From assembly GCF_913773995.1 (NCBI RefSeq), contig NZ_CAJYES010000189.1:1-64000 (forward strand): DNA of 64,000 bases, read 5' to 3'. Shown here piece after piece: positions 1 to 64,000 of this stretch. The position numbers and the translations under genes were made by a program. The first letter of the stretch is position 1. Each line of letters starts with the position of its first letter. The stretch comes from an uncultured Pseudacidovorax sp. GTDB taxonomy: Bacteria; Pseudomonadota; Gammaproteobacteria; Burkholderiales; Burkholderiaceae_C. The notes beneath the pieces are model-generated. The model ran no database searches. It was not told the DNA's origin and was given only the letters and a program-made list of their open reading frames with translations.

Positions 1-637
<637 letters not shown>

Positions 638-735
638 TTATCAAAATTGTGGTGGAACGCCATGAGCGCCGACGCGTCCGACTCAGTTCGCTGAATGACC
701 TCAGCCATGGCGCGACCGCAACGCGAAGGAGGAAC

Positions 736-3700
736 TCATGCGCAAAGCCCGTCGGAGATCAGTGCCGGGATGAGGGCGTCGTCGTCGTCAAGAACGGTCG
801 CACGCCGCTTCTTCCCTTCCCACGCAGGGTGACGCGCCACCCATTCATCGAACTGCTGGGCTCCGCCCTTCGCGGCATACAGCACGCCATCGAAGATGTT
901 TAGCGCCTCTACAACGACGGCGCTGTCGTCCGAGACGCCGGGCGCAGGCACGGGAGCCGACCGGAGCGGTGCTTCGTCCACGAACAGCAGATTCAGCCGT
1001 ACGTTCTGATGCTTGAGTGCGTACAACTGCTTCATGCGTAAACGAAGAGCGTCGGCATGCATGTCGACGCCCACGTAGATGTCGCCCTGTCGGAAGTCGA
1101 TGGGCTCATCCGGCAGACAGTGGGGCGCATTCAGCAATTCGAGCGCGAATCTGCGGGCGTAGAAAAACTGCGTGTCTTCGTCCGAGAGCCGGACCGGCTC
1201 CACGCGATAGCCTGCGCGCAGAGAACACAAGGCACGCGAAAGCATCGCGCGCGCACGATGCGCTCGATTGGACGGTGCAACGTTGTCAGCGCTGGCGGCG
1301 AGATCGACAAATATCCTGCGGGCAGGCCGAGGCAGTGGGAGCGAACGGACTGTCGCAGCAGCCAGCGTACGAAGCTCTGCCTCGGAGGCGGAGAGCCCTT
1401 CGCGAGCGAAGTGCTGCAGGAGGCCTGGCCGGCGGTACCTATCGGTAGCCACGAACGCCTGCAGTGCGTCGGCGTACATCCGGGCGCAGGCTTGAGGAGA
1501 GTGCTCTTTTTCGATCAGCGCCCGCGCTTTCGTGCGCAGCGAGGCGATGGTCGCTGGATCGCTCCTCAGCCTTTCCAATGCATCGATGAGCTGCTCATCC
1601 GAGAACTGGTCTGGAATCTTTAGAACGGTATCGTCTGGCAGATATTGCATCGAGCCGTTGGCGTTCACGATCGTAGGAAGGCCTCGACTGAGTGCGTCCA
1701 GCACGGTCCCGGATGTTTCACCTCTAGAGAGGGTGCGCAACTGCACGGCAGCGTCGGCGGCGTCCAGATATTGTTGAAAGAGATCGTCGTCCGCCCAGCC
1801 GGTGATGCGGATCGAGGATGGGTTGGGCGAGCTGGCAATGCCTGCGAGCAGGGTCTTGCCGAAGTCGCCCTCGTCGTTTTTGCCGACATAAACGAGCGCG
1901 CAATCGCTGCGGCGAGCCAAGGAGGACGCGCTCCATGCATGAAGCAAACGGTCGTTCAGCTTGGTGGGACCGATGATTCCGAACGTGCAGACGACGAAAT
2001 CGTCTGGACCGAAGCCAAGCCTCTGCCTTGCGGCCTGCCGGCGTTCGACCGAAAGCGTCGGCAACGCACGCATGTGCGGAATCAGCGCCCACTCGTCGGC
2101 GGTGTCCGTCTCGTACCACTCACGGGCGAGCGCCTGCGAGTAGGGAGAGTGGACGATCACGCCGCGCGCCGCGCGAAGAACGTCGAAATTGCATGGGAAG
2201 GCGTAGATGGTTCTCGACGCGTCCGTCTCGGTGAAGCGGTGTCGCAGGGCCGGATAGCCGTGGGACTCGTAGAGAGCGCGAGACCAGTTGGCAGGTTGGA
2301 GACCGGCAAATTCACGATGGGCCTGAATGCCGCTGAGAAAGAAGTCGTGAAGAACCACAGTCCCTGGCACATCTTCGAGCAATTCGAACATGTGCTGATG
2401 GAATTCGGAGTTGCCGAAGTGATACAGCACATGGTCGAACTGGCAGGCGTTGGCGCGCAACCATTCGACGTCCTTGCGCGGAAGCTCGAGGCCAGCCCCG
2501 TGACCGGTTGGCACCGTGGACGTGATGAGGGTGATGTCGAACAGTCTGGACAGTTCAGGCAGCAACTCTGCGCTGTAACTGGCAATGCCTGTGCGTTCCG
2601 GGGGCAGAGGCGAAACGTAGGCCAGTGCCGGCTTTGCATGCTGGATGGCTGGGGTTGGCACGGCTAAAGGCCGGTTCGAACGGTCCATCAGGAGTTCGAA
2701 GGCTTCGATGGCGCGCCGCGCCGACTCGTCCCAGGAGAACTTGCGGCTTTGCGCCAGCCCCTCCTGCGCAATTCGTCGGCGCATCGATTCGTCTGCAAGA
2801 ACCTGTGCCATCTTGCGGCCGATGGCGCCGTCGTCCCGCGGATCGAACAGGACCTCTTCCCTGCCGACGACTTCCGGAAGGCTCGAACAGTTCGAGGCGA
2901 TTACCGGGGCACCACACATCATGGCCTCGAGGGCAGGCAGGCCGAATCCTTCGTGCCAGGACGGAAAGACAAAAAGATCGCACAAGTTGTAGAGGTCGAC
3001 CAGATCGTTTTCCGGCACGAAACCGGTGATCACCACGGAAGTGGGCGGGATGCCCTCTGCACGAGCCAGTTGCAACAGACGATCACGATCGTTGTCTCGC
3101 GCGCTGCAAACGATGGCCACCTGATGGCTCTGGCGTAGCGCTTCCGGCAGGTGCGCGAACGCCCTGATCAGCCCCTCCAGATTCTTGCGGTGGTCGATGC
3201 CGCCCGTGTACATGATGAACTTGCGGTCAAGGCCGTACTTCGACCGTAGCTCACGTTCGCTGGCTTCGGATGGCCGAGAGGGCTGGAAATGGTTGCCCGC
3301 CGCTGTCGAGACATTGACGCACCTCGTCGGGTCCAAATGCAGGTGGTCCAGGCCTTCCTGCCTCGACGATTCGGAGATTGCCAGCCACAGATCGGCCTTA
3401 CGAAGCGCCTCGATCTTGGCCATGTACCAACGCCTGATGGTCGGATCGTTGAGATACGGATCCGGATTGATCAGCGGAATCAGGTCGTACAGCGTGACCG
3501 ATGTTCTCAGGGGCGCGAAGGCTCCGATGCTGGTGATGGTCGGATCGCCCAGACCCTCGAAGAGGCTGGAGATATGAACGACGTCCGGTTGAAGGCCGTG
3601 GAGGAAGGTTTCGTAGAGCTTTGCGGCGGCCAACGTCGATGCAGGGCTGGCCGAGGCGAACCCACGGTCGGTGCCCGGCTGCCAGATCTTGATGTCCTGG

Positions 3701-3897
3701 CGCTCTACCACGCCCTTGAATGCATGGACGATTTCCTCGACCGATTCGGTGAATCCGCCATTGAGCGCGATCTGAATGTGATGACGGTCTCTGCCGCGCA
3801 ACGCGATGTGCTGGGCCAGTGCCAGGGAATATCTGCCGATACCGCGAGTTCTGCTGCCTGGCGCCTGGGCGCCTTGAAGGTCGATGACGATTCGCAT
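736..3897 (-). CDS. Multi-domain glycosyltransferase (two GT4 domains plus a C-terminal GT-like remnant)
   Basis: A 1053-residue cytoplasmic glycosyltransferase, probably adding several sugars to the polysaccharide. Residues about 1-410 form a GT4 (GT-B fold) unit with the donor-site motif EGFGLPALE near 315-323. A second GT4-like unit starts near 425 (AYVSPLPPERTGIASYSAEL) and has the degenerate motif ETSGTVLDA instead of the EX7E signature. From about 870 a third segment looks like the first half of another GT-B domain and ends without its donor half. The start codon shares one base with the stop of the upstream FkbM methyltransferase gene (TGATG), so translation is probably coupled. Acceptor and linkage cannot be read from the sequence. 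Confidence 0.88.
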   Translation of the reverse strand: MRIVIDLQGAQAPGSRTRGIGRYSLALAQHIALRGRDRHHIQIALNGGFTESVEEIVHAFKGVVERQDIKIWQPGTDRGFASASPASTLAAAKLYETFLHGLQPDVVHISSLFEGLGDPTITSIGAFAPLRTSVTLYDLIPLINPDPYLNDPTIRRWYMAKIEALRKADLWLAISESSRQEGLDHLHLDPTRCVNVSTAAGNHFQPSRPSEASERELRSKYGLDRKFIMYTGGIDHRKNLEGLIRAFAHLPEALRQSHQVAIVCSARDNDRDRLLQLARAEGIPPTSVVITGFVPENDLVDLYNLCDLFVFPSWHEGFGLPALEAMMCGAPVIASNCSSLPEVVGREEVLFDPRDDGAIGRKMAQVLADESMRRRIAQEGLAQSRKFSWDESARRAIEAFELLMDRSNRPLAVPTPAIQHAKPALAYVSPLPPERTGIASYSAELLPELSRLFDITLITSTVPTGHGAGLELPRKDVEWLRANACQFDHVLYHFGNSEFHQHMFELLEDVPGTVVLHDFFLSGIQAHREFAGLQPANWSRALYESHGYPALRHRFTETDASRTIYAFPCNFDVLRAARGVIVHSPYSQALAREWYETDTADEWALIPHMRALPTLSVERRQAARQRLGFGPDDFVVCTFGIIGPTKLNDRLLHAWSASSLARRSDCALVYVGKNDEGDFGKTLLAGIASSPNPSSIRITGWADDDLFQQYLDAADAAVQLRTLSRGETSGTVLDALSRGLPTIVNANGSMQYLPDDTVLKIPDQFSDEQLIDALERLRSDPATIASLRTKARALIEKEHSPQACARMYADALQAFVATDRYRRPGLLQHFAREGLSASEAELRTLAAATVRSLPLPRPARRIFVDLAASADNVAPSNRAHRARAMLSRALCSLRAGYRVEPVRLSDEDTQFFYARRFALELLNAPHCLPDEPIDFRQGDIYVGVDMHADALRLRMKQLYALKHQNVRLNLLFVDEAPLRSAPVPAPGVSDDSAVVVEALNIFDGVLYAAKGGAQQFDEWVARHPAWEGKKRRATVLDDDDALIPALISDGLCA

Positions 3898-5141
3898 CAG
3901 TGGGAACGTGATTGATTGGCGATGGCGGTTAGTCGCTTGAAGACGAGCTTGGCATCGGGCGACAGCGCCGCCGCTGATGAGGCGGGCGCAACTTCAGTGT
4001 GGCCCGGCGGCGCGGCAAGCATCGTGCTGAGGCGCCGCTTGAGCGGCGGCGCGACGTTGAGCACCGCACTGACACCGGCCTGGAGCTTGGGATGGTGGTG
4101 CAGCGTTACGGCCAGCACCCGCAACGTGGTCCGGACGCGATGTTTCAACGCGGCCGAAAGCCGGCCCTCCATCGCAGCGTAGGCGAAGCGGCGAAGCACC
4201 GAGCTCGTTGCACGTTGCTCCCTGGCTTCGGCCTGCATGGCCCGATCGGTCATGAGTGCTGCCTTTTGCTCGGCGAGCGCGGCTCGGGCTTGCAGCTCCG
4301 CGGCGGCGGCTTTCAACGTCGCCAGTTCGGCGGCGGCGGCTTCCCTGCTTTGCTGCGATTCGCGCAATGCTTCCCTGGTACCCAGCAGCTCGGCATCAAG
4401 GCGCTCGAGCGTCGCCGCAGCTGCAAGAGGGGGTCGATGCAGCCACGAGGTGCCATGGCCGCTGAATCGCGTCTCGTCGAAAACGTTGGGCGGCGAGGCG
4501 AAGGCCTTGGAGAGTGCCGCCCGCTCCTGGGCCACATAGAAGCGGTTGAGTCCGTCGAAATAGCAGAAGCGGTATCCCGCTTCGACGAGCAAGGCATCCG
4601 CCTCCTCATAGTGAAGCTCTTGCGAAAGCGGGACGGTGGCCTCGATCACGATGATCCAGGGCCTGAGGATCTGGCTGTCCCAGCCGCGAAGCACGCGAGC
4701 CTCTTCGCCCTCGACGTCGATCTTCATCCAATGGACATCGCGATCCTTGAGGTCCGCAAAAGCCACATGGATGGGCAAAGCCGGCGTCGGCACGACCAGG
4801 GCGCTCAACCCATGCGTCTTGTTCAGCGCTGCGGCATTGGCACTGTCGCTGGTGCTCAGGCCGGTGTTTGGGAACACATGAAGGTCCAGGACGCCCGAAA
4901 AATCGGAAAGGGCGATCTGCAGCACCTTCTCGTCGGGGCGATCCTCGCGCAGCAGAGCAGCGTATGCAGGAACGGGCTCGACATGGGTTCCTCGCCATCC
5001 CTGCTCGTAGAAACCCTTGCTGACTGAATCGACGACCGGATGCTGGGCGCCGATGTCGATGTAGACACCCCTGTCGATGTGCTTCAGCGCGCGCCACAGC
5101 ACCACATCCTCCAGGTTCTGTGCGTAGGAAGTGAAGGTCAT
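3897..5141 (-). CDS. FkbM family methyltransferase with C-terminal coiled coil
   Basis: A 414-residue SAM-dependent methyltransferase, most likely capping or decorating the glycan by O-methylation. Residues about 1-210 are a typical FkbM domain: SYAQNLEDVVLWRAL, the SAM-binding GVYIDIGAQHP, VEPVP after strand 2, and KIDVEGEEARVLRG. Residues about 245-310 are an Ala/Glu/Arg/Leu-rich heptad-like stretch that predicts a coiled coil. This is reminiscent of the coiled-coil molecular rulers of chain terminators such as WbdD, although that role is inference. The C-terminal 100 residues are basic and of unknown function. It overlaps the downstream 1053-residue glycosyltransferase gene by one base. 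Confidence 0.85.
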   Translation of the reverse strand: MTFTSYAQNLEDVVLWRALKHIDRGVYIDIGAQHPVVDSVSKGFYEQGWRGTHVEPVPAYAALLREDRPDEKVLQIALSDFSGVLDLHVFPNTGLSTSDSANAAALNKTHGLSALVVPTPALPIHVAFADLKDRDVHWMKIDVEGEEARVLRGWDSQILRPWIIVIEATVPLSQELHYEEADALLVEAGYRFCYFDGLNRFYVAQERAALSKAFASPPNVFDETRFSGHGTSWLHRPPLAAAATLERLDAELLGTREALRESQQSREAAAAELATLKAAAAELQARAALAEQKAALMTDRAMQAEAREQRATSSVLRRFAYAAMEGRLSAALKHRVRTTLRVLAVTLHHHPKLQAGVSAVLNVAPPLKRRLSTMLAAPPGHTEVAPASSAAALSPDAKLVFKRLTAIANQSRSH

Positions 5142-5266
5142 CGCAGGAATCTCTCGTTATCAGTTCGTGCAGGCCGCACCGGAGCCGGTCGGGCAGCCGG
5201 CGGCCGCGCAGTGTACAAGTCGCCACTCCCCCTTCCCTGACGCGCTGGGCCGTGCCGACGCGCGGG

Positions 5267-6658
5267 TCAGCTCCCCCATGCGCAGGCGCCACTCGGCGGC
5301 ATGTCGGGATGCCAGCAAGGATCCTGTTCCAAGAAGGGATGCCAGCGTTCCATGAAGCGCGCCCAGCCGCCTGCCGAGTCGTTCGGCAAGCCTGCGACCT
5401 CCAGATGGCTGTCCACCGTCAGCGGCACGGGCGCTGCGCAGACCGAGCGCATCCCAAGCATGCGCAACTTCAGGCAAAGATCAGCCACCGCCAGAGCCGG
5501 CCCAAAGCGCTCGTCGAAACCATTGGTCTCCTCAAGCAGCGAACGCCGGGTGGCAAAGGCCTGCCAGCTCAGCATGCTCCATTCTCTCGATGTCCCGCCC
5601 GGGGGTGTCTCAGAGGCGTCCTGCTGGGCGGGCTCGCGACCAGCCAGCCTCAAGAGTCCGAGGCTGTCGCCGGCCATGCCCGCAAAGACGATCGCCCCCT
5701 CGCGGTCCATCAGTACCGGGCTGCATCCGCCGACGTCCTCCTGCAGCGCATGGGCGAGCAATGGATTGAGCCAAGACGCCTGTTCTGGCAGGTCGATGCG
5801 TGCGTCGAGGAAAACCATGAGCTCGTGCCTGCTTGCCCGCCACATCGCGTTACGCGCGCGCGTCCGACAGTTGGCGCGCGCGAGGGCCGTGACATCAATG
5901 CCTGCCGCCGATGAGGAGAAATTGGCGCTCCCATCGTGCTCAACGATCAGCTGAATCGGCGCTGGATAGTCATAGCGTTGCAGTCGCTGGACAACGGTAA
6001 GGACCGTGTCGGCCGCGGTGCCATGGGAATCATCTTGGACGAGGCAGATCGTCAGCGGCGGCGCGGCCTCGGGCGTGAGCCTTCGTAGCAACTCCAGCGT
6101 CGAGGGAAGGTGTCCGTCCACGATCTCATACAGCGGACGGTCGGGTCCCAACCATTGCGCCACCGCCTGCGCGTGAAGAAGGCGGTCATGGCGCGGCGGC
6201 GTCGTGCGCTCCGCCAGGAGCTCAGGAATTCGGGTGATCGCGATTCCGGCTGCTGCTGCGCGCAGGAGCAGGACGTACGCCTGGAAAGCGCCGCCCCCGC
6301 CGTGAACTCCGCCAAATCGGGCAAGGATGTCGCCTCGCACGCACAGAGGCAGGCCCACGTAGTTGGCCGACACCAGCCAGGTCAGGTCGAAATCGGGCTT
6401 CAGGAGAGGCCAGTCGCCCCGCGAATCCCGTACAAGTTCGTCCACGTAGAAGATGCCCACGTCCGGTCTGGCAGCAGCGTGCGCAAGCAGATGCGCGGCC
6501 AGGATGGGTTTGGTTTGCACGCCGCTGGAAGTCAGCACCGCCCACTCGGCGTGCGGCATTGCGGCTGCACCGTCAGCGGCCTCGTCTTCACGGCCGGCTC
6601 TGAGGTCTCCGTCCAGGAGGATGTGCCGCAACCAAGAGGAATCGGACAAGTCAGTCAC
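5267..6658 (-). CDS. Degenerate two-domain GT2-like glycosyltransferase
   Basis: A 463-residue protein whose two halves resemble the tandem GT-A domains of the 618-residue protein at 12964-14820. The first half keeps FYVDELVRD and LKPDFDLTWLVSANYVG, aligning with YSDEDKVDD and FKPDWNLDLFRSHN there. The second half has the GT2 start PLTICLVQDDSHG and FDERFGPALAVADLCLKLRML, but DxD-type residues are poorly preserved (VFLDARIDLPE). I chose the GTG at 6656-6658 because it overlaps the stop of the upstream gene by 8 bases and removes 42 non-homologous residues. The reading frame extends further upstream only through sequence that already codes for the neighbour. It may be a transferase with altered chemistry or a structural partner. 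Confidence 0.72.
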   Translation of the reverse strand: MTDLSDSSWLRHILLDGDLRAGREDEAADGAAAMPHAEWAVLTSSGVQTKPILAAHLLAHAAARPDVGIFYVDELVRDSRGDWPLLKPDFDLTWLVSANYVGLPLCVRGDILARFGGVHGGGGAFQAYVLLLRAAAAGIAITRIPELLAERTTPPRHDRLLHAQAVAQWLGPDRPLYEIVDGHLPSTLELLRRLTPEAAPPLTICLVQDDSHGTAADTVLTVVQRLQRYDYPAPIQLIVEHDGSANFSSSAAGIDVTALARANCRTRARNAMWRASRHELMVFLDARIDLPEQASWLNPLLAHALQEDVGGCSPVLMDREGAIVFAGMAGDSLGLLRLAGREPAQQDASETPPGGTSREWSMLSWQAFATRRSLLEETNGFDERFGPALAVADLCLKLRMLGMRSVCAAPVPLTVDSHLEVAGLPNDSAGGWARFMERWHPFLEQDPCWHPDMPPSGACAWGS

Positions 6659-9164
6659 GGGGTTTCCGATGCATGTGCTTAGAAAGGCTCTGCTGCATGC
6701 ACTTTGCGACCCGGTCCGCCGACAGGGTGTCGAGAATGCGCGCACGCGCTGCCTGGCCAAGCCTTCCGTCACCCGCTTCGACAAGCGCGGCGGCCTCGAC
6801 CAGTCGCTCGCACAGATGCTGCTCGTCGATGTTCGCCCAGGTGTCGCCCTTCAGATAAGGTCCGTGGTCTTCTTCGAGAGTGACCAGTGTGTAGCGGACC
6901 GGCATGCCCGTGGAGGCATCCAGGAAGTCCCGGGTTCCGCTGTAGTCCGTTGCGACGACGAGTTTGCCTGCGACCATCGCTTCGGCCACCGTCAGGCCGA
7001 ATCCCTCCGCGCAGTGGGGGGAGGCATAGATGTCCGCCATGCTCATCAGGCTGCGCATGGCCTGCCTGTCCAACGACCGGTCGATCAGGAGGCAGCCTTC
7101 ACATGCGTCTGCCAGCGCCTGTAGCCGGCTGCCGGCGTCACGGCTGTCGAACAGGTGTTTTGTTTTCAGCACCAGCCGCCAGCCCTGGGTGGCCAAGCCG
7201 CTGCTTTCGAAAGCACGGATCAGCGCGAAAGGGTTCTTGCGAACCAGGAAGCTGGCGCCGTCGAAGACATAGAGGATGACACGTTCATCGAGAGCGATGC
7301 CGAGCTCCTGCTTGGTGCGACGAATCTCCTGGGGATTTGGGCGGATCGCAGGATCGCCAACCACGTGCGGAACCACATCGATGGGCAGATCGGTATGTTG
7401 TGCGAATACTTTCTTGCAGAACTCAGTGGGCGCCCAAAGCGCGTCGACCTGATCGAACGCGGGCAGCCAGCTCGCAGGCACGCGCTCGGTTTCCCAGACC
7501 CACAGCCCGACACGCAGCCCTGCTGCGTCGATGCCTCGACGCTGATCCGCGGTGGGCACGCTGGCCAGCGAGTCGGGGTTGAGGTGGATCACGGCGACAT
7601 CCGCAGGACCGGCGAAGTCGCGCATGGGTACGGCCGGCGCGATGCGCCGGTGCACATGGAAGGGCCGGGCCACGGGCTCCAGATGCAGGTCGAAATGGGT
7701 GCGGCGCAGGGCTGACAGATAGGACCGGCTGGCTACGCCCAGGCCATTGTTGTAGTTCCAGGGGCCTAGAAAAAGTAGCCGCGGACTTGGCTCAGCAGGC
7801 GCGAGCGGCGGCGCCTCTGGGGGGGCTGCGGTAGCTGGCAGCTCGTCCTCGCGAGGAAGGGCCTCGAGTCTCTGCTTCCAGCCGCTCAGGGAAAGTTGGG
7901 CATCGTCCAGTTGGACAGCTGATTCCCAACCAGGACGAGCCGCGTGAAACGACCTGACGAAGTCCGCCTCCTGCCAGTCAAGGTACCGCCGCTCTGCAGG
8001 CAAGTCGGTCACGCGCTGCACGAAGGCATGAAACGCCGGGGAGCACAGTGCCTCTTCCGTGAAGGTGATCCAGCCGGTCCATGGAAGGATCGACCCATCC
8101 CTGCCTCCACGGGCCAGCGTGATGACGGGTGCCGCCGGCCGGCGCATGGCATCGAGCGCACGATCCAGGAGGTCTGGATGACCGCCGAGTTCGAGCATGC
8201 GGGCGTCGAGCCAATGCATGTGCCGCGCCCGCCCCAGCCCAGGCAGTCTGCGCATGAGATGCGCCCAGGCCTTGAATGGGGTGCTGGCCTCAGGTTGGAG
8301 ATGGAGGCCATCGGCGGCCGCCATCAGGCGTTCGGTCGTCGGTCCGCCCCCGAGCGCGGGCGTTGCACCGACGACCAGGACCCGCACGCCGCGCCGGGAC
8401 AGGTGCTCCAGGAATGCCTCTGCCTGGCCTCTCTCAACGCGCGTCGGAGTCGTCAGTGCGAGGAGTGCGATCTCTTCCGAGGCTGGGTTGACGCGGAACG
8501 GCTTCACGCAGTGCAGTGGCAGGTCTGCCAGGGGGCGGCCGGGCGTGCGATGCTGCTCGCGTCGGTTGGGGCTGGCGCCCCGGGGGGCGCCTATCGTCAG
8601 ATAGTGGACCAGAGGCGGCATCCCCGAACGCTGCGCGTCCGGGTTGTGTTGCAGGTACCAGTCACTATCGAAGCGGGACGATGTGTCGACGGCCAGATCG
8701 GCGCCGTGCTCAAGGTAGTGACGCAGCGGGTAGCCATCCGAGGAGCGCATGCCCGCCAGCTTCCCGATGACCATCATGTACCAACGCAGGTCGAAATAGG
8801 GATTGGGGTTTCGACCCTCCTGGCTGCCGGCGCGGATGAAGTGCACCAAGGGCTGGGCTCCCGCCTCGGCCACGTCCAGGTTCTGCTGCAGATACCAGGC
8901 GCTGTCGAACAGAGGATTGGGCTGCAAGCCTTCGAATCCGCCCCGCTCGAGATAGTGCATAAGCGCGCCACCCGGGTGGTGTCGTGCCGCTGGCCGCTGG
9001 CCGAGGTAGTACGGCTCGTCGAACAATCCGCTGGTTACGACGAGGCGAGCCTCTCGCTGCCAACGCACCTCGTGCTGCAGCCGCCGGCGCATAGCGACGA
9101 GATCGAGGTGGAAAGCCGCCGCCGCCAGATGGCGAAGCAGGTGGGCCAGGCGCTTCGGGTCCAT
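6651..9164 (-). CDS. GT4 glycosyltransferase with N-terminal FDxxWYL repeats
   Basis: About 837 residues. The N-terminal 200 residues hold four copies of a roughly 45-50-residue repeat with the core FDxxWYLxxNPD...PLxHYLxxG...PNPxF, for example FDSAWYLQQNLDV and FDSDWYLQHNPDA. A middle segment without recognised signature follows. The last 370 residues are a GT4 domain (LLFLGPWNYNNGLGVASRSY) with the donor-site EX7E motif EGFGLTVAE. The ATG at 9164 is preceded by AAGGGA at good spacing. An upstream in-frame ATG at 9197 (11 codons more) with a weaker AGGA is possible. It lies 63 bases after wzt in the leftward operon. The repeats probably mediate binding to partner proteins or glycan, but their function is unknown. 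Confidence 0.83.
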   Translation of the reverse strand: MDPKRLAHLLRHLAAAAFHLDLVAMRRRLQHEVRWQREARLVVTSGLFDEPYYLGQRPAARHHPGGALMHYLERGGFEGLQPNPLFDSAWYLQQNLDVAEAGAQPLVHFIRAGSQEGRNPNPYFDLRWYMMVIGKLAGMRSSDGYPLRHYLEHGADLAVDTSSRFDSDWYLQHNPDAQRSGMPPLVHYLTIGAPRGASPNRREQHRTPGRPLADLPLHCVKPFRVNPASEEIALLALTTPTRVERGQAEAFLEHLSRRGVRVLVVGATPALGGGPTTERLMAAADGLHLQPEASTPFKAWAHLMRRLPGLGRARHMHWLDARMLELGGHPDLLDRALDAMRRPAAPVITLARGGRDGSILPWTGWITFTEEALCSPAFHAFVQRVTDLPAERRYLDWQEADFVRSFHAARPGWESAVQLDDAQLSLSGWKQRLEALPREDELPATAAPPEAPPLAPAEPSPRLLFLGPWNYNNGLGVASRSYLSALRRTHFDLHLEPVARPFHVHRRIAPAVPMRDFAGPADVAVIHLNPDSLASVPTADQRRGIDAAGLRVGLWVWETERVPASWLPAFDQVDALWAPTEFCKKVFAQHTDLPIDVVPHVVGDPAIRPNPQEIRRTKQELGIALDERVILYVFDGASFLVRKNPFALIRAFESSGLATQGWRLVLKTKHLFDSRDAGSRLQALADACEGCLLIDRSLDRQAMRSLMSMADIYASPHCAEGFGLTVAEAMVAGKLVVATDYSGTRDFLDASTGMPVRYTLVTLEEDHGPYLKGDTWANIDEQHLCERLVEAAALVEAGDGRLGQAARARILDTLSADRVAKCMQQSLSKHMHRKPRD

Positions 9165-9227
9165 CCATGGCGTCCCTTTGCTGCGAAGGCCAGACATCGG
9201 GGCGGCGGTCCTACCGAGGGAAGCTGG

Positions 9228-9950
9228 TCAGGCCGCCGCGCGCAGATCCTCGCGCCGGACGATGGTGCCGTGCTCGAGGTGGATGATCATGTTGCATTCG
9301 CGCTGGATCAGCTCGGGAGAATGGGTGGCCAGAACAAGAATGCCCGACTGGGAGACCATGGACCGCATGCGTTGCTCTGCCTTTTCGGTGAACTCGGCGT
9401 CCCCGACGGAAAGCCATTCGTCCATCAGCAGGATGTCCGCGGTCATGCTGGTGCAGATGGCAAAAGCCAGCCGCATCACCATGCCGGTCGAATACGTGCG
9501 CACCGGCATGTTCACGTACTCGCCCAGACCGCTGAACTCGCAGATTTCCGGCGTCATGGCTTCGATCTGGCGCCGCTTCAGGCCCATGGACAGGCCGCGT
9601 AGCATGATGTTCTCCACACCGCTGGCGTCGCGCTCGATGCCCATCGACGGGTCGATCAGGCTGGCGACGCTGCCGACCCGGCTGAATTCACCCGACGTCG
9701 GTTCGTACACGCCGGCCAGCAGGCGAAGCAGCGTGGACTTCCCGGCGCCGTTGTGGCCCATGATGCCGAGCCGGTCGCCCGCTCTGAGTTCCAGGTTGAT
9801 TTCCGACAGGGCCTGTACCACGGTGACGCCGGTTTCCTTTCCGACGCGACCGCCGGTGACCGAGGCGGCCAGCGTCTTCTTGAAGGAGGTGGCGCTGGCG
9901 CCGTAGATGGGGAAGCCCAGGCTGACGTTCTTGAGCGAAAGGGATGTCAT
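9228..9950 (-). CDS. wzt: Polysaccharide ABC transporter ATP-binding protein (Wzt/KpsT type)
   Basis: ATPase of the ABC exporter that moves undecaprenyl-linked polysaccharide across the inner membrane, working with the permease gene just upstream. The 240 residues hold Walker A GHNGAGKST, the degenerate signature YSTGMVMRLAFA typical of Wzt/KpsT/TagH proteins, Walker B ILLMDEWLSVGD and switch His in LATHSPE. Unlike E. coli O8/O9a Wzt it has no C-terminal carbohydrate-recognition domain, so recognition of a terminal cap must happen elsewhere or not at all. Seven bases separate it from the wzm stop. Confidence 0.92.
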   Translation of the reverse strand: MTSLSLKNVSLGFPIYGASATSFKKTLAASVTGGRVGKETGVTVVQALSEINLELRAGDRLGIMGHNGAGKSTLLRLLAGVYEPTSGEFSRVGSVASLIDPSMGIERDASGVENIMLRGLSMGLKRRQIEAMTPEICEFSGLGEYVNMPVRTYSTGMVMRLAFAICTSMTADILLMDEWLSVGDAEFTEKAEQRMRSMVSQSGILVLATHSPELIQRECNMIIHLEHGTIVRREDLRAAA

Positions 9951-9957
9951 GGGCGAC

Positions 9958-10764
9958 TCAGAGCCAGAAGACGATGCGGCGGCGGTAGCGCTTGAACAGA
10001 TAACAAGCCACCGTGATGTTCAGCACTGTCCAGAAGAGCATGCCGAGCCAGTTGTGCCAATGCGCCACGCCGCCCATAAGCGGCGTGCGCAGCAACTCCA
10101 GCATCTGCGCCAGCGGGTTCCACAGCATGTACCTGGCGCGGTCTGGCAGGTTCTCGGGCAGCCAGAACACGGGTGTGAGGAACATCAGCATCTGCATGAC
10201 GCTGGCGATGATCTGAGCCACGTCCCGGAATCGCGTACACAGGATGCCCAGGCCGATGCCGATGCAGTGGGCGTTGACGATGAGCAGCAGGAACGCTGGG
10301 ACGACCAACAGGGCCTGCCAGGACAGCGAGATGCCTGTCCAGAGCGCGACGGGTACAAAGATGATGATGTGATGCGCAAACTGGATGACGCTGCGTGCCT
10401 GGGTGCGCCAGACGAACATGCTCACCGGGTAGTAGCCTTGTTTAAGGTAGTTCTGCGCATTGATGAAGGCATCGCCAGAGTCGATCACCGTCACCGAGAA
10501 GAAGGTCCAGAAGATGATGCCCAGCGCCAGGTGCGGGAAGAACTTGGACAGCTCGGTGCCGAACAGCGAGGCATACAACGGGCCCATGCCGCCGATCATG
10601 GCGCCCATGCTCAGGGTCAGCCACAGTGGGCCCAGCGTCGAGCGGCGGTAGCGCAGCACGATGTCGAACCAGGCCAGGGTCCACCAGATGTCGATGCGGC
10701 GGGTGCCTTCCCACCAGTCCTTCCACGCGCTTCTGTGCAGGTTGGAGTGGACGGTGGTGGTCAT
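9958..10764 (-). CDS. wzm: Polysaccharide ABC-2 type permease (Wzm/KpsM type)
   Basis: Inner-membrane permease of the polysaccharide exporter, about 268 residues. The protein opens with the amphipathic MTTTVHSNLHRSAWKDWWEG and the conserved RYRRSTLGPLW motif of ABC-2 permeases. About six hydrophobic segments follow, including LALGIIFWTFFSVTV, IIIFVPVALWTGISL and MLMFLTPVFWLPE. I placed the start at the ATG at 10762-10764, because the reading frame upstream of it lacks similarity and is low in hydrophobicity. It is the first gene of the leftward operon running to gmd. The 144-base gap to the rightward acyltransferase gene must hold the promoters of both directions. Confidence 0.91.
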   Translation of the reverse strand: MTTTVHSNLHRSAWKDWWEGTRRIDIWWTLAWFDIVLRYRRSTLGPLWLTLSMGAMIGGMGPLYASLFGTELSKFFPHLALGIIFWTFFSVTVIDSGDAFINAQNYLKQGYYPVSMFVWRTQARSVIQFAHHIIIFVPVALWTGISLSWQALLVVPAFLLLIVNAHCIGIGLGILCTRFRDVAQIIASVMQMLMFLTPVFWLPENLPDRARYMLWNPLAQMLELLRTPLMGGVAHWHNWLGMLFWTVLNITVACYLFKRYRRRIVFWL

Positions 10765-10908
10765 GCGATGGGGAGCTGAAGAGAAGCGCGGGATTCTATC
10801 CGGGGGCTTTTTCCCGGCATGGCGCGCCGCCAGGGCCATCGGGCAGCGCATGGATAATCCGCCGTCCTGTTCAGCACAGCGTGGCCCTGCGCCACCCGGC
10901 CGCACCGC

Positions 10909-12927
10909 ATGCCGCCCAGCCCCGCTCCCGCGCCTTCACTCTCCCATCCGGCCTACCGACCCGACATCGACGGACTGCGCGCGATCGCGGTGCTGTCGGT
11001 CATCGTCTTCCATGCCTCGCCGCGTTGGCTGCCGGGCGGCTTCGTGGGCGTGGACATCTTCTTCGTCATCTCGGGCTTCCTGATCTCGACCATCATGTTC
11101 GGCAGCCTGGGCGGGGCCGGCTTCAGCTATGCCGAGTTCTATGCCCGCCGCATCCGCCGCATCTTCCCGGGGCTGGTGCTGGTGCTCGCAGCAACGCTGG
11201 CCTTCGGCTGGTGGGTGCTGCTGGCCGACGAGTTCCGGCAGCTGGGCAAGCATGTGCTGGCCAGTGCGGGCTTCGTCGCGAACCTGGTGCTGTGGGGCGA
11301 GGCGGGCTATTTCGACACCGTGGTCGAGACCAAGCCCCTGCTGCACCTGTGGTCGCTGGCAGTGGAGGAGCAGTTCTACATCTTCTGGCCGCTGCTGCTG
11401 ACGCTGGCCTGGAAGCGCCAGCACCTGCTGCGGTGGATGGGCGTGGCGGTGGGGCTGTCCTTCCTGCTCAATGTGGGACTGGTGCTGCGCCATCCCGATG
11501 CGGCCTTCTACATGCCGCTCACGCGCGTGTGGGAGCTGGGCGCGGGCGCGATGCTGGCGTGGGTGGCTTGGCGTCGCGGTGCCGGAGCGCCGGCCCTGCC
11601 GGGTCAGCACTGGATGGGCGCGGCCGGACTGGCCTGCATCGTGGCAGCACTGGCGCTCATCGATCGGCACAAGGCCTTCCCGGGGTTCTGGGCGCTGTTG
11701 CCGGTGGTCGGCGCCTGTCTGTGCATCGCGGCCGGCCCCAGGGCCTGGGTCAACCGACAGCTGCTGGGTTCGCGTCCCTTCGTGTGGTTCGGTCTGATCA
11801 GCTATCCGCTGTACCTGTGGCACTGGCCATTGCTGGCCTATGCACGCGTGCTGCAGGAAGGGTTCATCGATCCGCCGCGCGCGGTGCGCTGGGGCGCGCT
11901 GGCCGTGGCGGTGCTGCTGGCCTGGCTGACCTTCCGCTTCGTGGAGCGGCCGCTGCGCCGCGGCGGCCGCGGGGTGGTCGCGGGCCTGGCCGGCGCGATG
12001 GTGGCGCTGGCGCTCTTCGGTGCAGCCGCGCAGATGCGGTGGCTGATGCCCCGCAACGACGACCCCAGCATCCAGGCCATCATGAATGCCAGCGCCGACT
12101 GGGTGTATCCGGAAGCGCTCAAGCCATTCACCTTCGAGGGCCAGCGCTTCGAGCGCGTCGACGGCGGCCCGCGCGAGGTGCTGCTGATCGGCGACAGCCA
12201 CGTCGAGCAGTTCCGCGCCCGTGCCCTGGCACTGGCCGAGCAGAAGCCCGATGAGGTGTCGACGCTGCTCTTCGCCACCCGCGGCGCCTGCCCGCCGATC
12301 CCCAACCTCATCGAGGACCGCGACCCCATCTGCGGCGATCGCCTGTCCGCTGCGCTGGACCTGGCGCGCACCCCGGCGGTCAAGGCCGTGGTCATCGGTG
12401 GCTGCTGGAGCTGCTACTTCGATGTGAGCCAGGCGCCGGCGGCCGCGAGTGCGCCGCCGCCGCCCGACCATTACTACTACCGCGATGCCCAGGGGCAGCG
12501 TCACATGCTGCGCGGCGGCGATGGCGTGCCGCAATCCATGGCCGCGCTCGGCCGGCTGCTGGCCGAACTGCATGCCATGGGCAAGATCACCTACCTGCTG
12601 CTGAACATCCCGGTCGGTCCGGATTTCGAGCCGCGCAGCCGCCTCACCGGCAACCGGATGCAGGTGATGACCGCGTCGCCGGTCACGCCGCTGGCGCCGC
12701 TGCCGCCTTCGCAGGCGGCGCTGCACGCACAGCTGCGGCAACTGGCCCTGGACAACGGCGCGGTGCCGCTGGACCCGATGGCGGGCCTGTGCCGGCCCGA
12801 TGGTCAATGCGTGCGGACCGATGCGCAGGGCGACCCGGTCTACAAGGACGCGACCCACCTGCGCGCGGCCTATGCGCGCGAAGCGGCCCGCTTCCTTGAT
12901 CCAGCGCTGCTCGCGCCGCCGCGCTGA
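10909..12927 (+). CDS. Membrane O-acyltransferase with SGNH domain (OafA/YrhL family)
   Basis: Transfers acyl (probably acetyl) groups from the cytoplasm to sugars of the exported glycan. Of the 672 residues, about 1-375 form the acyltransferase-3 membrane domain with some ten transmembrane helices, the signature YRPDIDGLRAIAVLSVIVFH with its essential His, and the RRIRRIFPGL arginine motif. Residues about 420-670 form a periplasmic SGNH hydrolase-like domain with the GDSH block (LLIGDSHVEQF) and the late Asp/His pair in KDATHLRAA. It is divergent from wzm and followed 36 bases later by a GT2 gene, which fits O-antigen acetylation. Confidence 0.9.
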   Translation: MPPSPAPAPSLSHPAYRPDIDGLRAIAVLSVIVFHASPRWLPGGFVGVDIFFVISGFLISTIMFGSLGGAGFSYAEFYARRIRRIFPGLVLVLAATLAFGWWVLLADEFRQLGKHVLASAGFVANLVLWGEAGYFDTVVETKPLLHLWSLAVEEQFYIFWPLLLTLAWKRQHLLRWMGVAVGLSFLLNVGLVLRHPDAAFYMPLTRVWELGAGAMLAWVAWRRGAGAPALPGQHWMGAAGLACIVAALALIDRHKAFPGFWALLPVVGACLCIAAGPRAWVNRQLLGSRPFVWFGLISYPLYLWHWPLLAYARVLQEGFIDPPRAVRWGALAVAVLLAWLTFRFVERPLRRGGRGVVAGLAGAMVALALFGAAAQMRWLMPRNDDPSIQAIMNASADWVYPEALKPFTFEGQRFERVDGGPREVLLIGDSHVEQFRARALALAEQKPDEVSTLLFATRGACPPIPNLIEDRDPICGDRLSAALDLARTPAVKAVVIGGCWSCYFDVSQAPAAASAPPPPDHYYYRDAQGQRHMLRGGDGVPQSMAALGRLLAELHAMGKITYLLLNIPVGPDFEPRSRLTGNRMQVMTASPVTPLAPLPPSQAALHAQLRQLALDNGAVPLDPMAGLCRPDGQCVRTDAQGDPVYKDATHLRAAYAREAARFLDPALLAPPR

Positions 12928-12963
12928 TCGGCCCGGCCCCATGCCCGTCTTCTGGAGACTGAA

Positions 12964-14820
12964 TTGACGAACCGATGGTGGCGGCTGGCCCGCCTGGCGC
13001 TGACCCACGGTCCCCGCATGGTCACGCGCGTGCCGCAGGCCTGGCGCGTGTGGCGCAAGGCCGGCTGGCGTGGGGTGAAGTGGGAATTCCGCCGCAAGCT
13101 GCGGCCCGGCAACGACTACGGACGATGGGTGCGCGAGCACGACACCATCACGCCCGAGCAACGCGAGTCCCTGCGCGCACGCGCCGCCGCGTTGACCGAC
13201 GGTCCGCTGATCTCGGTGCTGATGCCCTGCTACAACCCCGACCCGCAGTTCCTGCGCGCGGCCATCGCTTCCGTGCAGGCGCAGCTTTACGGCCACTGGC
13301 AGCTGTGCATCGCCGACGACGCATCGCCCGCGCCCGAGGTGCGGCAGGTGCTCGAGGCCTGCCAGACCGAGGACCCGCGGATCCAGGTCGTCTTCCGCCC
13401 GAAGAACGGCCACATCTCCTCGGCCTCCAACAGCGCACTCGAACTGGTGCAGGGCGAATGGATCGCCCTGATGGACCATGACGACCTGCTGCCCGAGGAC
13501 GCGCTGTTGCGCGTGGCCGAATGCGTGCGCGACCATCCCGATGCGCAACTCGTCTACTCCGACGAGGACAAGGTCGACGATGAGGGCCAGCGTTCGGACC
13601 CGTACTTCAAGCCCGACTGGAACCTGGATCTCTTCCGCTCGCACAACATGTTCAGCCACCTGGGCGTGCTGCGTACGGCACTGGTGCGCGAGGTGGGTGG
13701 CTTCCGCCAAGGGCTGGAGGGCTCGCAGGACTGGGACCTGGTGCTGCGCTGCGTGGAGCGCATCGCGCCCTCGCAGATCGTGCACATCCCGCGCGTGCTC
13801 TACCACTGGCGCATCCATGTGCAGAGCACGGCCAAGTCGATGGATGCCAAGCCCTATGCGGCCGTGGCTGGCGAGCGTGCGCTGGATGAGCACTTCCAGC
13901 GTCTGGGCGTCCAGGCCAAGGCCGAGTACCTCGGCTACGGCTACCGGGTGCGCTACGCACTGCCCAGCCCGCCGCCACTCGTGTCGCTGATCATCCCCAC
14001 GCGCAATGCACTTGCGCTGGTGCGCCAGTGCATCGGGTCGATCCAGAAGCGCACCGACTACCCGAGCTGGGAAATCATCCTGGTGGACAACGGCTCGGAC
14101 GACCCGGCGGCGCTGGCGTACTTCCAGAAGATCGCGCAGCAGCCCCACATCCGTGTGCTGCGCGACGACCGGCCCTTCAACTACTCGGCTCTGAACAACC
14201 AGGCCGTCGCCGTCGCTAGGGGCGAGCTGGTGGCGCTGGTCAACAACGACATCGAGGTGATGTCGCCGGGCTGGCTGTCGGAGATGGCAAGCCTGGCCCT
14301 GCAACCGGACGTGGGCGCTGTCGGGGCGCGGCTCTGGTACCCGGACATGACGCTGCAGCATGGAGGGGTGATCCTGGGGCCTGGGGGATGTGCGGTGCAT
14401 GCCCACAAGGCACTGCCGCGGGGCCTGCATGGCTATGCGGGCCGTGCCGCCCTGATCCAGTCCTTCAGTGCCGTCACCGCCGCTTGCTTGGTGGTGCGCA
14501 AGTCCGTCTATGAACAGGTCGGTGGCTTGGACGAGGTGAACCTGGCTGTCGCCTTCAACGACGTGGACTTCTGCCTGCGCCTGCGCGAGGCGGGCTACCG
14601 CAACGTGTGGACGCCCTATGCCGAGCTGCTGCACCACGAGTCGGCCACGCGCGGCGAGGATCTGGCGCCCGAGAAGCGCGAACGTTTCGAGCGGGAGTTG
14701 GCCTTCATGTGCAGCCGCTGGGGCGCGTTGATCGACCGCGACCCGGCATACAACCCCAACCTGACGCTGCTGCTCGAGGATTTCAGCCTTTCATGGCCCC
14801 CGCGCCGGATGGACGCATGA
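12964..14820 (+). CDS. Tandem GT2 glycosyltransferase
   Basis: A 618-residue protein with two consecutive GT-A domains. The first (about 75-300) has PLISVLMPCYNPDPQFL and the catalytic-metal stretch ALMDHDDLLPEDALL. The second (about 335-580) has PLVSLIIPTRN, LVDNGSDDP, LVNNDIEVM and the acceptor-side FNDVDFCLRLREAGY. Tandem enzymes of this kind usually build the repeating or core part of rhamnan-like polymers, so the product is probably rhamnosyl-like, though the sugar is inference. The start is a TTG (12964-12966) preceded by GGAG seven bases upstream, and no ATG is better placed. The stop overlaps the next start as ATGA, so the two genes are translationally coupled. Confidence 0.88.
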   Translation: MTNRWWRLARLALTHGPRMVTRVPQAWRVWRKAGWRGVKWEFRRKLRPGNDYGRWVREHDTITPEQRESLRARAAALTDGPLISVLMPCYNPDPQFLRAAIASVQAQLYGHWQLCIADDASPAPEVRQVLEACQTEDPRIQVVFRPKNGHISSASNSALELVQGEWIALMDHDDLLPEDALLRVAECVRDHPDAQLVYSDEDKVDDEGQRSDPYFKPDWNLDLFRSHNMFSHLGVLRTALVREVGGFRQGLEGSQDWDLVLRCVERIAPSQIVHIPRVLYHWRIHVQSTAKSMDAKPYAAVAGERALDEHFQRLGVQAKAEYLGYGYRVRYALPSPPPLVSLIIPTRNALALVRQCIGSIQKRTDYPSWEIILVDNGSDDPAALAYFQKIAQQPHIRVLRDDRPFNYSALNNQAVAVARGELVALVNNDIEVMSPGWLSEMASLALQPDVGAVGARLWYPDMTLQHGGVILGPGGCAVHAHKALPRGLHGYAGRAALIQSFSAVTAACLVVRKSVYEQVGGLDEVNLAVAFNDVDFCLRLREAGYRNVWTPYAELLHHESATRGEDLAPEKRERFERELAFMCSRWGALIDRDPAYNPNLTLLLEDFSLSWPPRRMDA

Positions 14821-15869
14821 ACGCCGTGGAAGCCTCAACGCCGCCAGGGCCGCGCGATGCCGTGGTCGACCATTCGCCTCCGGCGGACCAGGCTGATATC
14901 TCCGTCGCCCTCTGCACGCGCAACGGCGCCCGCTACCTGCCCGCCCAGGTCGCCAGCATCTGCACCCAGGATCTCCTGCCGCGCGAGATCGTGCTGTCCG
15001 ACGACGATTCCTCCGACGACAGCATCGCCGTGGTCCAGCGCACGCTCGCCGAGCATGGCCTGGCCGAGCGCATCCCGCTCACCGTCATGCGCAACCGCCC
15101 GCCGCTGGGTGTCACGCGCAACTTCGAGCAGGCGATCCGGGCCTGCCGCGGCGAGCTGATCGCCCTGTGCGACCAGGACGACGTCTGGCACCCTGGCCGC
15201 CTGCGGCGCATGGTGGCCGAGTTCGAGCGCCGGCCCGATCTGCTGCTGCTGCATTCCGATGCCCGGCTGGTGGACGGCGAGCTGCGGCCGCTGGGCCAGA
15301 CCCTGCTCCAGGCGTTGGAGACGCGGCCCGGAGAGCTCACCGACATCGCCGCCGGTCGCGCCTTCGCGGCCCTGATGCACCGCAACCTGGTCACCGGTGC
15401 CACTACAGTGCTGCGGCGCAGCCTGCTCGAAATCTCGCTGCCGATTTCGCCGCTATGGGTGCACGATGAATGGCTGGCCACCGTGGGCGCAGCCATCGGC
15501 CGCGTCGACCTGCTGCCCGAGCCGCTGATGGACTACCGGCAGCACGGCAACAACCAGATCGGCGCGCAGCGCATGACCCTTCGGCAGAAGATCGACAAGG
15601 CCCTGGGCGAGCGGGGGGACAAGTACGCCCACCGCGTGCGCCGTTCCGAGGCGCTGATGGACTTCCTGCAGGGGATGGGCGAGAGCGTGCCGCCCTGGGT
15701 GATCGAACTGGCGCAAGGCAAGCTGGACCATTTCCGCTTTCGCGCCAGCTTGCCGCGCTGGCGCGTGGCACGAGTGCTGCCGATCGCGGTGCAGGCCGCG
15801 CGCGGGCGCTACGACCGCTTCGACCGCGGGCTGCCGGCCATCCTGCAGGACCTGTTCGAGCGAGCCTGA
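14817..15869 (+). CDS. GT2 family glycosyltransferase (rhamnosyltransferase-like)
   Basis: A 350-residue cytoplasmic sugar transferase. It opens with a short Pro/Ala-rich tail, then the GT-A start DISVALCTRNGARYLPAQV, the strand-end ILSDDDSSDDSI-like segment (IVLSDDDSSDDS), and the DxD-containing ALCDQDDVWHPGRL typical of dTDP-rhamnose transferases. The region around VHDEWLATVGA and YRQHGNNQIGA is also characteristic of this subfamily. The ATG lies inside the ATGA overlap with the upstream tandem GT2 gene. A 93-base gap follows to the convergent gene, with no clear terminator. Confidence 0.88.
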   Translation: MNAVEASTPPGPRDAVVDHSPPADQADISVALCTRNGARYLPAQVASICTQDLLPREIVLSDDDSSDDSIAVVQRTLAEHGLAERIPLTVMRNRPPLGVTRNFEQAIRACRGELIALCDQDDVWHPGRLRRMVAEFERRPDLLLLHSDARLVDGELRPLGQTLLQALETRPGELTDIAAGRAFAALMHRNLVTGATTVLRRSLLEISLPISPLWVHDEWLATVGAAIGRVDLLPEPLMDYRQHGNNQIGAQRMTLRQKIDKALGERGDKYAHRVRRSEALMDFLQGMGESVPPWVIELAQGKLDHFRFRASLPRWRVARVLPIAVQAARGRYDRFDRGLPAILQDLFERA

Positions 15870-15962
15870 ATGCTGATGCGAGGCGGGTTGCGCAAGGCTG
15901 CCCGTGGGCGCCGCGCGCTGGGAGCCGGTGCCGAGCCCGTGCGGGGTCCGCGTCAGGACTGG

Positions 15963-16736
15963 CTAACGGCGCGGTGAGGGGGCGCCTGCCTCGCGCGCCA
16001 GCAACCGCCGATAGCGCCAGAAGGCGCCAGAGCGCCACACACGCAACAGGCTGCTCACATGCCACCACAGCGGCCGCAGCCGCCGGTGGCTGGCGCGTTG
16101 GGCGTCGTGCCGGGCCTGCTGGTCTTCGGCGATCTGGATGCGCCAGCCCGCCAGGCGCAGGCGGGCGCAGATGTCGAAGTCTTCGCCGTACATGAAGAAG
16201 CGTTCGTCGAAGCCGCCGATCTGGCGGTAGGCCTCGGCGCGAAACAGCATGAACAGACCGGGAATCCAGTCGGGCGCGGCCGGGATGGCGTAGCCGGGCT
16301 TGCGGCGTCCGAGGATCTCGTGCGGGGTGAGCAGGGCGCGGTGCTGCTCCGGCGCCGCCTTGCCTGGCTCCAGGATGCGCGGCGCCAGCAGGCCCGCCTG
16401 AGGCGATGCAGCGGCCAGCAGTGGCGAGAGCACATCATGGTCGAGCCGGATGTCCGGGTTCAGCACCAGGAACCACGGCGTCTCGCAGTGGCCGAAGGCC
16501 TGGTTGTTGTTGGCGCCGAAGCCCAGGGGCGCGGGGTTGTCCAGCCGCAGCAGCGGCAGGCCAGGCGGGGCGTCGGCCAGCAGGTCGGGCTCGGGGATGT
16601 TGACCGTGAGCACCACGCGGTGGATCAGTGGCCCGCAAAGTTCGGCCAGTTGGTGCAGCAGCGGCAGGATCAGTGCCTGCTGCCCGTGGCTCACGATGGA
16701 GATGGTCAGCGGCGGGCGGTCTGGCAGCACAGGCAT
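15963..16736 (-). CDS. GT2 family glycosyltransferase (WbbL-like)
   Basis: A 257-residue transferase with the GT-A fold. The N-terminal strand is LTISIVSHGQQALI, the nucleotide-sugar region is LGFGANNNQAFGHC and FLVLNPDIRLD, and the acceptor region is LFMLFRAEAYRQIGGFDERFFMYGEDFDICARLRLAGW. This arrangement matches N-acetylglucosaminyl-diphospho-decaprenol rhamnosyltransferase (WbbL)-like proteins, which add the second sugar onto a lipid-linked primer. That suits its position back to back with the WecA-type initiating transferase, 68 bases away. The start ATG at 16734-16736 is the only sensible one. Confidence 0.86.
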   Translation of the reverse strand: MPVLPDRPPLTISIVSHGQQALILPLLHQLAELCGPLIHRVVLTVNIPEPDLLADAPPGLPLLRLDNPAPLGFGANNNQAFGHCETPWFLVLNPDIRLDHDVLSPLLAAASPQAGLLAPRILEPGKAAPEQHRALLTPHEILGRRKPGYAIPAAPDWIPGLFMLFRAEAYRQIGGFDERFFMYGEDFDICARLRLAGWRIQIAEDQQARHDAQRASHRRLRPLWWHVSSLLRVWRSGAFWRYRRLLAREAGAPSPRR

Positions 16737-16804
16737 GGTCTAATTTCGCTCGGGATTCTAGGAGGCCGCCCCGTGGCCTCGCGCCTGGTGTCCCATCCCT
16801 CCCC

Positions 16805-17902
16805 ATGATTGCCCTGATCGTCATCAGCTTCCTGTTTTCCGCCGTCACCGTGCTCGTGCTCATGCGGCGGGCGCGGCGCCATGCGCGGCGCTACGCGGCC
16901 GACATGCCGCAGCGCTTTCACAAGGGCCACATTCCGCGTCTGGGTGGCGCGGGCATTCTGGTGGGCACCGGCGCGGCGTGGGTGGCTTCGGGCGTCACGG
17001 GCGGCGATCCCTTCAACCTCAACTGGCCTTTCGGTACGGCGCTGCTGACCTTCGTCTGCATCCTGCCGGCTGTGCTGGGCGGCATCACCGAGGATGTGAC
17101 CCAGCGCGTGCCGGTGCGCATCCGTCTGGCGCTGACCACGGTGTCGGGCGTGCTCCTGTGCTGGCTGCTGGGCATCGGCGTGCACCGCCTTGGCATTCCG
17201 GGCCTCGACGGCTGGCTGCAGGCCACGCCCCTGGTGGGGGCGCTCATCGCCGTGCTGGGCCTGGCGGGCCTGCCGCATGCCTTCAATATCATCGACGGCT
17301 ACAACGGCCTGGCGGGCACCGTGGCCGTGCTGGTCGGCCTGGCCATCACCCACGTGGCGCTGCAGCTGGGCGACCGGCAACTGGCCGGCATGGTGGTCTG
17401 TCTGGTCGGTGCCACGCTGGGCTTTCTGCTGTGGAACTACCCGCGCGGCAAGATCTTCGCGGGTGACGGCGGGGCCTATGTCTGGGGCATGGTTCTGGGT
17501 TTGGCCTGTGTGCTGCTGGTGCAGCGTCACCGCGCCGTCTCGCCCTGGTTCCCGGTGCTGCTGCTGATCTATCCCGTGTGGGAGACGCTGTTCTCCATCT
17601 ACCGCAAGGCCGCCCGCGGCCAGTCGCCCGGCACGGCGGACGCGCTGCATTTCCACCAGCTCATCTTCCGCCGCATCGTGCGCGTGGCGTTCGAGGACAA
17701 CGAGGCACGCCAGCTGCTGGCGCGCAACAACCGCACCTCGCCCTACCTGTGGATGTTCGCGGCGATGTCAGTGGTGCCGGCCGTGCTGTTCTGGAACAAC
17801 ACGTTGCTGCTGGCCTTCTTCTGCCTGCTGTTCGCCGTCACCTACGTGGCGGCCTACCTGATGATCGTGCGCTTCAAGGTGCCCAGGTGGCTGCGGCCTT
17901 GA
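16805..17902 (+). CDS. WecA-like undecaprenyl-phosphate glycosyl-1-phosphate transferase
   Basis: An integral membrane enzyme of the MraY/WecA family that starts glycan synthesis by loading a sugar-1-phosphate onto undecaprenyl phosphate. The 365 residues carry about ten hydrophobic segments. The family motifs are present: HKGHIPRLGGAGI at the first cytoplasmic loop, the catalytic PHAFNIIDGYNGLAGT, FLLWNYPRGKIFAGDGGAY, and DALHFHQLIFRR resembling the HIHH-type loop. The chosen start MIALIVISFLFSAV begins directly with the first membrane helix, whereas the frame further upstream has no membrane or family features. Identity of the sugar (HexNAc or other) cannot be read. Confidence 0.88.
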   Translation: MIALIVISFLFSAVTVLVLMRRARRHARRYAADMPQRFHKGHIPRLGGAGILVGTGAAWVASGVTGGDPFNLNWPFGTALLTFVCILPAVLGGITEDVTQRVPVRIRLALTTVSGVLLCWLLGIGVHRLGIPGLDGWLQATPLVGALIAVLGLAGLPHAFNIIDGYNGLAGTVAVLVGLAITHVALQLGDRQLAGMVVCLVGATLGFLLWNYPRGKIFAGDGGAYVWGMVLGLACVLLVQRHRAVSPWFPVLLLIYPVWETLFSIYRKAARGQSPGTADALHFHQLIFRRIVRVAFEDNEARQLLARNNRTSPYLWMFAAMSVVPAVLFWNNTLLLAFFCLLFAVTYVAAYLMIVRFKVPRWLRP

Positions 17903-17908
17903 GCGTGA

Positions 17909-18868
<960 letters not shown>

Positions 18869-18948
18869 GGCAAGGGGCAGGGCAGCGAGCCGTGCCTGAA
18901 CCGCCGACGGCAGAATCGGCGCTTTACAAGAACTGGGGCAGCGCAGCG

Positions 18949-19626
18949 ATGGAGAACGAGGAGCCGCTGGGTTCGGAAGCCATGTCGGAGCCGGCCGCCA
19001 GCCTGGCCGCCCCGCCGGCGCGCAAACGGCCGCGGCCGGGCGAGCGCCGCGTCCAGATCCTGCAGGCGCTGGCGGCCATGCTGGAGCAGCCCGGCGCCGA
19101 GCGCATCACCACGGCCGCGCTGGCGGCCCGGCTGTCGGTGAGCGAGGCGGCCCTGTACCGGCACTTCGCCAGCAAGGCGCAGATGTTCGAGGGCCTGATC
19201 GACTTCATCGAGCAGAGCGTCTTCTCCCTCGTGCAGCAGATCGCCGAGCGCGATCGCCCGCCGGCCGAGCAGGCCGCGCAGCTCATGCACATGCTGGTGC
19301 AATTCGCCGAGAAGAACCCGGGCATGGCGCGGGTGATGACGGGCGATGCCCTCGTCTTCGAGCACGAGCGGCTGCAGCAGCGCATGAACCTGTTCTTCGA
19401 CAAGCTCGAAGCGCAATGGCGGCAGATGCTGCGCGAGGACGCCGCAGCCGCCGGCTCGGCCACGCCCACCGCCGATGCGCAGGTGCGCGCCGCCGCAGTT
19501 GCGGCCTTCGCCATGGGCCGGCTGCAGCGCTACAGCCGCTCCGGTTTCCGGCGCCTGCCATCGGAGCACCTGGACGGCTGCCTGGCGGTGCTGCTGCAGG
19601 ACCGGTCACCCTCCATTGCCCACTGA
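18949..19626 (+). CDS. slmA: Nucleoid occlusion factor SlmA (TetR family)
   Basis: A TetR-fold DNA-binding protein that binds many chromosomal sites and blocks FtsZ assembly over the nucleoid. The 225 residues comprise a variable acidic/Pro tail, then RRVQILQALAAMLEQPGAERITTAALAARLSVSEAALYRHFASKAQMFEGLIDFIE, read here in parts as a TetR helix-turn-helix with the SlmA-specific SEAALYRHFASK. The C-terminal part has AEKNPGMARVMTGDALV and RLQRYSRSGFRRLP, both conserved in SlmA. The start could also be the ATG at 18982 (MSEPAAS). An 80-base gap separates it from argB. Confidence 0.9.
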   Translation: MENEEPLGSEAMSEPAASLAAPPARKRPRPGERRVQILQALAAMLEQPGAERITTAALAARLSVSEAALYRHFASKAQMFEGLIDFIEQSVFSLVQQIAERDRPPAEQAAQLMHMLVQFAEKNPGMARVMTGDALVFEHERLQQRMNLFFDKLEAQWRQMLREDAAAAGSATPTADAQVRAAAVAAFAMGRLQRYSRSGFRRLPSEHLDGCLAVLLQDRSPSIAH

Positions 19627-19732
19627 GCCGGCGTCGTCCGGCGCGCTTCAAGCCCCCAGTGCCCATGGGGGTTGATCCGAGCGAATGCTGCGTCCGTAGT
19701 CGGTTTCATGACCGCCTCTTGACCCTCGCCAC

Positions 19733-19747
19733 CTATGGCCGGGATAG
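19733..19747. promoter_or_regulatory. Possible OxyR-type half operator upstream of katG
   Basis: CTAT, seven bases, ATAG. This equals the central two elements of the four-element OxyR recognition pattern (ATAG-N7-CTAT-N7-ATAG-N7-CTAT). The two outer elements are not recognisable. The site lies 94 bases before the katG start, a reasonable place for an activator. Weak evidence. Confidence 0.3.
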
Positions 19748-22084
<2,337 letters not shown>

Positions 22085-22103
22085 GCGTCCTTGCCCTCGC
22101 GCC

Positions 22104-22120
22104 CCCCGGCACCGCCGGGG
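22104..22120 (+). terminator. Hairpin after katG, possible terminator
   Basis: A seven-base GC stem (CCCCGGC, loop ACC, GCCGGGG) starts 20 bases after the katG stop. No T-tract follows, so it may be an mRNA 3'-end stabiliser rather than an intrinsic terminator. Confidence 0.4.
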
Positions 22121-22205
22121 AGGGCGTGGAAGAATGCGCCCGCCCGCCGCCGTCCCCACGGCCGGGCGAGGCGCTTTCGTTCACGTCACGGAAAAAGGAT
22201 CCTCC

Positions 22206-23054
22206 ATGAAGCTCGTCCGCTACGGCAACCCCGGCAAGGAAAAGCCCGGACTCATCGATGCGGAAGGCCGTCTGCGCGACCTGAGCGCCGTCGTTCCTGA
22301 CCTCGGCGCGGCCCAGCTCGACGACAAGGTCCTGGCCAAACTGCGCCGCCTTAAGCCCGACACGCTGCCGCTGGTGCGCGGCAAGCCGCGTCTGGGTTGC
22401 CCGGTGGCCCAGGTGGGCAAGCTGGTCGCCATCGGCCTGAACTATGCCGACCACGCAGCCGAGGCCGGCATGCCCGTGCCCAAGGAACCGATCATCTTCC
22501 TCAAGGCCACCACCTGCATCCAGGGTGCCAATGATCCGGTGATGCTGCCCAAGGGCTCGGTCAAGACCGACTGGGAGGTGGAACTGGGCGTCGTCATCGG
22601 CCGCCAGGCCCGCCATGTCTCGCAGAAGGAGGCGCTGGACCATGTGGCTGGGTACTGCGTGGTCAACGACGTGAGCGAGCGCGAGTACCAGATCGAGCGC
22701 GGCGGCACCTGGGACAAGGGCAAGGGCTGCGACACCTTCGGCCCCATCGGCCCCTGGCTGGTCACGCGCGACGAGGTGCCCAACCCGCAGCGCCTTGCGC
22801 TCTGGCTGGACGTGAACGGCGAGCGCATGCAGACCGGCAGCACGCGCACCATGGTCTTCGGCGTGGCCAAGATCATCAGCTATGTCAGCCAGTTCATGAC
22901 GCTGATGCCGGGCGACGTGATCGCCACCGGCACGCCGCCCGGCGTGGGCATGGGCATGAAGCCGCCGCGTTTCCTGCGCGCGGGTGACACCATGACGCTG
23001 GGCATCGAAGGCCTGGGCGAGCAAGTGCAGCCGGTGGTCGCTTTCAAGCGCTGA
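22206..23054 (+). CDS. Fumarylacetoacetate hydrolase family protein (ureidoglycolate lyase-like)
   Basis: A 282-residue metal-dependent C-C or C-N bond lyase/hydrolase of the FAH superfamily. The N-terminal lid (MKLVRYGNPGKEKPGLID) and the catalytic barrel motifs GLNYADHAAEAG, FLKATTCIQG, DWEVELGVVIG (two acidic metal ligands), VNDVSEREYQ, GCDTFGPIGPW and GDVIATGTPPGVGMGMKPP are complete. Closest by eye are proteins labelled ureidoglycolate lyase or 2-hydroxyhepta-2,4-diene-1,7-dioate isomerase, so the exact substrate is open. It has its own short leader and stands between katG and the tetR gene without operon partners. Confidence 0.85.
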   Translation: MKLVRYGNPGKEKPGLIDAEGRLRDLSAVVPDLGAAQLDDKVLAKLRRLKPDTLPLVRGKPRLGCPVAQVGKLVAIGLNYADHAAEAGMPVPKEPIIFLKATTCIQGANDPVMLPKGSVKTDWEVELGVVIGRQARHVSQKEALDHVAGYCVVNDVSEREYQIERGGTWDKGKGCDTFGPIGPWLVTRDEVPNPQRLALWLDVNGERMQTGSTRTMVFGVAKIISYVSQFMTLMPGDVIATGTPPGVGMGMKPPRFLRAGDTMTLGIEGLGEQVQPVVAFKR

Positions 23055-23092
23055 AGCACGCGGCGAGCCGGCGGCGGGCATGCCGTAAGACC

Positions 23093-23107
23093 CCCGGCGC
23101 CGCCGGG
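23093..23107 (+). terminator. Hairpin after the FAH-family gene, possible terminator
   Basis: Stem CCCGGC, loop GCC, GCCGGG, then AATTTC. It lies 39 bases after the FAH stop and just upstream of the tetR promoter, so it may insulate the beta-oxidation operon. Confidence 0.4.
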
Positions 23108-23119
23108 AATTTCACAGGC

Positions 23120-23172
23120 TTGACGCCATCGGGCGACAGAATAAAAATGCACGACCGTTCGTTTTATTCTGT
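23120..23172 (+). promoter_or_regulatory. Promoter with palindromic operator for the tetR / beta-oxidation operon
   Basis: A -35-like TTGACG (23120-23125) and a -10-like TAAAAA (23142-23147) are separated by 16 bases. An inverted repeat with perfect 11-base arms, ACAGAATAAAA at 23136-23146 and TTTTATTCTGT at 23162-23172, covers the -10 and the expected transcription start. Inside its loop lies a second near-palindrome ACGACCGTTCGT (23151-23162), which resembles operators seen near TetR fatty-acid regulators. The arrangement predicts autorepression by the TetR protein whose start is 13 bases downstream. Confidence 0.6.
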
Positions 23173-23184
23173 CCATCCCGAGCC

Positions 23185-23865
23185 ATGAGCACTTCCAGCG
23201 CCGTCAAGCCTGTCCGCCAGGCCGCCAAAGGCCAGCAGACCAAGGCCGCCATCGTCGATGCTGCGCTGAACCTGGCGGCCCAGGTGGGGCTGGAGGGCCT
23301 GTCGATCGGCGCGGTGGCCGAGCTCACCCAGATGAGCAAGTCGGGCGTCTTTGCCCATTTCGGCTCGCGCGAAGAACTGCAGATCTCGGTGGTGCGCGAG
23401 TACCACCACCGCTTCGAGCAGGAAGTGTTCTTCCCGGCGCTGACCCAGCCGCGCGGCCTGCCGCGGCTGCGGGCCATGTTCGCCAACTGGATGAAGCGCA
23501 CCACCACCGAGATCGACTCTGGCTGCATCTACATCAGCGGCGCGTCCGAGTTCGACGACCGACCCGGCCCGGTGCGCGATGCGCTCGTCGAGTCGGTCAG
23601 CATCTGGCAGGCCGCCGTGCTGCGCGCTGTTCGCCAGTCGCAGGAAGAAGGCCATCTGCAGGCCGAGGCCGACGCCCGGCAGATCGCCTTCGAGATCCAT
23701 GGCCTGATCCTGGCGCTGCACTACGAGGCGCGCTTCCTGCGCGTCGACGGTTCGGTGGACCGGGCCAACACCGGCTTCGACAACATCCTCGCGCGCAGCG
23801 CCACGCCCGATGCGCCGCCGGCTGCCCCAGCCGCACCCGCGCGCAAGCTGCGCACCGTGCGCTGA
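23185..23865 (+). CDS. TetR/AcrR family regulator of fatty-acid oxidation
   Basis: A 226-residue repressor-type regulator. Residues about 17-65 hold the TetR helix-turn-helix: TKAAIVDAALNLAAQVGLEGLSIGAVAELTQM can be read in parts, ending SKSGVFAHFGSREELQ. The remaining 150 residues form the ligand-binding half (TetR_C_6-like), with ANWMKRTTTEIDSGCIYISGASEFDDRPGPVRD. An Ala/Pro tail closes the protein. Being first in a run of beta-oxidation genes, it probably senses an acyl-CoA and controls its own operon through the palindrome overlapping the promoter. Ligand and target range are inference. Confidence 0.86.
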   Translation: MSTSSAVKPVRQAAKGQQTKAAIVDAALNLAAQVGLEGLSIGAVAELTQMSKSGVFAHFGSREELQISVVREYHHRFEQEVFFPALTQPRGLPRLRAMFANWMKRTTTEIDSGCIYISGASEFDDRPGPVRDALVESVSIWQAAVLRAVRQSQEEGHLQAEADARQIAFEIHGLILALHYEARFLRVDGSVDRANTGFDNILARSATPDAPPAAPAAPARKLRTVR

Positions 23866-23935
23866 CCAGCACCCGTTCTTTCTTCGCTTCCCTTCCTTCC
23901 TCTTCAACCTTCTTCCCGAGCAGGAGACGCCTCGC

Positions 23936-25732
23936 ATGCCCACCTACACCCCCCCGCTGCGCGACATGCAATTCGTGCTGCATGAAGTGTTCAATGTCGC
24001 CGACGAATTCAAGGCCATGCCGGCCCATGCCGAGACCGATGCGGACACCATCAACGCCGTGCTGGAAGAGGCGGGCAAGTTCGCCGCCGAGGTGGCCTTT
24101 CCGCTGAACATCGGCGGCGACACCGAGGGGTGCACGCTGGACGTGAAGACCCACGCGGTGACCACCCCCAAGGGCTTCAAGGAGGCCTATGCGCAGTACG
24201 TCGAAGGCGGCTGGCCCGCGCTGTCGTGCGATCCGCAGTTCGGCGGCCAGGGCCTGCCGCACACGGTCAACCAGTGCCTGTACGAGATGCTCAACAGCGC
24301 CAACCAGGCCTGGACCATGTACCCCGGCCTGTCGCACGGCGCGTATGAAGCGCTGGTGGCCCACGGCACGGAAGAGCAGAAGAAGACCTACCTGCCCAAG
24401 CTGGTGAGCGGCGAATGGACCGGCACCATGTGCCTGACCGAACCCCATTGCGGCACCGACCTGGGCCTGCTGCGCACCAAGGCCGAGCCGCAGGCCGACG
24501 GCAGCTACAGGCTGACGGGCAACAAGATCTTCATCTCGGCCGGCGAACACGACATGGCCGAGAACATCGTCCACCTGGTGCTGGCCCGCCTGCCCGATGC
24601 GCCCAAGGGCAGCAAGGGCATCAGCCTGTTCGTGGTGCCGAAGTTCAACGTCAACGTCGACGGCAGCCTCGGCGAGCGCAACCCGATCTTCTGCACGGGC
24701 CTGGAGCACAAGATGGGCATCCACGGCAACGCCACCGCGCAGATCGCGCTCGACGGTGCCGTGGGCAGCCTGGTCGGCGAGCCCAACAAGGGCCTGGCCG
24801 CCATGTTCGTGATGATGAATGCCGCCCGCCTGGGCGTGGGCAACCAGTCGCTGGGCCTGACCGAAGTGGCCTTCCAGAACGCGCTGGCCTATGCCAAGGA
24901 CCGCATCCAGATGCGCTCGCTGTCGGGTGTGAAGGCCAAGGACAAGGACGCCGACCCGATCATCGTGCACCCCGACGTGCGCAAGATGCTGCTGACGGCC
25001 AAGGCCTATGCCGAGGGCGGCCGCGCGCTGCAGATTTTCTGCACGCTGCTGCTGGACAAGGCCCACCACCATCCCGACGAGAAGGTGCGCAAGAACAGCG
25101 ACGAGCTGGTCGCGCTGCTCACGCCCATCGTCAAGGCCTTCATCACCGACAACGGCCACATCAGCACCAATGCCTGCATGCAGGTCTTCGGCGGCCATGG
25201 CTTCATCAAGGAATGGGGCATGGAGCAGTTCGTGCGGGACAACCGCATCAACATGATCTACGAGGGCACGAACACCGTGCAGTCGCTGGACCTGCTGGGC
25301 CGCAAGGTGCTGGGCAACAACGGTGCCACGCTGAAGAAGCTCGGCAAGCTGATCGGCCAACTGGTGGAAGAAGAGGGCGTCAACGAGAAGATGGCCGAGT
25401 TCATCAACCCGCTGGCCTACTTGGGCGACCAGATGACCAAGTTCACCACCGAGATCGGCTTCAAGGGCTTCCAGAACCCCGACGAGGTCGGCGCCGCCGC
25501 GGTGGACTACCTGCGGGTGGCCGGCCATCTGGTCTTCGCCTACATGTTCGCCCGCATGGCCCAGGTGGCACTGCGTCAGATCGCCGCGGGCAGCACCGAC
25601 CCGTTCTACACCGCCAAGCTGCAGACCGCCCGCTTCTACTTCGCCAAACTCTTCCCCGAGACCGCGACGCTGATGCGCACCGCGCGTGCGGGCAGCAAGG
25701 CGCTGATGGATACCGACGCCGCGCTGGCCTGA
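23936..25732 (+). CDS. Acyl-CoA dehydrogenase
   Basis: FAD enzyme for the first step of beta-oxidation, 598 residues, in the larger subfamily (about 590-600 residues) that includes DmdC-like and FadE12-like proteins. Visible are the N-terminal helix YTPPLRDMQFVLHEV typical of this subfamily, the FAD/substrate motif MCLTEPHCGTDLGLLRTKA, GNKIFISAGEHDMAEN, and the catalytic Glu region NMIYEGTNTVQSLDLLGRK. A C-terminal extension follows (about 480-598). It is 70 bases after tetR and has a usable AGGAG before the ATG. No separate promoter is visible, so it is probably cotranscribed. Confidence 0.93.
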   Translation: MPTYTPPLRDMQFVLHEVFNVADEFKAMPAHAETDADTINAVLEEAGKFAAEVAFPLNIGGDTEGCTLDVKTHAVTTPKGFKEAYAQYVEGGWPALSCDPQFGGQGLPHTVNQCLYEMLNSANQAWTMYPGLSHGAYEALVAHGTEEQKKTYLPKLVSGEWTGTMCLTEPHCGTDLGLLRTKAEPQADGSYRLTGNKIFISAGEHDMAENIVHLVLARLPDAPKGSKGISLFVVPKFNVNVDGSLGERNPIFCTGLEHKMGIHGNATAQIALDGAVGSLVGEPNKGLAAMFVMMNAARLGVGNQSLGLTEVAFQNALAYAKDRIQMRSLSGVKAKDKDADPIIVHPDVRKMLLTAKAYAEGGRALQIFCTLLLDKAHHHPDEKVRKNSDELVALLTPIVKAFITDNGHISTNACMQVFGGHGFIKEWGMEQFVRDNRINMIYEGTNTVQSLDLLGRKVLGNNGATLKKLGKLIGQLVEEEGVNEKMAEFINPLAYLGDQMTKFTTEIGFKGFQNPDEVGAAAVDYLRVAGHLVFAYMFARMAQVALRQIAAGSTDPFYTAKLQTARFYFAKLFPETATLMRTARAGSKALMDTDAALA

Positions 25733-25776
25733 GCGCTACCGCCCTTCATTCCCATCCACCACGACCGGAGACCTCC

Positions 25777-26208
25777 ATGCTGCTTCGTGCATCTCTCGCC
25801 CTCTCGCTGGTGCTGGCCTCGTCGGCCGCGCTGGCGCAGATGAGCCCCGTGGGCCTGTGGCGCAACGTCGACGACAAGACGGGCGAGACAAAGGCCGAGA
25901 TCCGCATCACCGACAACGGCGGCCAGCTGTCGGGCCGCATCGAGAAGGTGCTGAAGAAGGAAGGCTCCTCCACCTGTGACCAGTGCACCGACGATCGCAA
26001 GGGCCAGCCCATCGTGGGGCTGGAGATCGTGCGCGGCGGCAAGAAGGCCGACGGCAAGGAAGTGTGGGAGGGCGGCAAGATCCTCGATCCCGAGAACGGC
26101 AAGGAATACCGCGCCAGCTATACGCCGGTCGATGGCGGCAAGAAGCTGGAAGTGCGTGGCTACCTCGGGCCGTTCTGGCGCACCCAGACCTGGCAGCGGG
26201 CGCAGTGA
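25777..26208 (+). CDS. DUF2147 secreted protein
   Basis: A 143-residue exported protein. It has a classic signal peptide (MLLRASLALSLVLASSAALAQ) with cleavage likely after ALA. A DUF2147 domain follows, with SPVGLWRNVDDKTGETKAEI, GRIEKVL, CDQC (possible disulfide or metal pair) and a C-terminal EVRGYLGPFWRTQTWQR. The family is a periplasmic beta-barrel-like fold of unknown function, often found beside lipid-metabolism genes. Here it lies inside the beta-oxidation operon between acyl-CoA dehydrogenase and the HAD/ECH gene. Confidence 0.88.
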   Translation: MLLRASLALSLVLASSAALAQMSPVGLWRNVDDKTGETKAEIRITDNGGQLSGRIEKVLKKEGSSTCDQCTDDRKGQPIVGLEIVRGGKKADGKEVWEGGKILDPENGKEYRASYTPVDGGKKLEVRGYLGPFWRTQTWQRAQ

Positions 26209-26267
26209 AGGCGCAAGCCGTTTCAACGCCTGGCCAAGACACCCAACGGTCCAAGACACCCAACACC

Positions 26268-28679
26268 ATGTCCAGATTCCAAGTCAAGAAAGTCGCCGTT
26301 CTCGGCGCAGGCGTGATGGGCGCGCAGATCGCGGCCCATCTCGTCAACGTGCGCGTGCCGGTCATCCTGTTCGACCTGCCCGCGAAAGAGGGGCCCAAGA
26401 GCGGCATCGTGCTCAAGGCCATCGACAACCTCAAGAAGCTCAAGCCCGCCCCGCTGGGCGTGGCCGAGGACGCGGCGCTGATCCAGGCCGCCAACTACGA
26501 GGAACACTTGGGCCTGCTGGGCGAATGCGACCTCGTCATCGAGGCCATCGCCGAGCGCATGGACTGGAAGCTCGATCTCTACAAGAAGATCGCGCCCCAC
26601 GTCGCGCCGCATGCCATCCTGGCCTCCAACACCTCGGGCCTGTCGATCACCAAGCTGGCCGAGGCGGTGCCGGAGAGCATCCGCCCGCGCTTCTGCGGCA
26701 TCCACTTCTTCAACCCGCCGCGCTACATGACGCTGGTGGAGCTGATCCCCACGCCCACCACCAATGCCCAGGTGCTGGACGACCTGGAAGCCTTCGCCGT
26801 CACCGCGCTGGGCAAGGGCGTGGTGCGTGCCAAGGACACGCCCAACTTCATCGCCAACCGCATCGGCATCGCCGGCATGCTGGCGACGATGAAGGAAGTG
26901 GAGAAATTCGGACTGTCCTTCGACGTGGTCGATGACCTTACCGGCAAGCGCCTGGGACGCGCCAGCTCGGGCACCTTCCGCACCGCCGACGTGGTGGGCC
27001 TGGACACCATGGCCCACGTCGTCAAGACGCTGCAGGACAACCTGAGCGAGGCGACCGACCCGTTCTACCCCAATTTCGCCACGCCGCCGGTGCTGGCCAA
27101 GCTGATCGAGCTGGGCCGCCTGGGACAGAAGACCAAGGGCGGCTTCTACAAGAAAGCGGGCCGCGACATCCTGCGCTTCGACCTCGAATCCGGCGACTAC
27201 GTGCCCGCCGGCCAGAAGGCCGACGAGGTCTACGGCCGCATGCTCAAGAAGCCCGCGGGCCAGCGCTTGAAGCTGCTGCGCGAGAGCGAAGGGCCGCAGG
27301 GCCAGTTCCTGTGGGCCATCCTGCGCGACGGCTTCCACTACGCGGCGCTGCACCTGGCCGACATCGCCGAAAGCGCCCGCGACGTGGATCTGGCCATGCG
27401 CTGGGGCTTCGGCATGAAGCAGGGCCCCTTCGAGCTGTGGCAGGAGGCCGGCTGGTCGCAGGTCGCGCATTGGATCCAGGAGGACATCGACGCCGGCAAG
27501 GCGCTGGCTAAGGCGCCGCTGCCGAAGTGGGTGTTCGAAGGCCCGGTGGCCGAGGCCGGCGGCGTGCACACGCCCGAAGGCTCGTGGAGCGCCGCCGAGC
27601 AGCGCTTCGTGCCCGAGCGCCGCCTGCCGGTGCATGCGCGCCAACTCTTCCCCGAGAGCGTGCTCGGCAGCGGCGCCAAGGCCGCCGAAGAGTCCGGCAC
27701 CACGATCAGCGACGAGGGCGACGTGCGCGTCTGGACGCTGGACCGGCCGGGCTACGAGGGCGTGCTGATCGCCAGCATCCATTCCAAGATGAATGCCATC
27801 AGCCCCGACGTGGCCGAGGCGCTGGCCGAGGCCGTGGCGCTTGCCGAGCGCGAGTACCAGGGCCTGGTGATCTGGTCGCCTTCGGACAAGTTCTCCGTCG
27901 GCGCCGACCTGCAGGCCATGCTGCCCGCCTTCGTGGTGGCCGGCGTGGGCGCGATCGAAGGGGCCGAGCAGGCGTTGCAGGACGTGATGCTGCGCATCCG
28001 TTATGCCAGCGTGCCGGTGGTCTCTGCCGTGCGCGGCATGGCCCTGGGCGGCGGCTGCGAGCTGGCGGTGCACAGCGCCCGCCGCGTGGCCGCGATGGAA
28101 AGCTACATCGGTCTGGTCGAAGTGGGCGTGGGCCTGGTGCCCGGTGCCGGCGGCCTGACCTACATCGCCCGCCGCGCGGCCGAGAACGCCGCCGCCTCCA
28201 CCGGCTCCGACCTGCTGCCCTTCCTCACCGAAGGCTTCACCGCCGCCGCCATGGCCAAGGTGGGCGCCAGCGCGCTGGAGTCGAAGAAGCTGGGCTACCT
28301 GGTCGAGGGCGACGTGATCGTCCCGCACAAGGACGAGCTGCTGCACGTGGCCATCGGCCAGGTCAAGGCCATGAGCGACGCCGGCTGGCGCCCGCCACTG
28401 AAGAAGCCCTTCCGCGTGGCGGGCCGCAGCGGCGCCGCCACGATCAAGGGCCAGCTGATCAACATGCGCGACGGCGGCTTCATCAGCGCGCACGACTTCC
28501 ACATTGCCAGCCTGATCGCCCATGTGGTGACCGGCGGCGACGTGGACCCCGGCACCCCGGTGACCGAGGAGTACCTGATGCGCCTGGAGCGCGAAGCCTT
28601 CTGCGCGCTGGTGCAGCATCCGAAGACGCAGGAGCGGATCATGGGGATGCTCTCGACGGGCAAGCCGGTCCGCAACTGA
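26268..28679 (+). CDS. 3-hydroxyacyl-CoA dehydrogenase / enoyl-CoA hydratase fusion (HAD first)
   Basis: An 803-residue bifunctional enzyme for hydration and NAD-dependent dehydrogenation in beta-oxidation. The N-terminal 400 residues form the 3-hydroxyacyl-CoA dehydrogenase: Rossmann motif KVAVLGAGVMGAQIAAHL, ILASNTSGLSI, and the catalytic His in GIHFFNPPRYM. The C-terminal part (about 490-690) is an enoyl-CoA hydratase/isomerase domain with FSVGADLQAM and the oxyanion motif RGMALGGGCELAVHSA. This order (dehydrogenase before hydratase) is that of Bacillus FadN-type proteins and the reverse of E. coli FadB. The thiolase gene that follows would complete the cycle. Confidence 0.93.
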   Translation: MSRFQVKKVAVLGAGVMGAQIAAHLVNVRVPVILFDLPAKEGPKSGIVLKAIDNLKKLKPAPLGVAEDAALIQAANYEEHLGLLGECDLVIEAIAERMDWKLDLYKKIAPHVAPHAILASNTSGLSITKLAEAVPESIRPRFCGIHFFNPPRYMTLVELIPTPTTNAQVLDDLEAFAVTALGKGVVRAKDTPNFIANRIGIAGMLATMKEVEKFGLSFDVVDDLTGKRLGRASSGTFRTADVVGLDTMAHVVKTLQDNLSEATDPFYPNFATPPVLAKLIELGRLGQKTKGGFYKKAGRDILRFDLESGDYVPAGQKADEVYGRMLKKPAGQRLKLLRESEGPQGQFLWAILRDGFHYAALHLADIAESARDVDLAMRWGFGMKQGPFELWQEAGWSQVAHWIQEDIDAGKALAKAPLPKWVFEGPVAEAGGVHTPEGSWSAAEQRFVPERRLPVHARQLFPESVLGSGAKAAEESGTTISDEGDVRVWTLDRPGYEGVLIASIHSKMNAISPDVAEALAEAVALAEREYQGLVIWSPSDKFSVGADLQAMLPAFVVAGVGAIEGAEQALQDVMLRIRYASVPVVSAVRGMALGGGCELAVHSARRVAAMESYIGLVEVGVGLVPGAGGLTYIARRAAENAAASTGSDLLPFLTEGFTAAAMAKVGASALESKKLGYLVEGDVIVPHKDELLHVAIGQVKAMSDAGWRPPLKKPFRVAGRSGAATIKGQLINMRDGGFISAHDFHIASLIAHVVTGGDVDPGTPVTEEYLMRLEREAFCALVQHPKTQERIMGMLSTGKPVRN

Positions 28680-28687
28680 CCCGCCTT

Positions 28688-28724
28688 GCTCCTTCCCCCT
28701 CTGGGGGAAGGCAGGGATGGGGGC
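28688..28724 (+). repeat. Left 37-bp inverted repeat of the DUF559 cassette
   Basis: 37 bases that match the reverse complement of 29105-29141 at 34 of 37 positions. The repeat is itself a hairpin (CCTTCCCCC, loop TCT, GGGGGAAGG at 28691-28711) followed by GCAGGGATGGGGGC. It begins 9 bases after the stop codon of the HAD/ECH gene. Confidence 0.8.
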
Positions 28725-29166
28725 AAGTGCCACAACACCGCTCATGCAGAACCAATCCACCTCCGCCGCTCGCACCCACGCGCGCGCCCTCCGCACCGCG
28801 ATGACCGACTCCGAGCGTCGCCTGTGGTCGTGCCTGCGCGGCGAGCAGCTGGGTGTGAAGTTCCGGCGGCAGCATCCGCTGGGTCCGTACATCGCGGACT
28901 TCGCCTGCCTGGCGCCGAAGCTGATCGTGGAACTCGACGGTTCGCAGCATGCGCAGCAGCGCGCCTACGACGCGGCGCGCGAAGCTTTCTTCGAGGCGCA
29001 AGGATTCGCCGTCTTGCGCTTCGCATCCAACGAACCCTTCATCAATCCAGAGGGTGTTCTGCACGCCATTGCCCATCGACTGGCATCGTTGGCGGCGCAG
29101 GCGAGCCCCCATCCCAGCCTTCCCCCAACGGGGGAAGGAGCCCAATACCCAGGAGCCCCGGCATGA
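28717..29166 (+). CDS. DUF559 protein (Vsr-like PD-(D/E)XK nuclease fold)
   Basis: A small protein of up to 149 residues. The core from about residue 18 (ARTHARALRTAMTDSERRLW) to 125 is a DUF559 domain, related to very-short-patch-repair endonucleases. It shows RRQHPLGPYIADFACLAPK and the nuclease-like D...ExD pattern in IADF and VELDGSQH. The first ATG lies inside the left inverted repeat. The ATG at 28744 (MQNQSTS) is an equally good start. The C-terminus (SPHPSLPPTGEGA) is encoded by the right inverted repeat, and the stop overlaps the thiolase start as ATGA. It has no link to fatty-acid metabolism and looks inserted. Activity is not shown. Confidence 0.85.
   Translation: MGASATTPLMQNQSTSAARTHARALRTAMTDSERRLWSCLRGEQLGVKFRRQHPLGPYIADFACLAPKLIVELDGSQHAQQRAYDAAREAFFEAQGFAVLRFASNEPFINPEGVLHAIAHRLASLAAQASPHPSLPPTGEGAQYPGAPA
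29105..29141 (-). repeat. Right 37-bp inverted repeat of the DUF559 cassette
   Basis: Inverted partner of 28688-28724 (34 of 37 identical), with its own hairpin CCTTCCCCC, loop AAC, GGGGGAAGG at 29118-29138. It overlaps the 3' end of the DUF559 coding region. Just after it comes AGGAG, the ribosome binding site of the thiolase gene, which is left intact. Confidence 0.8.
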
Positions 29167-30365
29167 GCAGCAAGCAAGTTCAAGACGCCTACATCGTCGC
29201 CGCCACGCGCACCCCCATCGGCAAGTCGCACCGCGGCTTCTTCCGCAACACTCGGCCCGACGATCTGCTGGCCACGACGCTGAAGGCGGCGCTGGCGCAG
29301 GTGCCGCGCCTCGATCCGCAGACCATCGAGGACATCGTCTGCGGCTGCGCCATTCCCGAGGCCCAGCAAGGCCTGAACGTGGCGCGCATCGGCGCCGTGC
29401 TGGCGGGCCTGCCCACCAGCGTGGGCGGCATCACCGTCAACCGCTTCTGCGCTTCCGGCCTGTCGGCCGTGCAGATGGCGGCCGACCGCATCCGTGTGGG
29501 CGAGGCCGAGGTGATGATCGCCGCTGGCGTCGAGAGCATGAGCATGGTGCCGATGATGGGCAATGCGCCCTCGCTGTCGCCGTCCATCTTCGAGCGCGAC
29601 GGCGACGTGGGCATCGCCTACGGCATGGGCTTGACGGCCGAGAAGGTGGCGCAGCAATGGAAGGTCAGCCGCGAGGCGCAGGACGCCTTCGCGCTCGAAT
29701 CGCACCGCCGCGCCGTCGCCGCCCAGCAGGCCGGTGAGTTCGCCGACGAGATCACGCCCATCGAGGTCACCGACCGCGGCTTCGACGCCGCCAGCGGCGA
29801 GACCACCGCCAGGACGCGCACCGTCAACCTGGACGAGGGCCCGCGCCCCGACACCAGCCTGGAGGGCCTGGCCAAGCTGCGCACCGTGTTCGCCGCCCGC
29901 GGCACGGTGACGGCCGGCAACAGCTCCCAGACCTCGGACGGCGCCGGCGCGCTGATCCTGGCCAGCGAGGCCGCCTGCCAGAAGTACGACCTGCAGCCGC
30001 TGGCGCGCTTCGTCAGCTTCGCCAGCAAGGGCGTGCCGCCGGCCATCATGGGCATCGGTCCCATCGAGGCCATCCCAGCCGCGCTGCGCTATGCGGGCCT
30101 GAAGCAGGACGACATCGACTGGATCGAGCTGAATGAGGCCTTCGCGGCTCAGTCGCTCGCCGTGATCAACACGTTGGGCCTGGACGTCGCCAAGGTCAAC
30201 CCGATGGGCGGTGCCATCGCCCTGGGCCACCCGCTGGGCGCGACGGGCGCCATCCGCGCCGCCACGGTCGTGCATGCGCTGCGCCGCAAGCAGCTCAAGT
30301 ACGGCATGGTGACCATGTGCGTGGGCATGGGGCAGGGCGCGGCGGGCATCTTCGAGCGCGTCTGA
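29163..30365 (+). CDS. Acetyl-CoA C-acyltransferase (thiolase)
   Basis: Last enzyme of the beta-oxidation cycle, cleaving 3-ketoacyl-CoA with CoA. The 400 residues contain the acyl-accepting Cys in NRFCASGLSAVQ, GVESMSMVPM, the His in GGAIALGHPLGATGA, and the second catalytic Cys in TMCVGMGQGAAG. Length and spacing match FadA-type thiolases. The ATG is preceded by AGGAG and shares ATGA with the stop of the DUF559 gene. Without the inserted cassette it would follow the HAD/ECH gene closely, the usual fadB-fadA order. Confidence 0.94.
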   Translation: MSSKQVQDAYIVAATRTPIGKSHRGFFRNTRPDDLLATTLKAALAQVPRLDPQTIEDIVCGCAIPEAQQGLNVARIGAVLAGLPTSVGGITVNRFCASGLSAVQMAADRIRVGEAEVMIAAGVESMSMVPMMGNAPSLSPSIFERDGDVGIAYGMGLTAEKVAQQWKVSREAQDAFALESHRRAVAAQQAGEFADEITPIEVTDRGFDAASGETTARTRTVNLDEGPRPDTSLEGLAKLRTVFAARGTVTAGNSSQTSDGAGALILASEAACQKYDLQPLARFVSFASKGVPPAIMGIGPIEAIPAALRYAGLKQDDIDWIELNEAFAAQSLAVINTLGLDVAKVNPMGGAIALGHPLGATGAIRAATVVHALRRKQLKYGMVTMCVGMGQGAAGIFERV

Positions 30366-30491
30366 GCGCGGGCGGGGCGTGCGCGCTGGCGACCGGAGCA
30401 ACCTGGCCGGCGCCGCGGCGGTGAGCCCGGCCGCTCCGGGTTCCTCCGGAGGCGCCGCGTCCCGCACACGACTGGACCCCGCAGTCGCTTT

Positions 30492-31337
30492 ATGCACACT
30501 GCCGCCATGAACGACCACCCGCTCGATCGTGCCCTCGCGCTGTCGCACAGCGACATCCAGTCCGGGCTCTTCACCGGGGCCACCAGCCCCGACTACTGGA
30601 ACATGGTGGGGCCCTTCGGCGGCACGACGGCGGCGCTGCTGCTGCAGGCCGTGATGCAGCACCCGGAGCGGCTCGGCGAGCCCATCGCCCTCACCGTCAA
30701 CTATGCAGCAGCCGTGACCGAAGGCCCGCTGCAGGTGCAGGCGGTGCCGGTGCGCACCAACCGCTCCACCCAGCACTGGACGCTCACGCTCAGCCAGGCC
30801 GACGACGAAGGCAAGCCTCAGCTCAACACCACCGCCACGGTGGTCACCGCAGCGCGCCGGCAGACCTGGGGCACGACCGATGTGGCCATGCCCCAGGTGC
30901 CTGCCCCCACGCAGGTGCGCGGCATGGGCACCGGCCCCAAAGGCGTGGCCTGGGTCGGCCAGTACGACATGCGGCCCATCAGCGGCGGCATTCCGAGTGA
31001 GTGGAACGATGCCGGCGATCACAGCGAGACGCTGATCTGGGTGCGCGACGCCCAGCCGCGCACGCTGGACTTCCCGGCGCTGGCGGCAATGAGCGATGTC
31101 TTCTACCCGCGCGTTTGGCTCCGTCGCGCCCGGCCGGTGCCGGCGGGCACCGTGTCCATCACCACCTACTTCCACACCAGCGCGGCCGAGCTGGCGGCCG
31201 TGGGCGAAGGCTTCCTGCTGGGTCGCGCGACCGGCCAGCAGTTCCGCAGCGGCTTCTTCGACCAGACCGCCCAGCTCTGGAGCGAGGCCGGGCTGCTGCT
31301 CGCCACCAGCCACCAGATGGTCTACTTCAAGGAATGA
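30492..31337 (+). CDS. Acyl-CoA thioesterase (TesB-like double hotdog)
   Basis: A 281-residue thioesterase-family protein that probably hydrolyses acyl-CoA, releasing CoA from the beta-oxidation pool. The N-terminal hotdog has GPFGGTTAALLLQAVMQHP and TVNYAAAVTEGPLQVQ. The second has PRVWLRRARPVPAGTVSITTYFHTS and GEGFLLGRATGQQFRSGFFDQTAQLW. The start is either the ATG at 30492 or the one at 30507 (MNDHPLD). The 126-base leader contains GC hairpins but no obvious promoter. The gene is in the same direction as the oxidation operon. Confidence 0.82.
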   Translation: MHTAAMNDHPLDRALALSHSDIQSGLFTGATSPDYWNMVGPFGGTTAALLLQAVMQHPERLGEPIALTVNYAAAVTEGPLQVQAVPVRTNRSTQHWTLTLSQADDEGKPQLNTTATVVTAARRQTWGTTDVAMPQVPAPTQVRGMGTGPKGVAWVGQYDMRPISGGIPSEWNDAGDHSETLIWVRDAQPRTLDFPALAAMSDVFYPRVWLRRARPVPAGTVSITTYFHTSAAELAAVGEGFLLGRATGQQFRSGFFDQTAQLWSEAGLLLATSHQMVYFKE

Positions 31338-31386
31338 CGCGCATCGTTCCGAGCCTGCGCTTTCCTTTTCATCGCCAGGAGCCACC

Positions 31387-32130
31387 ATGCCCCAGCCCGC
31401 TGCCCTGATCGTCGGCGCCGGTGATGCCACCGGCGGTGCCATCGCCCGCGCCTTCGCGCGCGAAGGCTATGCCGCCTGCGTCACCCGCCGCAGCGCCGAC
31501 AAGCTGTCGCCCCTGGTGGCGCAGATCCAGGCCGACGGCGGTACGGCCCATGCCTTCGGCAGCGATGCGCGCAAGGAGGAGGAGGTCGTCGCCCTGGTCG
31601 AGCAGATCGAATCGACCATCGGGCCCATCGAGGTGATGGTGTTCAACATCGGCGCGAACGTGCCCGAGAGCATCCTCACCGAGACGGCGCGCAAGTACTT
31701 CAAGGTCTGGGAGATGGCCTGCTTCTCGGGCTTCCTCAATGCCCGCGAGGTCGCCAAGCGCATGGTGGCCCGGCCGCTACCGGCGGGCGGGCAGCGTGGC
31801 ACCATCCTGTTCACCGGCGCCACCGCCTCGCTGCGTGGCGGCGCCAACTTCGCCGCCTTCTCGGGCGCCAAGATGGCATTGCGCGCGCTGGCCCAGAGCA
31901 TGGCGCGCGAGCTGGGGCCGCAAGGCATCCACGTGGCCCACACCATCATCGATGGCGCCATCGATACCGAATTCATCCGCAGCAACTTTCCCGAACGCTA
32001 TGCGCGCAAGGCGGAGGACGGCATCCTGAACCCCGATCACATCGCCGCGGCCTACGTGATGCTGCACCGCCAGCCGCGCGATGCCTGGACCCACGAGCTG
32101 GACCTGCGGCCGTGGATCGAGAATTTCTGA
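31387..32130 (+). CDS. SDR family oxidoreductase lacking the catalytic tyrosine
   Basis: A 247-residue Rossmann-fold protein of the short-chain dehydrogenase family. The cofactor motif is the variant LIVGAGDATGGAIARAF, NIGAN replaces NNAG, and the catalytic region reads ATASLRGGANFAAFSGAKMA. Ser and Lys are therefore kept, but the usual Tyr of YxxxK is Phe (FSGAK). The conserved C-terminal part DAWTHELDLRPW suggests a defined subfamily. With Phe at this place ordinary alcohol/ketone chemistry is doubtful; a role on CoA thioesters or as a non-catalytic binder is possible. It sits between thioesterase and HCCA-isomerase-like genes in the operon. Confidence 0.85.
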   Translation: MPQPAALIVGAGDATGGAIARAFAREGYAACVTRRSADKLSPLVAQIQADGGTAHAFGSDARKEEEVVALVEQIESTIGPIEVMVFNIGANVPESILTETARKYFKVWEMACFSGFLNAREVAKRMVARPLPAGGQRGTILFTGATASLRGGANFAAFSGAKMALRALAQSMARELGPQGIHVAHTIIDGAIDTEFIRSNFPERYARKAEDGILNPDHIAAAYVMLHRQPRDAWTHELDLRPWIENF

Positions 32131-32203
32131 GCGCCGGCTGCGCAGCAACCGGGCCGGCCCGGCATCATTGCGGCACCCCCACGAGAACGACTGGAGACTC
32201 CCC

Positions 32204-32806
32204 ATGACCGCTCCCGCCCGCGTCGAATGCTTCTTCGACTTCGGCAGCCCGGCCGCCTACCTGGCCTGGATGCAGCTGCCCCATGTGTGCGCCGACACCG
32301 GCGCCGAGCTGGTGTGGCGCCCCATGCTGCTGGGCGGCGTGTTCCAGGCCACCGGCAACCGTTCGCCCGCCGAGGTCGAGGCCAAGGGCCGCTACATGCG
32401 CGAGGACCTGGCGCGCTTCGCCCGCCGCGCCGGCGTGCCCTTCGAGCACAACCCGCACTTCCCCATCAACACGCTGACGCTGATGCGCGGCGCCACGGCG
32501 ATGCAGCTGCACCGGCCCGAACGCTTCCAGGGTTATGCGCAGGCCGTGTTCGACGCCATGTGGGCGCAGCCGCGCAACCTGGGCGATGCGGGCGAGCTGA
32601 CGGCCGTGCTCACCGCCGCCGGCTTCAATGCCGCCGAGTTCATGACGCTGCTGGGCCGCCAGGACGTCAAGGACCAGCTCAAGGCCACCACGCAGGAGGC
32701 CGTGGAGCGTGGCGTGTTCGGTGCGCCGACCATGTTCGTCGGCGACCAGATGTTCTGGGGCCAGGACCGGCTGGACTTCGTGCGCGACGCCCTGACCCCC
32801 CGTTGA
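32204..32806 (+). CDS. DsbA-family 2-hydroxychromene-2-carboxylate isomerase-like protein
   Basis: A 200-residue kappa-class glutathione-transferase-like protein with the thioredoxin/DsbA fold. It starts VECFFDFGSPAAYLAWMQLP, where a Ser replaces the CxxC active site, as in HCCA isomerases. It ends GVFGAPTMFVGDQMFWGQDRLDFV, with the cis-Pro loop GAPT. Enzymes of this group isomerise aromatic-pathway intermediates using glutathione. The substrate here is unknown, and the context suggests degradation of an acyl or aromatic CoA ester. The start is chosen at the ATG preceded by GGAG (CTGGAGACTCCCC). Confidence 0.85.
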   Translation: MTAPARVECFFDFGSPAAYLAWMQLPHVCADTGAELVWRPMLLGGVFQATGNRSPAEVEAKGRYMREDLARFARRAGVPFEHNPHFPINTLTLMRGATAMQLHRPERFQGYAQAVFDAMWAQPRNLGDAGELTAVLTAAGFNAAEFMTLLGRQDVKDQLKATTQEAVERGVFGAPTMFVGDQMFWGQDRLDFVRDALTPR

Positions 32807-32830
32807 TTCTTCTCTTCCCTCACCAACACC

Positions 32831-33595
32831 ATGAGCGACATCCTCGTCCACACCGAAGCGGGTGTGACCACCCTGACCTTCAACCGCGTCGACAAGAAGA
32901 ACTCCATCACCAGCAGCATGTACGCCGCGCTGGCCGACGCGCTCGATGCCGCGCGCGACGACGCGGCCGCGCGCTGCGTGCTGATCCAGGGCGATGCCAC
33001 CATCTTCTCGGCCGGCAACGACATCGGCGACTTCCTGAACAAGCCGCCGTCGGGGCAGGACTCGCCCGTGTTCCGCTTCCTGCGCGGCATCGCGGCCTTT
33101 CCCAAGCCGGTGGTCGCTGCCGTGTGCGGCCCGGCGGTGGGCATCGGCACCACGCTGCTCTTCCACTGCGATCTGGTCTATGCCGGCGACAACGCGGCCT
33201 TCTCGATGCCCTTCGTCAACCTGGGCCTGTGCCCCGAGGCGGCGTCGAGTCTGCTGGTGCCGCAGATGTTCGGCTACCACCGCGCGGCCGAAGCGCTGCT
33301 GCTGGGCGAACCCTTCATGGCCGAGGCCGCACTCGAAGTCGGGCTGGTCAACCGCGTGCTGCCGCCGACCGAGTGCAATGCCTATGCGCAGCAGCAGGCC
33401 CGCAAGCTGGCGGGCAAGCCGCTGTCGGCGCTGATCGAGACCAAGCGGCTGCTCAAGAAGACCCAAGCCGCCGCCGTGGTCGAACGCATGGACGAAGAGG
33501 GCGCGAGCTTCGGCCGCATGCTGCGCGAACCCGCGGCGCGCGAGGCCTTCACGGCCTTCATGGAAAAGCGGCGACCGGACTTCAGCAAGGTCTGA
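32831..33595 (+). CDS. Enoyl-CoA hydratase/isomerase
   Basis: A 254-residue crotonase-family protein, catalysing hydration or isomerisation of 2-enoyl-CoA. It has TLTFNRVDKKNSITSSMY, the CoA/oxyanion loop FSAGNDIGDFL, and the second oxyanion turn CGPAVGIGTTLLFHCDLVYA. Glu in LGLCPEAASSLLVP sits at one catalytic position, while the other Glu of classical hydratases appears to be lost (AVGIG/TTLL region), so isomerase activity is also possible. It is last in the oxidation operon, 24 bases after the HCCA-isomerase-like gene, and converges on the YciA-like gene. Confidence 0.88.
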   Translation: MSDILVHTEAGVTTLTFNRVDKKNSITSSMYAALADALDAARDDAAARCVLIQGDATIFSAGNDIGDFLNKPPSGQDSPVFRFLRGIAAFPKPVVAAVCGPAVGIGTTLLFHCDLVYAGDNAAFSMPFVNLGLCPEAASSLLVPQMFGYHRAAEALLLGEPFMAEAALEVGLVNRVLPPTECNAYAQQQARKLAGKPLSALIETKRLLKKTQAAAVVERMDEEGASFGRMLREPAAREAFTAFMEKRRPDFSKV

Positions 33596-33677
33596 CGCCG
33601 AGCCGGCCGGCCTGGCTGCCAGCGCGGGGCGCTTGGGGCCAGGGGTGGGCGGGTGAGTGGGCTGGGGTCGACGGCTC

Positions 33678-34100
33678 TCAGCCCTTGGGCGGCACCACCG
33701 GCCGTGGCCGGCCGTTCTCGTCGATGGCCACGTAGGTGAGCGAGGCCTCGGTCACCTTCACATACTCGCCCTGCTGGCGGATGCGCTCGGCGAAGACCTC
33801 GACCTTCACCGTGACCGAGGTGCGGCCCACGCGCGTGACGGCCGCATAGAAGGACAGCAGGTCGCCCACGCGCACCGGCTGCTTGAAGATGAATTCGTTG
33901 ACCGCCACGGTGGCCATGCGACCCTGCGCATAGCGGGCCGGGATCACCGAGCCGGCCAGGTCCACCTGGGCCATGACCCATCCCCCGAAGATGTCGCCGT
34001 TGCCATTGGTGTCGGCCGGCATCGGGATCACCTTGAGCACGAGCTCCATATCGGCGGGCAGGCTTTTGAGGACGGCGGGGGCGGCGGTCGGGGCGGTCAT
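33678..34100 (-). CDS. Acyl-CoA thioesterase YciA-like
   Basis: A 140-residue single-hotdog thioesterase acting on acyl-CoA in the cytoplasm. The signature MPADTNGNGDIFGGWVMAQ with the catalytic Asp is complete, followed by VAVNEFIFKQPVRVGDLLSFYA and TRVGRTSVTVKVEVFAE. I chose the start MTAPTAAPAVL at 34098-34100; the frame upstream would run into the region in front of the divergent exporter gene. It converges on the enoyl-CoA hydratase gene and is divergent from the Atm1-type exporter. Confidence 0.9.
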   Translation of the reverse strand: MTAPTAAPAVLKSLPADMELVLKVIPMPADTNGNGDIFGGWVMAQVDLAGSVIPARYAQGRMATVAVNEFIFKQPVRVGDLLSFYAAVTRVGRTSVTVKVEVFAERIRQQGEYVKVTEASLTYVAIDENGRPRPVVPPKG

Positions 34101-34176
34101 TGGACAATCCGGGAAACAACGCCGCGGATTGTCCCGCATGCGACTCGCCCCCGGCCCGTCGCGCCAGAACACCCCC

Positions 34177-36066
34177 ATGAGACCTTCCCACCCCCTGCCG
34201 CCCGCTGCCGAGCCGGGCGCTCCTGCGCCCGCGCGCAGCGATGCCGCCACGCTGCGGCGCCTGTTCCCCTACCTGTGGGCCTACAAGTGGCGGGTGCTCG
34301 CAGCGCTGCTGTTCATGGTCGGCGCCAAGCTGGCCAATGTGAGCGTGCCGGTGCTGCTCAAGCACCTGGTCGATGCCATGACGCTGCAGCCCGGCGACCC
34401 GCGCGCGCTGCTGGTGGTGCCGGCGGCGCTGCTGGTGGGCTACGGACTGCTGCGCTTTTCCACGTCGCTGTTCACCGAGCTGCGCGAACTGGTCTTCGCG
34501 CGTGCCACCGAGGGCGCGGCGCGGCGCATCTCGCTGGAGGTGTTCCGCCACCTGCACGGGCTGTCGCTGCGCTTCCACCTGGAGCGCCAGACCGGGGGCA
34601 TGACGCGCGACATCGAGCGCGGCAGCCAGGCGGTGCATTCGCTCATCTCGTACTCGCTCTACAGCATCGTGCCGACGCTGATCGAGCTGGTGCTGGTGCT
34701 CGGCATCCTGGGCGTGCGCTTCGACTGGTGGTTCGTGGCCATCACCGGCACCGCGCTGGTCGTGTACATCGGCTTCACCGTGTGGGTGACCGAATGGCGA
34801 ACCCAGTTCCGCCGCAGCATGAACGAGCTGGGCGCGCGCGCCCAGAGCCGCGCGGTCGATTCGCTGCTGAACTACGAGACGGTCAAGTACTTCAACAACG
34901 AGGGCTTCGAAGCCCGCCGCTACGACGAGCAGCTGGAGCGCTACCGCCGCGCCGCCGTACGCAGCCAGACCACACTGTCGCTGCTCAACACGGGCCAGCA
35001 GATGCTGATCGCGATCAGTCTGGTGGCCATGCTGTGGCGCGCCACGCAGGGCGTAGTGGACGGGCGCATGACGCTGGGCGATCTGGTCATGGTCAATGCC
35101 TTCATGATCCAGCTGTACATCCCGCTCAACTTCCTGGGCGTGCTCTACCGCGAGATCAAGCAGAGCCTGGTGGACCTGGAGAAGATGTTCGCGCTGCTGG
35201 AGCGCGAGCGCGAGGTGGCCGATGCGCCGGGCGCGCGGCCGCTTCGCCATCCGGAAGGCGACGTGCAGTTCGACGACGTGCACTTCGCCTATGAGGCGGC
35301 ACGGCCCATCCTGCGTGGCCTGAGCTTCACCATCCCGGCCGGCAAAACGGTCGCGGTGGTCGGCCCCTCGGGTGCGGGCAAGTCCACGCTGGCGCGGCTG
35401 CTGTACCGCTTCTACGACGTGGATCCTGCCTCGGCCGGCACTGGCGGGGGGGCCATCCGCATCGGCGGGCAGGACATCCGCGAAGTGACCCAGCACAGCC
35501 TGCGCGCGGCCATCGGCATCGTGCCGCAGGACACGGTGCTCTTCAACGACACCATCGGCTACAACATCGCCTACGGTCGGCCCGATGCCGGTCAAGAAGA
35601 GGTGGAGGCGGCGGCCCGCGCGGCGCGCATCCATGCCTTCATCGCCGCCACGCCCAAGGGCTACGAGACCACGGTGGGCGAGCGCGGCCTCAAGCTCTCC
35701 GGCGGCGAGAAGCAGCGCGTGGCCATCGCGCGCACGCTGCTCAAGAACCCGCCCATCCTGATCTTCGACGAGGCCACCTCGGCGCTCGACTCCGCCAACG
35801 AGCGCGCCATCCAGGCCGAGCTGGCCAGCGCCGCGCGCGGCAAGACCACGCTGGTGATTGCGCACCGCCTGTCGACGGTGGTGGATGCACACGAGATCCT
35901 GGTGCTCGACGCCGGCCAAGTGGTCGAGCGCGGCACGCATGCCGAGCTGCTGGCGCGCGGCGGCGTGTATGCGCGCATGTGGTCGCTGCAGCAGAACGAG
36001 CGCCCGGCCGAGGCCTCGCCTGTTCCGTTGATCGCCTCGCCCGGCGGCGCCGCGCAGCCCGCCTGA
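34177..36066 (+). CDS. Atm1/HMT1-type ABC exporter (fused permease and ATPase)
   Basis: A 629-residue half-transporter that works as a homodimer in the inner membrane. Residues about 30-325 hold six transmembrane helices. The stretch with VKYFNNEGFEARRYDEQLERY and AAVRSQTTLSLLNTGQQ is diagnostic of the Atm1/ABCB7 group, which exports glutathione-bound metals or sulfur compounds. The ATPase domain has Walker A GPSGAGKST, Q-loop IVPQDTVLFND, signature LSGGEKQR, Walker B ILIFDEATSALD and His in IAHRLSTV. The start ATG at 34177 has a poor ribosome site; the in-frame ATG at 34138 is an alternative. Substrate is inferred from family only. Confidence 0.9.
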   Translation: MRPSHPLPPAAEPGAPAPARSDAATLRRLFPYLWAYKWRVLAALLFMVGAKLANVSVPVLLKHLVDAMTLQPGDPRALLVVPAALLVGYGLLRFSTSLFTELRELVFARATEGAARRISLEVFRHLHGLSLRFHLERQTGGMTRDIERGSQAVHSLISYSLYSIVPTLIELVLVLGILGVRFDWWFVAITGTALVVYIGFTVWVTEWRTQFRRSMNELGARAQSRAVDSLLNYETVKYFNNEGFEARRYDEQLERYRRAAVRSQTTLSLLNTGQQMLIAISLVAMLWRATQGVVDGRMTLGDLVMVNAFMIQLYIPLNFLGVLYREIKQSLVDLEKMFALLEREREVADAPGARPLRHPEGDVQFDDVHFAYEAARPILRGLSFTIPAGKTVAVVGPSGAGKSTLARLLYRFYDVDPASAGTGGGAIRIGGQDIREVTQHSLRAAIGIVPQDTVLFNDTIGYNIAYGRPDAGQEEVEAAARAARIHAFIAATPKGYETTVGERGLKLSGGEKQRVAIARTLLKNPPILIFDEATSALDSANERAIQAELASAARGKTTLVIAHRLSTVVDAHEILVLDAGQVVERGTHAELLARGGVYARMWSLQQNERPAEASPVPLIASPGGAAQPA

Positions 36067-36092
36067 CCCGTTTCTTGCTTCCCTTCGCTTCC

Positions 36093-37031
36093 ATGTCCGC
36101 CAAGATCCCTCTTCTCGTCCTCAACCAGCAGACGCCCGCGCATGTGCAGCAGATCGGCGCCGTCTACGACCTCGTCTACGCACCGACGCCGGCAGAGCGT
36201 GCCGCCGCAATCGCCAGCCGGGGCCGCGACTTCCGGGCTGTGCTCACCATCGGCACCGTGGGCCTGACGCCCGAGGAGGTCGCGGCGATGCCGGCGCTGG
36301 AGCTGGTGTGCTGCATGGGCGTGGGCTACGAGGGCCTGCCGATGGACGCGCTGCGGGCGCGCGGCATCGTCACGGCCAACGGCGCCGGCACCAACGACAG
36401 CACGGTGGCCGACCACGCCTTCGGCCTGATCCTGGCCATCGTGCGCCGCATCCCGGAGCGCGACCGGCTGTGCCGCGAGGGCGTGTGGCGCGACGTGCTC
36501 ACCATGCCGCCGCAGCTCGAAGGCCGGCGCCTGGGCATCTTCGGCATGGGCGCCATCGGCGCCAAGCTGGCGCGCCGCGCCGCCGGCTTCGACATGCCGG
36601 TGGGCTACCACAACCGCAAGCCGGTCGAAGGCTCGCCGCACCGCTACTTCGACGACCTGGCCGAGCTCGCGCGCTGGTGCGACGTGCTGGTGTGCGCGGC
36701 GCCGGGCGGCGCGGCGACGCGGCACAAGGTGAATGCGCAGGTGCTGCAGGCGCTGGGGCCGCAGGGCTACCTGGTCAACGTGGGCCGCGGCAGCCTGGTC
36801 GATACCGAGGCGCTGGCCGAGGCCTTGCGCGGTGAAACCATCGCCGGTGCCGCGCTCGACGTGTACGAGAGCGAACCCAGGCGGCCGGAGCCGCTCATCG
36901 GCCTCGCCAACATCGTGTTGTCGCCCCACATGGCCGGCTGGTCGCCCGAGGCCGTGCAATGCAGCGTGGACCGCTTCATGGCCAATGCCGAAGGCCACTT
37001 CGCCGGGCGTGGCGTGGTGTCGCCGATCTGA
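36093..37031 (+). CDS. D-2-hydroxyacid dehydrogenase (glyoxylate/hydroxypyruvate reductase-like)
   Basis: A 312-residue NAD(P)-dependent oxidoreductase that reduces 2-keto acids. The NAD motif is RLGIFGMGAIGAKLARRA. The catalytic Arg lies in LVNVGRGSLVDTEAL, Glu in LDVYESEP and His in VLSPHMAGWSPE. The N-terminal substrate domain contains CMGVGYEGLPMDALRARGI. It lies 26 bases after the exporter gene and 56 before mlrC in the same direction, so the three may be cotranscribed. Confidence 0.92.
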   Translation: MSAKIPLLVLNQQTPAHVQQIGAVYDLVYAPTPAERAAAIASRGRDFRAVLTIGTVGLTPEEVAAMPALELVCCMGVGYEGLPMDALRARGIVTANGAGTNDSTVADHAFGLILAIVRRIPERDRLCREGVWRDVLTMPPQLEGRRLGIFGMGAIGAKLARRAAGFDMPVGYHNRKPVEGSPHRYFDDLAELARWCDVLVCAAPGGAATRHKVNAQVLQALGPQGYLVNVGRGSLVDTEALAEALRGETIAGAALDVYESEPRRPEPLIGLANIVLSPHMAGWSPEAVQCSVDRFMANAEGHFAGRGVVSPI

Positions 37032-37087
37032 GTGCCTGCCTCGCCGAGCACCGCACCCTGCATCCGATTCCTGCGCAGCACCGCCCC

Positions 37088-38590
37088 ATGAACGTCTTCA
37101 TCGCCGGCTTCCAGCACGAGACCAACACTTTCGCGCCGACCCAGGCCGACTGGGCTGCCTTCGAGGCGGGCTCCGGCTTTCCGGCCTATCGGCGCGGGCC
37201 GGTGGTCATCGAAGCCTACCGCGGCAAGGCCATTCCCATCGGCGGCTTCATCGAGGCGGCCGAGCGCCAGGGCTGGACGCTCACCGCTTCGGGCTGGGCC
37301 GGCGCCAATCCCTCGGCCCATGTCACGCGCGAGGCCTTCGAGCGGATCGCCGGCGACATCGATGCCGACCTGCGTGCGGCCCTGGCCGGGCCGGGCGTCG
37401 ATGCGGTCTACCTCGACCTGCACGGCGCCGCCGTGACCCAGCACCTGGACGACCCGGAGGGCGAGTTGCTGGCGCGCATCCGTGCCGTGGTCGGCCCGCA
37501 GGTGCCCATCGTCGCCAGCCTGGATCTGCATGCCAACGTGACCCAGGCCATGCTCACGGTGGCCGATGCGCTGGTGGCCTACCGCACCTATCCGCAGGTG
37601 GACATGAAGGACACGGGCGCGCTGGCAGCCATGCTGCTGGCACGTCGCCTGGCCCGCGGCAGCCGCGAGCTGCTGGCCGTGCGCCGGCTCGACTTCCTGC
37701 TGCCACTCAATGCGCAGAGCACCATGACCGCGCCGGCCGATGCCGTCTACGAAGAATTGCGGCGCCTGGACGCCGCGCAGGGCACGGTCCTCAGCTTCGC
37801 CATGGGCTTTCCGGCGGCGGACATCGACGAATGCGGGCCGGTGATCTGGGCCCATGGCGAGCAGGCCCAGGCGGCCGTCGACGCGCTCTTCGCGCGTGTG
37901 GACCAGCCGCGCAGCCAATGGCGGCTGGACCTGAAGACGCCCGAAGCCGCGGTGATCGAGGCCCTGGCGCTGGCCGCGGAGGCCTCGGCACCGGTGGTCA
38001 TCGCCGATACGCAGGACAACCCTGGCGCCGGTGGCGACAGCAACACCACCGGCATGCTCCATGCGCTGCTGGCCGCGGGCGCAGGCCGGCGCTTTCCGGG
38101 GCAGGTGGCGCTGGGCCTGCTGGCCGACCCGGAGGCGGCCGCCGCGGCCCATGCGGCGGGCGAGGGCGCGCAGATCGAGGTGCAACTGGGCCGGCGCGTG
38201 CCCACCTGGGGAGGCCAGTTCAGCGATGAGCCGGTGCGCGCGCGGGCCACGGTGCGTGCGCTGCGGGACGGCCATGTGGTCCTCAAGGGGCCGATGGGCA
38301 TGGGCGGCGAGGTCCGTCTCGGCCCCTGCGCCTGCCTGGAAGTGGAGGGCGTGCTGGTCGGTGTCTGCACGCTCAAGACGCAGATGCTCGACCGCGAGCT
38401 CTACCGCTTCCTGGGCATCGAACCCGAGGCGATGAAACTGCTGGTCAACAAGAGTTCGGTGCACTTCCGCGCCGACTTCGCGCCCATCGCCAGCCACATC
38501 CTGGTGGCCAAGGCAGCGGGCCCCATGGCGGCCGACCCGGCCGACCTGCCGTGGATCCAACTGCCCGCCGGCATGTCGCTGCGGCCCTGA
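37088..38590 (+). CDS. M81 family metallopeptidase (MlrC-like)
   Basis: A 500-residue zinc hydrolase. The family is named after MlrC, which cleaves linearised microcystin fragments in sphingomonads, but most members act on unknown amide bonds. The N-terminal region holds the putative metal ligands in AGFQHETNTF and in SLDLHANVT, with LDLHGAAVT between. The C-terminal DUF1485-like half has DNPGAGGDSNTTGMLHALL and KSSVHFRADFAPIA. The start MNVFIAGFQHE matches the family's N-terminus. Possible role is breakdown of an unusual peptide or N-acyl amino acid. Confidence 0.9.
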   Translation: MNVFIAGFQHETNTFAPTQADWAAFEAGSGFPAYRRGPVVIEAYRGKAIPIGGFIEAAERQGWTLTASGWAGANPSAHVTREAFERIAGDIDADLRAALAGPGVDAVYLDLHGAAVTQHLDDPEGELLARIRAVVGPQVPIVASLDLHANVTQAMLTVADALVAYRTYPQVDMKDTGALAAMLLARRLARGSRELLAVRRLDFLLPLNAQSTMTAPADAVYEELRRLDAAQGTVLSFAMGFPAADIDECGPVIWAHGEQAQAAVDALFARVDQPRSQWRLDLKTPEAAVIEALALAAEASAPVVIADTQDNPGAGGDSNTTGMLHALLAAGAGRRFPGQVALGLLADPEAAAAAHAAGEGAQIEVQLGRRVPTWGGQFSDEPVRARATVRALRDGHVVLKGPMGMGGEVRLGPCACLEVEGVLVGVCTLKTQMLDRELYRFLGIEPEAMKLLVNKSSVHFRADFAPIASHILVAKAAGPMAADPADLPWIQLPAGMSLRP

Positions 38591-38618
38591 GTGGCGGGGC
38601 GGGCACGGAAAGGCCGAG

Positions 38619-40211
38619 ATGAACCAGATGAAGACCCCCGGCGTTTACATCGTCGAGAAGAATGCCTTTCCGAACGCCGTCGTGGAAGTCGCCACCGCGG
38701 TACCGGCCTTCATCGGCTACACCGAGACGGCCGATCACGGCGGGCTGGATCTGCAGGGCAAGCCCTGGCGCATCACCTCGATGGACGAGTTCGAGGCCTG
38801 CTTCGGTGGGCCCCCTGAGCCGCGGTTCCGGGTGAAGCGTGTGGCGGATCCAGCGGCCGACCCGCGGACGGCCGTCGACATGGCCCAGCCCCGTCCACAG
38901 GTCAGCGAGTTCGTGCACAACGGCCACGCCTATCGGCTCAGCCGCGAGCCGGGCAAGGCCGGCAACCGGTACCTGATGCATGCGGCGATGCGTCACTTCT
39001 TCCAGAACGGCGGAGGACCCTGCTACGTGGTGTCCGTCGGCCTTTATGGCGATGCCGCGCGCGCACCTGACATCGAGGCCGGCGACGACCAGCGCGGCCT
39101 GATCGGCGGCCTCGCGCCGCTGCGCAAGGAGCAGGAGCCCACCCTGTTGGTGGTGCCCGACGCGGTGTTGCTGTCCAGCGGCGATTGCACCGCGGTCCAG
39201 GCGGCCGTACTCAAGCACTGCGGCGGCGACATGCGCAACCGCTTCGCCATCCTGGACGTATGGGGTGGCGACCGTGGACGCGACGATCCGGCGGGCGATT
39301 GCATCGAACGCTTCCGCCATGGCATCGGCAGCAACTTTCTCGGCTTCGGTGCAGCCTACTACCCGTGGATGCACACCGCGCTGATGGAGGCCGGCGACTT
39401 CCGCTACTGGATGCTGGAGAACGTCGCTGACCTGGCTTTGCTGATCAGCGAAGAGCTGCAGCTGGACCAGGCCGCCGCCGACGACAAGGCTGCAGAGCTG
39501 CACAGACGCACGCTCGCGGATATGACGAGGTCGGGCATGGACGCTGTCTCGCAGCGCATGCAGCTGGACAAGTCGCTGCTTGCCATGAGTGAGCTCTACG
39601 CCCGGATTCGCGACGAGGCCCTGGTGCAGATGAACCTGATGCCGCCGTCGGCGGCGATGGCAGGGCTTTACACCATGGACGACAACACGCGTGGCGTGTG
39701 GAAGGCGCCGGCCAGTCTCTCCATGGCGGGCGTGATCGCGCCGGCGGTCCCGATCTCGACTGACGAGCAGGAGGATCTCAACGTCAGCGCCGACGGCAAG
39801 AGCATCAACGCCATCCGCAGCTTCATGGGCGAAGGCGTGCTGGTCTGGGGCGGTCGCACCCTCGACGGGAACAGCCCCGACTGGCGCGACATCAACGTAC
39901 GCCGCACGATGATCATGATCGAGGAGAGCTGCAGACTCGCCGCCAAGGCCTTCGTGTTCGAGGCCAATGTGCAGGGCACCTGGGCGAAGCTCCAGGCCAT
40001 GATGACGGACTATCTGACCAGCGTCTGGAAGCGCGGCGGCCTCGCCGGCGCCGTGCCCGGGGACGCCTTCAGCGTGCAGGTGGGCCTGGGGCAGACGATG
40101 ACGCCCGAGGACATCCTAGAGGGCATCCTGCGCATCACGGTGCGGGTGGCCATCAGCCGGCCGGCGGAGTTCATGGAGATCACCTTCCAGCAGCAGATGC
40201 AGAAGTCCTGA
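38619..40211 (+). CDS. Orphan phage-tail sheath / contractile injection system sheath protein
   Basis: A 530-residue protein that should polymerise into a contractile sheath around a tail tube. The N-terminus MKTPGVYIVEKNAFPNAVVE followed by VATAVPAFIGYTETA is the classic sheath start, with an insertion of about 75 residues before YLMHAAMRHFFQNGGGPCYVVSVG. The C-terminal part has NVRRTMIMIEESC, WKRGGLAGAVPGDAFSVQVGLG and VAISRPAEFMEITFQQQM, which correspond to the domain that forms the sheath mesh. The ATG at 38619 is preceded by GAAAGG; the ATG at 38628 is an alternative. No tube, baseplate, spike, AAA ATPase, lysis or effector gene is adjacent. It lies 28 bases after mlrC and converges on an amidase gene. 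Confidence 0.88.
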   Translation: MNQMKTPGVYIVEKNAFPNAVVEVATAVPAFIGYTETADHGGLDLQGKPWRITSMDEFEACFGGPPEPRFRVKRVADPAADPRTAVDMAQPRPQVSEFVHNGHAYRLSREPGKAGNRYLMHAAMRHFFQNGGGPCYVVSVGLYGDAARAPDIEAGDDQRGLIGGLAPLRKEQEPTLLVVPDAVLLSSGDCTAVQAAVLKHCGGDMRNRFAILDVWGGDRGRDDPAGDCIERFRHGIGSNFLGFGAAYYPWMHTALMEAGDFRYWMLENVADLALLISEELQLDQAAADDKAAELHRRTLADMTRSGMDAVSQRMQLDKSLLAMSELYARIRDEALVQMNLMPPSAAMAGLYTMDDNTRGVWKAPASLSMAGVIAPAVPISTDEQEDLNVSADGKSINAIRSFMGEGVLVWGGRTLDGNSPDWRDINVRRTMIMIEESCRLAAKAFVFEANVQGTWAKLQAMMTDYLTSVWKRGGLAGAVPGDAFSVQVGLGQTMTPEDILEGILRITVRVAISRPAEFMEITFQQQMQKS

Positions 40212-40279
40212 TCTCTCGCCGCCGTCGATCGCTTCTTGGGCTTGCCGCGGGCGCCGAGACGGACGACGGGCGGCGAATG

Positions 40280-41728
40280 TCAGGCCTGCGCCAGCACCGG
40301 CGGCCGCAGGGCCGCCCACGGACAGGCTCGGTCGTAGGCATTGCCGAGCTGAAGTACCGCCAGATCGGCGTTGACCGGCCCGGCCAGCTGCAGCCCCATC
40401 GGCAGCCCTTGAGGCCCGAAGCCCGCGCGCAGATTGAGCGTGGGCAGGCCCGCCAGCGTGAAGGGCGTGACGATCTCCATCCAGTGGTGGTAGGTCTGGC
40501 TCTTCACGCCGGCCACCTCGTCGGGCCAGTGCAGGTCGGCATCGAAGGGGAAGACCTGGGCCGTCGGCGCCACCACGGCATCGAAGCGCTCGAAGAGCCG
40601 CAGGAAGGCACGGTAGACGTTGGAGCGCCAGATCGAGGCCTGGTAGAGCGAGGCGGCGTCGAGATGGCGGGCCTGTTCGATCTCCCACAGCGCCTCGGGC
40701 TTGATGCGCGCATGGTTGCGCGGGTCGGCCGCCAGCGCGCCCAGCTTGCCGCCCACCAGCAGTTGGCGAAGCCGCAGCCAGGCCTGCCAGTTCTGCTCGC
40801 GCGGCACGTCGAGCTGGCAGGCCTCAACCTCGCAGCCCAGCGTGCGGAACACTGACAGCGCCTGCTCGCAGGTTGCCACCACGGCCGGGTCCACCGGCAG
40901 GTCGGGCCATAGGCTGCCCAGCCAGCCGATGCGCCGGCCCTTCACCTCGGTGCGCAGGTCGAGCGCATCGGCATCCGGCAGCGCCTGCGGCAGCGAGAGC
41001 GGCACGCGCGCATCCACGCCGGCCTGCACGCACAGTAGACGGGCGGCGTCCTCCACCGTGCGCGCCATGGGGCCTTCGGTGCCCAGCTGCTGGAAGAACA
41101 GGTCTTCGTCCGGCGAGCCGGGCACGCGTCCGCGTGAAGGCCGGAAGCCGATGACGCTGTTGAAGGCCGCGGGGTTGCGCAACGAGCCCATCATGTCGCT
41201 GCCGTCGGCCACCGGCAGCATGCCGAGGGCCAGTGCCACGGCCGCGCCGCCGCTGCTGCCGCCCGCCGACTTGCTGTCGTCCCAGGCATTGCGGGTGGTG
41301 CCGAAGATGGTGTTGTAGGTGTGAGAGCCCAGGCCGAACTCGGGCGTGTTGCTCTTGCCGATGACGATGGCGCCCGCGGCCTTGGCGCGGGCCACATGCA
41401 GGCTGTCATGGCGGGCCGGGCTCTTCGGTGCCAGTGGCGAGCCCATGGAGGTGGGCAGGCCGGCCGCATGGCTCAGGTCCTTCACGGCCAGTGGAAAGCC
41501 ATGCATCCAGCCCAGGCGCTCGCCGCGTGCAAGCTGGGCGTCGCGCGCATCGGCCTCGGCCAGCACGGCGTCGGCGTCGCGCAGCGAGACCAGGGCGTTG
41601 AAGCGCGGATTGAGCGCGTCGATGCGGCCCAGCGTGGCCTGCATCAGTTCGCGGCAGGAGACATGGCGGCCCGCGATCAACTGGGACAGGCGGGTGGCAT
41701 CGAGGTCAAGGAGTTCGGTGTCGGTCAT
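40280..41728 (-). CDS. Amidase (amidase signature family)
   Basis: A 482-residue Ser-cisSer-Lys amidase that hydrolyses carboxamides. Catalytic Lys lies in GFPLAVKDLSHAAG. The Gly/Ser-rich signature is DDSKSAGGSSGGAAVALALG with the nucleophile region GSDMMGSLRNPAAFNSVIGF. The start MTDTELLDLDA (ATG at 41726-41728) begins the conserved domain; upstream residues in the same frame are not family-like. It is divergent from a LysR-type regulator 85 bases away, which probably controls it. It converges with the tail-sheath gene across 68 bases. Confidence 0.92.
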   Translation of the reverse strand: MTDTELLDLDATRLSQLIAGRHVSCRELMQATLGRIDALNPRFNALVSLRDADAVLAEADARDAQLARGERLGWMHGFPLAVKDLSHAAGLPTSMGSPLAPKSPARHDSLHVARAKAAGAIVIGKSNTPEFGLGSHTYNTIFGTTRNAWDDSKSAGGSSGGAAVALALGMLPVADGSDMMGSLRNPAAFNSVIGFRPSRGRVPGSPDEDLFFQQLGTEGPMARTVEDAARLLCVQAGVDARVPLSLPQALPDADALDLRTEVKGRRIGWLGSLWPDLPVDPAVVATCEQALSVFRTLGCEVEACQLDVPREQNWQAWLRLRQLLVGGKLGALAADPRNHARIKPEALWEIEQARHLDAASLYQASIWRSNVYRAFLRLFERFDAVVAPTAQVFPFDADLHWPDEVAGVKSQTYHHWMEIVTPFTLAGLPTLNLRAGFGPQGLPMGLQLAGPVNADLAVLQLGNAYDRACPWAALRPPVLAQA

Positions 41729-41813
41729 GGCGTTCGAAGGTGGGCTGCGCCGCGGCGGCAGGCCCCTGCATGGCGGCAAGCTGCAAGCGTACCCAGGACC
41801 ATAATCGCCCGCC

Positions 41814-42770
41814 ATGGAAACCAAATGGCTCGAGGACTTCGTGAGCCTCGCCGAAACCCGCAGCTTCAGCCGCTCGGCCCAGTTGCGGCACGTGACGCAG
41901 CCGGCCTTCTCGCGCCGCATCCAGGCCCTGGAGAGCTGGGCCGGCACCGACCTGGTGGACCGCAGCAGCTATCCCACGCGGCTCACGGCCGCCGGCCAGA
42001 CCCTCTACACCCAGGCGCTGGAGATCCTGCAATCGCTGCAGAGCACCCGGGCCATGCTGCGCGGCCATTCGGCGGTGGCGCAGGACGTGATCGAGTTCGC
42101 CGTGCCGCACACGCTGGCCTTCACCTTCTTCCCGAGTTGGGTCACGCGGCTGCGGCAGGAGTTCGGCCCGCTCAAGAGCCGGCTGATCGCCCTGAACGTG
42201 CACGACGCCATGATGCGGCTGGTGGAAGGCAACTGCGACCTGCTGATCGCCTATCAGCATCCCTCGCAGCCCCTGCAGCTGGACACCCACCGCTACGAGA
42301 TGGTCCACCTGGGCGAGGAGGTGGTCGCGCCCTGGGTGCGACCCGATGCGGAGGGCCAGCCGCGCCACCGCCTGCCCGGTCAGCCCGGCTGGCCGCTGCC
42401 CTACCTGGGCTATGCGCCGGGCGCCTACCTGGGCGGCGTGGTCGACCAGCTGCTCAAGTCCTCTTCCGTGCCGATCCACCTGGACCGCGTCTACGAAACC
42501 GACATGGCCGAAGGCCTGAAGGTCATGGCCCTGGAGGGCCATGGCATCGCCTTCCTGCCCCAGAGCGCCGTGCGCAACGAGGTGCGCTCGCGCAAACTGG
42601 TCAGCGCCAACGGACCGGACATGGCGCCCCTCGAGGCCACGATGGAGATCCGCGCCTACCGCGAGCGGCCCGCTGCGCCGGCGCGCGGGGGCGACGGCGG
42701 CTCCACGCCCAAGCGCGCGGCCGACCTGCTGTGGGCCTACCTCACCAGCGCGCAGCCGGCCACGGATTGA
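41814..42770 (+). CDS. LysR family transcriptional regulator (HypT-like)
   Basis: A 318-residue LysR-type regulator. The N-terminal winged helix METKWLEDFVSLAETRSFSR, followed by SAQLRHVTQPAFSRRIQALE, has the wording typical of the HypT/YjiE branch. The C-terminal effector domain spans about 95-300 with YQHPSQPLQLDTHRYEMVHLG. It faces the amidase gene across an 85-base shared promoter region and precedes the glt importer, so either could be its target. The inducer is unknown. Confidence 0.88.
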   Translation: METKWLEDFVSLAETRSFSRSAQLRHVTQPAFSRRIQALESWAGTDLVDRSSYPTRLTAAGQTLYTQALEILQSLQSTRAMLRGHSAVAQDVIEFAVPHTLAFTFFPSWVTRLRQEFGPLKSRLIALNVHDAMMRLVEGNCDLLIAYQHPSQPLQLDTHRYEMVHLGEEVVAPWVRPDAEGQPRHRLPGQPGWPLPYLGYAPGAYLGGVVDQLLKSSSVPIHLDRVYETDMAEGLKVMALEGHGIAFLPQSAVRNEVRSRKLVSANGPDMAPLEATMEIRAYRERPAAPARGGDGGSTPKRAADLLWAYLTSAQPATD

Positions 42771-43089
42771 CCGGTTGGGTGCCCTTCCAGCGCTGCTCCG
42801 CGCACGCGGCGCCGTCCAAGGCCGGTGGGCCGATGTCGGCCGTGCATCCGCGATGCCGTGTGTGCATGCCCTCATCCCGGATGCACATGGGCCTGCCACA
42901 GCTTGGGCATGGAGGCTGCTAACCCTTGCAAAGCCCTGACACAGAGGGCGCACGCATCACTTTGTGGTGCGCCGCGCGCTGTTTTAATGCCCAATGTTGG
43001 TGGGTTCTGCACCCCCTTGGTTCGGGTTATCCCGAAAAAGGTGTGTGTCTAGAATTTCGCCCGTCCCCGACCCCTCCCAAGGAGCATTC
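42771..43089 (+). promoter_or_regulatory. 319-bp gene-free leader of the glt operon with two inverted repeats
   Basis: No gene is visible here. Two symmetrical elements stand out: GGCGCAC (42947-42953) pairing with GTGCGCC (42967-42973) over a 13-base loop, and the compact palindrome TTCGGG-TTAT-CCCGAA at 43021-43036. A -10-like TAGAAT lies at 43050-43055, placing the palindrome over the -35 area. A ribosome site AAGGAG precedes the gltI start. The 43021-43036 palindrome is a good operator candidate. Confidence 0.5.
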
Positions 43090-43986
43090 ATGAAGAAGCA
43101 ACTCACGCTCATCGCCATTGCGGCGCTCGCCACCAGCGGCGCGTTCGCGCAGGCCAACGACACCCTGGCCAAGATCAAGTCCAGCGGCAGCATCAGCCTC
43201 GGCGTGCGTGATTCCTCGGCCCTGTCGTTCACGCTGGGCAACGGCAAGTACACCGGCTTCCACACCGAGATGGCCGAGCGCATCGTCGACGACCTGAGCA
43301 AGGACGTGGGCAAGAAGCTCAACATCGTCTACACGCCGGTGACGTCGCAGAACCGCATTCCGCTGGTGCAGAACGGCACCGTCGACCTGGAGTGCGGCTC
43401 GACCACCAACAACGCCACCCGTCAGAAGGACGTCGATTTCGCCCACACCACCTATGTGGAAGTGGTGCGCACCGCCGTCAAGGCCGATTCCCCCATCAAG
43501 GACCTGAAGGACCTGAACGGCAAGACCGTGGTGACCACCACCGGCACCACCTCCGTGCAGACCCTGCGCAAGAACGAGCGCGCCCAGGGCATCGACTTCA
43601 AGGAAGTCATGGGCAAGGACCACGCCGACAGCTTCCTGCTGCTCGAGTCCGGCCGTGCCGACGCCTTCGTGATGGACGGCTCCATCCTGGCCGCCAACAT
43701 CGCCAAGTCGAAGAATCCCGCCGGCTTCAAGATCGTCGGCCCCGAGCTGTCGGTCGAGCCCATCGCCTGCATGCTGCGCAAGGGCGACGACGCCTTCAAG
43801 AAGGCCGTCAACGCTTCCATCGATCGCCAGATCAAGGACGGCTCGCTGGCCAAGCTGTACGACAAGTGGTTCATGCAGCCGATCCCCCCGACCAACACGG
43901 CCCTGAACCTGCCGATGTCGGACGCCACCAAGGCAGCGTGGGCGAACCCCAACGACAAGCCCATGGAAGACTACGCCAAGAAGTGA
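43090..43986 (+). CDS. gltI: Glutamate/aspartate ABC transporter periplasmic binding protein
   Basis: Periplasmic receptor of the acidic amino-acid importer. The signal peptide MKKQLTLIAIAALATSGAFAQ is followed by the mature SBP-family-3 protein. Many stretches match E. coli GltI: VTSQNRIPLVQNGTVDLECGSTTNN, GKTVVTTTGTTSVQTLRK, KDHADSFLLLESGRADAFVMD, and the C-terminal LYDKWFMQPIPPTN. Total 298 residues. It is the first gene of the operon gltI-gltJ-gltK-gltL. A strong hairpin after it probably allows more receptor than permease to be made. Confidence 0.95.
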   Translation: MKKQLTLIAIAALATSGAFAQANDTLAKIKSSGSISLGVRDSSALSFTLGNGKYTGFHTEMAERIVDDLSKDVGKKLNIVYTPVTSQNRIPLVQNGTVDLECGSTTNNATRQKDVDFAHTTYVEVVRTAVKADSPIKDLKDLNGKTVVTTTGTTSVQTLRKNERAQGIDFKEVMGKDHADSFLLLESGRADAFVMDGSILAANIAKSKNPAGFKIVGPELSVEPIACMLRKGDDAFKKAVNASIDRQIKDGSLAKLYDKWFMQPIPPTNTALNLPMSDATKAAWANPNDKPMEDYAKK

Positions 43987-44010
43987 TCCGCACGGGCCAT
44001 GAGTGAGTGA

Positions 44011-44041
44011 GCAGACGCCCGCCACTTCGGCGGGCGTCTGC
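44011..44041 (+). terminator. Intercistronic hairpin between gltI and gltJ
   Basis: A perfect 13-base stem (GCAGACGCCCGCC at 44011-44023, loop ACTTC, GGCGGGCGTCTGC at 44029-44041) with no T-tract. Such hairpins behind binding-protein genes usually stabilise the upstream mRNA or partly end transcription, giving excess receptor over permease. Confidence 0.75.
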
Positions 44042-44108
44042 GTATGAGCGGACCGGTCGCGGCCCAGGCGGGCCTTCAACACGAATCACAAACAGCGAGG
44101 AGTTCCCG

Positions 44109-44834
44109 ATGGGAAATTGGGATTGGCAGGTCTTCCTGCAGGATCCGGGTGGCAAGGATCCCACCTATTGGCAATGGATGATGTCCGCCTGGGGCTGGAC
44201 GGTTTCGGTGGCGCTCACGGCGCTGGTGATCGCCCTGGTCACGGGCTCGATCATCGGGGTGCTGCGCACGCTGCCCGACAACCCGTGGCTCGTGCGCCTG
44301 GGAAATGCGTGGGTGGAACTGTTCCGCAACATCCCGCTGCTGGTGCAGATCTTCCTCTGGTACCACGTGGTGCCGGCGCTGATCCCGGCCATGCGCGACG
44401 TGCCGCCCTTCGTGCTGGTGGTGCTGGCGCTGGGCTTCTTCACCTCGGCGCGTATCGCCGAGCAGCTGCGCTCGGGCATCCAGGCCCTGCCGCGCGGCCA
44501 GCGCTATGCGGGCATGGCGGTGGGCTTCACCACGCCGCAGTACTACCGCTACGTGCTGCTGCCCATGGCCTACCGGATCATCATTCCGCCGCTCACCAGC
44601 GAGTCGATGAACATCTTCAAGAACTCGTCCGTGGCCTTCGCGGTGTCGATCGCCGAGTTGACGCAGTTCGCCATGCAGGCTGGCGAGGAAACCGCCCGGC
44701 CCATCGAGATCTACCTGGGCGTGACGGTGCTCTACGTCATCTCCGCGCTCGTCATCAACCGCATCATGGCCTTCATCGAGAAGCGGCTGCGGGTCCCTGG
44801 TTTCGTGGCAGCCGGCACGGGCGGAGGACATTGA
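44109..44834 (+). CDS. gltJ: Glutamate/aspartate ABC transporter permease
   Basis: Inner-membrane subunit, 241 residues, with about five transmembrane helices. It begins MGNWDWQVFLQDPGGKDPTY, then VELFRNIPLLVQIFLWY, and holds the ATPase-contact (EAA-type) loop EQLRSGIQALPRGQRYAGMAVG. It pairs with gltK one base downstream and the ATPase gltL. Start ATG is preceded by GCGAGGAG. Confidence 0.94.
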   Translation: MGNWDWQVFLQDPGGKDPTYWQWMMSAWGWTVSVALTALVIALVTGSIIGVLRTLPDNPWLVRLGNAWVELFRNIPLLVQIFLWYHVVPALIPAMRDVPPFVLVVLALGFFTSARIAEQLRSGIQALPRGQRYAGMAVGFTTPQYYRYVLLPMAYRIIIPPLTSESMNIFKNSSVAFAVSIAELTQFAMQAGEETARPIEIYLGVTVLYVISALVINRIMAFIEKRLRVPGFVAAGTGGGH

Positions 44835-44835
44835 T

Positions 44836-45501
44836 ATGAACCTCGACTTCGGCTTCTACAACTGGGGCGTCATCAGCAACTTCGTCCTGAAGGGCCTGTG
44901 GTTCAGCCTCATGCTGACCGTTGTGGCCACGCTGGGCGGCATCTTCTTCGGCACGCTGCTGGCGCTGATGCGCCTGTCGGGCAAGAAGTGGCTGGACATG
45001 CCGGCCGCCATCTACGTCAACGGCATGCGCAGCATCCCGCTGGTGATGGTGATCCTGTGGTTCTTCCTGCTGGTGCCTTTCATGATCGGCCGCCCCATCG
45101 GCGCCGAGATGTCGGCGTACGTCACCTTCATCGCCTTCGAGGCGGCGTACTTCTCCGAGATCATGCGTGCGGGCATCCAGTCGATCCCGCGCGGCCAGGT
45201 CTTCGCGGGCCAGGCCATGGGCATGACCTACCGGCAGAACATGACGCTGGTGATCCTGCCGCAGGCCTTCCGCAACATGCTGCCGGTGCTGCTGACGCAG
45301 ACCATCATCCTGTTCCAGGACACCTCGCTGGTCTATGCCATCGGCGCCTACGACATGCTCAAGGGCTTCGAGACGGCGGGCAAGAATTTCGGCCGCCCGG
45401 TCGAGTCCTACCTGCTGGCCGCTGTCGTCTACTTCGTGATCTGCTACGCGCTGTCCTATCTGGTGAAGCGCCTGCACAAGAAGATCGCCATCATCCGATG
45501 A
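44836..45501 (+). CDS. gltK: Glutamate/aspartate ABC transporter permease
   Basis: The second permease, 221 residues, forming a heterodimer with GltJ. It has NWGVISNFVLKGLWFSLMLT, VNGMRSIPLVMVILWFF and the coupling loop EIMRAGIQSIPRGQVFAGQAMG, typical of the HisMQ-type permeases. One base separates its ATG from the gltJ stop, so translation is coupled. Confidence 0.94.
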   Translation: MNLDFGFYNWGVISNFVLKGLWFSLMLTVVATLGGIFFGTLLALMRLSGKKWLDMPAAIYVNGMRSIPLVMVILWFFLLVPFMIGRPIGAEMSAYVTFIAFEAAYFSEIMRAGIQSIPRGQVFAGQAMGMTYRQNMTLVILPQAFRNMLPVLLTQTIILFQDTSLVYAIGAYDMLKGFETAGKNFGRPVESYLLAAVVYFVICYALSYLVKRLHKKIAIIR

Positions 45502-45521
45502 ACCGCTGAGAGGAATGCTCC

Positions 45522-46268
<747 letters not shown>

Positions 46269-46271
<3 letters not shown>

Positions 46272-46393
46272 AATGGGCGCATAAGGCTACTGCGCGGCCC
46301 GATCTCGCACCTGCGGTTCTCGCCGTACCCAAGTACGGCTGCGATCCTCGGCGCGACCTCGACCCGCTCGCTACGCCTTCTGCACCCATTTCA
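46269..46393. repeat. MITE-like long inverted repeat after gltL
   Basis: About 125 bases whose ends are imperfect inverted copies (TGAAATGGGCGCATAAGGC at the left, GCCTTCTGCACCCATTTCA at the right). The centre holds GCCGTAC-CCAA-GTACGGC (a perfect seven-base hairpin) within further complementary GCGCG/CTCG tracts. The whole can fold into one long hairpin. It has no coding capacity, and its left tip coincides with the gltL stop codon. By memory, similar intergenic sequences occur in Comamonadaceae, but copy number could not be checked. Confidence 0.6.
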
Positions 46394-46411
46394 TTCCGAT
46401 CCCCCCGAAAG

Positions 46412-46442
46412 AATGCCTCGCACTGCGAGGCATTTCTTTTTG
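46412..46442 (+). terminator. Rho-independent terminator of the glt operon
   Basis: A ten-base stem AATGCCTCGC (46412-46421), loop ACT, GCGAGGCATT (46425-46434), followed by TTCTTTTTGG-like T-rich sequence. It is placed right after the MITE-like repeat and suits termination of gltIJKL. Confidence 0.85.
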
Positions 46443-46703
46443 GTCTGCGGTATGGCCTGGAAGATCAGGCGCTGCATGCGGTGCCTGCTGGCGTCCCAGC
46501 ATCGGCCCGTGTGACGCCGAAGCAGCCATTCAGGCTCGCGGCGCGCGCGGAGCGCGCTTGAATGTTTAAGACGCGCCTAAGTGGCCATTCCTAGCATGAA
46601 CCCATCGCGCGACAACCTTCTGGTTCTCGCAGCGATACGAAGCGGGAGTGATCGGTCGTCCTGGCCGGCCACGACCCCATGTTCTTGCCTCAGGAGTGTC
46701 CCC
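46443..46703. other. Gene-free spacer before the hdeA-like gene
   Basis: About 260 bases with no convincing gene; with the repeat and terminator the gap between gltL and the hdeA-like gene is 432 bases. An in-frame extension of the hdeA-like gene to 46581 exists, but it lacks a ribosome site and would bury the signal peptide. A promoter for the hdeA-like gene should lie here, but no clear -35/-10 pair is visible. Confidence 0.5.
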
Positions 46704-47087
46704 ATGAAAGTTCTTGCAGCCCTCTCCGTCCTGACCCTGTCGACCCTGGCCGCCCCGGCCGCGATGGCGCAGACGCCGCCTCCGGCACCGGCCGCAGCCG
46801 CTCCGGTGCAGGCCGCGGCCACCGCCAAGCCCATCGTCAAGATGCGCTGCTCCGACTACGTCGCGCTCGACGAGACCGTCAAGCCGAAGTTCATCTATTA
46901 CGTCGTGGGCCACGGCACGCACGGCAAGAAGGAGGCGGTGTTCGATGAGGTCGCCGTCGAGAAGATCAAGCCGCAGCTCGACGAGTACTGCAAGATCAAT
47001 CTCACCAAGTCGGCCTACAAGCAGGTGATGGCCAGCAGCATGGCCTCCGACCCGGTGCATGGGGCCGGAATGCACAAGGCCAAATAA
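46704..47087 (+). CDS. HdeA/HdeB-like periplasmic protein
   Basis: A 127-residue exported protein. The signal peptide MKVLAALSVLTLSTLAAPAAMA is followed by an Ala/Pro-rich linker. A small HdeA/HdeB-like domain of about 75 residues follows, with two cysteines (MRCSDYVALDETVKPKFIYY and LDEYCK) placed like the disulfide pair of the acid-stress chaperones. HdeA/B prevent aggregation of periplasmic proteins at low pH. Whether this one does so is inference. The ATG is preceded by AGGAG. Only six bases separate its stop from that of the convergent dctP-like gene. Confidence 0.8.
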   Translation: MKVLAALSVLTLSTLAAPAAMAQTPPPAPAAAAPVQAAATAKPIVKMRCSDYVALDETVKPKFIYYVVGHGTHGKKEAVFDEVAVEKIKPQLDEYCKINLTKSAYKQVMASSMASDPVHGAGMHKAK

Positions 47088-47093
47088 GCCGCC

Positions 47094-48140
47094 TCACTTC
47101 TGCCGCGCCGCGATGGCCTTCTCGGCCTTGTCGACCAGCCCGGTGCCGATGGTGCCCTTCCACTTCGCGTAGACCGGACGCGTGGCCTTCACGAAGGCCT
47201 CGCGTTCGGCCGGCGTGAGCTGGGTCACCGTCACGCCCATGCCGGCGATGTCCTTGAGCAGGGGCTTGTCGGCCTCGGTCAGGCCCTTGCGGGCCAGGGC
47301 GATCTCTTCCTTGCCGGCGTCGAGGGCGGCCTGCCGAACGATGGCCTGGTCGGCCGGGGTCCAGCTGTTCCAGATCTCCTTGTTGACCACGAAGATCAGC
47401 GGGTCGGCCACGTAGCCCCAGGTCGTGACGTACTTCTGCCCCACCGTGTGCATCTTCAGCACCGTGAACAGGAACAGCGGGTTCTCCTGACCGTCCACCG
47501 CGCCGCTGGCCAGCGCCGGCTGTGCATCGGCCCAGCTCATCTGCGTGGGGTTCGCGCCCAGGGCACTGAAGGTGTCGGAATAGATGGGTGAACCCACCAC
47601 GCGCAGCTTCATGCCCTTGAGGTCCTCGGGCGTCCTGATCGGGCGCTTGGAGTTGGTGACCTCGCGGAAGCCGTTCTCGCCCCAGGCCAGGGGCACCACG
47701 CCGGCCTTGTCCAGGCGCGCGAAGATGTCCTTGCCCACCTCGCCCTGCGTCAGCGCATCGATGGCCGCATAGTCGGGCATCAGGAAGGGCATCGAGAAGA
47801 GGTTGAGTTCCTTCACCTGCGGCGACCAGTTGATGGTCGATCCCACGGCCATGTCGATCACCCCCTGGCGCAGCGCGCTGAATTCGCGCGTCTGGTCGCC
47901 CTGGATCAGCGAGACGCCAGGATAGAGCTTGATGTTGATGCGGCCCTGCGTGCGCTCCTTGACCATGTCGGCCCACAGCTTGCCGGCCATGCCCCAGGGC
48001 GTGGGCGGGCCCAGCACCAGCGACATCTTGTACTCGGCCTTGTAGGCGGCCTGCGCGGCCGCGCCGGTCGAGAAGGTGGCCAGGGCCACGGCGGCGGCGG
48101 CCAGGCCGATGAGGCTGCGGCGGAAGGTGGATGGGGTCAT
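47094..48140 (-). CDS. dctP: TRAP transporter solute-binding protein
   Basis: Periplasmic receptor of a tripartite ATP-independent transporter, 348 residues. The signal peptide MTPSTFRRSLIGLAAAAVAL leads to cleavage after AAAQA. The mature protein has the DctP-family features RINIKLYPGVSLIQGDQ, RQGVIDMAVGSTI and LRVVGSPIYSDTFSALGANPTQMSWADAQPAL, including the conserved Arg that binds the substrate carboxylate. Substrate is probably a carboxylic acid. It is last in the leftward dctQ-dctM-dctP unit, 44 bases after dctM. Confidence 0.92.
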   Translation of the reverse strand: MTPSTFRRSLIGLAAAAVALATFSTGAAAQAAYKAEYKMSLVLGPPTPWGMAGKLWADMVKERTQGRINIKLYPGVSLIQGDQTREFSALRQGVIDMAVGSTINWSPQVKELNLFSMPFLMPDYAAIDALTQGEVGKDIFARLDKAGVVPLAWGENGFREVTNSKRPIRTPEDLKGMKLRVVGSPIYSDTFSALGANPTQMSWADAQPALASGAVDGQENPLFLFTVLKMHTVGQKYVTTWGYVADPLIFVVNKEIWNSWTPADQAIVRQAALDAGKEEIALARKGLTEADKPLLKDIAGMGVTVTQLTPAEREAFVKATRPVYAKWKGTIGTGLVDKAEKAIAARQK

Positions 48141-48184
48141 GCTTCGTCTCCTTTGGGTTGTCTTGTCGGGGGGCTCCGGCGTCG

Positions 48185-49483
48185 TCAGTAGCCCAGGTAG
48201 CGCGGCAGCCACAGCGCCAGCTGCGGCCAGATGATCACGGCCACCATCACCAGGAACATGGCGAACAGCATCCAGCCCACCCAGCGCACGGTGGACTCCA
48301 TGCGCACGCCGGCGATGCGACAGGACACCATCAGGTTCACGGCCAGCGGCGGCGTGAACTGGCCCAGCGCCACCTTGAGTGTGAGCAGCACGCCGAACCA
48401 CACCGGGTCCCAGTTGTAGTGCTGCACGATGGGCCACAAGAGCGGCACGAAGATCAGGAAGATCGACACGCCGTCCAGGAACATGCCCACCGTGATCAGC
48501 ATGAGGATCACCAGCGACAGCACGCCGTATTCGCCCAGGCCCGAGTTGACGATGGCCTTGGCCACCGGGTCGATCACGCCCAGCGTGGAGAGCGAATAGG
48601 CAAAGATGCCCGCCAGCGACACCACGATCAGGATCACCGCCGACAGCTCGCCCGATTCGCGCAGGATCGGGAACAGGTCGCGGACCTTGATGGTGCGGTG
48701 GATCGCCATGCCCACGAAGAGGCCATAGAACACGGCCACCACCGCCGCCTCGGTGGGCGTGAACCAGCCAGCCCGCATGCCACCGAGGATCAGCACCGGC
48801 GCCGCCAGGCCCCACACCGCCTGGCGCAGGCTCTGCCAGAAGGGCGGGCGGGGCAGCGTGGCCTCCAGCGCGCCCATGTTGTGGCGGCGGGCCATCCACA
48901 CGGCGGGGATGATCAGCGCCAGCCCGGCCAGGATGCCCGGCACCATGCCGGCCGCGAACAGCGCCGGCACCGAGGCGCCCGGCACCAGCACCGAATACAC
49001 GATGAAGGCCACCGACGGCGGGATCAGGATGTCGGTGGCGGCCGCCGCGCCCACCACGCTGGCCGAGTAGGCGGCCGGATAGCCGGCGCGCGACATGGCC
49101 GCGATCATCACCGCGCCCACGGCCGCGGCGTTGGCCGGGCCCGAGCCCGAGATACCGCCCAGGAACATGGCCACCACGATGGCCACCAACGGCAGCATGC
49201 CGGGGCCGCGTCCGACGATGGCGATGGCGAAGTTCACCAGCCGCAGCGCCACGCCCGAGCGGTCGAAGATCGAGCCCACCAGCACGAACATCGGAATCGC
49301 CAGCAGCGGGTACTTGCCCAGGCCCGCATAGAAATTCTGCGGCACGGCCAGCAGGCCGAACCATTGCGCATCGGCATTGGCCAGCGCGATGCAGGCCGCG
49401 CCCGCCAGGCCCAGCGCCGCGCCGATCGGCACGCCGATCAGCATCATGGCCACGAAGCCGACGAAGAGCAGGGTGGCGATCAT
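48185..49483 (-). CDS. dctM: TRAP transporter large permease
   Basis: Inner-membrane sodium-coupled transport subunit, 432 residues with about 11-12 hydrophobic segments. Family signatures include LLAIPMFVLVGSIFDRSG, GGISGSGPANAAAVGAVM and AATDILIPPSVAFIVYS, plus VALGQFTPPLAVNLMVSCRIAG near the end. The ATG lies within the ATGA overlap with the dctQ stop. It pairs with DctQ and the periplasmic DctP. Confidence 0.93.
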   Translation of the reverse strand: MIATLLFVGFVAMMLIGVPIGAALGLAGAACIALANADAQWFGLLAVPQNFYAGLGKYPLLAIPMFVLVGSIFDRSGVALRLVNFAIAIVGRGPGMLPLVAIVVAMFLGGISGSGPANAAAVGAVMIAAMSRAGYPAAYSASVVGAAAATDILIPPSVAFIVYSVLVPGASVPALFAAGMVPGILAGLALIIPAVWMARRHNMGALEATLPRPPFWQSLRQAVWGLAAPVLILGGMRAGWFTPTEAAVVAVFYGLFVGMAIHRTIKVRDLFPILRESGELSAVILIVVSLAGIFAYSLSTLGVIDPVAKAIVNSGLGEYGVLSLVILMLITVGMFLDGVSIFLIFVPLLWPIVQHYNWDPVWFGVLLTLKVALGQFTPPLAVNLMVSCRIAGVRMESTVRWVGWMLFAMFLVMVAVIIWPQLALWLPRYLGY

Positions 49484-50043
49484 GCGTCGCTCCCGTCGCC
49501 CGCTGCAGTGCGCCGGCCGCGGCGGATGAACAGGCCGACGGCGCGCAGGCCGATGCCGGTGCACACGATGGGCAGCCAGATCGAGTACCACCACTGCGGC
49601 ACGCCGATGCCCGGCGAGGTTTCCTCGAAGCGCCAGTCGTCCCACACGATGCGCACCGACAGCGCGGCGATCAGGAAGAACAGCAGCGCCACCATGGCCG
49701 CGCCGAACTGTGCCAGGCGCCTGCGGCGGGTCATGGAGCCGGCCTCGCTGAAATATTCGATGCGGATGTGCCGGTCGCGCGCCACGGCGGCACAGCCGCC
49801 CACCATGGCCAGCAGGATCATCAGGAAGACCGAGAACTCCTCGGTCCAGGCGAAGGAGGTGTCGGTGAAATAGCGCACCAGCACATTGGCGAAGGTGATG
49901 CAGGCCAGCAGGCCCATGATGACCACGGTGGCCCAGTCCTCGATGGCCAGCGGCACCTTCACGGGCTCGTCGGCGGCGGCGATGTCGGGGGGGAGGGGGC
50001 TGGCGGCGTCCAGCTGGGCGCCGGGCTCGGGGGCGGAGGACAT
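49480..50043 (-). CDS. dctQ: TRAP transporter small permease
   Basis: Small membrane subunit, 187 residues, with a longer cytoplasmic N-terminal tail than usual (about 45 residues, Pro/Ala-rich). Four transmembrane helices follow, with FANVLVRYFTDTSFAWTEEFSVFLMI as the DctQ signature and RHIRIEYFSE after helix 2. The start MSSAPEPGAQ at 50041-50043 is the best in-frame ATG. It overlaps dctM by four bases and heads the leftward unit. The promoter must be in the 143 bases up to the divergent phosphodiesterase gene. Confidence 0.9.
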   Translation of the reverse strand: MSSAPEPGAQLDAASPLPPDIAAADEPVKVPLAIEDWATVVIMGLLACITFANVLVRYFTDTSFAWTEEFSVFLMILLAMVGGCAAVARDRHIRIEYFSEAGSMTRRRRLAQFGAAMVALLFFLIAALSVRIVWDDWRFEETSPGIGVPQWWYSIWLPIVCTGIGLRAVGLFIRRGRRTAAGDGSDA

Positions 50044-50186
50044 GGCGGGCGGGGGCGGCCAGGCCTTGCGCGGGCCGCACCGGGAGAGAGAAAACGAGGT
50101 CGGATCGTAGGGGCCGACGTCCCTGGGGCCCATGGGGGCTTTCCATGAACGGCACGGGCGACACGCACATTGGCGACAGTCGGGCC

Positions 50187-50651
50187 ATGGCCCGCATCGC
50201 CCTCATCTCCGACACCCACAACCTGCTGCGCCCCGAGGCGCTCGACTGGCTGCGCGGCAGCGACGCCATCGTGCATGCCGGCGACATCTGCGGCGCCGAG
50301 GTGCTTCAGACGCTGGACGCCATCGCGCCCACGCTGGCGGTGCGTGGCAACAACGACATCGGCCCCTGGGCCGAGGCGCTGCCCACGCGGCTGGATTGCG
50401 AACTGCACGGCGTGCGGCTGTGCGTGGTGCACGACATCGCCGACCTGGTGGCCGAGCCGCCCGCCATCGGCACGCAGGTGGTGGTCACCGGCCATTCGCA
50501 CCGGCCGCATGTGGAGATGCGCGGGACGGTGCTCTACGTGAACCCGGGCAGCGCCGGCCCGCGGCGCTTCAAGCTGCCGGTGTCCGCGGCCGAGCTTCAG
50601 GTGCGCGAGGGGCGGGTGCAGGCGCGGGTCAGGATGCTGCTGGAGGTGTAG
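50187..50651 (+). CDS. YfcE/MJ0936-type metallophosphoesterase
   Basis: A 154-residue calcineurin-like phosphodiesterase of the small bacterial family. The metal-site motifs are all present: ALISDTHNLL (DxH), IVHAGDICGAE (GD), AVRGNNDIGPWAE (GNND), VVHDI and VVTGHSHRPHVE (GHSH). The protein ends with VNPGSAGPRRF, a family hallmark. I chose the ATG at 50187 because MARIALISDTH is where the family normally starts; the ATG at 50145 would add 14 residues. The natural substrate is unknown. The 3' end overlaps the convergent hydrolase gene by 23 bases. Confidence 0.88.
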   Translation: MARIALISDTHNLLRPEALDWLRGSDAIVHAGDICGAEVLQTLDAIAPTLAVRGNNDIGPWAEALPTRLDCELHGVRLCVVHDIADLVAEPPAIGTQVVVTGHSHRPHVEMRGTVLYVNPGSAGPRRFKLPVSAAELQVREGRVQARVRMLLEV

Positions 50652-51921
50652 CGCCTTCGATCCCCGCCTGCGCCAGCATGGCATGCAGCAGCACATTGCA
50701 GCCGGCGGCCAGATGCTCGGGGCGCGCGTCCTCGATCTCGTTGTGCGAGATGCCGTCCTTGCAGGGGACGAAGATCATCGCGGCCGGCGCGACCCGCGCG
50801 ACGTAGACCGCGTCGTGGCCGGCGCCGCTCACGATGTCCTGGTGCGTCAGGCCGGCGCGTTCGGCGCCTTCTCGTACGGCCGCCACCAGTTGGGGCGTGA
50901 ACTGCACCGGCGGAAAGTACACCGTCTGCTCCACTGACACGCTGACGCGCCCCTCGGCCTGCAGCGCGGCGCAGGCGGCGCGCAGGCGGGCGTCCATGCG
51001 GCTCAGGCCTTCATCGTCGCCATGGCGCAGGTCGACCGTGAAGGTCACGCGGCCGGGAATGACGTTGCGCGAGTTGGGATGCACCTGCACATAGCCCACC
51101 GTGCCGCGGCCATGCGGCTGCTCGTCCATCGCGATCGCGACCACCTCCTGCATCAGGCCGCTGGCGGCCTGCAGCGCGTCGCGGCGCAGGCGCATGGGGG
51201 TGGGGCCGGCATGGGCCTCCTGGCCGGTCACGATCACGTCGTACCAGCGCTGTCCCAGCGCGCCGGTGACCACGCCCAGCGGCACGTCGGCGTCTTCCAG
51301 CACCGGGCCCTGCTCGATGTGGGCCTCGAAGTAGGCGCCGAAGCGGGGTGCGCCGGCGCTCACGGCGGCCGGCGCCGGTCCGGCGAAGCCAGTGGAAGCC
51401 AGGGCCTGGGCCACGGAGATGCCGTCACGGTCACAAGCCGCCAGCGCATGGTGGAGCGTGAAGGCATCGGCATACACGCCCGAGCCCATCATCACGGGCA
51501 CGAAGCGCGAGCCTTCCTCGTTGGTCCACACGCAGACCTCCAGCGGAGCGACGGTGCGGATGCCGGCATCCTGCAGCGTGCGCAGCACCTCCAGCCCGGC
51601 CAGCACGCCATAGTTGCCGTCGAACTTTCCGCCCGTGGGCTGGGTGTCGATGTGGCTGCCAGTGGCCACGGCGAGGCGCGTGGGGTCGCTACCTTCGCGG
51701 CGCACGAAGAGGTTGCCGATGGCATCGACGCGCAGGCTGCAGCCCAGTTCCTGCGCCCAGCGCAGGAAGAGCTGGCGGCCCTGGCGGTCCAGGTCGGTGA
51801 GGGCCAGGCGGCAGACGCCGCCCTTGTCGGTGGCGCCGATGCGCGCCAGCGTCATCAGCGATTGCCAGAGTCGTTCGCCGTCGATGGCGAGCGGGCGGGT
51901 CAGAGTCGGGGCGGCGGTCAT
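50629..51921 (-). CDS. Zn-dependent N-carbamoyl amino acid hydrolase / allantoate amidohydrolase family
   Basis: A 430-residue M20-family hydrolase that removes a carbamoyl or ureido group from an N-substituted amino acid. It has the metal-binding GSHIDTQPTGGKFDGNYGVLAGLE and VWTNEEGSRFVPVMMGSGVY, the dimer-domain Arg/His in AYFEAHIEQGPVLED and AHAGPTPMRLRRDAL, and the closing GAGHDAVYVARVAPAAMIFVPC and ISHNEIEDA. The start MTAAPTLTRPLAI is the first in-frame ATG with family-like sequence. It sits at the end of the leftward cluster behind the amidase and Dpp-like importer genes, suggesting a step in the same catabolic route. Confidence 0.9.
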   Translation of the reverse strand: MTAAPTLTRPLAIDGERLWQSLMTLARIGATDKGGVCRLALTDLDRQGRQLFLRWAQELGCSLRVDAIGNLFVRREGSDPTRLAVATGSHIDTQPTGGKFDGNYGVLAGLEVLRTLQDAGIRTVAPLEVCVWTNEEGSRFVPVMMGSGVYADAFTLHHALAACDRDGISVAQALASTGFAGPAPAAVSAGAPRFGAYFEAHIEQGPVLEDADVPLGVVTGALGQRWYDVIVTGQEAHAGPTPMRLRRDALQAASGLMQEVVAIAMDEQPHGRGTVGYVQVHPNSRNVIPGRVTFTVDLRHGDDEGLSRMDARLRAACAALQAEGRVSVSVEQTVYFPPVQFTPQLVAAVREGAERAGLTHQDIVSGAGHDAVYVARVAPAAMIFVPCKDGISHNEIEDARPEHLAAGCNVLLHAMLAQAGIEGATPPAAS

Positions 51922-52007
51922 GGTCGTTCCGTGGACGGGCGCGGGCGCAGAGGTGTGAATGAAGCTCGTGTGGACTGGTGGGCGTGCGGGGTGGGCTTCG
52001 GCCCGTC

Positions 52008-53189
52008 TCAACCTGCGGCCAGCCGCTCGGCCAGCGCGATCAGGCTGCGGTCGCTGCCGGCCGGGCCCAGCAGCGACAGGCCCAGGGGCGCGCCTGCGCG
52101 TTGCGCCAGCGGCAGCGACAGCTGTGGAAAGCCCGCGAGCCCGGCCAGGCACAGCAGGCGGATGGACCGATTGCGGTAGTCCTCAAGCGCGGTGTCGGGG
52201 TCGCTGCGCAGCGGCGCGATGTCGGGCATGGTGGGCATCACCAGCACGCCATCGTGGCCCAGGAGCGCGGCCAGGTGGGCACGGAAGCGGGTGCGGAAGG
52301 CCTGCGCCTCGGCCACCTGCGCATCGGTCACGCCGCGCGAGAAGGCGAAGCGCTCCTTCACGCCCGGGCCCAGCGGCGGCGCGAAGCGCTCGATCAGCGG
52401 GCCGTCGGTCATCCAGGCCTCGCGGCCCTGGATGTGGCGGAAGTGCCAGTACATGGCGTCGAAGCTGTCCAGCGCGGCCTCGACGGGCGCCGCGGTGCCG
52501 AAGGCGGCCTCCACCTGCGCCAGTGCAGGCTGCAGCGCTTCGGCCGCCTCGGGCGTGGCCAGCGCCCAGACGTCGATGGGCCGCAGCAGGCGGGGCGCGG
52601 CGGGCAGCGGGGCCGCGTCGTCGCCCAGCAGCACGTCGGCCACGCGGGCGAAGGTGCCGATGTCGCGGGCGAACCAGCCGCAGGTGTCCAGGCTTGGGGC
52701 GAGGTCCAGCGCGCCTTCCAGGCTCACGCGGCCGTGGCTGGGGCGCAGGCCATACAGGCCGCAGTGGTTGGCCGGGGCGCGCACCGAGCCGCCGGTGTCC
52801 GTGCCCAGCGCGAAGTCGCACAGGCCGTTGGACACGGCGGAGGCCGAGCCCGATGACGAGCCGCCGCTGATGCGCCCCGGCGCCGCGCCGTTGATGGGCG
52901 CGCCGAAATGCGCGTTGTCGCCGTTCATCGAGAAGGCGAGTTCGTCGGTCACCGTCTTGCCGGCGAAGGCAGCGCCGGCGTCGAGCAGCTTCTGCACCGT
53001 GGGCGCGGTACGGGTCTTGAGGCCCGACATCGCGAGCACCAACGGGCTGCCGCCGCCGGTCGGATACCCGGCCACGTCGAACAGGTCCTTCACGCCGAAG
53101 TACAGGCCCGCGAGTGGCCCGGTAGAGGCATGGGGCACCGGCGTGTCCGGATAGGGAACGAAGGCGTGGGCGGGATCGTGCAGGGGCAT
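52008..53189 (-). CDS. Amidase (amidase signature family)
   Basis: A 393-residue Ser-cisSer-Lys amidase, shorter than average. Catalytic Lys lies in AGLYFGVKDLFDVAG, the signature region is PGRISGGSSSGSASAVSNGL, and the nucleophile Ser is in DFALGTDTGGSVRAPANHCG. It starts MPLHDPAHAFVPYPD, as seen in amidases acting on small amides. It is 15 bases downstream of the DppD-like gene and 86 upstream of the N-carbamoyl hydrolase. A product released by it could be handed to the hydrolase (inference). Confidence 0.9.
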   Translation of the reverse strand: MPLHDPAHAFVPYPDTPVPHASTGPLAGLYFGVKDLFDVAGYPTGGGSPLVLAMSGLKTRTAPTVQKLLDAGAAFAGKTVTDELAFSMNGDNAHFGAPINGAAPGRISGGSSSGSASAVSNGLCDFALGTDTGGSVRAPANHCGLYGLRPSHGRVSLEGALDLAPSLDTCGWFARDIGTFARVADVLLGDDAAPLPAAPRLLRPIDVWALATPEAAEALQPALAQVEAAFGTAAPVEAALDSFDAMYWHFRHIQGREAWMTDGPLIERFAPPLGPGVKERFAFSRGVTDAQVAEAQAFRTRFRAHLAALLGHDGVLVMPTMPDIAPLRSDPDTALEDYRNRSIRLLCLAGLAGFPQLSLPLAQRAGAPLGLSLLGPAGSDRSLIALAERLAAG

Positions 53190-53204
53190 GGAAGACGCGA
53201 AGGT

Positions 53205-54230
53205 TCAGGCGAGTGCGGGCGCGAGGCCGGCGGTCTCGTCGGTGCGGATGCAGCGGGCGCGGTGGCCCGGGTCGAAGCTGATGACGCGGGGCTGGCCGTC
53301 CAGGCAAGCCTCGATGGCCAGCGGACAGCGGGGCGCGAAGGCGCAGCCCGGCGGCAGGGCGGCCAGGTCCGGCGGTGCGCCGGCGATGGTGCCCAGCGGC
53401 GTGCCGCGGTCCATGGCGCCATGGGCGCGGCTGCGCAGCAGGGCGATGGTGTAGGGATGGCGCGGGCGTTGGATCAGCTCGCGTGCCGAGCCTTCCTCCA
53501 CGATGCGGCCGGCATACATCACGGCGATGCGGTCGGCCACCTCCACGGCGGCGCCGATGTCGTGCGTGACAAAGATGGCCGCCAGGCCCAGGTCGCGCTG
53601 CAGCTCGCGCAGCAGCAGCAGGATCTGGATCTGCACCGTGGCGTCGAGCGCGGTGGTGGGCTCGTCGGCCAGCAGCAGCTGCGGGTTGCAGGCCAGGGCC
53701 AGCGCGATCATGGCGCGCTGGCGCATGCCACCGGACATCTCGTGCGGATAGGCCGCCAGCCGCCGCTCGGGGCTGGGGATGCGCACGCGCTCGAACAGGG
53801 CCAGAGCGCGCGCATGGGCGGCGGCCTTGTCCAGACCTTCGTGCCGGCGCAGCGATTCGACGATCTGCGCGCCGACGGGGTAGACCGGGTCCAGCGCCAG
53901 CAGCGGCTCCTGGAAGATCATCGACGCCACCTTGCCGCGGTAGGCCGACAGTTCGCGGCCCGACATGGCCAGAACGTCGCGCCCCGCCACCTGCACCTGG
54001 CCGCCGATGCGGGTGCGCCGCTCGGGATGCAGGCGCAGCAGCGTGCGCAGCGTGACGCTCTTGCCGGAGCCCGATTCGCCGATCAGCGCCACCACCTCGC
54101 CGCGCCGCACCTCCAGGCTCACGCCGCTGACGGCGTGCACCGGCTTGCGGCCGCCGGTGAAGGTGACGCTGAGGTCGTGCAGGCGGACGAAGGGGTCCTG
54201 GTTGTCTTGCATGTCGGTCATCGCGGTCAT
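53205..54230 (-). CDS. Dipeptide/oligopeptide-type ABC transporter ATPase (DppD-like)
   Basis: One of two ATPases of a peptide-type importer, 341 residues. It has Walker [17 protein letters not shown]-loop [19 protein letters not shown], signature [17 protein letters not shown], Walker [17 protein letters not shown] and the switch His in [26 protein letters not shown]. The C-terminal zinc/FeS-like region [15 protein letters not shown] is typical of DppD/OppD. The start ATG at 54230 overlaps the stop of the dppF-like fragment as ATGA. Being intact, it may work alone if the partner is broken. Confidence 0.9.
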
Positions 54231-55260
54231 GCGGCCAGCTGCGGGGCTAGCGGATGGCCGCTGCCGGCCTCGTGCACCAGGCAGCGTGCCACGCGCAGCG
54301 GTGCCACCGGCAGCAGCACCGGCGCGCGCTCGCCGCACACGGGCGCGGCATAGGCACAGCGCGGGTGGAAGCGGCAGCCCGAGGGCGGGTCGATGGGGTT
54401 GGGCGGGTCGCCGGCCAGCGGCGCCTCTTCGGTGCGGCGGTCCGGGTCCATGGACGGCATGGAGGACAGCAGCGCCTGCGTGTAGGGGTGCGCCGGCTCG
54501 TCGTAGAGCGCATCGGCCGGCCCGACCTCGGCCACCTGGCCCAGGTACATCACCATCACGCGGTCGCTCATGTAGGCACCACGTGCAGGTCGTGGCTGAT
54601 GAAGACATAGGTCAGGCCGAACTCGGTCTTGAGCTGCTGCAGCAGGTTGATGACCTGCGCCTCCACCGACTTGTCGAGCGCCGACACGGCCTCGTCCAGG
54701 ATCACCAGCCGCGGCTGCAGCGCCAGCGCGCGGGCGATGTTGACCCGCTGGCGCTGCCCGCCCGACAGTTCGTGCGGCCAGCGCTCGGCGAAGCGCGAAG
54801 GCTCCAGGCCCACGCGGGCGAGCAGGTCGCGGGCGCGCTCCGCCGCCTCGCGTCGGCGCACGCCATGCACCTGCGGGCCGAAGGCAATCGAGTCTTCGAT
54901 GGTCAGCCGCGGGTTGAGGGAGGCATAGCTGTCCTGGAACACCATCTGCACCTGGCGGCGGAAGTCCTTCAGCGGCAGGTCGCGCGAGCCGACCACGCGG
55001 CCGTCGAACACCACCTCGCCGGCCGTCGGCGCAATCAGGTGCATCAGCAGCCGGGCCGTGGTGCTCTTGCCGCAGCCGGACTCGCCGACCACGCCCAGCG
55101 TCTCGCCCTTGAAGACTTCGAAGTCCACGCCGTCCACCGCGCGCACCACGCCGCCGGCGCGGCCCAGCAGGTCCTTCTTGAGCGGGAAGTGCTTCTGCAG
55201 CGCGCGGATGGTGAGCAGCGGCTGCGCCGGGCCGCCCACGTCGTCGTCGTGCATCGTCAT
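54227..55260 (-). pseudogene. Dipeptide-type ABC transporter ATPase (DppF-like) split by a one-base frameshift
   Basis: Two adjoining frames together make one DppF-like protein. The 5' part (54568-55260, 230 residues from [10 protein letters not shown]) carries Walker [16 protein letters not shown]-loop [14 protein letters not shown], signature LSGGQRQRVNIARAL, Walker B LVILDEAVSALD and FISHDLHVV, then stops. The 3' part (54227-54571) continues exactly in register with MSDRVMVMYLGQVAEVG, then the C-terminal region GCRFHPRCAYAAPVC. Restoring one base between 54575 and 54576 would read HDLHVV-RYM-SDRVM, the normal family sequence. Stop and restart overlap as ATGA, so reinitiation could still make two half-proteins. 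A sequencing error or a real mutation are both possible. The start overlaps the dppC-like stop by four bases. Confidence 0.85.
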
Positions 55261-56150
55261 GCCTTGTTGTCCATGGCCGAACGCAGCCCGTCGGAAAGGA
55301 GGTTGAACGCGATGGAAGTGATGAAGATCATCACGCCCGGCAGCGCCGCCACCAGCGGCTGGGTGTAGATGGCGGTGCGCAGCGTGTTGAGCATCAGGCC
55401 CCACTCGGGCTCCGGCGGCTTCACGCCCAGGCCCAGGAAGGACAGGCCCGAGGCCAGGATCATCGACACCGCCACCAGGCTCGTGGCGTATACGAAGATG
55501 GGCCCGAGCACATTGCCCAGCACATGCACCCGCACGATGGTGAAGCCGCCCGCGCCCGAGGCGCGGGCCGCCTCCACGTAGTCGCGCCCGCGCACCTGCG
55601 TGGTCACGGCCTCGGCCACGCGCGCGATCTGCGGGATGAACACGATGGTCAGCGAGATCAGCGAGTTGGTGATGCCCGCGCCCAGCGTGCCCGACAGCGC
55701 GATGGCCAGCAGCACCGACGGAAAGGCATAGAACACGTCGATGGTGCGCATGATGGCCGTGTTGACCAGGCCGCCCGCGTAGCCGGCCAGGATGCCGATG
55801 CCCGATCCGACCACGAAGGCGCACAGCACCGGCGCAATGCCCATGAACAGCGACAGCCGGGCGCCCACGATCAATCGCGACAGCAGGTCGCGGCCCAACT
55901 CGTCGCTGCCCAGCGGCAGGCCGGGCGTGCCCACCGGCTTGAGGCGCTTGAACATCGAGGACTGGTACGGGTCGGCCGGCGCCAGCCAGGGGCCGAAGAG
56001 CGCCATCAGCACCAGCAGCAGCACCACGACGGCCGCGGCCATGGCGACGGGATCGCGTACGAAGCGCGCCCCCACCGAGGCCCAGTAGCCGCGCGTGCGC
56101 TCCGCCGGCAGCGGCTGCACGTCGGTGGCGGAGGAAAGAACGGCGGCCAT
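55257..56150 (-). CDS. Dipeptide-type ABC transporter permease (DppC-like)
   Basis: Inner-membrane permease, 297 residues. The N-terminal OppC-type helix region [29 protein letters not shown] is followed by [16 protein letters not shown]-like sequence ([21 protein letters not shown]). Five further helices follow, with the coupling loop [26 protein letters not shown] and [21 protein letters not shown]. It ends [12 protein letters not shown] as usual. It overlaps the dppF-like gene by four bases and lies three bases after the DppB-like gene. Confidence 0.93.
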
Positions 56151-56153
56151 CGG

Positions 56154-57107
56154 TCAGCTCCGGGCGATGCGCGGGTCGAGCAGCGTCTGCAGCACATCCA
56201 CCGCCAGGTTGAGCAGCACGAAGAACAGCGCCAGCACCAGGATCGTGCCCTGCAGCAGCGGCAGGTCGCGCTGGAAGATCGCGGTGTTGAGCAGGAAGCC
56301 CGTGCCGGGCCAGGAGAACACCGTCTCGATCAGGATCGAGCCGCCCAGCAGGTAGCCCAGCTGCAGGCCCATGACCGCCAGCGCCGTGGGCGCCGCGTTC
56401 TTGACCACATGGCGGAACACGCCGAACTGCGTGAGCCCCTTGGCCTTGAGCCCGACGATGAATTCCTGCGCCAGCAGCTCGGCCACCAGCGCCCGCACCG
56501 TGCGCGCGATGATGCCCATGGGGATCACCGACATGGTCAGTGCCGGCAGCAGCATGAACTGCACATGAGCCCAGTCCCAGGCCCACTGGTCCGAGCCGCC
56601 CGGGCCGGCGCCGGTGGCGGGCAGCCACATCAGCTGCGACGAGAACACGATGACCATCACCATGCCCAGCCAGTAGTGCGGCGTGCTCACGCCCAGCACC
56701 GACAGGAGCGAGGCCAGGCGGTCGATGATGGAGTTGCGGAAGTAGCCGGCCACGAAGCCGAACAGCGACCCGAGCAGGAACCCGATGGCCGTGGCCAATA
56801 CCGCCAGCCGCAGCGTGTTGACCACGGCGCGCATCACCTCGCCCGCCACCGGCCGGCTGGTGCCGATGGACAGGCCCAGGTCGCCATGCAGCGCCCGCCA
56901 CACCCAGCGCACGAATTGCTCGGGCAGCGGTCGGTCGAAGCCGTAGACCGAGCGCAGCTGCGCCTGCAGCTCGGCCGAGGCATCGGCCGGCAGCACCGAC
57001 ACCAGCGGATCGCCCGGTGCGATGTGCACCAGGGCGAAGCACACCAGCGTCACGCCCAGCATGATGGGCACGGTGTAGAGGATGCGTCGGAGCAGATAGG
57101 CGAGCAT
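56154..57107 (-). CDS. Dipeptide-type ABC transporter permease (DppB-like)
   Basis: Inner-membrane permease, 317 residues with six predicted helices. It starts MLAYLLRRILYTVPIMLGVTL, continues with HIAPGDPL and YGFDRPLPEQFVRWV, and holds the coupling loop EFIVGLKAKGLTQFGVFRHVVKNA. It ends with ALFFVLLNLAVDVLQTLLDPRI, as in DppB/OppB. It follows the binding-protein gene by 43 bases in the leftward unit and pairs with the DppC-like permease. Confidence 0.94.
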   Translation of the reverse strand: MLAYLLRRILYTVPIMLGVTLVCFALVHIAPGDPLVSVLPADASAELQAQLRSVYGFDRPLPEQFVRWVWRALHGDLGLSIGTSRPVAGEVMRAVVNTLRLAVLATAIGFLLGSLFGFVAGYFRNSIIDRLASLLSVLGVSTPHYWLGMVMVIVFSSQLMWLPATGAGPGGSDQWAWDWAHVQFMLLPALTMSVIPMGIIARTVRALVAELLAQEFIVGLKAKGLTQFGVFRHVVKNAAPTALAVMGLQLGYLLGGSILIETVFSWPGTGFLLNTAIFQRDLPLLQGTILVLALFFVLLNLAVDVLQTLLDPRIARS

Positions 57108-57150
57108 GGCGGGGTCGTTCAGGCCGTCTCGGTGAAGCGGCGGCGCGCGG

Positions 57151-58821
57151 TCACTGCATCTTCATCGTGGCGATGTCGATGAACCAGCTCTTGGGTTGCA
57201 CCACGTTCTGCACCTTGGGCGAGATGGCACGCGGGCCCACGTCGTGCGCGACGAAGAGGAAGGGCGCCTCGTCCACCACGCGGGCATGCAACTCGGCCAG
57301 GGCAGCGTCGCGCGACTTGTCGTCGAAGCTGGTGCGGGCCTTGTCGACCAGGGCGTCGGTCTTGGGATCGCTGTAGTAGCCCCAGTTCTGCGCCACCGGC
57401 GGCTGCGCCTTGGTGCTCACGAAGCGCACCATGGCGAAGAAGGGGTCCATGGTGGCGGCGCTCACGTTGGTGGCATGGGCGCCGTGCGCGCCCGGGTCCT
57501 TGGCGCCCAGGCGCCAGCCGGAGAACAGGGTATTCCACTCCACCACGTCGAAGTCGACGTCGAACCAGCAGTCCTTCAGGCTCTGCTGGATGAACTCGTT
57601 CATGGGCAGCGGCTGCATCTGGCCCGAGCCCGAGGCCGAGGTCTGCACCTTCACCTTGGCCGGCTTGGCGGCCGAGTAGCCGGCCTGCTGCATCAGCTTC
57701 TGGCCGGCCGGCACGTCGTACTTGATCTGGAAGCTGGGGTTGCCGCGCCACGGGTCGCCCGGCTCGGCGATGCCGGTGGCCTCGACCATCATGCCGCCCA
57801 GCAGCTCCTTGAGCGCGGCGCGGTTGAGGCACAGGTTGGCGGCCTGGCGCACCTTCAGGTCCTTGAAGGGCGAATCGGGCAGCAGCGAGAACTGCCAGGG
57901 CCACAGGTGCGGTTGCAGGTTGGAATACACCTTGAAGCCGCGTTGCTTGATGGTGGCCAGCGCATCGGGCGCGGGCGCCTCGATCCAGTCCACCTGGCCC
58001 GACAGCAGCGCGGCGGTGCGCGAGTTGGCCTCGGGCAGCGGCAGCAGCACCACGCGATCGATCTGCGGGCGGCGGGCGGCGTCCCAGTATTCGGGGTTCT
58101 TCACCATCTCCAGACGCTCGCGCGGCACGAACTTCGAGGCCTTGAAGGGGCCGGTGCCCGAGGGGTCGGCGGCGAAGGCGGTCCAGGCCTGCTTGGCGCG
58201 CTCGGCCTTGTCGGTCACGCTGGCTGGCACGGCGTCGAACTTCTTCTGCCAGTGGGCCGGCGAGGCCATGAACAGGTTGGTGAGGTTGATCGGCAGGAAA
58301 GAGTCGGGCTCGCTGGTGGTCAGCTCCACCGTCAGGTCGTCGACCTTGCGGGCGGTGCGCAGCGTGGGCATGCGCGAGGCGGTGACGCCGATCTGGGCCG
58401 GGTCGTACTGCGGTGCGGCCTTGTCCAGCACCTTGCCCACGTTCCACACCACGGCGTCGGCGTTGAAGGGCGTGCCGTCATGGAACTTGACGCCGGGGCG
58501 CAGCTTGAAGAGCCACTTCGTCTTGTCCTTGGCGTCCACCGCCCACGACACGGCCAGGTCGGGGATCACCACGCTGGGCTTGGTGGCCGAGCTCAGATCC
58601 CACTGCGTGAGGCTGTCGTACATGGGGATGCCGGTGAAGCGGTTGCCTTCGTAGCCCTGGTCGGGCTGGCCGGAGGTGCGCGGAATGTCGGCAGCCGTCA
58701 TGGCGATGCGCAGCACCTTCTCCTGCGCGTGGGCGGCGCCCAGACCGAGGGCGAGGGCAGCGGCCAGCGCGCTGGCGCGCAGCGCGGAGACACGGAAGGA
58801 CGAGCGGGCGGGGCAGGGCAT
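57151..58821 (-). CDS. ABC transporter substrate-binding protein (family 5)
   Basis: Periplasmic receptor of the Dpp-like importer, 556 residues. The signal peptide (RASALAAALALGLGAAHAQ) is followed by family-5 motifs: YEGNRFTGIPMYDSLTQWD, WLFKLRPGVKFHDGTPFNADAVVWN, GTGPFKASKFVPRERLEMVKNPEYW and VRQAANLCLNRAALKELL. I used the ATG at 58819-58821, which has GAGG seven bases upstream; an ATG 12 codons earlier has no ribosome site. It is the first gene of the leftward unit and probably under control of the adjacent iclR gene. The ligand is likely a small peptide, amide or ureido compound. Confidence 0.92.
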   Translation of the reverse strand: MPCPARSSFRVSALRASALAAALALGLGAAHAQEKVLRIAMTAADIPRTSGQPDQGYEGNRFTGIPMYDSLTQWDLSSATKPSVVIPDLAVSWAVDAKDKTKWLFKLRPGVKFHDGTPFNADAVVWNVGKVLDKAAPQYDPAQIGVTASRMPTLRTARKVDDLTVELTTSEPDSFLPINLTNLFMASPAHWQKKFDAVPASVTDKAERAKQAWTAFAADPSGTGPFKASKFVPRERLEMVKNPEYWDAARRPQIDRVVLLPLPEANSRTAALLSGQVDWIEAPAPDALATIKQRGFKVYSNLQPHLWPWQFSLLPDSPFKDLKVRQAANLCLNRAALKELLGGMMVEATGIAEPGDPWRGNPSFQIKYDVPAGQKLMQQAGYSAAKPAKVKVQTSASGSGQMQPLPMNEFIQQSLKDCWFDVDFDVVEWNTLFSGWRLGAKDPGAHGAHATNVSAATMDPFFAMVRFVSTKAQPPVAQNWGYYSDPKTDALVDKARTSFDDKSRDAALAELHARVVDEAPFLFVAHDVGPRAISPKVQNVVQPKSWFIDIATMKMQ

Positions 58822-58902
58822 GGATCGGCCTCGGAAAGATGAAGGATGCTTGCGCATTGCAAAGCACGTGCCTGCCTACAGGAATCGGTGATAGCTATTT
58901 TT

Positions 58903-58919
58903 GTATCGATAGTCGATAC
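58903..58919. promoter_or_regulatory. Palindromic operator candidate between the binding-protein gene and iclR
   Basis: GTATCGA-TAG-TCGATAC, perfect seven-base arms around three bases, in the 274-base gap between the binding-protein start (58821) and the iclR stop (59096). It lies in an AT-richer island 82 bases before the start. Size and symmetry suit an IclR-family dimer site, but binding is inferred only. Confidence 0.55.
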
Positions 58920-59095
58920 GTTTCGTCGTTGCGGTGCATGGCCGCACCGCGGCAGGTGCGTGGTGGGCGGGCGTGGTGCGAGGCGGGTGCAAGAAGAGCG
59001 GCAGCGAGGCGACGCAGCCTCGGTGAGCACCCCATTGCCCCCCGCCCGTTCGGGCTGAGCCTGTCGAAGCCCTGGCGCGGCTCGTCCTCAGCCTC

Positions 59096-59941
59096 TCAAT
59101 GCGGCAGCGCGCTGGCAATGGCGCGCGCGCACTCGATCACCAGCGGCGCCAGCTTCTTCTGCGCGGCCTCCAGCGTCCAGCGGCTGGTGGGCGGCGACAC
59201 ATGCACGGCCCCGAGCGGTCGGCCGCGCCGGTCCACGATGGGCGCGGCGATGCCCATGTCGCCGAGGAACAGTTCCTCGTCGTTGGTGGCATAGCCCAGC
59301 TTGCGGCAAGCCGCGATGCGCGCCTGGATGGCGGCGATGCCGGTCAGCGTGGCGGGCGTGCGGGCCACGCGCGTGGAGCCCTGCAGCAGCGCGCGCACCT
59401 GCTCATCGGGCAGGCAGCTCATCCACGCTCGGCCGCTGCTGGTGCAGTACATGGGAATACGCATGCCCACGGGGGTGAGCACCGGGATGAACTGCGTGGT
59501 CATGCGCTGCGCCACGTAGAGCATGTCGAAGTCCAGCGGCTCGGTCAGGCTGGCCGTCTCGCCGCTGGCGCTGGCCAGCTGCGCCAGGTACGGATTGGCC
59601 GCCTGTACCAGCGGATGGCTGGCGATGTAGTTGAAGCCGATGTCCATGCTGCGCGCCAGCAGGCGAAAGCGCCGCGTCTGCCCGTCCTTGCCCACGTAGC
59701 CCAGCACCTGCAGCGTGTGGACCGTGCGCTGGGCCGAGGCGCGGGTCATGCCCGTGCGCTCGGCGATCTCGGCCAGCGTCATGGTGCGGTGCGCGGCGTC
59801 GAAGCTGCACAGCACCGCCAGGCCCTTTTCGAGCGACTGGTTGTAGAGCGGATCGGCCGCCTCCGCGGCCGTCGGGGCGGCGGCGGCGGTGCGGGGGCGT
59901 CGGGCGGGCAGGGCCATCGGGGCGGGGTGGAAATCGGCCAT
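59096..59941 (-). CDS. IclR family transcriptional regulator
   Basis: A 281-residue regulator. After an Ala/Pro tail it has the IclR winged helix: [42 protein letters not shown] and [22 protein letters not shown]. The effector domain (about 110-275) has [21 protein letters not shown], the [18 protein letters not shown] pocket and [14 protein letters not shown] took the ATG at 59941; the frame can be opened six codons earlier only by TTG. It probably controls the Dpp-like importer and hydrolase genes downstream. It is divergent from pyrC across 53 bases. Confidence 0.9.
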
Positions 59942-59994
59942 CGATTCTGCGCGAGGCAAGGCCCATGCCGGGGCCGATGGGACAATCCCGCGCC

Positions 59995-61029
59995 ATGACC
60001 GACACCCTCACGATCACCCGACCCGATGACTGGCACCTGCATGTGCGCGACGGCGCCGCCCTGCGCGACGTGGTGCCGCACACCGCGCGCCAGATGGGCC
60101 GCGCGCTGATCATGCCCAACCTGCGCCCGCCGGTGACCACCGCCGAGCAGGCCCTGGCCTACCGCGAGCGCATCCTGGCCGCGGTGCCCGAGGGCGAGCG
60201 CTTCGAGCCGGTGATGTCGCTCTACCTCACCGACAAGCTGCCGCCCGAGGAAATCGCCCGTGCCGCCGCCGCCGGCGTGCGCGCCCTCAAGCTCTACCCG
60301 GCCGGCGCCACCACCAACAGCGATGCCGGCGTGACCGACATCCGCAAGACCTACGCCACGCTCGAAGCCATGCAGAAGCATGGCCTGCTGCTGCTGGTGC
60401 ACGGCGAGGTGACCGATCCGGCCATCGACCTGTTCGACCGCGAGGCCGTCTTCATCGACCGCGTGCTGCGCCCGCTGCGCGCCGACTTCCCCGAGTTGCG
60501 CATCGTCTTCGAGCACCTGACCACGCGCGAGGGCGCGCATTACGTGCGCGACGAAGGTGGTGACCACACGGCCGCCACCATCACGGCGCACCACCTGCTC
60601 TACAACCGCAACGCCATCTTCACCGGTGGCATCCGGCCGCATTACTACTGCCTGCCCGTGCTCAAGCGCGAGGAACACCGCCAGGCGCTGGTGCAGGCCG
60701 CCACCAGCGGCAGCCCGCGCTTCTTCCTGGGCACCGACAGCGCGCCGCACCCCGCCCACCTGAAGGAGCACGCCACCGGCTGCGCCGGCTGCTACACGGC
60801 GCTGTCCGCCATCGAGCTCTATGCCGAGGCCTTCGACAACGCCGGCGCGCTGGACAAGCTGGAAGGCTTCGCCAGCTTCCACGGCCCCGATTTCTACGGC
60901 ATGCCGCGCAACACCGGCACCATCACCCTGCACCGCGAGGCCTGGACGCTGCCCGAGACGGTGCCCTTCGGCGAGGCCACGCTCAAGCCGCTGCGCGGCG
61001 GCGAGACGGTCGGCTGGAGGCTGGCATGA
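59995..61029 (+). CDS. pyrC: Dihydroorotase
   Basis: Zinc enzyme closing N-carbamoyl-aspartate to dihydroorotate in pyrimidine synthesis, 344 residues. All active-site parts of the E. coli-type (class II) enzyme are visible: [10 protein letters not shown] (two metal His), the carboxylated Lys in [15 protein letters not shown], His in LLVHGEV and VFEHLTT, and Asp in [10 protein letters not shown]. The ATG at 59995 gives the normal start [16 protein letters not shown]. The stop overlaps the start of the NYN gene by four bases (ATGA). Confidence 0.96.
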
Positions 61030-62027
61030 GCACGACGGCGCCGCTGTCCGGCGGCAAGGTGATGCTGCTGGTCGACGCGGACAACGTGTCGGCCGACGTG
61101 ATGGAACAGGCCGTGCGCAGTGTCATGGCCGAGCATGGCCACCTGCATGTGCGCCGTGCCTACTGCACGGCTGAAGTGGCGCTCAAGCACCAGCAGCTTT
61201 TCAAGCGACTGTCGATGCGGCCCATGGTCAACCTGGCGGCCGGCAAGAACAGTACCGACATCGCGCTGGCGGTGGATGCGATGGACCTGGTGATGGCCGA
61301 GCGCCCGCAAGTGGTCTATCTCGTCTCTTCCGATTCCGACTTCGCCCCGCTGGTGCATCGCCTGCGCGAGAAGGGCTGCCGCGTCTGCGGTATTGGGCAG
61401 CAGGGCAAGACGGGCGAGGAGACACGCGCGGCCTACGACCACTTCGTCGACCTGGTCCACAAGGGCGGTGAGCCGGCTGCCGTGCCCGCGCCCGGCCCGT
61501 CGACCACGCAGGCGCGTCCGCCTGCCGCGCGCAAGGCGGCGGCGAAAAAGTCTCCCGCCGCCAAGAAGACGTCGCGCCGCGCTGCAGCCGCGCCGGCGGC
61601 CGATCCTGCATTGGCGGCTGCACCCGCTCCGAACCCTGCGCCGGTACCCGCCCCAACCCCGGCGCCGGCCAAGAAGAAGAAGGCGGTGGCTTCCCCCGCC
61701 GCTCAGAAGGTGCAGACGGGCGGCACCCGCACCCGCGGCGAGCGCCCGGTCGAACCCGCGCCGTCGGCCGAGGTGCAAAGCCCTGCCCGCAAGGCGACCT
61801 CCGGCCGCCAGGACGCCCTGGTGGACGCCGACGCCATCCTGGGCGCTGTGCCCGCGCTGCGCGGCGGCGCCGAAGTGGCCCTCAACGACGTGGCCCAGGC
61901 GCTGCGCGCTGCGCGGGTGCTGGGCAAGAACGCCAGTTCGATCAAGCTCTTCGACAAGCTGCCGGCGGACTTCCAGGTGCTGCACCAGCCCGACCGCATC
62001 CGCTGGAAGGGCGCGGCCGGCCGTTGA
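61026..62027 (+). CDS. NYN-domain putative ribonuclease with Ala/Pro/Lys linker and OST-HTH-like C-terminus
   Basis: A 333-residue protein. Residues about 10-145 are a NYN/LabA (PIN-like) domain with the acidic residues expected for metal-dependent RNA cleavage: [28 protein letters not shown] and [20 protein letters not shown]. Residues about 150-250 are a low-complexity, basic Ala/Pro/Lys linker. The last 75 residues ([29 protein letters not shown], then [14 protein letters not shown]) look like a winged OST-HTH/LOTUS module, which binds RNA in other proteins. It overlaps pyrC by four bases and DUF3025 by four bases. Substrate is unknown. Confidence 0.85.
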
Positions 62028-62866
62028 GCCCGTTGCCGGCCATCGACTGGGCCCACCCTGGGCTGGCCTTCTGGCGCCGTTGGGGCGAGCCGGCGCATGC
62101 CGGCGCGATGCGGACGGTGCACGAGGGGCTGCAGGCGGTGTCGGCCCCGCCCCAGCCCACCTTCGTGCCGCAGTCGGCCCTGCCGCCGGACGAGCCCTAC
62201 GAAACCTTCGTTTACCGCACCGGCCGCGTGCCCACGCGTGACAACCTGCACGACTTCTTCAATGGCCTCGTCTGGCTGGCCTTTCCGCAGGCCAAGCGCC
62301 AGCTCAATCGCCTGCAGGCGGTCGAGATCGCGGCGCGCGGCATCGGCCCCGTGCGCGGCCGGCTGCGCGATGCCATCACGCTGTTCGACGAGCACGGCGC
62401 GGTGCTGCAGGCGTCACCGCCGCTCTGGGCCGCCCTTCAGGCACGCGACTGGCGCCGTGCCTTTGTCGATCTTCGGCCGCTGTGGGCCGACGCGCGGCTC
62501 ACCGTCTTCGGCCATGCGCTGATGGAGAAGCTGGTGGCCGGCCAGAAGTCGGCCACGGCGCACCTGCTGCTGGGACCCGATCCGCAAGACCCCTCGCTCG
62601 CCGCCGACGACGCCCGGCTGGCCGACACGCTCACCGCCGACCGGCTCGCGCGCAAGCCCTTCACCCCGCTGCCCGTGGCCGGCGTCCCCGGCTGGCACCC
62701 CGGGAACGCGAACTTTTGCTTTTATGATGACTCCGAGGTCTTCCGACCTCGCCGCACTGCAGACCCAGAACAACTTACATCGGTGCGGCATGCCGTGATG
62801 CTTGAAGCGGGCCGGGGGGCCCCCATCTTCACGGCGTCCCTTCCTCCCACGGAGAAACCGACTTGA
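62024..62866 (+). CDS. DUF3025 protein
   Basis: A 280-residue cytoplasmic protein of the DUF3025 family, function unknown. It has [15 protein letters not shown] at the start and [41 protein letters not shown] as the conserved core. The later [13 protein letters not shown] and ending [21 protein letters not shown] are also typical. The start is a TTG inside a TTGA overlap with the stop of the NYN gene; the next ATG is deep in the conserved part. The stop overlaps the htpX start in the same way (TTGA). Confidence 0.88.
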
Positions 62867-63744
62867 AACGCATCTTCCTGTTCGTGCTCACGAACGTCCT
62901 GGTGGTCGCCGTGCTCGGCGTCGTTGCCAGTTTGCTGGGCGTCAACCGCTACCTGACGTCCAACGGCCTCAACCTCGGCGCGCTGCTCGGCTTCGCGCTC
63001 ATCATGGGCTTCGGCGGCGCGATCATCTCGCTGCTGATCTCCAAGCCCATGGCCAAGATGAGCGCCGGCGTGCGCATCATCAACGAGCCCCAATCGCCCG
63101 ACGAGGCCTGGATCGTCGCCACCGTGCGCAAGTTCGCCGACCAGGCCGGCATCGGCATGCCCGAGGTCGGCATTTTCGAAGGCGAGCCCAACGCCTTCGC
63201 GACCGGCGCCTTCAAGAACTCGTCGCTGGTGGCCGTCTCTACCGGCCTGCTGCAGAACATGACGCGCGACGAAGTCGAGGCCGTCATCGGCCACGAGGTG
63301 GCGCACGTGGCCAACGGCGACATGGTGACGATGACGCTGATCCAGGGCGTGATGAACACCTTCGTCGTGTTCCTGTCGCGCGTGATCGGCTACTTCGTCG
63401 ACAGCTTCCTGCGCCGCGGTGACGACCGCGAGAACAGCGGCCCGGGCATCGGCTACATGGTCACGACCATCGTGCTGGACATCGTGCTCGGCTTCGCCGC
63501 CGCCATGGTGGTGGCCTGGTTCTCGCGCCAGCGCGAGTTCCGCGCCGACGCCGGGGCCGCCAAGCTGATGGGCCGCAAGCAGCCCATGATCAACGCCCTG
63601 GCCCGCCTGGGCGGTCTGCCCGCCGGCGAACTGCCCAAGGCGGTCGAAGCCATGGGCATCACCGGCAGCATCGGCAAGCTGTTCGCGACGCACCCGCCGA
63701 TCGAGGAGCGCATCGCGGCGCTGCAGGCCTCGCAGCAGGGCTGA
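62863..63744 (+). CDS. htpX: Protease HtpX (M48 family membrane metalloprotease)
   Basis: Inner-membrane zinc protease that removes misfolded membrane proteins, 293 residues. Two N-terminal helices ([22 protein letters not shown] and [19 protein letters not shown]) precede the catalytic domain with HEVAH in [12 protein letters not shown]. Two more helices follow, then the Glu ligand in [12 protein letters not shown]. The [14 protein letters not shown] ending is typical. The start is a TTG (62863-62865) preceded by GGAG eight bases upstream. The protein start [12 protein letters not shown] is that of the family, so the TTG is well supported. Confidence 0.95.
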
Positions 63745-63788
63745 TGCGCGAGAGGCCGGGGCGCGCGCCCTGGGCTTCCGACCAAAGG

Positions 63789-63818
63789 AAAGGCGCCTCC
63801 GTTGGGGGCGCCTTTTTT
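63789..63818 (+). terminator. Rho-independent terminator after htpX
   Basis: Stem AAAGGCGCC (63789-63797) with GGCGCCTTT (63807-63815), extended by two CC/GG pairs around the loop GTT, followed by a run of T. It ends the pyrC-NYN-DUF3025-htpX unit, 45 bases after the htpX stop. Confidence 0.9.
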
Positions 63819-63925
63819 ATGGGTCGGCGTCAGACGTATTCCGGGCCTCTTGCGTTCCGCGCGCGCCGGTCGGGCGGTGCACTGCTCGAGCCAGGCCCGC
63901 GTGGCGCCCGGCTGTTCGCAACTGG

Positions 63926-64000
63926 TCAGGCCTCGCTCGGCGTTTCGCTCACCGCGGGATCAGCAGCGGCCGCCGTCTTGCTGAACTGCTTGCCCAGCAC
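63926..64000 (-). CDS. C-terminal fragment of a leftward gene (unidentified)
   Basis: The last 24 codons of a frame reading VLGKQFSKTAAAADPAV then SETPSEA and stop TGA. Codon use (G/C at third positions) and its convergent placement behind the htpX terminator support a real gene end. The piece is too short to name a family, and the rest lies beyond the right edge. Confidence 0.4.
   Translation of the reverse strand: MLGKQFSKTAAAADPAVSETPSEA

Follow-up and report, generated by a model that had tools for sequence, protein, structure and literature searches.

The window analysed here, a 64,000 nt stretch of DNA, carries a short cassette between two host genes on the forward strand. The upstream gene (25983..28679, +), whose predicted frame start is over-extended, is one that we take to be of the 3-hydroxyacyl-CoA dehydrogenase/enoyl-CoA hydratase type, and the downstream gene (29163..30365, +) is presumably a thiolase; both names also stood in the earlier note. 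The two genes form the left and right flanks of the insertion site in 15/15 genus genomes, and both reading frames are open in the window, in agreement with the earlier description of intact host genes. Between them, a DUF559 nuclease gene (28744..29166, +; 140 aa) is framed by a left repeat (28688..28724, +) and an inverted right repeat (29105..29141, −), both of type A, the whole cassette region spanning 28680..29162 (no strand assigned). The stop codon of the DUF559 gene (29164–29166) overlaps the ATG of the thiolase (29163), and its C-terminal codons run through the right repeat. A longer frame of 149 aa opens at an ATG at 28717, inside the left repeat; because several relatives begin at the in-frame equivalent of the ATG at 28744 (MQNQ...), position 28717 is probably an over-extended start and 28744 the likely true one. 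The earlier note had placed both ends of the gene within the repeats, which holds for the C-terminal codons and is doubtful for the start. No terminator- or promoter-like site was matched at the cassette locus, and a role of the repeats as promoter or terminator was rejected on this ground.

The two repeats are inverted copies of each other over 37 nt (34/37, 92 %) and share the 9-base arms CCTTCCCCC-NNN-GGGGGAAGG. Each 37-mer by itself folds, as single-stranded DNA, into a 9-bp hairpin of −9.9 kcal/mol; since 28/200 and 7/200 shuffled sequences fold equally well for the two repeats, the hairpin energy alone is not striking. In the left repeat, the hairpin CCTTCCCCC-TCT-GGGGGAAGG (28691–28711) is followed by the mirror purine tail GGGATGGGGGC (28714–28724), and in the right repeat the hairpin lies at 29118–29138 and the tail at 29105–29115. 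Inspection revealed that the second half of each repeat is a purine tail, NNGGGATGGGGGC, which reads as the purine arm in mirror order, either A or T standing opposite the A of that arm, and that both tails point at the gene. The inverted duplication and the hairpins with identical arms had been recognized in the earlier note; the mirror tail and the published kinship discussed below were missing from it. An arm scan of the 64-kb window (up to 3 mismatches, with a loop one base too long) returned four matches against 0.07 expected, representing two overlapping alignments per copy, and no match besides the two repeats. Type A ends carry the tail GGGATGGGG and type B ends the tail GGGGTGGGG.

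This layout is shared with the PIT, E. coli Box C and TM intrastrand-triplex repeats, described in excerpts from Holder et al. 2015 (PMC4666352) as dispersed hairpins with a mirror purine third strand that occur in more than 260 bacterial genomes, triplex formation in vitro having been shown for an E. coli sequence. For the window's repeats, a triplex is predicted from the layout. In the same excerpts, the repeats are linked to no transposons, phages or plasmids, and no origin or enzyme is named; here, in contrast, they flank DUF559 genes and agree with them in type. The published A/B types are split by the second loop (TTA or CCG), whereas ours are split by arm and tail. In a genome report (PMC2869309), Enterobacter sp. 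638 is credited with 100 CCCTCTCCC...GGGAGAGGG palindromes, for which a function in termination is suggested.

The repeat pattern (up to 3 mismatches, 3-nt loop) was matched 32 times in the 5.37-Mb genome of the window, one match being a shifted duplicate, which leaves 31 distinct copies; the reversed-pattern control gave 0 matches in this genome and in every family genome listed. Twenty copies form ten short inward pairs of ~90–110 bp, two frame the single DUF559 gene of the genome and nine stand alone, some of them at contig ends. Each of the ten short pairs combines one type A and one type B end, as do the inverted pairs of E. coli (5/5 in the excerpts of PMC4666352). The window's cassette has two type A ends, an arrangement found in 8/9 type-A cassettes with both ends visible, the ninth (L179) being A+B. 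The cassette of genome G286 has A+B ends, and this genome carries A/B and S copies in similar number. Among the 22 own-genome copies with enough flank, CT preceded the arm in 21, the commonest form being TTGCT; GTAG was not found at the hairpin foot of these copies.

The framed gene matched DUF559 (PF04480) with an E-value of 8.1e-37 and 125.9 bits against a curated cut-off of 20.6, so that the family assignment made from the letters alone proved correct. An AlphaFold2 model of the protein, whose conserved domain occupies 28768..29082 (+), has a predicted Vsr-like fold, with I-Bth0305I as the second-best solved fold and Vsr also among the best; fold and conserved acidic and histidine residues together place the protein, as modelled, among the Vsr-like PD-(D/E)XK nucleases. 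The 3HRL/NGO0050 endonuclease-like protein, whose entry title assigns no function, is also among the closest known systems. Searches of a defence-system library gave one weak match (Hhe, E=0.067) and those of PHROGs weak matches only, whilst matches were found in 2 of 50,697 phage records and in 38 of 72,556 plasmid records, 31 of which were called non-mobilizable and some of which were of chromosome size. Most host-family genomes contain one or two DUF559 matches, against 7 to 10 in each of seven genomes from other classes of the phylum (G332, G478, G379, G528, G585, G631 and G561).

Comparison of the window's site across 15 genus genomes revealed several states. Ten genomes were empty, with 20–23 bp between the two host genes and no repeat, and three (the window's own, G005 and G009) carried this cassette. 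At the same site, G014 carried a different DUF559 gene with type-S ends, and G010 a cassette of the G014 kind that was 217 bp shorter, its gene gutted and both ends kept. The empty allele without a repeat in 10/15 genomes indicates that gene and repeats arrived together. In addition, six of the short A/B pairs carried by the window's genome were each missing from at least one examined relative at the orthologous place. No target duplication was seen at the one cassette site and the six short-element sites, where junctions differed by tens of bases.

The association of repeats with DUF559 genes was examined in three samples, comprising 80 loci found by peptide patterns, 32 loci from the genus and host family, and 29 phylum-wide loci (141 in total, with the same two proteins counted twice as L036/L118 and L037/L120). 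The latter two samples were chosen by protein profile alone, using the best 30 of each of the family and phylum matches minus the own locus and one short locus; 3/7 genus matches were used, the own locus, one contig-end locus and two partial matches being left out. Inverted-repeat flanks at or above threshold were present at 29/32 of the best-scoring genus and family loci (shifted controls 0/64), 15/29 of the best-scoring phylum-wide loci (1/58) and 59/78 peptide-pattern loci (3/143; two loci lacked flank). The peptide-pattern set is mildly biased because one of its six search peptides (PTGEGAQY) is encoded by the repeat, a bias from which the other two sets are free. A swapped-flank control was high at threshold (26/64, 5/58 and 21/156) because loci share repeat types, and was not taken as a null. 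Inward hairpins with a pyrimidine 5′ arm stood on both sides at 84/141 loci (shifted controls 1/267) and on any side at 130/141 (13/267). An independent finder that requires the mirror tail, applied to the 80 peptide-pattern loci, detected such hairpins inward on the left at 42 loci and on the right at 31, and outward at 15 and 10, respectively, against 17 in the 359 kb lying more than 500 bp away. The earlier note had likened the layout to REP/RAYT elements with a Vsr-like protein and had raised the prospect of further copies, also near other DUF559 genes; both points are supported by the flanks at most loci, the copies throughout the genome and the predicted fold. A gene fixed at this one position in all relatives, which the note had named as counter-evidence, is contradicted by the ten empty genus sites.

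Arm and tail covaried by type among the DUF559 flanks. The arm GGGGGAAGG occurred with a GGGATGGGGG tail in 38/47 cases, GGGAGAGGG with GGGTGAGGG in at least 30/74, GGAGAGGGG with GGGGGAGAGGG or GGGGGTGAGGG in at least 13/26 and GGGGGAGGG with GGGTGGGGG in at least 7/22, these minimum figures resting on the commonest tails among those listed. The mean mirror score of the flank hairpins exceeded that of all 200 shuffles, and 141/290 flank hairpins of all kinds had a tail that mirrored the arm well, scoring 8 or 9 of 9. The outer flanks of the two ends displayed a slight excess of mutual inverted similarity (4.13 vs 3.27 of 12 bases, higher than in any of 500 shuffles). At one locus (L232:1855-2360), a row of CCCCTCTTTGCTAAAGAGGGG-type hairpins after the DUF559 gene may represent a more AT-rich variant of these ends.

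Repeat type also followed the nuclease. On a protein tree of the 141 loci (100 typed), flank type changed 20 times against 41 in shuffles, and on a 39-locus family tree (36 typed) repeat type changed 3 times (minimum 2) against 14 when shuffled. Four genera hold both A and S types, namely g1 (G000 A, G014 S), g21 (G034 A, G244 S), g71 (G084 A, G189 S) and g122 (G227 A, G296 S), and in all four the flank type goes with the nuclease rather than with the host. The ten genomes with type-A flanks held mostly A/B copies and the 13 genomes with type-S flanks and any copies held mostly S copies (p=6e-5), in a comparison for which 24/38 genomes were typed, some from one side, one was dropped as it had no copies, and genomes with CCCCTCTCCC-type flanks (G018, G133, G193 and G265) as well as unfetched ones were left out. 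A clear exception, which counts against the interpretation given below, is G296, with S flanks yet 46 A/B and 6 S copies.

A genome-level comparison of 299 host-family genomes linked repeat abundance to the gene. Full DUF559, defined as a match of at least 100 bits, was present in 38 genomes; of the 91 with any PF04480 match, 53 fell below 100 bits and were placed in the group lacking it, the scores dropping clearly at the cut-off (105.8, then 51.5). These presence counts are possibly lower bounds, as the E. coli control of the profile search (strain unnamed) gave none though K-12 has one gene. Copies were counted as type A/B plus type S, with reversed controls at zero. Five or more dispersed copies were found in 29/38 genomes with full DUF559 and 17/261 without (p=9e-21), thresholds of 1, 3, 10 and 20 copies giving p from 8e-12 to 7e-18, although the genomes are partly non-independent in these cross-genome statistics. 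Conversely, full DUF559 was present in 29/46 repeat-rich and 9/253 other genomes. Within the 22 genera that held both kinds of genome, those with DUF559 were richer in repeats in 15 genera, poorer in one (g5) and tied at zero in six (p=5e-4), meaning that 15/16 informative genera agreed in direction. One genome (G029) was rich in both repeat types without full DUF559 and had 14 Y1_Tnp matches, a possible RAYT-driven or relic case.

In E. coli, the classic host of Box C, the DUF559 gene of strain K-12 is ycjD (Pfam E=1.4e-49). Some 165 bp beyond the ycjD stop lies a Box C element whose tail points away, a proximity that counts in favour of the interpretation given below; the end of the gene itself is overlapped by an eroded hairpin, seen by eye. 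Of 5,426 E. coli genomes, 3,333 contain at least 80 % of the 1.1-kb ycjD region; two of the others had a regulator and efflux operon beside fabI instead, an arrangement that excerpts from a 2026 paper (PMC12817139) describe for whole E. coli phylogroups. In three genomes from one family of E. coli's class, YcjD homologues (54–64 % identical) carried an inward Box C-type repeat at the 3′ end, and a Box C-type repeat was absent from the 5′ end of these three genes. At L239 and L241, an outward Box C-type repeat comes after the inward one, and the two repeats of L239 have loops of the types seen in E. coli, CCG and TTA. The K-12 ycjD region (L181:5206-5760) contains, by eye, a seeming partial second ycjD 3′ end between ycjD and Box C, resembling the decayed remains of an older cassette next to ycjD.

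Overall, we observed mobility, association of gene and repeats, cognate matching of their types, their co-movement, insertion polymorphism and a gutted derivative. The reading that we favour, with a probability of roughly 60 %, is that the cassette is a small mobile element comprising a Vsr-fold PD-(D/E)XK nuclease gene between inward cognate ends, that is, a REP/RAYT-like system run by a Vsr-like nuclease. As in REP/RAYT, an enzyme gene is framed by inverted palindromes and many dispersed copies exist, often as inverted pairs. The enzyme, however, is predicted to be a Vsr-fold PD-(D/E)XK nuclease and not a Y1 HUH transposase, GTAG is lacking at the hairpin foot, and the repeat includes a third mirror strand; because enzyme and repeat foot differ, the cassette would work like REP/RAYT without being a member of it. 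We infer that DUF559 itself would cut the ends and drive copying, in conjunction with a repair route. The nuclease would recognize the hairpin-plus-mirror end, probably in an extruded or single-stranded state at a replication fork, and cut or nick there, whereupon host repair would copy the element or a short repeat pair to a new place. Short pairs of one type A and one type B end (~90–110 bp) would be non-autonomous passengers moved in trans, and loss of the gene would leave repeats as relics. Copying by host repair would fit both a nuclease without joining activity and the ragged junctions.

Several observations count against the mobile-element reading. No PD-(D/E)XK nuclease is known to join strands alone, and the junctions between filled and empty sites are not clean, with tens of bases replaced or added. 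Seventeen genomes with five or more copies lack full DUF559, genus g5 runs in the opposite direction, and 9/38 DUF559 genomes are without either repeat type searched. Phylum-wide, the two-sided inverted repeat was present at 15/29 loci, 11/141 loci had no inward pyrimidine-arm hairpin, and about half of the 290 flank hairpins, many from other lineages, are without a good mirror tail. The repeats of E. coli and of its three relatives are one-sided, and the repeat nearest ycjD is eroded.

The main rival, which we consider unlikely, treats DUF559 as a homing nuclease of the Vsr type, cutting at or next to pre-existing repeats of separate origin and copied in by recombination. The Vsr-like homing endonuclease I-Bth0305I resembles the window's protein in its predicted fold and in being a mobile-element nuclease; here, however, the gene has palindromic ends, and copies lacking the gene are numerous. 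The absence of any repeat from the empty sites in 10/15 genomes weakens such a homing route, which is further at odds with the contrast between cassettes that are mostly A+A (8/9 type-A loci with both ends visible) and short pairs that are A+B (10/10 in the window's genome), as well as with the tracking of nuclease clade by repeat type. It might also be argued that GC-rich hairpins are common near genes and that sampling favoured repeat-bearing loci, as the repeat-encoded search peptide could suggest. This reading is refuted by the controls and retains almost no probability: the association appears in the family and phylum samples drawn by profile alone, against 0/64 and 1/58 in shifted controls, and reversed patterns gave 0 in every genome listed.

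Two other explanations would separate DUF559 from the movement of the repeats. Were a RAYT/Y1 transposase or an unknown nuclease the moving enzyme, DUF559 would be the commonest passenger or a host repair gene protected by repeats. GTAG-type REP elements are hypothesized to be moved by RAYT (PMC3733652, in excerpt), and Y1_Tnp, the RAYT-type domain, is present in 222/299 family genomes, including the window's own. Its presence was nevertheless unrelated to repeat abundance across these 299 genomes (32/46 repeat-rich vs 190/253 others, p=0.46), whereas DUF559 differed sharply between the same groups (29/46 vs 9/253) and repeat type tracks the DUF559 clade, making this explanation decidedly improbable. 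A shade less probable again is a Vsr-like mismatch or structure repair gene whose substrates are slipped or damaged G-rich hairpins and which stays near them for function rather than mobility. The predicted fold is compatible with this, and passages of PMC12907096 describe VsrA, a Caulobacter protein with a DUF559 domain, as responsible for an SOS response in the absence of a cytosine methylase and propose it as a mismatch nuclease. Flanking of a repair gene by its substrate on each side would not, however, be expected, and neither would variation among congeners at a single site nor the existence of gutted copies; the gene here differs from Vsr, the very-short-patch repair endonuclease, and VsrA in being framed by cognate repeats and polymorphic in place.

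Because the pairing of gene and repeat recurs across many bacteria, DUF559 makes a good candidate for the enzyme that a widespread repeat family, E. coli Box C included, has so far lacked. Whether a Vsr-fold nuclease acts as the sole enzyme encoded by a new class of bacterial mobile elements with hairpin-plus-triplex ends, and stands behind PIT, Box C and TM repeats across phyla with ycjD as a one-sided, partly eroded member, we regard as evenly poised. Within the open PMC literature, no paper linking DUF559 or YcjD with these repeats was found, and the main text of a 2025 REP survey (PMC12306157) contains no word beginning with nuclease and neither Vsr nor RAYT. DUF559 is a widespread domain still named in Pfam as of unknown function, and the link would give the domain and the triplex-type repeats a testable role each, pointing in E. 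coli K-12 to ycjD and its Box C elements as the place to look. If the mechanism holds, a repair-type nuclease alone could run repeat dispersal by a route distinct from that of HUH transposases such as RAYT.

At four loci (L059:2-2194, L060:2833-4122, L103:2809-4140 and L105:37-2502), DUF559 was in frame with PriA, HsdS-like or IleS sequence. The HsdS-like assignments rest on a weak Pfam match in L060 and on inspection by eye in L103, and L059 and L105 lie at contig ends with their upstream halves out of view. As read from the sequences, these fusions suggest that cassettes can be inserted in frame into coding genes and be read through. A perfect long palindrome near the contig end in L105 (L105:1-86) is probably an assembly or chimera artefact.
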